Translations under genes and position numbers: made by a program | Notes under the pieces: model-generated | What the model was told of the DNA's origin: nothing | Databases searched by the model: none | Seen by the model: the letters and a program-made list of their open reading frames with translations, nothing else | Part shown: positions 1 through 22,904 of the stretch, piece by piece | Position numbering within the stretch: position 1 is the first letter of the stretch | Layout of the letters: each line of letters starts with the position of its first letter | Source: a virus | DNA length: 22,904 bases | IMG/VR virus record: IMGVR_UViG_3300025128_000365 | Location: 1-22,904 of that record | Strand: one strand, 5' to 3'

Positions 1-98
1 TGGCTGAAGCGTTGAGGCGTAGGGGTTTGCCGGAGGCGCGGAAGTACGCGTTGGGTGACGCGTTGCGGTCGTTTACGGACATCGTGGCATCGAGGTAG
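1..98 (+). CDS. 3' end of an unidentified upstream gene (partial)
   Basis: The frame starting at base 3 is open and ends at TAG 96-98, giving about 31 residues rich in Arg, Ala and Leu (ending FTDIVASR). It stops 5 nt before the next gene, in the same direction, so it is probably the end of a late structural gene. Too little is visible to name it; a portal or another head gene is possible only by position. Confidence 0.6.
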   Translation, partial: AEALRRRGLPEARKYALGDALRSFTDIVASR

Positions 99-103
99 AG
101 AAG

Positions 104-1132
104 ATGACAGATACAGCAGCAGATACAGGGTTTCCCGGCATGGGGCCAGTCACATCCGCTTCACCAGAACTGCCCGCCGTTCCTGACGACGCAGCTACAG
201 GGTTTCCCGGCATGGGGCCTGAGACAGGTGTGGTTGTAACCGAAAGTTTGCCCCTGACTGGAGCGGAGATCGAAGCCTACGCAGCAGAATTCGGGTACGC
301 CGCCTACTGGCTAAACCACGTCGAACTCGGACCAATCATCCGGCAAGCCGCCGACGAAGAATGGACCCAAGCCAAACTGTTAGCCGCAATCCAAGCGACC
401 GACTGGTGGCGGGACCACGAAGACGCCGACGTGAAATTCCAGTTGCTGGAACAGAGCGAACCGGCTGAGGCCGAAGCGCAGCTCGCTGACGCCCGCCAAC
501 GAATCGAAACCGAAGCAACCAGCCTCGGCGTCACCATCGACCCGGCACGCCTAGACGAAATGGCACGCCACTCGATCATCTGGAACTGGACGGTCAGCGA
601 CCAGTCCAACGCCATCCTCGGTGAAGCAAAATGGGAACCCGGCGCAGCCGAAACCGGCACCATCGCAGGCAACGTCCGCCGCATCAACAAACTCATCGGC
701 GACTACCAGGTGAACGTCACCGCAGATCAGGTGGAAGAGTTCGCTCAAAACCTGTACTTGGGTGCCATCACCTTGGAAGGCGTTGAAGCGGAGTTCGCTA
801 ACCAAGCCAAATCGATGTACCCGCACTTTGCGGACAGGATCGATTCCGGGTTTTCACCTAGAACGATTTTCTCTCCGTACAAGCAGCACGTCGCGACGTT
901 GTTGGACATGCCGGTCAACCAGATCGACTTGTTGGGTGACCCGAGGTTCCAGCCGATCATCGACACGGTGGATGACAAGGGTGAGCATCGGGCGATGACG
1001 CTTTCGGAAGCGGGCCGGTATATCCGCACGTCGGAGCAGACGAGACCGTTGTGGGAGAAGACACCTGTGGCGAAGAACCAGGCAAGGCAGTTGGCTTCGT
1101 TTATCGGTAAGAAGTTCGGGAGGGCCGCCTGA
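104..1132 (+). CDS. putative internal virion protein with duplicated TGFPGMGP peptide
   Basis: The product is 342 aa, soluble, without signal peptide or membrane segment. The N-terminus carries two identical octapeptides TGFPGMGP (residues 8-15 and 32-39) in a flexible Pro/Ala-rich stretch. The rest looks alpha-helical and Trp-rich, with elements such as LLAAIQATDWWR and LLDMPVNQIDLLGDPRF that I associate with unnamed virion proteins of actinobacterial and marine phages. It starts 5 nt after the previous stop and its TGA overlaps the next ATG by 1 nt, so it is co-translated with the 410-aa protein. Both precede scaffold and capsid. An ejection or internal-core role is inferred from position only; the biochemical function is unknown. 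Confidence 0.6.
   Translation: MTDTAADTGFPGMGPVTSASPELPAVPDDAATGFPGMGPETGVVVTESLPLTGAEIEAYAAEFGYAAYWLNHVELGPIIRQAADEEWTQAKLLAAIQATDWWRDHEDADVKFQLLEQSEPAEAEAQLADARQRIETEATSLGVTIDPARLDEMARHSIIWNWTVSDQSNAILGEAKWEPGAAETGTIAGNVRRINKLIGDYQVNVTADQVEEFAQNLYLGAITLEGVEAEFANQAKSMYPHFADRIDSGFSPRTIFSPYKQHVATLLDMPVNQIDLLGDPRFQPIIDTVDDKGEHRAMTLSEAGRYIRTSEQTRPLWEKTPVAKNQARQLASFIGKKFGRAA
125..219 (+). repeat. in-frame direct repeat encoding TGFPGMGP twice
   Basis: At least 23 identical nt at 125-147 and 197-219, offset by 72 nt (24 codons). The preceding bases also match apart from one mismatch (GCAGATACA against GCAGCTACA). The copies are identical at synonymous positions, so the duplication is recent or the DNA itself is constrained. 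Confidence 0.9.
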
Positions 1133-2364
1133 TGGCTGAAAGATACGGCGAAGGCAGTTTCACCAACGAGGGGACGCTCACGTTTGACGAGTACGCCTCC
1201 GAGGTGAACCCGACCGGGGAGACTCAACCACAGAATCTGTTCACCACTAGCCGCGCACAGTACGACGCGTTTATTGAAGCTGGTGGAGACCCGGCCAACG
1301 CCACGTTTGTGGACACTTCCTCAACGGCGGCTCTTGACGCCTTCTACCAGGATGAAGCCGGGTTGCATGGGGACGAGGTTGGTCGGGTTGAGGTTCCCGG
1401 CGAGACCACTATCACCTACGCCGACGGGTCTACAGCCACATTCGCTACAGATCTCAACGGGTACCGGCTGTCAGAGGTGCCGATCAGGACGACGCCTGTC
1501 GCGCCCGTCACCCCCGAGCAACTTCCCGGCGATGACAACGAAACCGCTTCCTCGATCATCCGAGACGCCCTCAAGGACTACGGGCTAGAAGGACTCCTAG
1601 ACGACACCAACCTTCGACTCATCGACCGGTGGGTCGAAACCGGAGACATGGACGCCGTATGGGCTTCCGTCCGAGAGACCGCCACCTACCAGCAGCGATT
1701 CCCCGGCATGCAGGCCCTCATGGACGCAGGACGCGCCATCACCGAAGGCACCTACGTCGAACTGGAACGCCAGTACACATCGGCCCTGCGGGCATACGGG
1801 ATGCCGGAAACCTTCTACGACAGTGCAGACGATTTCGCTGACCTCATTGGCGGCGACGTGTCGATCAACGAGTTCACGCAACGAGTCGCCACGGCGTTCC
1901 AAGCAGCCAACCAGACGACTCCAGAGGTCCGCACTGCGCTGGAGACCTACTATGGGCTAAACGACAGCGACCTTGCTGCGTACTACTTGGACCCGGAGAG
2001 AGCGCAAAACATTTTTGAAGAACGGGAACGTCTTGGTACCGCGCGGATCGGTGGCATAGCCGCCGAAACCGGTTTCGGTTCCATCGCCCGTGAGACCGCC
2101 GAACGCCTACGGGAAGCGGGGGTCACTGATGCACAAGCTCGTCGGGGGTTCCAAGCGGTGGCGCAGTCCACGCTCGCTGAAGAAACGGTTGGTGATGTAG
2201 GAGACATCACCCGTGCCGAGTTGGCTGGGGACGTGTTCGGCACGGACCCTGAAGCTGCTCGGCGTGTCGAGGAACGTCGTCAACGACGGTTGGCTGAGTT
2301 CAACCAGGCGGGCGGACCAGCGATGACTCAAGGCGGATACATAGGGCTAGGCGCGGCGCAGTAG
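1132..2364 (+). CDS. putative internal virion protein, 410 aa
   Basis: Begins at an ATG that overlaps the preceding TGA by 1 nt. Residues 1-130 are acidic and low in structure. Residues about 135-370 are helical, with blocks such as RFPGMQALMDAGRAITEG, YVELERQYTSALRAYGMP and a late TDAQARRGFQAVAQ segment. I recall this block order from uncharacterised virion-associated proteins of actinobacterial phages, usually next to a protein like its left neighbour. The C-terminus is Arg-rich then Gly-rich. No catalytic motif, signal or membrane segment is visible. The pair sits upstream of scaffold and capsid, where short-tailed phages may keep ejection proteins. Structural assignment is moderate; the exact role is unknown. 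Confidence 0.6.
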   Translation: MAERYGEGSFTNEGTLTFDEYASEVNPTGETQPQNLFTTSRAQYDAFIEAGGDPANATFVDTSSTAALDAFYQDEAGLHGDEVGRVEVPGETTITYADGSTATFATDLNGYRLSEVPIRTTPVAPVTPEQLPGDDNETASSIIRDALKDYGLEGLLDDTNLRLIDRWVETGDMDAVWASVRETATYQQRFPGMQALMDAGRAITEGTYVELERQYTSALRAYGMPETFYDSADDFADLIGGDVSINEFTQRVATAFQAANQTTPEVRTALETYYGLNDSDLAAYYLDPERAQNIFEERERLGTARIGGIAAETGFGSIARETAERLREAGVTDAQARRGFQAVAQSTLAEETVGDVGDITRAELAGDVFGTDPEAARRVEERRQRRLAEFNQAGGPAMTQGGYIGLGAAQ

Positions 2365-2392
2365 TAGTCGTGTTGTCCCGATTGGCGGCGGG

Positions 2393-2767
2393 ATGATTGA
2401 ACGGATCAAAGCGGCACAGCCGCATACACATCTAATCGGCACTTTTCTTGGTTGTCTTACGGCAATGACCAAAGGCGATCTGACATCGATCACAGGAGAC
2501 CATTGGGTCAACGCTCTGCGGTCAGGTGGTTGGACGGCGGCGATTTCGACCGTTGTGGCCGCAATTGGTGTTCGTGTAAATGAGTGGACTCGGGCTTTGC
2601 TTTGCGGCATGACGACCTTCGGCGTGGAAATGGTCGCCCAGTCACCCACTTACGGGACTTCAAGATCAGATATTGCGGAGACATCTCTCTTCGCTGCGGC
2701 GATAGCGACTGTTTTGGCTTTGATCGCTGGTCGGATGTTCAACAAACTGTTACTCGACTATTCGTAG
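2393..2767 (+). CDS. holin-like multi-pass membrane protein
   Basis: 124 aa with about four hydrophobic segments, near residues 13-27, 46-61, 65-82 and 96-115, and little soluble sequence. The pattern HWVNALRSGGWTAAISTV followed by a second half of similar make-up resembles small two-repeat holin-like proteins of marine phages. It lies 28 nt after the 410-aa gene, with a weak GGCGG ribosome site before the ATG. Position between virion genes rather than beside the endolysin is unusual, and two further holin candidates exist at 6880 and 12179. It could instead be a virion-associated membrane protein. The holin call is inferred from size and hydrophobicity. Confidence 0.5.
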   Translation: MIERIKAAQPHTHLIGTFLGCLTAMTKGDLTSITGDHWVNALRSGGWTAAISTVVAAIGVRVNEWTRALLCGMTTFGVEMVAQSPTYGTSRSDIAETSLFAAAIATVLALIAGRMFNKLLLDYS

Positions 2768-2880
2768 TTACCCGTGTGTAACTAGTGCTAAGGTAACGGG
2801 CAGACACGAAACGGCCGCAGTCCGCTTGCCCTGTGAGAGCTGTTGTGACAGCCACCATCTTCTCGCCTCCCGAGAAGATG
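2765..2880 (+). promoter_or_regulatory. structured leader between holin-like gene and scaffold gene
   Basis: The 138-nt gap holds three perfect stem-loops: 2765-2784 (7-bp stem TAGTTAC/GTAACTA starting on the stop codon), 2839-2852 (GCTGT/ACAGC, TGTG loop) and 2856-2880 (10-bp stem CATCTTCTCG/CGAGAAGATG, 5-nt loop). None has a T-run, so they are not classical intrinsic terminators. The last stem ends 25 nt before the scaffold ATG, just upstream of GGGAG. Possible roles are mRNA stabilisation, an RNase processing site or control of capsid-gene expression. No convincing -10/-35 pair was found. Confidence 0.55.
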
Positions 2881-2905
2881 CGAACGGAACAGGGAGCGGA
2901 CATAG

Positions 2906-3412
2906 ATGACCACCGAAACAGACGAGTCTGAGGTTGTCGAACTAGACGAGAACGGCGAACCGAAACGCAACTTCCGCAGAGTGCTGGAAGAGCGGGCGCA
3001 GTCAGCAGAAGCCCGAGTGGCTGAACTGGAAGCATCCCTCCAAGGTCTGCAAAAGGCAGAAGCGTTCCGGTCGGCAGGGATCAACCCGGCAGATACCCGT
3101 CAGGCGTACTTCGTAAAGGGGTACGACGGCGAGATGGAAGCCGATGCGATCCGCACCGCAGCAATCGAGGCAGGTTTCATCTCAGATGGGCCTCCGCAAG
3201 CTGAACCGAACGTGGTTCCTTTTCCTAACCAGGGGGAGGCAGCCACACTCCGCGAGGAGTTAGCGGCGCAGCAAAGGATCGCTGAGGCCGGAGTTCAGGG
3301 CCAGCCGGTGACACCACCGGACCTGAATGACCAGATCCGTTCAACGAAGACCGAGGCGGAGCTGAAGGCCCTGCTTCGTTCTCAGGGTGTCGAGATCGAC
3401 GTTCAAGGGTGA
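2906..3412 (+). CDS. capsid assembly scaffold protein (putative)
   Basis: 168 aa, highly charged and helical, directly upstream of the major capsid gene. Residues 1-20 are acidic. A coiled-coil-like stretch (about 24-52, with ERAQSAEARVAELEASL) is followed by GINPADTRQAYFVKGYDGE, which I associate with scaffold-like proteins of actinophages. A Pro-rich linker, a second helical part (about 113-130) and a short C-terminal helical unit (STKTEAELKALLRSQGV) complete it. Size, charge and gene order fit a scaffold that binds capsid subunits through its C-terminal part and leaves the procapsid. GGGAG lies upstream of the ATG. No protease motif is seen. Confidence 0.75.
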   Translation: MTTETDESEVVELDENGEPKRNFRRVLEERAQSAEARVAELEASLQGLQKAEAFRSAGINPADTRQAYFVKGYDGEMEADAIRTAAIEAGFISDGPPQAEPNVVPFPNQGEAATLREELAAQQRIAEAGVQGQPVTPPDLNDQIRSTKTEAELKALLRSQGVEIDVQG

Positions 3413-3444
3413 GTTTGTTCCTGTCCCCCTGGAGTACCAGTTAA

Positions 3445-4374
3445 ATGGCTTATACCCAGAAGTCGTCGCTAACCAGCGACCAGACTGCCTTTGAGCAGTT
3501 GGCGTACTTCGCGCTGCGGAAGCAACCGCTGCACGAGGATTACGCCAGCGTCAAGGCAACCCGGCAGTCCCATCGTGGATCTGCCGTCCAATTCACAATT
3601 TACGACAATCTCGCTCAGGCCACTTCGGCTCTGACCGAAACGTCGGATGTCACAGCCGTCGCAATGGGCGACTCGACTGTCTCAGTCAGCTTGGTGGAAT
3701 ACGGCAATGCCGTGGTGACCACCGCTGCACTTCGCGGCCAGTCGTTCCTGAACGTCGATTCGGATGCAGCCAACGTCGTTGGCTTCAACGCAGCCGACTC
3801 GCTGGATCAGGTCGTCGCCAATGTCCTGTACGCAGGCTCGAACGTCAAGTACGTCGGTCAGTCCAGCCGGGGCGCTCTCGTCGCTGGGAACAAGATCACG
3901 TCTTCGATTGTTCGTGAGCAGGTTGCTGCACTTCGCAGCGCTGCCGCACCGACTTTCGACGGCGGAACCTACATTGGTTTCATCCACCCGGATGTCGCCT
4001 ACGACATGATCGAGGGTACGGCTACGACCGACCTCAGGAGCTTCCAGATTCGTTTGGACGCTGAAGGAGTCCGCAAGGGTTCCATCGGCCAGTTCGACGG
4101 TGTGGACTTCATTGAGACCCCTCGGGCGCTGCTCGTCGCTGACGGCGGCAACAGCAATGTCGATGCCTACGGCACCGTCATTATCGGCCAGCAGGCAATC
4201 GCCAAGGGCTTCTCAACCATGTTTGGTGAGAACCCGTCGGTGGTGTTCGGTCCAGTGACCGACAGCCTGCGTCGCTTCCAGCCTGTCGGCTGGTACGCGA
4301 TGTGCGGTTACGGCCGCTTCCGCGAGGCTTCGATCCGCAGGATCGAATCGTCCTCCAGCATCGGGGCTAACTAG
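3445..4374 (+). CDS. major capsid protein (N4-gp56-like, HK97 fold expected)
   Basis: 309 aa. The overall pattern fits the N4-gp56 family of major capsid proteins: an early segment with HRGSAVQFTIYDNLAQAT, then VSLVEYGNAVVTTAALRG, a central FNAADSLDQVVANVLYAG helix, YIGFIHPDVAYDMIEG, GQFDGVDFIETPRALL, and a late VIIGQQAIAKGF block before a C-terminal RRFQPVGWYAM segment. It follows the scaffold gene by 32 nt, with CTGGAG as a modest ribosome site. No signal or membrane segment. It forms the icosahedral shell. The family link is from recognition of this motif order, not from a search. Confidence 0.9.
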   Translation: MAYTQKSSLTSDQTAFEQLAYFALRKQPLHEDYASVKATRQSHRGSAVQFTIYDNLAQATSALTETSDVTAVAMGDSTVSVSLVEYGNAVVTTAALRGQSFLNVDSDAANVVGFNAADSLDQVVANVLYAGSNVKYVGQSSRGALVAGNKITSSIVREQVAALRSAAAPTFDGGTYIGFIHPDVAYDMIEGTATTDLRSFQIRLDAEGVRKGSIGQFDGVDFIETPRALLVADGGNSNVDAYGTVIIGQQAIAKGFSTMFGENPSVVFGPVTDSLRRFQPVGWYAMCGYGRFREASIRRIESSSSIGAN

Positions 4375-4391
4375 TCCCAATGAGGTCTGAC

Positions 4392-4430
4392 GGCGGGGAT
4401 TGTCGGTTGGCAAGCCCGGTGATCCCCGCC
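4392..4430 (+). terminator. hairpin after the capsid gene (possible attenuator)
   Basis: A 9-bp perfect stem GGCGGGGAT (4392-4400) / ATCCCCGCC (4422-4430) with a 21-nt loop that can hold a small inner CGG/CCG pairing. It starts 17 nt after the capsid stop codon. No T-run follows, so it may act as a partial terminator or 3' stabiliser that keeps capsid mRNA more abundant than downstream mRNA. Confidence 0.55.
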
Positions 4431-4451
4431 AGTCAACCTTGCGGAGTTGCC

Positions 4452-4496
4452 ATGTACCAGGTGAAGAAGAAGAAGCGGAAGCCGAGGGGCCGGTAA
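4452..4496 (+). CDS. 14-aa Lys/Arg-rich micropeptide
   Basis: ATG 4452 to TAA 4494-4496 encodes MYQVKKKKRKPRGR, 9 of 14 residues basic. GCGGAG sits 6 nt upstream as a good ribosome site, and the TAA overlaps the next ATG by one base, as in other coupled pairs here. It may be a real basic peptide that binds DNA or RNA, or a translated leader whose main role is to load ribosomes for the 60-aa gene. Its existence as a peptide is inferred. Confidence 0.45.
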   Translation: MYQVKKKKRKPRGR

Positions 4497-4678
4497 TGGG
4501 CCGGTACTCGTCAGTCGCGATTCTCACCAAACGTGGGACTTCTAAGAAGACGAAAGTTCAACGCGACTCCGATGGTTCTGTCGGAGGAGTACAGACCGAA
4601 CACTGGGATGGCCGGGTAGATGCTGCCGTGGCCCCTGAAGCGGTCGAGCTGAAGGTCGTCCAGGGAGGTGACCGGTAA
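4496..4678 (+). CDS. small conserved-looking virion-region protein, 60 aa
   Basis: The ATG at 4496 was chosen over an upstream in-frame start because GAGGGG precedes it at good spacing and it overlaps the micropeptide stop. The N-terminal third is basic (AILTKRGTSKKTKVQR) and the rest acidic/neutral with GGVQTEHWDGRVDAAV. I recall similar short proteins after capsid genes in environmental phages, but no function is known. It ends in a TAA that overlaps the next ATG by 1 nt, behind a strong GGGAGGTG. Confidence 0.6.
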   Translation: MGRYSSVAILTKRGTSKKTKVQRDSDGSVGGVQTEHWDGRVDAAVAPEAVELKVVQGGDR

Positions 4679-5121
4679 TGGCTGTTTCAGCCAGCGGGCT
4701 TTTTGTGCCCACGTTTTTAGATGTTCTTGATGCCACACAGTTGGCGGTGAATCTTGTCGGCGACACGGTGAAGGTCGCCATGATCACCAACAGTTCGACG
4801 CCGAATTTTGACACGCATGACCACTGGTCGGATCTGTCAAGCAACCAGGTGTCGGGGACGAACTACACGTCTGGTGGTGTCGCTTTGGCGAACAAGGCGT
4901 TGACGGGGTCTTCGGGCACGATCAAGTTCGATGCTGATGATGCGTCGTGGTCTTCGTCAACGATCAGCAGCGCCCGTGCGGCGGTCGTGTATGACGACAC
5001 GCTGACGAACGATCCTTTGGTGTGCCTTGTGAATTTCGGGGCGGACTATTCGTCTGCCAACGGGACGTTCACCATTACTTGGAATGCGTCGGGCATATTC
5101 ACGCTCGACCTGACTCCGTAG
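4678..5121 (+). CDS. phage virion protein, decoration or tail-associated (putative)
   Basis: 147 aa, Ser/Thr/Asn-rich and beta-strand-like. It contains VKVAMITNSSTPNFDTHDHW, VSGTNYTSGGVAL, a DADDASWSSSTI segment and NGTFTITWNASGIF near the end. These fit a widespread family of small phage structural proteins encoded close to capsid and fibre genes, with an N-terminal strand of the type DxVKVAxxT. No signal or membrane segment. A capsid decoration or fibre-associated role is inferred from position; the family itself is recognised only by pattern. Confidence 0.65.
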   Translation: MAVSASGLFVPTFLDVLDATQLAVNLVGDTVKVAMITNSSTPNFDTHDHWSDLSSNQVSGTNYTSGGVALANKALTGSSGTIKFDADDASWSSSTISSARAAVVYDDTLTNDPLVCLVNFGADYSSANGTFTITWNASGIFTLDLTP

Positions 5122-5131
5122 GGGTAGAGGC

Positions 5132-5878
5132 ATGGCAACTGCGTATCCGGGTGCGTTAGACGCGTCGAATAGTCAGCTACGGACTGATATCAGTTCAACT
5201 GACGATCTTGATGCAAGCGGGAAAGAGCATGACGTGATGCACGTCAATGTTCATGGTGCCGCTATTGCTTTGGAGACGAAGCTGGGTACGGGGTCTTCGA
5301 CGCCGGTAAACAAGGCGGTGCTGGTTGGTGATGGCACCGGTTCGTCTGCTTGGGATACGACGCCGACTATTGGTGGCGCGATGACTGTTGAGGGAACTAT
5401 CACGGTCTCGTCGGGCGGCCTGAAGCTGGATAACCAAGACGCTGATGCCAACACCTTGGATTCGTATGAAGAGGGTTTGTGGACTGCGACCCTGACCTCG
5501 ACCACATCAGGTTCGATCACGATAAACAGCGGTTTTGACTCGATGGCCTACATACGCATAGGCCGAATGGTGTTTATCCAGGGCACGATTGAACTCTCTT
5601 CGGTGTCCAGCCCTGTCGGAACGCTACGCCTCGGCGGCCTGCCGTTTGTGCAGGCTAACGACTTGACCGACCGTGCTGATCGGGGCGGCGGCGCAATCGT
5701 TACCGTTACGGAACTTTCAAGCGCAAGCACCGATGGCGTGTACTGCCACGGGCAGGTCAATGTCAGTTACTTCGACATCATCGGCGGTAACGGCGGCACC
5801 GCTAATCAGAGTTTGGCTGGGTATGTGGACGCTTCGACAAAGTTTGTCGTGTCCGGCTGTTACTACGCAGCAGCGTAA
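5132..5878 (+). CDS. tail fibre / receptor-binding protein (putative)
   Basis: 248 aa. The N-terminal region has VMHVNVHGAAIALETKLGTG, a motif typical of fibre proteins that place a short helix after a His-containing linker. A Gly/Thr-rich shaft follows (about 75-105), then LDSYEEGLWTATL, matching the YEEGxWTP-type start of C-terminal fibre domains, and a beta-rich end with RIGRMVFIQGTI. Such proteins usually trimerise and contact the host surface. At this length it is a short fibre, in keeping with a short-tailed virion. GAGG precedes the ATG. The small 81-aa partner follows 12 nt later. Confidence 0.75.
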   Translation: MATAYPGALDASNSQLRTDISSTDDLDASGKEHDVMHVNVHGAAIALETKLGTGSSTPVNKAVLVGDGTGSSAWDTTPTIGGAMTVEGTITVSSGGLKLDNQDADANTLDSYEEGLWTATLTSTTSGSITINSGFDSMAYIRIGRMVFIQGTIELSSVSSPVGTLRLGGLPFVQANDLTDRADRGGGAIVTVTELSSASTDGVYCHGQVNVSYFDIIGGNGGTANQSLAGYVDASTKFVVSGCYYAAA

Positions 5879-5890
5879 AAGGAGCGCATT

Positions 5891-6136
5891 ATGTCACTCA
5901 CTAAATCTGTCATTGTTGACAAAATCGAGGTTTTAGAACTGGGGCAGGTTGGCGTGCGAACGGCAACTTGTGTAACTGAAGACGGCGTTGAGTTGAGCCG
6001 TACATTTCACCGTCAGGTTCTGGCTCCCGGCGACGACACTTCCGGTCAAGACGGACGGGTGATCGCTATTGCCCAGGCGACTTGGACCGATGAGGTCGTG
6101 GCTGCGTGGGAGGCGTTCACCGCCACCCACGCCTAA
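5891..6136 (+). CDS. small fibre-module protein of unknown function, 81 aa
   Basis: Single compact domain with the pattern VDKIEVLELGQVGVRTATC, EDGVELSRTFHRQVLAPG and a C-terminal helical VIAIAQATWTDEVVAAW. I recognise this as a common small protein located right after fibre genes in many environmental phages; its role is not established and it may assist fibre folding or form part of the particle. AGGAGC precedes the ATG. No membrane or signal segment. Confidence 0.6.
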   Translation: MSLTKSVIVDKIEVLELGQVGVRTATCVTEDGVELSRTFHRQVLAPGDDTSGQDGRVIAIAQATWTDEVVAAWEAFTATHA

Positions 6137-6158
6137 CAGACGACTTGGAGGGCGACTT

Positions 6159-6890
6159 ATGGAAATTATCGCTCGTCCACAGTGGGGCGCGAAACGACCG
6201 AGGTGGACAACCCGGTTGCGGAAACCTGTAGACCACGTCTTCATCCACCACGGCGCAACCCTCCTTGAGGACAACTCTCAAGAGGGCGAATCTCGGATCT
6301 TGAGGGCTTACCAGCGTTACCACCTCCGTAAGGCTTGGGCGGACATCGCTTACTCGTTTGCTGTAGGGCCGATGACGGGAAACGTCTACGAGCTGAGGGG
6401 CTGGAACAACCGCCCTGGTGCGACGAAACATTGGAATCACCGCTCGTATGCGATCTGCATAATCGGTGACACCACCCGGCAGGAACTGTCCGACAAGGCC
6501 ATTGAATCGATACAGAGTCTCCTAGCGGTTGGTGTGAACGCTGGCCTGATCACACCGAACTTTCAGATACGCGGCCACCGTGACGTAGCGAACAAGGATT
6601 GTCCGGGGAAACGCGCTTATGAGCGTCTAGAGGAGATGCGACCAAATTCTGAGGCGGCACAGCCTCCGGCTCTGGTGGCACCTTCGTTCAAACGGACGTT
6701 GAAGGTGCGGCGGCCGAGGATGAAAGACGACCTTGTCCGGTTTATCCAGTTAAAGGTCGGTCTTCCTATCACCGGGGTTTATGACCAGGTGACTGCTTGG
6801 CATGTCGGCCTTTGGCAACTCAAAACTGGTCTCACTGTTGACGGGGTTTTCGGCCCGGTCTCGTACAGGAAGATGTTCGGTGGAAGCTGA
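6159..6890 (+). CDS. endolysin: N-acetylmuramoyl-L-alanine amidase with peptidoglycan-binding domain
   Basis: 243 aa. Residues 1-160 form an Amidase_2/PGRP-like zinc amidase that cuts the bond between N-acetylmuramate and L-alanine. By comparison with T7 lysozyme (H17, Y46, H122, K128, C130), the visible residues are H30 or H31 (FIHHG), Y65 (DIAYSF), H140 (GHRDV), K146 and C148 (NKDCPG). Residues about 187-240 match a PG_binding_1-type domain (DDLVRFIQLKVGL and LTVDGVFGPVSYRKMF). No signal peptide, so it needs a holin. The start is set at 6159 because GGAGGGCG lies just upstream and the mature-looking domain begins there; a longer in-frame ORF adds only a Pro/Arg-rich non-domain stretch overlapping the previous gene. 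Confidence 0.93.
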   Translation: MEIIARPQWGAKRPRWTTRLRKPVDHVFIHHGATLLEDNSQEGESRILRAYQRYHLRKAWADIAYSFAVGPMTGNVYELRGWNNRPGATKHWNHRSYAICIIGDTTRQELSDKAIESIQSLLAVGVNAGLITPNFQIRGHRDVANKDCPGKRAYERLEEMRPNSEAAQPPALVAPSFKRTLKVRRPRMKDDLVRFIQLKVGLPITGVYDQVTAWHVGLWQLKTGLTVDGVFGPVSYRKMFGGS

Positions 6891-7155
6891 ATGGATTTCT
6901 GCTTTCGGCGTGATCGGCGCCGCGTGTGTCACCGGGTTTTTCGCTGTTGCTTTACGACGGTTGACCCGCGACAACACCGATCAGCACAACCGCAGCATGG
7001 ACAAGCTCGACTATTTGACAGACCGGGTAGAAGACGTTTCGCACAACGTGAACGGGTTGACCGGTTGGACGAAGGCGCACGAGGAACGGCACCGCTGGAT
7101 CGAAGGCGACCGGGCTTCTGCGACCAAGGAGGACCGCTCTGATGGCGGGTCTTGA
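6880..7155 (+). CDS. membrane-anchored small protein beside endolysin (DUF2746-like, possible holin/accessory lysis protein)
   Basis: 91 aa from GTG 6880, overlapping the amidase end by 11 nt, with AGGAAG 7 nt upstream. One hydrophobic segment at residues 6-25 is followed by Arg-Arg and a charged helix likely to be a coiled coil (MDKLDYLTDRVEDVSHNVNG). One N-terminal TM plus a cytoplasmic coiled coil next to the lysin recalls DUF2746 proteins of mycobacteriophages, which have been considered as lysis membrane proteins. A longer ATG-start ORF from 6802 exists but would lie mostly inside the amidase. The lysis role is inferred. Confidence 0.6.
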   Translation: MEAEWISAFGVIGAACVTGFFAVALRRLTRDNTDQHNRSMDKLDYLTDRVEDVSHNVNGLTGWTKAHEERHRWIEGDRASATKEDRSDGGS

Positions 7156-7828
7156 TTATCGCCATGCCGGGATCGACTATCGCCACGCAACCTCGGACTA
7201 CCGAGGAAGCATTGGCGCTGCCGTCTCACCCGCGGTCGTTGCCGCAGTCGCCGCGGTCCCGGCACCTACCGTTTCTGGTGCTGCCACTGTTGCTGCTGGC
7301 GTTGTTGCTGCTAGTGCTGGTGTCCCTGGCCCGACAGTTTCGACAATCGCTTCGGTCAGTGCTTCCGTTGTTGCTGGGGTTAGCAGTGTCGGTTCGCCGA
7401 CGGTCTCAGGTACCGCCAACGCGGCTGTTTCAACAGTCGGTGTTGTCGGGGCTGTTCCCTCTGCGACAGCCTCTCAAACGGCCAATGCGACACCGGACAC
7501 GGTGACGGCCACTGGTGGGGTTCATGAGGCTGATCTGGTGCGTCGAGTTGCGTTGACGACGACTGATTCGTTGCCGACGTTGGCTCCCGGCGAGGTCGGT
7601 TACCAGCCGTTCGCTGCGAACAATCGTTTGGCTCGCTTCTATTCGCCGCGTGCCCGAGGCGTCAACGTGTGGATCGCTGACGGTGCGGTTACGACGACTC
7701 AACCGGCGGATGCGTCCACCATCACCAGGACGCTTCACGGTGGTCACGAAGGCCCTGACGACCTGACTGATGCGGAGGCGGAACTACTTGCCGACGCTGG
7801 ATACGCCATCAATGTGGAGGCAGCATGA
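7142..7828 (+). CDS. repeat-rich virion/tail protein with DYR heptads and 22-residue Val/Ala/Pro repeats
   Basis: 228 aa, overlapping the previous gene by 14 nt and preceded by a strong AAGGAGG (7126-7132). Residues 4-24 carry three heptads of the form xDYRxxx (LDYRHAG, IDYRHAT, SDYRGSI). Residues 42-107 hold three 22-residue repeats beginning PTVS, with a degenerate copy before and after; such VAAV-PAPTV repeats occur in actinophage minor tail proteins. The C-terminal part (about 126-228) is non-repetitive, with LAPGEVGYQPFAANNRLARF and WIADGAV. The heptads recur in the 617-aa tail protein, suggesting a shared assembly role. It may be a spacer or fibre-like component. Function inferred only. 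Confidence 0.65.
   Translation: MAGLDYRHAGIDYRHATSDYRGSIGAAVSPAVVAAVAAVPAPTVSGAATVAAGVVAASAGVPGPTVSTIASVSASVVAGVSSVGSPTVSGTANAAVSTVGVVGAVPSATASQTANATPDTVTATGGVHEADLVRRVALTTTDSLPTLAPGEVGYQPFAANNRLARFYSPRARGVNVWIADGAVTTTQPADASTITRTLHGGHEGPDDLTDAEAELLADAGYAINVEAA
7151..7213 (+). repeat. three DYR heptapeptide repeats (first copy)
   Basis: Codes for three consecutive 7-residue units, LDYRHAG, IDYRHAT and SDYRGSI, at residues 4-24 of the repeat-rich protein. The Asp-Tyr-Arg core is invariant in all three. The third unit has Gly after Arg, as does the last unit of the related repeat at 10364-10426. Confidence 0.85.
7265..7462 (+). repeat. tandem 66-bp repeats encoding 22-residue units
   Basis: Three in-register units begin with PTVS at residues 42, 64 and 86 and end with V(P/G)(G/S) before the next Pro. 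Units differ at the DNA level, so they are old or have diverged. A partial unit precedes (VVAAVAAVPA) and a weak one follows (ATASQTAN). Such tracts tend to change copy number by slippage. Confidence 0.8.
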
Positions 7829-8148
7829 CAGTAAAGAATCGAGAAGATTGCACGCCGGAAGAGCTTGCTGAACGGGACGCGTTTGCCGAGAAGGTCCGGT
7901 CCATTTCGTTTGCTGCTTCTGCTATGCCGACACGGTCCAAAGCGGCCGACGAGAAGAAGGCGTGGCAGAAGATGGACAAGGACATGGACGCCTATAAGAG
8001 GCTCCGAGGCGACGGTGTGCAGCCTCCATCGATTCGCAATTCCGCCGACCTTGAATCTCGTGCTGAGACTAAGATGGAGATCGAATCTGGAACAGTGGTG
8101 CGGAATCGCAATGTCCGTAAGGCCACTGAAGAGCTGCTTGCCGACTGA
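7825..8148 (+). CDS. small conserved-looking late protein, 107 aa
   Basis: Starts at ATG overlapping the previous TGA (ATGA), behind GGAGG. Charged and helical. The second half contains MDAYKRLRGDGVQPPSI and LESRAETKMEIESG, a pattern I recall in small proteins of actinobacterial and marine phages encoded next to tail genes (short spaced RLRxDGxQPxxI then ExxxEIxSG). No membrane or signal segment. A structural or chaperone role is possible; function unknown. Confidence 0.6.
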   Translation: MTVKNREDCTPEELAERDAFAEKVRSISFAASAMPTRSKAADEKKAWQKMDKDMDAYKRLRGDGVQPPSIRNSADLESRAETKMEIESGTVVRNRNVRKATEELLAD

Positions 8149-8161
8149 GGACTGATACGGC

Positions 8162-9052
8162 ATGACGGCGCAAGTGTGGATAGACCGCACCAGGGATCTC
8201 CTGTTGGGCGGAACGGTTGAGTCGATCAATCGTCTCAACGGGGATATCAACTCGTCAGTTTCCTCGTTTGCGGTGGAATTGGCCGCGGGGCCGATTGTGC
8301 CCGGAGTTCTCATCGAAGTCGGTACGGAGATGATGTATGTGACTTCGGTTGCGGGTCAGACGGTTGGTGTGATCCGCGGGTACGGCGGGTCGGAGGCGGC
8401 GGCGCATACCGGGACGGGGGCGTCTCCTGCGATTATTCGTGTCGCCCCCCAGTACCAGGCGTATCAGATCCTCGACGCCATCAACACCGACCTGCATGAC
8501 CTGTCAGCGTTGGGGCTTTACCAGATCAAGACCGCTACTTTCTCTTTCGCGTCAGGGACCGACGGTTACAACTTGGCCTCTGACGCCCTCGGTGTGTACC
8601 GGGTGACGTACACAGACCCATCGGCTGACCAATCCGAACCGGAGGTGCGGAGGTTCTCCCTGCGCCGGAACCGGGACACTTCGACGTTTGCGTCGGGCGT
8701 GGCTCTCATTCTCCAAGATCCCCCGGTGTCAGGCCAGACCGTTCGCGTCGAGTACAAAGCGCCTTTCAGCACTTTGAGCGCAACCACCACCGCCCTTTCT
8801 ACGACAGGGCTGCACACCGAGGCTTACGACCTGCCCGTGCTGGGCGCAGCCCTGCAACTGATGACGTTCAAACCGATTGCTCGGGAATCGGTGATGGTGC
8901 AGGCACCGATGCGGAGAGCCGACGAGGTTCCCCCTGGTGCGATCTCGGCGTCGATGCGAGACCTGAGGTTCCGGCGGGCAGAACGGATTGAAGCTGAGAA
9001 GGCTCGGTTGACGCAGCTCTACCCGACGACTTGGCTTCGTAGCGGGGAGTAG
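8162..9052 (+). CDS. putative head-tail adaptor / tail tubular-type protein
   Basis: 296 aa. The N-terminal region has a helix (VWIDRTRDLLL), then strands with LIEVGTEMMYVTSV and VIRGYGG, and a His-containing AAAHTG element. A helical YQAYQILDAINTDLHDLSAL block follows, then beta-rich sequence and a C-terminal helix rich in Arg/Glu. This N-terminal order (helix, beta hairpin with EM/E-V-V, RGxxG..AAAH) fits adaptor-like proteins I recall from short-tailed environmental phages, which sit between portal and nozzle. It directly precedes the large tail protein with a 3-nt gap, supporting an interface role. The assignment is from pattern and position. Confidence 0.55.
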   Translation: MTAQVWIDRTRDLLLGGTVESINRLNGDINSSVSSFAVELAAGPIVPGVLIEVGTEMMYVTSVAGQTVGVIRGYGGSEAAAHTGTGASPAIIRVAPQYQAYQILDAINTDLHDLSALGLYQIKTATFSFASGTDGYNLASDALGVYRVTYTDPSADQSEPEVRRFSLRRNRDTSTFASGVALILQDPPVSGQTVRVEYKAPFSTLSATTTALSTTGLHTEAYDLPVLGAALQLMTFKPIARESVMVQAPMRRADEVPPGAISASMRDLRFRRAERIEAEKARLTQLYPTTWLRSGE

Positions 9053-9055
9053 GCC

Positions 9056-10909
9056 GTGGCGGTCGCTCCGCGTTTTGACGTTTCCATTGACGGTCGCGAG
9101 TACCTCGTTGACATCGAGCGCTATCGCCGGTCCACGGTGCCAGCGCAGAAGCAGCAGCAGGACACGTCTGACGACGTTGGTGAACAGACCCTGTCGAACG
9201 TCGGCCAGTGGATTCGTTCCCAGTCGGACTGGTCGCGTGGAGCAGGCCAGGAGCATTACGACCTAGTTGATTCTGATCGGCGGCGGTTCCACACCAGCAA
9301 GAACGTGGATGTGTGGACGAAGGGTCATTTGTCGATCTGTAAGGCCCTTGAGTCGAAGCAGGCTGCTGGGACGAACACGAACCTGTATGCCCGCATCGTG
9401 AACGGCAGCGTCTTCTATTTCTCGGACGGGTCGGACATGAAGTACGGCAACCCGGATGCTGCACCGACGATCACGTTTTCGGCGTCAGCGCAGGGCGGCA
9501 CGATCAAGGACTGGACTTCTGACGGGTCGCAGATCTATTCGGTTATCGGCACGGCGGTGAAGAAGGTCGCTGTTTCAAGCACCAGTGGTGCTTCGACCAT
9601 CGGTTCGTTCGCTGGGGATGTCATCGAGTTCGCCAACGGCCGGTTGATATCCGCCGATGGGGCACGCATCGTGGAACTCAACTCGTCGGGCACGGTTTTG
9701 ACGTTCGACAAGACACTGACCGGGACGTGTATCGCCATCAAGGGTGGTCCGCAAAGGATCTACGCGGCGTACAACGTCAACGGACAAGGCATCCTGTACT
9801 CGATTGGGATCTCGTCCACTGACGGTGCGCTCGCCTATCCGGTGCCTGCCGCTGTTCTCCCGGTTGGCGAAACCTTCTCAGGGCCGTTCTGCCTAGACAT
9901 CTTCGGAAGCATGGTCATCGCCGGTACGTCCGCTGGATGCCGGTTCGGGGTGATTTCCACGCAGGACAACGCATCGATCACGTTCGGCCCGGTCGTGGAC
10001 GACGGTGGCGCGGCCTACGGGACACGCATTGTTGGCAAGTACGGCTACTGGGGTACGTCTAACGGCGACACCTGGAAGGCCGACCTGACCGTCTTCAACG
10101 ACGTGCTACAGCCCGCCTACGCCCGGTTCCTCGCCCATGATTCCGACACCTACGGGAACGTCCTGTCGTTAGAGGTGGTGAACGGCAAACTGTTCTTCAC
10201 TGACAGCAACGGCGAACTGTACGGCGAGGACTATTCCGGGGATCTGTCTACTTCAGCCGAGCTGATTGTCGGCCAGGTGACGTTCGGAACGGCAGCGTCG
10301 AAGGTGGCGCGGGCCGTGTCAGGACGGTTCGCTAACGAGCAGGCCGAGTCCGGTTCCGGCGACATCGACTACCGCAAGTCGAGTACCGACTATCGGGCAT
10401 CGACGCTGAACTACCGGGGCCTCACAATAGGTGTGACCGGGACAACGACGATCACTTTGACTGACGAGAACAACGTGTCCACGGCAATGGTGCTGACCGG
10501 CACAGGTGTCGAAACCGCGTACTCGGCTGCTGATCCGGCGTCGGAGACGTTCGTTGTGAAACTCACGTTGGCTCGGGATTCGACTACCACGGCAGGCCCG
10601 GTTCTTGAACGCTGGTCGTTGCATGTCAGACCGCAACCTTCAAGGGTCGAAGAGATCATTGCGCCGCTCGTCATCCAGGGCAGGGTCGCCACATCGTATG
10701 GTGCGGGCGCTCCGGTCGGCTACGACAGTCAAGACGAGTATCTGGCGTTGAGAACACTGGTTACGACAGCGAGCGCCGTGACGTTCCAAGAAGGCGACCG
10801 TTCCGAAAGCGTGACGGTTGAAGACCTACAGATGGAACCGGTCAGGTACAGCCCTGATGGTTCCTTTTGGGAAGGAACGCTGGTATGCCGACTACTGACG
10901 GTCCCATAG
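9056..10909 (+). CDS. large minor tail protein (putative nozzle, beta-propeller-like)
   Basis: 617 aa, GTG start 3 nt after the previous stop, behind GGGAG. The N-terminus has TLSNVGQWIRSQSDWSRGAG and FHTSKNVDVWTKGHL, which match minor tail proteins of actinophages. Residues about 95-400 contain repeated short beta blocks (WTSDGSQIYSVIG, FANGRLISADG, VVNGKLFFTDSNGELYG) suggesting a propeller. Residues 437-457 hold DYR heptads. The last 100 residues form a separate domain ending CRLLTVP. In a short-tailed virion this would be the nozzle or knob at the tail tip. No enzyme motif is visible. It is the largest protein in the window, which also argues against a tape measure here. Confidence 0.7.
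   Translation: MAVAPRFDVSIDGREYLVDIERYRRSTVPAQKQQQDTSDDVGEQTLSNVGQWIRSQSDWSRGAGQEHYDLVDSDRRRFHTSKNVDVWTKGHLSICKALESKQAAGTNTNLYARIVNGSVFYFSDGSDMKYGNPDAAPTITFSASAQGGTIKDWTSDGSQIYSVIGTAVKKVAVSSTSGASTIGSFAGDVIEFANGRLISADGARIVELNSSGTVLTFDKTLTGTCIAIKGGPQRIYAAYNVNGQGILYSIGISSTDGALAYPVPAAVLPVGETFSGPFCLDIFGSMVIAGTSAGCRFGVISTQDNASITFGPVVDDGGAAYGTRIVGKYGYWGTSNGDTWKADLTVFNDVLQPAYARFLAHDSDTYGNVLSLEVVNGKLFFTDSNGELYGEDYSGDLSTSAELIVGQVTFGTAASKVARAVSGRFANEQAESGSGDIDYRKSSTDYRASTLNYRGLTIGVTGTTTITLTDENNVSTAMVLTGTGVETAYSAADPASETFVVKLTLARDSTTTAGPVLERWSLHVRPQPSRVEEIIAPLVIQGRVATSYGAGAPVGYDSQDEYLALRTLVTTASAVTFQEGDRSESVTVEDLQMEPVRYSPDGSFWEGTLVCRLLTVP
10364..10426 (+). repeat. three DYR heptapeptide repeats (second copy)
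   Basis: Residues 437-457 of the 617-aa tail protein read IDYRKSS, TDYRAST, LNYRGLT, the same 7-residue spacing and Tyr-Arg core as residues 4-24 of the protein at 7142. The final unit again has Arg-Gly. DNA identity is lower than protein similarity. Confidence 0.85.
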
Positions 10910-11112
10910 ACCTAGAAACATTCGCGGCTGCTAATGGTCGCCGACATGCAACCCGTTGGGTGGATCAGCTCCCTGAGGACATCAGGCAGCAGATTTTGAA
11001 CTCCAGCGTGGGACCAACGGTTATCTGCAATTGGTTGAAGTCGCTTGGTTACGCCGATGCCACTGTTAACAGGGTGGCTGCCCTTGTCCGCGACCGTCAG
11101 GCCAACGGGTGA
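10885..11112 (+). CDS. small helix-turn-helix-like protein next to metallophosphoesterase
   Basis: 75 aa from ATG 10885, chosen over an in-frame ATG at 10867 because GGGAAGGAA lies at good distance. It overlaps the tail gene by 25 nt and the next gene by 4 nt (GTGA). Helical, with WVDQLPEDIRQQILNS, then SVGPTVICNWLKSLGYADAT and a basic end (RVAALVRDRQ). The ICNWLKSLGY..ATVNRVAALV part looks like a helix-turn-helix recognition unit. Similar small proteins accompany this phosphoesterase in actinophages. It may bind DNA or guide its neighbour; this is inference. Confidence 0.55.
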   Translation: MPTTDGPIDLETFAAANGRRHATRWVDQLPEDIRQQILNSSVGPTVICNWLKSLGYADATVNRVAALVRDRQANG

Positions 11113-12179
11113 GCGAACTAGAGGAGTTCGCCGACCACGCGATCCTGCTTGAACGACTCAGCCGAGTCGAGAAGGCGCACGGTAAGGCGAAAGCTGAACT
11201 TCGGATAAGCCGGGACCAGGCGTCGGCGCTCGCTGTCGAACGTGACGGGCTGCTGGCTCGTATCAGCGTCTATGAAAAGGCAGCCGGGAAGAAGCCGCCG
11301 AAGTGGTTGACGCCGAAGGCCCCGAAGAAGAAGACCTCGGCGACCGTTGTCGCTGTTCTGTCGGACACCCACTGGGACGAGGTCGTGCGGCCAGAGGAAC
11401 TCGACGGGGCGAACGCCTATGACCGTCGTATCGCCGAGCTTCGGTTGAAACGGTTTTCCGACAAGACCATCGAGTTGGCTCGGGACTATGTCGCAGGCGT
11501 TGACATCGACGGACTCTGCCTGATGCTCGGAGGGGATTTGATTTCCGGTCACATCCACGACGAGTTGGTCGAGTCGAATGAGGCGTCGTCGTTGGCGACG
11601 GTCGTTCATTGGTCGGCACAGTTGGCTGCGGCGATCCGGCAGTTGGCTGACCACTTCGGCAGGGTGCATGTCCCGTCGGTGGTTGGCAACCACGGGCGGA
11701 TGAAACCCGGTAAGCCGAGGATGAAGGGCCGGGTGCGGGACAACCTCGACTGGTTGTTGACGACGATGACGGCGAACCATCTGGCGGGCGACGAGCGGGT
11801 TAGTTGGCAGATACCGGATTCAACGGATGCCCTGGTGGACGTGTACGGCACCCGGTTCTTGTTGACGCACGGCGATCAGGTTCGGGGTGGTGGAGGCGGC
11901 GTCGCCGGCCTGCTTCCTCCGGTGTTTCGGATGCGCGACAAGAAGCGGACGAACACTCCGTTCGACGTGATGGTCATCGGGCATTTCCACCAGTTGAATC
12001 TCGCTGCGGCCACCGGGCTGGTGGTCAATGGGTCCACGAAGGGACCGGACGAGTTCTCTCGGATTTTCAATTTCAAGGACGAAGCGCCTCAGCAGGCGTT
12101 CATGGTCGTCACCCCGAAGTACGGGGTTTCGATCCAGGCTCCCATCCATGTGATGGACAGACAGAAAGAAGGTTGGTAA
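11109..12179 (+). CDS. calcineurin-like metallophosphoesterase (MRE11-like)
   Basis: 356 aa from GTG 11109, overlapping the previous TGA. Residues 1-60 are a charged, probably coiled-coil helix, then a Lys/Pro-rich linker (60-76). The catalytic domain carries the full metallophosphoesterase set: D86 and H88 (SDTHW), D143 (GGDLISG), N194-H195 (GNHG), H254 (THGD), and H292 and H294 (GHFH). These bind two metals and hydrolyse phosphoesters. Actinophage homologues are often annotated as MRE11-like nucleases, but the substrate, DNA or small phosphoester, is not shown by the sequence. Unusually it is encoded at the end of the late, structural operon and just before a holin. Cytoplasmic. Confidence 0.88.
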   Translation: MSELEEFADHAILLERLSRVEKAHGKAKAELRISRDQASALAVERDGLLARISVYEKAAGKKPPKWLTPKAPKKKTSATVVAVLSDTHWDEVVRPEELDGANAYDRRIAELRLKRFSDKTIELARDYVAGVDIDGLCLMLGGDLISGHIHDELVESNEASSLATVVHWSAQLAAAIRQLADHFGRVHVPSVVGNHGRMKPGKPRMKGRVRDNLDWLLTTMTANHLAGDERVSWQIPDSTDALVDVYGTRFLLTHGDQVRGGGGGVAGLLPPVFRMRDKKRTNTPFDVMVIGHFHQLNLAAATGLVVNGSTKGPDEFSRIFNFKDEAPQQAFMVVTPKYGVSIQAPIHVMDRQKEGW

Positions 12180-12373
12180 TGGGTTTCACGCGTGACATGG
12201 CGGAGAGAATGCTTGCAACAGGTGCCCAGACGTTTTTGGGCATTTTTTCTCTCACTGATTTGGGTTCGGCTGAGGCCGCGGCGGTTGCTGCCGGTACCGC
12301 TGTGCTGGCAATGGTGAAGGCGTGGATCGCTTCGTTCCTCGGCACCAAGGGCACCGCGTCTCTAGCCGATTAA
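12179..12373 (+). CDS. holin (phage r1t-like)
   Basis: 64 aa; ATG overlaps the preceding TAA by 1 nt, with GAAGG upstream. Charged N-terminus (FTRDMAERMLATGAQTF), hydrophobic segments about 13-26 and 34-53 (AAAVAAGTAVLAMVKAW), and a short tail ending GTASLAD. This AERxxxTxAQxFL...AVLxxxKxxxAS layout matches small r1t-family holins common in actinophages. It would open the membrane for the amidase at 6159, although the two genes are 5.3 kb apart. Its stop codon overlaps the convergent gene's stop (TTAA at 12370-12373). Confidence 0.8.
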   Translation: MGFTRDMAERMLATGAQTFLGIFSLTDLGSAEAAAVAAGTAVLAMVKAWIASFLGTKGTASLAD

Positions 12374-12882
12374 GCCACTTGCTCCGTAACCCAAGACCTC
12401 AGTTGATGGAGTTTGTCAGCAAGGTCTAGGAGTTCCTTAGTTGGACCGTCGGGTGTATTGATGAGTCGGCTCATTGTGACAATCCAGGTGCCAAATTTTG
12501 GGTCGTCCTGAGTGAGGAACGAGATACTGGCAGTGGAGACATTCTTGAAAGTCTGTTCGGTGGTGAGCGTTACGAGATTCCTACGGAGATCGGCGATGTA
12601 GTCACCAGCGAGGTAGGTGAGTCTCAAATGGCCGATTTCACCGCCTGTTGATTCCCAGTGTTTGGATTCGTCGGCCATATTCATCACCGCGATTTGGACG
12701 CGATTGCTGCCGAGAACTTCGACTGCGGTTTCCACCGACTCGTCAGCCATCTTCAAAGTTTTCGCGTCCAAGCGCTCGTGTATTGCGTTAATGGAGAGGC
12801 GCTGTCGTCGCCAAGTGGAGTATCCGGTAACGAGCTGAGTCTCAAAGACGTACTGTCCAGTTTGTGAACCCATTGGTTTCAT
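12370..12882 (-). CDS. unknown protein co-translated with the repressor, 170 aa
   Basis: The ATG at 12882 overlaps the repressor TGA (ATGA), so I prefer it to an upstream in-frame start at 12960 inside the repressor gene. Soluble mixed alpha/beta protein. Visible stretches are YVFETQLVTGYSTWRRQRL, ETAVEVLGSNRVQIAVMN and a C-terminal LLDLADKLHQLRSWV helix. No family recognised and no catalytic motif seen. Placement as the second gene of the repressor transcript suggests a role in lysogeny, such as superinfection immunity or modulating the repressor. Its stop codon overlaps that of the convergent holin. Confidence 0.65.
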   Translation of the reverse strand: MKPMGSQTGQYVFETQLVTGYSTWRRQRLSINAIHERLDAKTLKMADESVETAVEVLGSNRVQIAVMNMADESKHWESTGGEIGHLRLTYLAGDYIADLRRNLVTLTTEQTFKNVSTASISFLTQDDPKFGTWIVTMSRLINTPDGPTKELLDLADKLHQLRSWVTEQVA

Positions 12883-13613
12883 CTCGACACCTGCTCTTCG
12901 TCGTTGGCCTTCTCCATTGCTGCCATTGCGTTCTTTAGACGACTCAGTCCGGTTTCCCAATTTTCGATACCGGTTTGACGAACGTCCAAATATTCGTTCA
13001 TCTCTTCGACAACTTCCTTGATCGCCGAATCTTCTTCAGCTCTCAAAAGTTCCCAGAGAACCTCGGTTTCAACATCCAAGAACTCAGAGACCATGTGAAT
13101 GTGCGTCTCAAAACTCACTAACCCGAGTTCAAGTCTCACGATGGTGCCCATTGGGACTTTCATCAGATCAGCGGCGTCTGCCACTGAGAGACCATGAGCG
13201 ATGCGCTTCTTCGCGAACAGGTCGGCGAGGACGCCTGTTACTGGCGGATTGTCAACCTTCAACAATTCACCCAAGACCGCTCGGACCTCGATGATCTCGT
13301 TCTGCACCCCTGTGGCAAAAGACTTGAATGACTCTTGGGTGTCCTCCAGCACCCCCTGCATGTCCTTGACTGTTTCAACGATTTCCAGAAAGTCCTGGTC
13401 TGCTCCAGCCGGGGCCTCTAGGAGCCGCAGGGCACGCGACTCCGAGATTCCTAGCCACCCGGCTATAACCGGTATGTCCTTGTAGGGCTTGGAGTGCCCC
13501 AACTCCAGCCGAGACAGTTTGGTTTGCGTGAAACCAAGTTCGTCAGCAGCCTCGGTCTGAGATTGGTTCAGCAATTTCCGGTGCTGAACGATCTGTCGTG
13601 CGAGTCCGTTCAA
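12879..13613 (-). CDS. phage repressor with two helix-turn-helix units (XRE-like)
   Basis: 244 aa from TTG 13613, the first usable start after an in-frame stop; GGAG lies about 15 nt upstream, so initiation is probably weak. Residues 5-57 form a typical XRE/Cro HTH (NQSQTEAADELGFTQTKLSR). Residues 129-182 repeat the layout (GLSVADAADLMKVPMGTIVR), both followed by LELG and a WLGIS/FLDVE helix. A coiled-coil-like linker (75-120) and a charged helical tail (195-240) suggest a dimer. The gene is read leftward toward the late genes and sits beside the integrase, as expected for an immunity repressor. Candidate operators are at 13666 and 14599. Confidence 0.8.
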   Translation of the reverse strand: MNGLARQIVQHRKLLNQSQTEAADELGFTQTKLSRLELGHSKPYKDIPVIAGWLGISESRALRLLEAPAGADQDFLEIVETVKDMQGVLEDTQESFKSFATGVQNEIIEVRAVLGELLKVDNPPVTGVLADLFAKKRIAHGLSVADAADLMKVPMGTIVRLELGLVSFETHIHMVSEFLDVETEVLWELLRAEEDSAIKEVVEEMNEYLDVRQTGIENWETGLSRLKNAMAAMEKANDEEQVSR

Positions 13614-13658
13614 TTTGGCAAGCTTTCTCTCCGCGCCACCATTGTTGGTGACGACTGA

Positions 13659-13687
13659 TTATTACTCGCTAGTCGCTAATAAAGCAA
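13659..13687 (-). promoter_or_regulatory. candidate promoter of the repressor operon with internal operator
   Basis: Reading leftward: -35 TTGCTT (13687-13682), 17-bp spacer, -10 TAATAA (13664-13659), with a start expected near 13652, about 40 nt before the TTG. The spacer contains the 10-mer TCGCTAGTCG (13666-13675, plus-strand reading), which also occurs next to the early promoter. Autoregulation by the repressor is a natural reading. Inferred from hexamers and spacing only. Confidence 0.6.
13666..13675. promoter_or_regulatory. putative operator copy 1 (TCGCTAGTCG)
   Basis: Ten-base element, exact match to 14599-14608. Here it lies between the -35 and -10 of the leftward repressor promoter, and the adjoining CGCTA is repeated (CGCTAGTCGCTA). 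It could equally be an integrase arm-type site, since the two copies flank the integrase gene. Confidence 0.5.
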
Positions 13688-13690
13688 TAA

Positions 13691-14575
13691 TCAATATCGG
13701 CGACCTGTCATAGCGTCCCGCAGATGTTCCGCTGTCGCCAACTCGATGTAGTGCTGAGTCGAAGACAGGTGCGAATGACCGAGCATGGCCTGCACGGCTC
13801 GCACGTCTAGGCATTCCCTGTAAACGTCGGTCGCTGCCGTTGACCTCAGCGAGTGCGCCGACTTGCCGTCATAAGGTCCGCGCTTCACACCGGAGTTGTT
13901 GAAGATCCGGTTCATCCGATGGTTGACAGACGCTTTGCTCATCGGTTCAAAGGTTCCCTTGGTGGACAGCAGCGGGCCAGAGCGGTGCCCGATGACTGCG
14001 AGATGCCTGCGGATCACCGAACACGTCTGCTCCGACAGTGGCAGCACCCGGCCCCTGTCATTTTTGCCGTGCAGATAGATCTGCCGATTGTCGAGATCCA
14101 CGTCACCCACCTGGAGTCGGCGCACCTCAACAGAACGGAGGCCCTCTTGCACCATGAGGGTCGCCATGACTTCACAGACATGGCCTTTCGCAGAACGATG
14201 GTCTGCGTCGGTTCGCCGCGCAGCCCTCAGCACGGCTGTCACCTCTTCGGGCTTCAACGGCTTCGGCGTGGGTCGCATTGCTTTGGGTGCTGGGATCAGT
14301 TCGGTCGGGTCAGCATCCAGGTAGCGGCGTTGCACCACCCACCGGAAGAACGCTCGCAGCGCGTTCCTTCGTGACCGTTGGGAACTGGGCGACAGTTTCC
14401 TGTCGTGGACCCAAGCGGCCAGCTCTTCCGCGTCGAAGTCCTCAAGGGTCTCAACGGAATGCTGTTTGGCGAACGCCTTGATGTGGTTCCGGTAGCCGAT
14501 CTCTGTGTCCTGCGCGTAGGCGGGACGACAGGTTGACAGCCACTCCTCTACTAGTTCGGTCACGGTCATCCGCAT
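13691..14575 (-). CDS. int: tyrosine recombinase / integrase
   Basis: 294 aa. Residues 1-95 form the SAM-like core-binding domain (EEWLSTCRPAY through FFRWVVQRRYLDADP). The catalytic domain shows R147 (EGLRSVEVRRL), K171 (HGKNDRGR), H241 and R244 (HSLRSTAATDV), H267 (LGHSHLSS) and nucleophile Y276 (TQHYIEL). It joins phage and host attachment sites. Two ATGs lie at the start (14575, 14569); neither has a strong ribosome site. It is read toward the repressor, with 77 nt between the integrase stop and the repressor start codon. It has no N-terminal arm-binding domain that I can see, so it is a compact, XerC/D-like integrase. Confidence 0.93.
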   Translation of the reverse strand: MRMTVTELVEEWLSTCRPAYAQDTEIGYRNHIKAFAKQHSVETLEDFDAEELAAWVHDRKLSPSSQRSRRNALRAFFRWVVQRRYLDADPTELIPAPKAMRPTPKPLKPEEVTAVLRAARRTDADHRSAKGHVCEVMATLMVQEGLRSVEVRRLQVGDVDLDNRQIYLHGKNDRGRVLPLSEQTCSVIRRHLAVIGHRSGPLLSTKGTFEPMSKASVNHRMNRIFNNSGVKRGPYDGKSAHSLRSTAATDVYRECLDVRAVQAMLGHSHLSSTQHYIELATAEHLRDAMTGRRY

Positions 14576-14598
14576 GGTTTATCGCGGTTCCGGCACTA

Positions 14599-14608
14599 TC
14601 GCTAGTCG
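14599..14608. promoter_or_regulatory. putative operator copy 2 (TCGCTAGTCG)
   Basis: Exact copy of the element at 13666-13675, placed 7 bp upstream of the early -35 and about 24 bp upstream of the integrase start. Position fits repressor control of the early operon and possibly of the integrase. CACTA (14594) and TAGTG (14621) flank it as a short inverted pair. Confidence 0.5.
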
Positions 14609-14615
14609 TAGGTAC

Positions 14616-14643
14616 TTGCGTAGTGTCACATGGTTCATATAGT
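14616..14643 (+). promoter_or_regulatory. candidate rightward early promoter
   Basis: -35 TTGCGT (14616-14621), 16-bp spacer, -10 TATAGT (14638-14643), in the divergent gap between integrase and the early operon. A start near 14650 would leave a 5' leader of about 178 nt before the first early gene. Inferred from consensus-like hexamers. Confidence 0.6.
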
Positions 14644-14649
14644 CTGACT

Positions 14650-14827
14650 CCAGAAAACATTGGAGGAGAGCCACCCATCGTCATGTTCATGTGGTTGTAA
14701 ACCGTTGCGGTTTTGAGACCTAGTTCGACCGTCCGGTCGAAGTACGGACTCTTTCGGATGCGAGATCCGAACGCCAGATGAATTGTCACGGGTTGCCCTC
14801 CCTGCTTGCCCACAAGGGGGGTTTGTA
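14650..14827 (+). promoter_or_regulatory. structured early leader RNA (three stem-loops)
   Basis: Contains stems 14699-14713 (AAACCG/CGGTTT, 3-nt loop), 14724-14741 (TTCGACCG/CGGTCGAA, a near-palindrome with a TC centre) and 14753-14771 (TTCGGAT/ATCCGAA, 5-nt loop). GGAGGAG at 14662-14668 is not followed at normal spacing by a good start; the nearest ATG (14683) gives only a 5-codon ORF. The first real gene has its own AAGGGGGG. The leader could host attenuation, antitermination or a binding site. No tRNA or attachment core could be recognised here. Confidence 0.5.
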
Positions 14828-15697
14828 ATGAGTGAAGAATACAGCACAGACGGAATCGTGGCTAGCACCCTCGATCTCTTCTTGCGGAATGAACGGCTCG
14901 CTGAGGGTGTTCGCCCGACGGCGTGTGGCACTGGGCTGCGAGGCAGTCAGGCATACGTCTGTGATCGACAGGTCGCGTTCCAGGCGGCTCGTGTCCCAGA
15001 GAACGAAGAGCTGCCGTATACGACTCTTCTTGCGTTCAATTTCGGGCAGGCGATGCACGAGAAGGTGCAGGCGTCTTTGGAGTCGCTGTGGGGAGATTTT
15101 GAGTCTGAGGTGAAGGTCGATCTTCGGCCTCTCGGATACGACATCTCTGGTCACGCTGACGGCCACAACGTCATCGATGACAAGGGAACGGTCATCGAGA
15201 TCAAAACGATGAAGGCTTATCCGTTCAAGTTGGCTAAGGGCGGGGAGTTCAAAATTGAACATGCCTTGCAGGCTGGCATCTACGCCTTGGGCCTTGGGGC
15301 CGACGCGATCCACTTGGTGTACATCTGCAAGGAAGGCAATTTCAGAGACAAGGTGACTGCCGGGGACACGCTTGAGTTTCGTGTAGGCATGGACGAGGTC
15401 GTGCCGGGTTACGGCCAGACGCTGCGTTCCCTCGTCGTTGAAGAACTCGACCGGCTACAGCGGGTGTGGGACCAGGTGAAGGACGGGGTGGTTCCTGCCC
15501 GGTGGATTCCCGGTCATGGTCACGTCGAGCAGGTGCCTTCGTATCTACAGAAGAAGGTGTCGCCGTGGAACTGCGCGTACTGCTCGTTTAACAGTGCTTG
15601 CCGGTCGATGCCGACTGAGGCGGTGCCTGTCGAGTTGGCTCCGATGGCGGTTCAGGAGTCTTGGAACCCGCCGGTTGAGGCAGAGGTGGCGGCATGA
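14828..15697 (+). CDS. Cas4/RecB-like PD-(D/E)XK exonuclease
   Basis: 289 aa. ATG 14828 is chosen because AAGGGGGG lies just before it; a longer in-frame start at 14783 would put an unrelated Pro/Cys stretch ahead of the domain. Nuclease motifs: H77 (AMHEK), D111 (GHADG), E124-x-K126 (VIEIKT) and Q148/Y152 (LQAGIY). Cys45 (YVCDRQ) and the C-terminal C249, C252, C258 cluster (CAYC..ACRS) match the one-plus-three Cys layout that holds a 4Fe-4S cluster in Cas4 and AddB. It probably resects DNA ends for the annealing protein at 16877. First gene of the early operon; no cas genes or CRISPR are nearby. Confidence 0.85.
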   Translation: MSEEYSTDGIVASTLDLFLRNERLAEGVRPTACGTGLRGSQAYVCDRQVAFQAARVPENEELPYTTLLAFNFGQAMHEKVQASLESLWGDFESEVKVDLRPLGYDISGHADGHNVIDDKGTVIEIKTMKAYPFKLAKGGEFKIEHALQAGIYALGLGADAIHLVYICKEGNFRDKVTAGDTLEFRVGMDEVVPGYGQTLRSLVVEELDRLQRVWDQVKDGVVPARWIPGHGHVEQVPSYLQKKVSPWNCAYCSFNSACRSMPTEAVPVELAPMAVQESWNPPVEAEVAA

Positions 15698-16017
15698 GCG
15701 ATCAAAAAACCTTCGATCCCGACTCGCCGATGCAGATGGTTTTGATTGGTCATACAGCCACCTTTGATATGGAACTCAGTGTCCGTGAGATCAAGCTCGT
15801 TATTCGGGGGTTGCGGAGAGAGCGCAAGTCGTTGCGTCAGCAGTTGGAACACGCCGCCGCCCATGCCCACCGGGTGTCCCGGCCGTCGCCTCTGCAACGC
15901 GAGCTGATGGCGGCCGATGTGCTGCTCGGGAAGTTCAATCAACTCAGGTCGTGGAGGTTTGAGGACCGGGTTGCTGCCAAGGGGTTGAACGAGGCCGACA
16001 GCGAGGTGGCGGCATGA
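15694..16017 (+). CDS. unknown early protein, 107 aa
   Basis: ATG overlaps the nuclease stop (ATGA). N-terminal strands (MQMVLIGHTATFDMELSV), then a long basic helix (VREIKLVIRGLRRERKSLRQQLEHAAAH, read from residues about 30-58) likely to form a coiled coil, and a helical end. No signal, membrane segment or known motif. It may act with the nuclease, given its coupled translation, but nothing in it proves this. Confidence 0.65.
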   Translation: MSDQKTFDPDSPMQMVLIGHTATFDMELSVREIKLVIRGLRRERKSLRQQLEHAAAHAHRVSRPSPLQRELMAADVLLGKFNQLRSWRFEDRVAAKGLNEADSEVAA

Positions 16018-16325
16018 CCTCGACCATGATCAGGCAGTACGAAGGGCTTGACCGTGTCACAAAGGCGCACGTTGACCGTCTCATAAAGGCTCTCGCTTCG
16101 CTTGACGCTGCCGATGAACTCGGCGGTGACGCCGAGGTAGCGGTCGCAGCGGATCGGGTCGCCTGGTTGCGTCGAAGCCGAGGCCGTGTGCTGGTCGCTT
16201 GCGAAGATTGTGGAGCGTTGACCCGCCGCGACGATTTGCAGTCGTGTGTCGAAGGCGCTGGTAAAAGCGACCACACCATTGAGTGTTGCCGTGGTTGTGC
16301 GCGGAAGTGGGTGGTGGTCCGATGA
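16014..16325 (+). CDS. unknown early protein with Cys-rich C-terminus, 103 aa
   Basis: ATGA overlap with the previous gene. Residues 1-55 are helical. Residues 63-95 carry C63-x2-C66, C78, C91, C92 and C95, which suggests a zinc ribbon (CEDCGALTRRDDLQSC and CCRGC). Basic residues surround the cluster. A DNA or RNA contact, or a protein interaction, is possible. No family recognised. Confidence 0.65.
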   Translation: MTSTMIRQYEGLDRVTKAHVDRLIKALASLDAADELGGDAEVAVAADRVAWLRRSRGRVLVACEDCGALTRRDDLQSCVEGAGKSDHTIECCRGCARKWVVVR

Positions 16326-16456
16326 CTGCCTTCCTTTCGTTCACGAATCCGCTGTGGTCGTACCTGATAGGTCCGGGGTTCTGCATCCTTGTCGGCTATT
16401 TCATTCGTGGTTTCATCGACCGGGTTGCTCCGCTTGACGTAGAGGTTGACCGGTGA
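16322..16456 (+). CDS. 44-aa single-pass membrane miniprotein
   Basis: Short gene with ATGA overlap at the front and GTGA overlap at the back, which supports that it is translated. Residues about 10-32 (LWSYLIGPGFCILVGYFIRG) form one transmembrane helix; the tail is DRVAPLDVEVDR. No signal cleavage motif. Early phage membrane miniproteins can affect host envelope or exclusion, but the role here is unknown. Confidence 0.6.
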   Translation: MTAFLSFTNPLWSYLIGPGFCILVGYFIRGFIDRVAPLDVEVDR

Positions 16457-16581
16457 GCCGCGTCTACATCCGTTGCTCCAACTGTGTCCGCCACTTCATC
16501 AACCGGAGGATCGCGGTCAAGTACGACTGGCATTGCAACGAGTGCGACACGCCTCTCCCACAGAAGGGAGACGACCAGTGA
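16453..16581 (+). CDS. 42-aa zinc-ribbon miniprotein
   Basis: GTG start overlapping the previous TGA. C8-x2-C11 (CSNC) and C28-x2-C31 (CNEC) 16 residues apart form a classical small zinc ribbon, with basic residues between (HFINRRIAVKYDWH). The tail is acidic/neutral. Probably a nucleic-acid or protein-binding zinc ribbon. Its GTGA/GTGA overlaps on both sides support reality despite size. Confidence 0.65.
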   Translation: MSRVYIRCSNCVRHFINRRIAVKYDWHCNECDTPLPQKGDDQ

Positions 16582-16880
16582 GCTGCGTTGACTTCGACGG
16601 CTCGACATTCGTCGCCGTTAAGGACGGGGCGCGGCTATCGACGCAACTGGAAGCCGTCCGCGACCTGATGTGTGACGGCGAGTGGCGTTCCCTGTCCGGT
16701 ATTTCAGGGATGGTCGGGGCACCGGAAGCGTCGGTGTCCTCCCGTCTCCGAGACCTGCGGAAACCAAAGCACGGCGCGTGGCGTGTCGAACGCAAACGGC
16801 TCGTCGCTGGACTCCACCTCTACCGGATGCTCCCCCCCTTGCCGGATGGACAACTCAAACTTTTGGAGGTATCGAAGTGA
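16578..16880 (+). CDS. winged-helix DNA-binding protein, 100 aa
   Basis: GTG 16578 overlaps the previous TGA; an upstream in-frame ATG lies inside that gene and is rejected. Residues 20-75 read as a winged helix: STQLEAVRDLMCDGEWRSL, SGISGMVGAPEASVSSRLRD (recognition helix) and a wing ending WRVERKR. This layout recurs in small actinophage proteins with a phage or transcription-linked role. It may regulate early genes or bind replication DNA. Soluble. Confidence 0.7.
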   Translation: MSCVDFDGSTFVAVKDGARLSTQLEAVRDLMCDGEWRSLSGISGMVGAPEASVSSRLRDLRKPKHGAWRVERKRLVAGLHLYRMLPPLPDGQLKLLEVSK

Positions 16881-17527
16881 AAGCCGAACAGGTCAAGCAG
16901 TGCCTGGTGCCGTTCCCACCGGAAATCATCAAACAGAAGGGTGGGAGTTTCGCAGCCGACTACGTCGATCACGGCCACGTCACCGAACGGCTACTGCAAA
17001 TAGACCCCGAGTGGACTTGGGAACCCTGCGCCACCGATGAAAATGGTGTACCGATTCTCGTAGTCCTTGGTCAGATGAGTTACCTGTGGGGCCGGATGAC
17101 GGTCTGCGGGGTGACCAGGATCGATGTCGGTTCGGTTGAAACGAAGAAGAACGAGGTTCTCAAGGAAGCCGTTTCCGACTGCATCAAGCGTTGCGCTATG
17201 CGGTTCGGCGTGGCCTTGCACCTTTGGATGGGTGAGGACATACCGGACAGGTCGAAGGTAGCAGGGTCGGCGAGCGTGTCACGGCGCTCACCGGCTAAAC
17301 CCCCCTCCAAGCCGGTTGAGGCCGGCCCTGCTGCCACTTCTGAAGTGACGCCTGAGGATCTGCTTGAGCTCGCAGGTCGGGCGGATCAGGTCGGGTTGAA
17401 ACCGGAAGAGCTGCGGGCTGTCGCAGCGGAGGCTCTTGGCCGGTCGGTTGAGAAGTCCTCGGACATCAAGACCCATGCGGAAATCGAAAAGGTAATGAAA
17501 GCGCTCGACGCCAAGGAGGCTGCGTAA
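16877..17527 (+). CDS. Rad52-like single-strand annealing protein (Sak family type)
   Basis: 216 aa from GTG 16877 (overlaps previous TGA). Residues 24-120 match the Rad52/Rad22 core: FAADYVDHGHVTERLLQIDP, strands WGRMTVCGVTRIDVG, then KEAVSDCIKRCAMRFGVALH, the signature that corresponds to SDAxKRAxxxFG in Sak proteins. The C-terminal part (about 132-216) is a Pro/Ala linker and a helical charged tail, perhaps an SSB contact. It anneals complementary single strands during recombination. SSB follows directly and a Cas4-like nuclease is the operon's first gene, a sensible recombination set. An ORF starting further upstream extends into the previous gene and is not used. Confidence 0.85.
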   Translation: MKAEQVKQCLVPFPPEIIKQKGGSFAADYVDHGHVTERLLQIDPEWTWEPCATDENGVPILVVLGQMSYLWGRMTVCGVTRIDVGSVETKKNEVLKEAVSDCIKRCAMRFGVALHLWMGEDIPDRSKVAGSASVSRRSPAKPPSKPVEAGPAATSEVTPEDLLELAGRADQVGLKPEELRAVAAEALGRSVEKSSDIKTHAEIEKVMKALDAKEAA

Positions 17528-17916
17528 TGGGGTATGCGAACGTGTCTGGTTCGTTCCGGTTGGCTGCGGAACCAGAACTGAAACAGATCGGGACTTCCCG
17601 GTCTGTGTTGAAACTGCGGGTACGGGCAACGAACCGCACTCCGAAGAATGCACCAGCCACGTCGATGTTCTTCGACGTAGAGGTTTGGGGTGACCTAGCA
17701 GAAAACGCTGCTCCTTTGTTGTCGAAGGGCACTGAGGTGATGATTGAGGGTCGTCTTCAGGAAGACGAGTGGGAGAAGGACGGGGAGAAGCGACGCAAGT
17801 TCAAGGTCACAGCGTCCGATATCGGTGTCGCCGTGTCCAGGTGGTCGGATGCCGACGACACAGGTTTCCGGCCTACCTCGTCGCAACAGGCTCGCGTCAT
17901 CGAAGAGGCGTTCTAG
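17527..17916 (+). CDS. ssb: single-stranded DNA-binding protein (SSB)
   Basis: 129 aa. ATG overlaps the previous TAA by 1 nt. Single OB fold, with GSFRLAAEPELKQIG, VLKLRVRATNRTP, MFFDVEVWGDLAENAAPLL, a KGTEVMIEGRL turn and the W(D/E)-K-R-KFKVTAS strand. Slightly shorter than host SSB and with a short tail; it ends IEEAF, a reduced form of the acidic-Phe tip that recruits partners. It protects single strands and works with the annealing protein before it and the resolvase after it. Confidence 0.92.
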   Translation: MGYANVSGSFRLAAEPELKQIGTSRSVLKLRVRATNRTPKNAPATSMFFDVEVWGDLAENAAPLLSKGTEVMIEGRLQEDEWEKDGEKRRKFKVTASDIGVAVSRWSDADDTGFRPTSSQQARVIEEAF

Positions 17917-18249
17917 ATGGGTTCGTCTGCGAACAAGCGGAAAGGCACCCGGTTCGAGTCCGATGTCGTTCAGTACCTGAACGACAACAAGCCGTACTCG
18001 GTTGAGCGTCGCGCACAGCACGGCGCGTTCGACAGAGGCGACGTAATTGGTGTCCCTGATTGGGCCATCGAGATCAAGAACGTCGCCGACTGGTCGAAGC
18101 GGCTCGGTTCGTTCGTCGCCGAAGCAGAGACCGAGGCGATCCACGCTGGTGTCCCGTTCGGAGCGGTCGTTATCAAACGCCGGAACGACTCAATTAATCG
18201 GGCGTATGTCGTCATGTCGTTGGAGCAATTCGTGGAGGTGCTGCCGTGA
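17917..18249 (+). CDS. Holliday-junction resolvase-like PD-(D/E)XK nuclease
   Basis: 110 aa, ATG immediately after the SSB stop. Motifs fit the Hjc-type fold: E14 (GTRFESDVV), R31/R32 (VERRAQHG), D42 (RGDVIGV), and E52-x-K54 (AIEIKN). A following helix (VAEAETEAIHAG) and VVIKRR..RAYVVM strands complete it. It would cut branched DNA made during recombination or replication and help resolve concatemers for packaging. Compact size equals a single domain. Confidence 0.8.
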   Translation: MGSSANKRKGTRFESDVVQYLNDNKPYSVERRAQHGAFDRGDVIGVPDWAIEIKNVADWSKRLGSFVAEAETEAIHAGVPFGAVVIKRRNDSINRAYVVMSLEQFVEVLP

Positions 18250-18476
18250 AGCGTGTTCGTCGCTGGTTCAAGTCTCGGCACGGTTTGTTCACAGAGATAC
18301 AGATGATGGACAAACTGATCAGAGACCTGACCGCTCAGTTGTATGTCGTTCAACATCAATGGGACGACTCTCAGGAGAGCCTGATCACGGTCTGCGCCGA
18401 GTTGCAGGAACGGGTCGAGTCGCAGCACCTCATATTGGCTGCGCTGGGTGCAGTTCAGGCAGGCACCCATGACTGA
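18246..18476 (+). CDS. unknown small helical protein, 76 aa
   Basis: GTG start in a GTGA overlap with the resolvase gene. Basic N-terminus (KRVRRWFKSRHG), then a probable coiled coil (residues about 17-70, with MMDKLIRDLTAQLYVVQHQW and LITVCAELQERVESQ). No motif recognised. Overlaps the next gene by 8 nt. Confidence 0.6.
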   Translation: MKRVRRWFKSRHGLFTEIQMMDKLIRDLTAQLYVVQHQWDDSQESLITVCAELQERVESQHLILAALGAVQAGTHD

Positions 18477-18813
18477 GGTGGCGCTGTTCGACCCAGATGA
18501 AAGCCACCGGAAATCTGCGAGCCAGATCTTTTCCGCCTGGTGGAGAGATCCGAATCGGAAACCGACACTCAAGACTCATCGTGACACGACGATCATCAAC
18601 CGGATAACTGAAGCCTTGGTCGCCGGGTTTGACGAGGCGACGATCCGGCGGGCGTTGGACGAGTGTTGGAAGTTCAGTTCCACCCAAGCATGGGAAGTGG
18701 CGTTGAACATCGCATACCGGAAGGTCCGCGACGAACAACCGCAGCTCTCGGCAACCCAGCAGGCGATCCTTCGCGTCAGGGCCAACGACGGTGGCTTGGC
18801 GACGCCGACATGA
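18469..18813 (+). CDS. unknown early protein, 114 aa (possible replication helper)
   Basis: ATG 18469 lies within the end of the previous gene (8-nt overlap). Helical: ASQIFSAWWRDPNRKPTL, INRITEALVAGFDEATIRRALDECW, then AWEVALNIAYRKVRDEQ and a basic tail. A four-helix layout with FDEATIRRAL recalls phage replication or helicase-associated helical domains, but no definite family is seen. Soluble. Confidence 0.6.
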   Translation: MTEVALFDPDESHRKSASQIFSAWWRDPNRKPTLKTHRDTTIINRITEALVAGFDEATIRRALDECWKFSSTQAWEVALNIAYRKVRDEQPQLSATQQAILRVRANDGGLATPT

Positions 18814-19015
18814 ATGGAAACTCTCTGCTGCTTGTCGCGGAGAGCGGGCCGAAGTGTTCTACGAGGAACGCTTCTACGACCTCGCCCGCTCCATCTGCAA
18901 TGGATGCCCGGTGAGAAGGACTTGTTATGAGGTCGGTCGCCGACAGGACTTCGGTGTGTGGGGCGGCGTCACACGAGGGTGGCTTAAGGAAGACGATGAC
19001 GATTTCTCTAACTGA
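18791..19015 (+). CDS. whiB: WhiB-family iron-sulfur transcription factor (copy 1)
   Basis: 74 aa from GTG 18791, overlapping the previous gene by 23 nt, with AGGG 9 nt upstream. Four Cys bind a 4Fe-4S cluster: C15 (SAACRG), C36-x2-C39 (ICNGCP) and C45 (RTCYEV). The GVWGG turn (55-59) is the WhiB signature, and an acidic tail replaces the usual basic AT-hook-like end. WhiB proteins bind the host sigma factor and occur only in actinobacteria and their phages, which fixes the host group. It may steer host transcription or stop superinfection; the target is unknown. Confidence 0.92.
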   Translation: MAWRRRHEWKLSAACRGERAEVFYEERFYDLARSICNGCPVRRTCYEVGRRQDFGVWGGVTRGWLKEDDDDFSN

Positions 19016-19304
19016 CGTTCCTGACCAGGTGTTCGTGGTGCCGTGTGACCGGCACGACACCCGCTATCTCGCTATCCGGTCGGATGATTCAGACGGCGAA
19101 GAAGCCGTCCTATTCGTGGCTGAGGCCACAGCCGGGTTTGAGGCCACGGTTTCCTCGATGGTGGAAACCGGTGTTGTGCTCAAGCGTTCATCGGCCGCGC
19201 TTCTAGCGCATGCGCTTCTTGATGTGGCGTTGAGGCTTCAACCACAGGAAGAAGAAGACGACACTTGGTTAGACCCTGAGTCGAACGGGCACGGCGGCTT
19301 ATGA
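18996..19304 (+). CDS. unknown early protein between the two WhiB genes, 102 aa
   Basis: ATG 18996 is preferred (AAGGAAG upstream) over an ORF beginning at 18927 inside the WhiB gene. Mixed beta/alpha: VFVVPCDRHDTRYLAIRSDD, EEAVLFVAEATAGFEATV, then a helical SSAALLAHALLDVALRLQ and an acidic tail. Overlaps both neighbours (20 nt, and ATGA). Its location between two WhiB genes hints at a shared regulatory role; function unknown. Confidence 0.6.
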   Translation: MTISLTDVPDQVFVVPCDRHDTRYLAIRSDDSDGEEAVLFVAEATAGFEATVSSMVETGVVLKRSSAALLAHALLDVALRLQPQEEEDDTWLDPESNGHGGL

Positions 19305-19597
19305 GCGCTACGGACCCAACCCCTGAATGGATGCGGGAAGCCTTGTGCCGGGGCATGTCTCTTGATCTTTTCTACACAGACGAAGACGGTAGGCGGGTTT
19401 CCACGAAACAAGCCAAACAGACCTGCATGGCTTGTCCGGTCAACAGGGACTGCCTGCACGACGCGATCAAACGCCGCGAACCACATGGCATATGGGGAGG
19501 GATGACCCCCAGCCAGCGTGAGCGGTACACGGCTACACGACTTGTTCTCCACACGACTGAGTCATTTCGTCGATATGGAAGTCGGAAGGTGAGTTGA
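19301..19597 (+). CDS. whiB: WhiB-family iron-sulfur transcription factor (copy 2)
   Basis: 98 aa, ATGA overlap. Cluster Cys at C16 (EALCRG), C42-x2-C45 (TCMACP) and C51 (DCLHD), with GIWGG (63-67). The C-terminal part is basic (SQRERYTATR and RRYGSRKVS), unlike the acidic tail of copy 1, so this copy may touch DNA while the first may act by binding sigma. The two differ strongly in sequence, so they are not a recent duplication. Confidence 0.93.
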   Translation: MSATDPTPEWMREALCRGMSLDLFYTDEDGRRVSTKQAKQTCMACPVNRDCLHDAIKRREPHGIWGGMTPSQRERYTATRLVLHTTESFRRYGSRKVS

Positions 19598-19872
19598 TGG
19601 CTGAACGACATGAACCGGGCACATTCAAGGGCTGGTCTGGAGGGTCCAGGTTCCCGTTTGACGAGTGGCTAGACGGCAACGAGTGGAAGCTGACTTACTC
19701 GGACATTGATTCCAAGATGGGGTTTGAGGATTTCTCCAAGTACGCGCACAAGGCGGCGAAACAGCGTGGGTTGAAGTTGCGAACAAAGCGTGCGGACTGG
19801 GACCCGCAGCGCTCCGCGTGGACGGCGTTGTGGCTGCACGCGTATGACCCTTATGAAGGGCCGCTGGGATGA
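19597..19872 (+). CDS. unknown early protein, 91 aa
   Basis: ATG 19597 overlaps the previous TGA by 1 nt; a TTG one codon earlier is possible but less likely. Contains EPGTFKGWSGG, FDEWLDGNEWKLTYSDIDSK and a basic, Trp-rich second half (AKQRGLKLRTKRADWD). Could bind nucleic acid through its Lys/Arg-rich region. No family recognised. Confidence 0.6.
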   Translation: MAERHEPGTFKGWSGGSRFPFDEWLDGNEWKLTYSDIDSKMGFEDFSKYAHKAAKQRGLKLRTKRADWDPQRSAWTALWLHAYDPYEGPLG

Positions 19873-20009
19873 GTCTCACGCCGAGTGGCAATGACGAGGC
19901 TGTGACGTTGCAGGAGTTGCGTCGCATCCGCGGCAAAGACCTGAGACCGGTCCCGCTTCCAGGTGAGGAAACGGAACCCGTCGAGGACGAGTCGGAGGAA
20001 TCGTCGTGA
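19869..20009 (+). CDS. 46-aa acidic-tailed miniprotein
   Basis: ATGA overlap at the front, GTGA at the back. N-terminal half has a helical basic segment (VTLQELRRIRGKDLRPVPLP), and the last 14 residues are almost all Glu/Asp/Ser. Acidic tails of this kind may mimic DNA or bind basic proteins, but this is only a suggestion. Confidence 0.5.
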   Translation: MSLTPSGNDEAVTLQELRRIRGKDLRPVPLPGEETEPVEDESEESS

Positions 20010-20227
20010 GCCTCGTCCACGGTTACCTCTGCACGAACATGGACAAGGTCGTCTCCGATGAACGGGTCGCTAACCATCGTGTGGTCGAAGTGAGTTCACC
20101 ATACGGCCAAATCGCATTCGACATAACCGTATGGATGAAGGCCGAGTGGGCGAACGGCAATCTGACGATTTGTGACGCCGGTTTGGATCGCATGCCGGGT
20201 GTCGGGCAACCACTAGTGACGCCGTAG
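20006..20227 (+). CDS. unknown early protein, 73 aa
   Basis: GTG start in a GTGA overlap. Beta-rich small protein: VHGYLCTNMDKVVSDERVAN, VVEVSSPYGQIAFDITVWMK and NGNLTICDAGLDRMPG. No motif or family recognised. The next gene starts right after its stop. Confidence 0.55.
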   Translation: MSLVHGYLCTNMDKVVSDERVANHRVVEVSSPYGQIAFDITVWMKAEWANGNLTICDAGLDRMPGVGQPLVTP

Positions 20228-20383
20228 GTGGATGTTGACGTGTGCGGGCATACGAAACGACCACACAAGTGGATCGCCATCGGCAAAATCACCCAGCATT
20301 CCAATGGCCGGATCATCGACTGGTGGCAGTGCCGGGGCTGCGGTCTAGTTCAGGATCGGGACATTCCGGTGGGTCACGCATGA
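20228..20383 (+). CDS. 51-aa zinc-finger-like miniprotein
   Basis: GTG 20228 directly follows the previous TAG; its TGA overlaps the next ATG (ATGA). C6 and H8 (CGH), H13, and C35-x2-C38 (CRGC) could bind zinc, with Trp-Trp-Gln before the second pair. Too short to be listed by ordinary gene finding, but the tight junctions support it. Function unknown. Confidence 0.55.
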   Translation: MDVDVCGHTKRPHKWIAIGKITQHSNGRIIDWWQCRGCGLVQDRDIPVGHA

Positions 20384-20628
20384 GCCGCATGTCTTTCAAC
20401 CGTTGGCTCCGGCTTGGAATCCAACAGGGCCACTGTGGCCCACCAGTGTGCGAGACACACGACGGCACGCCGATGAGCGAAGAGGAAGCAGAAGAACTAT
20501 GGGACGGCGGTGAACCCTGCATCCACGTCATCCGGCCATACAGCAGCCCAGACCACAAGAAAGAAGTCGAAGACGCGCACCCTCCTTCGACATGGCGAGA
20601 CACCTGGACGGGTCGATGCATCCGGTAG
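20380..20628 (+). CDS. small actinophage-type protein, 82 aa
   Basis: ATG 20380 in an ATGA overlap; a longer in-frame ORF extends back into the preceding gene and is rejected. Contains CGPPVCETHDGTPMSEEEAE and GGEPCIHVIRPY, a motif I recall in many small actinophage proteins (PPVCxTHDGxPxxEEE...DPCIHxIR). The three Cys and His residues may bind metal. No proven function. Confidence 0.6.
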   Translation: MSRMSFNRWLRLGIQQGHCGPPVCETHDGTPMSEEEAEELWDGGEPCIHVIRPYSSPDHKKEVEDAHPPSTWRDTWTGRCIR

Positions 20629-20635
20629 CAAGTGG

Positions 20636-20756
20636 ATGAAGGTCGGGAGTTTATGCACCGGTTCCGGCGGGTTGGACCTCGCTCAAGACCCTCGGCAACG
20701 CCGTCGTACCCGCTCAAGCACATCTAGCCCTGGAGTTACTCCACCATGACACCTGA
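20636..20756 (+). pseudogene. collapsed relic of a C5 cytosine DNA methyltransferase
   Basis: ATG 20636 opens MKVGSLCTGSGGLDLA, matching the start and motif I of C5 cytosine methyltransferases (SLCTGSGGLDLA). Some 16 codons later, in another frame from 20685, the sequence reads KTLGNAVVPAQAHLALELL, matching the last motif (GNAVxPxxA), and ends TGA 20754-20756. Everything between, including the catalytic PCQ region and target recognition domain, is missing. The old stop overlaps the start of the next gene, the tight spacing usual in this operon. GCTCAAG occurs at 20681 and 20712. Cannot encode an enzyme. It may reflect a real deletion or an assembly error. Confidence 0.8.
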
Positions 20757-21060
20757 CGAAGCCGACAAAGTCCTCTTCACAATGGCAGCCATGTGGCCCG
20801 CCAAGGTAGACGACGCAACCATCGCCATCTGGCGCAACCGGCTCCAACGCCACGACTTCACCCACGTCATCAACACAATCGACAAACTCGCCGACCAAGC
20901 AAGATGGTGGCCGAGCTGGGCCGACGTGATCGAAGGCGTCACCGCTCAGAAACGAGCCGAACATGCGGCTCGATCTGCTCTACCGCCCGTACCGGTTGAA
21001 CGGATGCCGTTGCCGGAAGTCAGGGCTGCGATAGCGGAGGCTCGTGCCGCGCTGCGGTAA
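20746..21060 (+). CDS. helicase loader-like protein (G39P-type), 104 aa
   Basis: ATG 20746 overlaps the end of the methyltransferase relic. The pattern LFTMAAMWPAKVDDATIAIW, then LQRHDFTHVINTIDKLADQA and WWPSWADVIEGV, follows the layout of small phage loaders of the replicative helicase (phage SPP1 G39P and relatives: helical N-terminal domain with late ...PPTIADI...). The C-terminal third (75-104) is a helical tail suited to helicase contact. It would bring the host helicase to phage DNA. No helicase, primase or polymerase is present in the window. It is the last gene before the terminator. Confidence 0.65.
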   Translation: MTPDEADKVLFTMAAMWPAKVDDATIAIWRNRLQRHDFTHVINTIDKLADQARWWPSWADVIEGVTAQKRAEHAARSALPPVPVERMPLPEVRAAIAEARAALR

Positions 21061-21065
21061 TCACC

Positions 21066-21076
21066 TGTCGGGTGTC
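21066..21076 (+). repeat. TGTCGGGTGTC 11-mer, copy at left flank
   Basis: Exact 11-mer, repeated in tandem at 22109-22119 and 22120-22130. It starts 5 nt after the stop of the helicase loader-like gene. An imperfect copy (one mismatch) lies at 21167-21177. TGTCAACT also repeats at 21073 and 21110 in this gap. Confidence 0.65.
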
Positions 21077-21111
21077 AACTGCTATCCTTACGGGTGACAG
21101 TTTCAATCCTG

Positions 21112-21122
21112 TCAACTAGGTA
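21112..21122 (+). repeat. TCAACTAGGTA 11-mer, left copy
   Basis: Exact match to 22061-22071, the upstream region of the convergent minus-strand cassette. Both copies read the same way on the plus strand. Together with the TGTCGGGTGTC copies they bracket the cassette. Confidence 0.65.
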
Positions 21123-21160
21123 GAGCGGTCCCCCCGGCAACGGGGGGTCGCTCGTTTTTT
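21123..21160 (+). terminator. intrinsic terminator of the early operon
   Basis: GAGCG...CGCTC and CCCCCCG/CGGGGGG stems (21123-21153), with a GCAA loop, followed by TTTTTT (21155-21160). A strong rightward terminator placed about 63 nt after the last early stop. Confidence 0.88.
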
Positions 21161-21199
21161 GGGGGCTGCCGGGTGTCGTTTCTTTTTCCGGTTAGACGC

Positions 21200-21232
21200 G
21201 GAAAGGCCCGCCCCGAAGGGCGGGCTGTTTCC
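21200..21232. terminator. bidirectional hairpin terminator between convergent operons
   Basis: 8-bp stem GCCCGCCC/GGGCGGGC with a CGAA tetraloop, extended by GGAAA/TTTCC. T-rich bases follow on the right and, on the minus strand, CCTTTCC on the left. It lies between the rightward operon and the leftward cassette and can stop both. Confidence 0.8.
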
Positions 21233-21275
21233 TTGGTGGTTCCAGGTGGGGACTAGGTCTACTCTATTTTCCCTC

Positions 21276-21707
21276 CTATGTGCAACGGCAGTTTCCGCCG
21301 TCATTGCAAACGTCACAACCTGTGGTGAACGATATGGGAAGAGGGAAATACGGCTCACCATCAACAGCCATGTGCCCGCCCTTGGTCGGCTCGACCCACA
21401 GATCCTGACACTCTGAGCAGACGAGGTGCCAATCCATGAACGGCACCAACTCAGCAGCCCACACCACGTCGGCGTGGCAGCACGGCGACTTCTCATCGGG
21501 CTGCGTTGACCGGCAGTCGAGGCACACGTCGTCGCCGTCGGTGAATCGTCCGGTGTCTTCGGTGCCGCACTTAGCGCAGCCTGCGGTCACTTTGTTCGGG
21601 GTTGGGACAGCAGCGCGGGCAGCGCGGATGCGGGCTAGCGCCTCTTGTTTGTCTTCTTCCAGCATGGCTTGCACCGCCGGGTCGCTCATGTCCATGTAAC
21701 CGGTCAC
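21276..21707 (-). CDS. Cys-rich multi-zinc-ribbon protein, 143 aa
   Basis: GTG 21707 in a GTGA overlap with the preceding gene; ATG 21695 is the alternative (139 aa). Residues 8-35 form a charged helix (DPAVQAMLEEDKQEALARI). After it come 12 Cys, arranged as CAKC (44-47), CLDC (62-65), CC (76-77), CSEC (97-100), CDVC (131-134) and CxC (140-142), so two or three zinc ribbons. The ATPN-like linker (VPTPNKV) and Trp-rich centre suggest protein or nucleic-acid contact. Last gene of the cassette. No family recognised. Confidence 0.65.
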   Translation of the reverse strand: MTGYMDMSDPAVQAMLEEDKQEALARIRAARAAVPTPNKVTAGCAKCGTEDTGRFTDGDDVCLDCRSTQPDEKSPCCHADVVWAAELVPFMDWHLVCSECQDLWVEPTKGGHMAVDGEPYFPLPISFTTGCDVCNDGGNCRCT

Positions 21708-21874
21708 GACGCCGTCTCGGCCCACTGGTAGATTTCCTCCCACTCGGTGCCGCAATCCTCGTCATCGCACCGCATGGGAACAACAGCGAACAACTCGTCG
21801 TATGAGGCGATGCCCCCGTCGATGTCGCCGCCACATGTGGGGCACTCCCCCAACGCACAACTGCTACCGTTCAT
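21704..21874 (-). CDS. 56-aa zinc-ribbon miniprotein
   Basis: ATG 21874 overlaps the previous stop (ATGA), and its TGA overlaps the next GTG. C11-x2-C14 (CPTC) and C36/C41 (RCDDEDC) form a probable zinc ribbon, with an acidic, Trp-containing end (TEWEEIYQWAETAS). An overlapping 95-aa ORF in another frame (21571-21858) is a shadow. Function unknown. Confidence 0.65.
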   Translation of the reverse strand: MNGSSCALGECPTCGGDIDGGIASYDELFAVVPMRCDDEDCGTEWEEIYQWAETAS

Positions 21875-22047
21875 CGGTTCGCCTCCGCTGAGCGATGCGC
21901 CTGAAGAATAATCACCAACTCATCGAGACAGTGATGCCAAGACTCCTCCGACAGTCCAGCGGACATGTCGCACACAGCGTCGGCCATGCTCATCACCACC
22001 TCATCGAGGTTGGTAGACAAGCGCTCAACAGTTTCTTCGTCAGCCAT
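21871..22047 (-). CDS. 58-aa helical protein, first gene of the accessory cassette
   Basis: ATG 22047, chosen because AAGGAG lies 7 nt upstream and overlaps nothing. A longer ORF begins at 22137 within the promoter and repeats. Acidic, helical, with ETVERLSTNLDEVVMSMADA and SWHHCLDELVIILQ. Overlaps the next gene by ATGA. No motif recognised. Confidence 0.65.
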   Translation of the reverse strand: MADEETVERLSTNLDEVVMSMADAVCDMSAGLSEESWHHCLDELVIILQAHRSAEANR

Positions 22048-22060
22048 TTGCCGACTCCTT

Positions 22061-22071
22061 TCAACTAGGTA
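22061..22071 (+). repeat. TCAACTAGGTA 11-mer, right copy
   Basis: Exact copy of 21112-21122. Here it lies between the likely transcription start and the AAGGAG of the leftward cassette, so in the cassette mRNA leader it reads TACCTAGTTGA. CTAGGTA also appears at 22203 without the rest. Confidence 0.65.
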
Positions 22072-22076
22072 CCCGC

Positions 22077-22105
22077 ATTCTACACGCATATACCCGTTAA
22101 AGAAA
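22077..22105 (-). promoter_or_regulatory. candidate promoter of the leftward accessory cassette
   Basis: Reading leftward, -10 TAGAAT (22082-22077) lies 29 nt before the cassette start codon. The best -35 at normal spacing is only TTTCTT (22105-22100), so activation may depend on a bound factor. Tandem 11-mers begin 4 nt further upstream. Inferred. Confidence 0.5.
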
Positions 22106-22108
22106 GCC

Positions 22109-22130
22109 TGTCGGGTGTCTGTCGGGTGTC
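22109..22130 (+). repeat. tandem pair of TGTCGGGTGTC 11-mers
   Basis: Two perfect contiguous copies (22109-22119, 22120-22130), matching 21066-21076. Located just upstream of the cassette promoter, where an activator or repressor might bind. Similar near matches with one change occur at 20193 and 21167, so only the exact set is claimed. Confidence 0.7.
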
Positions 22131-22215
22131 TACCCAACCGTATTTTTGGGACCGGGATTTTCTCGGTTTAGTAGCTCTTTTTTCTCCGGTTCCGGTTGGT
22201 TCTAGGTAGCGCAGA

Positions 22216-22227
22216 TCCCGGCCGGGA
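22216..22227. repeat. perfect 12-bp palindrome TCCCGGCCGGGA
   Basis: Lies in the noncoding gap between the cassette promoter (22105) and the terminator of the rightmost operon (22257). Nothing else coding is visible there. Possible protein-binding site or short stem. Confidence 0.5.
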
Positions 22228-22256
22228 CAGACCGACCGACCCTTATACGCGAGAAA

Positions 22257-22283
22257 CCCCCCGGCCGTAGGGTGACCGGGGGG
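22257..22283 (-). terminator. terminator of the rightmost leftward operon
   Basis: CCCCCCGG (22257-22264) and CCGGGGGG (22276-22283) form an 8-bp GC stem with an 11-nt loop. Read leftward it is followed by TTTCTC. It stands 21 nt after the stop of the predicted lipoprotein. Confidence 0.7.
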
Positions 22284-22304
22284 CCTCGATAGGTGGACGG
22301 TTGG

Positions 22305-22418
22305 CTAGGTCGGTTGATTCATAGTCTCCGGTTCGGCACGGTAGTAGGCGGGATGGTTATCGCATCCACCCATACCAGCGACGATTAGACCGACGATTAG
22401 CAAAATTCTGATAGCCAC
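22305..22418 (-). CDS. 37-aa predicted micro-lipoprotein
   Basis: GTG 22418 to TAG 22305. Sequence: MAIRILLIVGLIVAGMGG-C-DNHPAYYRAEP, then seven more residues. It has a basic-hydrophobic signal segment (Arg4, residues 5-16) ending at Cys19 in the lipobox-like M-G-G-C, so signal peptidase II could leave a lipid-anchored mature peptide of 19 residues. No strong ribosome site precedes the GTG; it lies 21 nt after the stop of the upstream gene, in the same frame, so reinitiation is possible. Small exported lipoproteins in phages often affect superinfection. Its terminator follows. The DNA carries CGACGATTAG twice. Real expression needs proof. Confidence 0.5.
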   Translation of the reverse strand: MAIRILLIVGLIVAGMGGCDNHPAYYRAEPETMNQPT

Positions 22419-22439
22419 TAGTGGATAGGGAAAATAATG

Positions 22440-22904
22440 TCAGGGGCAGAATCGATAATCGATACCGGAGACCGGTAGGCACGCTCGACACTTGTAACAA
22501 GCGCCTACCGTCTCGCCGCGGGATTCCACTACGTGACCCATCCGGCCGGAATCAACCGGGCAGACCAGCGTCCGCCGCGTGACACCGATACCCGCGTCCG
22601 GTCGCGCATCCGTTGCGCGTATCCGCCGCAATAGATCCGCGCCATGATCCGCGTCATCTGCCATCACCGCGACCGGGAGCCGGTGATACCGACCCTCGAT
22701 TGCGTTACGGGTCCGCGCAACCATTGACTCATCACTAGATAGGTAAAGGGTGAAACCTGGTGCTGGTGCCCCTTCCGCGTCTAGCAAAAGCGCCGCGATA
22801 TCACCAGCAACCGAACCATACGAACGCGTATAGGTCCACGTCGTTAACGGAATGGGCCCATGGTCCCGATTGACCCACTGATAGAGACCACTACCGGCGA
22901 GACG
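22440..22904 (-). CDS. Cys-rich C-terminal protein of unknown function (5' end outside window)
   Basis: Open in frame to the window edge: 154 residues, TGA at 22440-22442. A downstream TTG at 22787 is a possible start, but the frame is open upstream with protein-like sequence (YQWVNRDHGPIPL and SYGSVAGDIAALL), so the true start probably lies beyond the edge. A central PVAVMADDADHGADLLRRI stretch looks helical. The tail has LVCPV, CYKCRAC and a final RFCP, a probable zinc ribbon. Codons CTA, TTA and ATA are more frequent than in the phage core, suggesting separate acquisition. No family recognised. The micro-lipoprotein follows. Confidence 0.6.
   Translation of the reverse strand, partial: RLAGSGLYQWVNRDHGPIPLTTWTYTRSYGSVAGDIAALLLDAEGAPAPGFTLYLSSDESMVARTRNAIEGRYHRLPVAVMADDADHGADLLRRIRATDARPDAGIGVTRRTLVCPVDSGRMGHVVESRGETVGACYKCRACLPVSGIDYRFCP

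Follow-up and report, generated by a model that had tools for sequence, protein, structure and literature searches.

A probable deletion remnant of an orphan C5 cytosine methyltransferase gene in a phage genome, and an apparent overlapping second gene in its intact homologues

Orphan C5 cytosine methyltransferases (PF00145; PHROGs 363, 116 and 1008) are carried by phages such as the Mycobacterium phages A1SD1 and VRedHorse and the Streptomyces phage Darolandstone. Protection against restriction by phage methyltransferases is documented for lactococcal 936-type phages (PMC4190342). Two C5 methyltransferases, M.AquI and M.EcoHK31I, need two polypeptides (PMC3404938). Here we describe a locus at which only the two ends of such a gene are left, in a window of 22,904 bp (the whole stretch of DNA that was analysed, from IMG/VR record IMGVR_UViG_3300025128_000365). 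A first-pass annotation, made from the letters alone, had read 20636-20756 as the ends of a collapsed C5 methyltransferase (MTase), and both pieces indeed score above 40 bits against profiles of intact homologues. We are highly confident that the segment is a deletion pseudogene remnant of a phage-borne (orphan) C5 cytosine MTase gene. The features of the locus are as follows.

20380-20628, plus strand: small upstream gene of unknown function ('THDGTP' protein), with homologues in L001, L019, L088, L089 and mycobacteriophage Aminay.
20636-20683, plus strand: 5' remnant of the MTase gene, from the ATG through motif I, MKVGSLCTGSGGLDLA (from the translation and the position-specific matrix).
20636-20749, plus strand: leftover 37-codon frame with an ATGA overlap with the next gene, a possible relic of translational coupling.
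20681-20684, plus strand: deletion junction with a putative microhomology of 2-3 nt (CT or GCT), placed by the homologue residues flanking it; intact parent not found.
20682-20756, plus strand: 3' remnant of the MTase gene, read in the +1 frame and comprising motif X with the natural stop, LKTLGNAVVPAQAHLALELLHHDT then stop (from the position-specific matrix, phrog_1008 and phrog_363 matches, and the codon list).
20732-20735, plus strand: GGAG within the 3' remnant, a putative Shine-Dalgarno-like site serving the gene at 20746 (judged from the sequence).
20746-21060, plus strand: downstream helicase-loader-like gene (phrog_2289, E 2.4e-5; 96% identical homologue in L001).

The 5' piece consists of 16 codons in the frame of 20636 and, as the first-pass annotation had it, contains motif I (FxGxG, SAM binding; here GSLCTGSGGLDLA) near the N-terminus. 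Past 20683 this frame continues with residues foreign to the family until a stop at 20747-20749, giving 37 aa in total. The 3' piece lies in the +1 frame relative to the 5' piece (20754 − 20636 = 118, remainder 1) and its end overlaps the ATG of the downstream gene. A terminal motif in a different frame, ending in that overlap, had also been described correctly, but the tail is 24 residues long rather than the roughly 22 given. Motif X (GN.VVP) is present at the C-terminal end as LGNAVVPAQA, but in the other frame and lacking a start codon: the codon list contains none in this frame after the in-frame stop at 20637-20639, and the 3' piece is therefore not translatable on its own. The motif IV Pro-Cys catalytic loop, the motif VI ENV and motif VIII are absent, and PF00145 has no match in any frame of the 22,904-bp record. 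Neither a single frame nor two complementary frames carrying motifs I-X, as a working phage MTase needs, is present at the locus.

We assessed the identity of the two pieces with position-specific matrices, one with 15 columns for the N-terminal end and one with 19 for the C-terminal end, and scanned the window in all six frames. The matrices were derived from 80 loci with an intact C5 MTase; IMG/VR supplied nearly all of these and phage records a few. It should be noted that the homologues were fetched with patterns that included motif X, and hence the C-terminal profile is biased towards GNGVVPQQ, working against the window's GNAVVPAQA. The 5' piece nevertheless scores 44.1 bits and the 3' piece 41.8 bits, while the next-best scores elsewhere in the window are 2.1 (N) and -0.0 (C) bits, and the maxima over 60 simulated order-3 Markov windows are 12.0 (N) and 10.7 (C) bits. 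The 5' remnant is identical to the best homologue, L042, at 14/15 positions and the 3' remnant to the best homologue at 15/21. A Pfam search with the pieces gives no match and the MTase families of PHROGs match them only at E 0.003-0.014; standard libraries show little because the pieces are only 16-24 residues long. The Pfam blank is the one observation that could be taken to favour a chance resemblance of 40 codons to MTase ends, an explanation to which we attach negligible probability. Each piece independently stands more than 30 bits above the best of the 60 simulated windows, and the two lie at gene boundaries in the right order and on the right strand, with an ATG at the start and an end that overlaps the next gene. 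Chance resemblance is excluded, for either piece alone. Alignment with complete C5 MTases, proposed as a check when the locus was first annotated, thus finds both ends matching rather than neither.

We then located the switch between the pieces. Of the 80 homologues, 71 follow GGLDxA with V (GTN), and most have Q in front of LK (CAA in 45, CAG in 14); the corresponding codons of the window are CAA (Q) and TCG (S). The homology must therefore switch inside GCTC (20681-20684), so that the pieces abut, and the 17 codons that the first-pass annotation placed between them do not exist. Homology reaches the junction from both sides and ends there sharply, the reading frame is lost, and the homologues have additional sequence between the two ends; all of this agrees with the earlier description of a deletion inside a packed operon. 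The missing middle, judged from the homologues, has a median of 248.5 residues (range 205-484, n=80), so the catalytic part is gone as claimed, but about 250 residues rather than some 300 have been lost. The junction is consistent with microhomology of 2-3 nt. We infer the breakpoints and the size of the deletion from the homologues, since an intact MTase copy at exactly this locus was not found in the relatives searched.

A different account of the same junction is that the assembler collapsed an intact MTase or joined two strains into a chimera. The remnant is known from one metagenomic contig only, and its junction 22-mer is absent from all other IMG/VR contigs, both of which would fit such an artefact. 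A de Bruijn collapse, however, needs a shared k-mer, and one of 20 or more bases has no place here, since MTase homology comes within a few bases of the junction from either side; collapse at a repeat is therefore unlikely, and no direct repeat spans the junction. Furthermore, the nearest relative also lacks an MTase, so the absence of a working one here is not unusual. We consider an assembly artefact very unlikely.

In the preferred explanation, a genuine remnant, a single internal deletion would have taken out roughly 600-1450 nt, which in most homologues corresponds to about 250 codons. Illegitimate recombination at the 2-3 nt microhomology probably fused codon 16, where motif I ends, to the region of motif X. 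The loss runs from the catalytic Pro-Cys loop through the target recognition domain, and with these gone the enzyme cannot be made. Because the ends have changed so little, the loss was probably fairly recent; the deletion had been called frozen, which fits only in part, as the pieces are still near consensus. The 3' remnant was probably kept because it carries the GGAG, 10 nt before the ATG of the downstream gene, and overlaps the start of that gene. The leftover frame, ending in its ATGA overlap, probably also keeps the ends in place.

A stronger version of this last point is that the 37-codon frame has been kept as a leader, linking the helicase-loader-like gene translationally to the upstream gene via the ATGA. 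The leftover frame does stop exactly in the ATGA at 20746-20749, and the nearest relative (L001) keeps the coupling by other means, its upstream gene itself extending into the start of this downstream gene. We nonetheless regard a retained leader as improbable: an ATGA overlap is expected by chance in one of three cases, the peptide is not conserved in any other contig, and the ribosome-binding site before 20636 is weak.

The ancestral enzyme presumably methylated the phage DNA, and by analogy with other phage MTases it may have served in restriction evasion. That the gene was lost on moving to a host without the corresponding restriction system is a guess. The window itself encodes a tyrosine integrase, a repressor-like HTH protein, a single-strand annealing protein (SSAP), an SSB, a resolvase, a head protein and an endolysin, and two WhiB-like regulator genes lie close together at 18791-19015 and 19301-19597. 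The WhiB-like genes, together with the integrase and repressor-like gene set, point to a temperate phage with an actinobacterial host, and such a phage is probably the source of the sequence. Just upstream of the collapsed MTase is a mosaic stretch (20006-20383), which holds two small genes (20006-20227 and 20228-20383) in the window; its counterpart in the nearest relative (L001, 4578-4763) is one unrelated gene.

A synteny search with the SSAP gene and both neighbours of the remnant retrieved only the contig of this nearest relative and distant homologues of the upstream gene. The nearest relative, IMGVR_UViG_3300020473_000328 (L001/L003/L087), is about 90% identical in DNA over 4.5 kb. In it the upstream gene is joined directly to the start of the downstream gene, the MTase is absent, and PF00145 has no match in the record; either an original empty state or a second, cleaner loss would fit. 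No DNA-level relative was detected among 50,697 phage records. Exact and degenerate patterns for the C-terminal piece and the junction had no match in IMG/VR, and a tblastn search with the 23-residue C-terminal piece alone returned nothing, the query being too short. The sole pattern match in a bacterial genome (L095, Paracoccus) was rejected as a chance match within an unrelated open frame.

The first-pass annotation had supposed that relatives carry a working MTase in this position. The nearest relative does not, but in the distant contig L019 the upstream small gene has a homologue, 43% identical, whose end overlaps the start of a C5 MTase. This is the only contig in which an upstream-gene homologue adjoins an MTase, the upstream gene being found without one in L088, L089 and phage Aminay, so that comparison of syntenic loci yields this adjacency rather than an intact copy of the exact locus. 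On this one example, L019 supports the presence of an MTase in this position in some lineage, and support for relatives with a working MTase here is thus indirect only.

The L019 MTase is itself read in two frames. In L019 (2989-3841) and in L085 and L086 (3001-3904), motifs I-VIII lie in one frame, and the target-recognition domain with motifs IX-X lies in an overlapping +1 frame, which carries LPTPT, EWMMGLP and GNGVVPQQ. The sequences of L085 and L086, taken from two contigs, are the same and were counted as one lineage, which is 72% identical in DNA to L019 over the motif I-VIII part. We rejected sequencing errors as a source of the two-frame arrangement, given that the +1 relation is common to two lineages and the +1 product is conserved. 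Thus the MTases of both lineages are apparently two-polypeptide enzymes.

Since some relatives have motifs IX-X in the +1 frame, the frame change in the window need not stem from the deletion. Rather than contradicting the remnant explanation, this would refine it: the window may be a collapsed two-frame locus in which a single deletion, a multiple of three bases long, took both the MTase and a phrog_1008-type protein (in +1, spanning motifs VI-VIII and the target-recognition region), and the change of frame seen at the junction would then be ancestral. The two pieces in the window are +1 related, as in L019 (3839 − 3001 = 838) and L085/L086, and L019 is also the contig with the upstream-gene adjacency. 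Against this, a +1 relation arises by chance in one third of cases, motif X lies in the motif I frame in 80 of the 83 retrieved loci, and a tail of 24 residues cannot separate the one-frame from the two-frame type. We therefore hold a two-frame ancestor, and its collapse in a single deletion, only tentatively, at somewhat less than even chances.

The single-chain homologues also appear to have a second gene in the +1 frame, which begins near codon 83 and runs through the target-recognition region to its end. Examples are listed below.

L014, 1548-2075: conserved +1 overlapping gene.
L008, 3254-3712: conserved +1 overlapping gene.
L017, 3254-3706: conserved +1 overlapping gene.
About 40 further IMG/VR MTase loci: conserved +1 overlapping gene.

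It is also found in Mycobacterium and Gordonia phage MTase genes (L092, L093, L094). The longest +1 frame in single-chain homologues averages 174 codons, compared with 79 in synonymous codon shuffles, and in 73 of 83 genes it is longer than in all 20 shuffles; the +2 frame, in contrast, is short and in most of the lower-GC genes reaches about 30-50 codons. An ATG of its own, in a conserved context and preceded by purine-rich sequence, opens the +1 frame in 42 of 64 lower-GC genes. Synonymous codon identity is about 1.2 times expectation at the gene ends and 2.2-2.3 times in the overlap, in a set of related genes with the codon expectation pooled over the set. All 24 aligned +1 proteins match phrog_1008. 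The structure model of the +1 protein is poor (mean pLDDT 52.5), and among solved structures the +1 family has no credible match. Our conclusion from these comparisons is that an overlapping phrog_1008-type gene in the intact homologues is strongly supported, and that in such phage C5 MTase genes one stretch of DNA appears to code for two proteins. A literature search with partial coverage did not turn up a published account of an overlapping gene of this kind in phage MTases.

In Rhodococcus phage ReT1v-2 (LC859274.1; L091), the annotation of 1501-2405 contains only the +1 product, as a 'hypothetical protein', and a 51-codon C-terminal piece, as a 'DNA methyltransferase'; a full-length MTase frame over the same DNA is unannotated.

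We regard the remnant in the window as a genuine but ordinary, well-defined gene remnant, and the overlapping gene of its homologues as the more interesting lead. The window is a clean case of a temperate phage, probably one of actinobacteria, that has lost an MTase; its near-consensus remnants mark the former position of the gene, and it is mainly of use for annotation. An overlapping second gene would affect the annotation, cloning and testing of phage C5 MTases, as the main frame expressed alone might miss a needed subunit.

Compared with the phage orphan C5 MTases, the window shares the motif I start (GSLCTGxGGLDLA), the end (LGNGVVPQQA in those enzymes) and the overlaps with neighbouring genes, but it lacks the motifs between I and X and has its ends in different frames. 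L019 and L085 have their closest known precedents in M.AquI and M.EcoHK31I and are split like M.AquI, in that motifs I-VIII would lie on one chain and the remainder on an overlapping second chain; they differ from both in that this second chain, over motifs VI-VIII, is encoded in the +1 frame relative to the first. Unlike M.AquI and M.EcoHK31I, the window keeps no working part of either chain.
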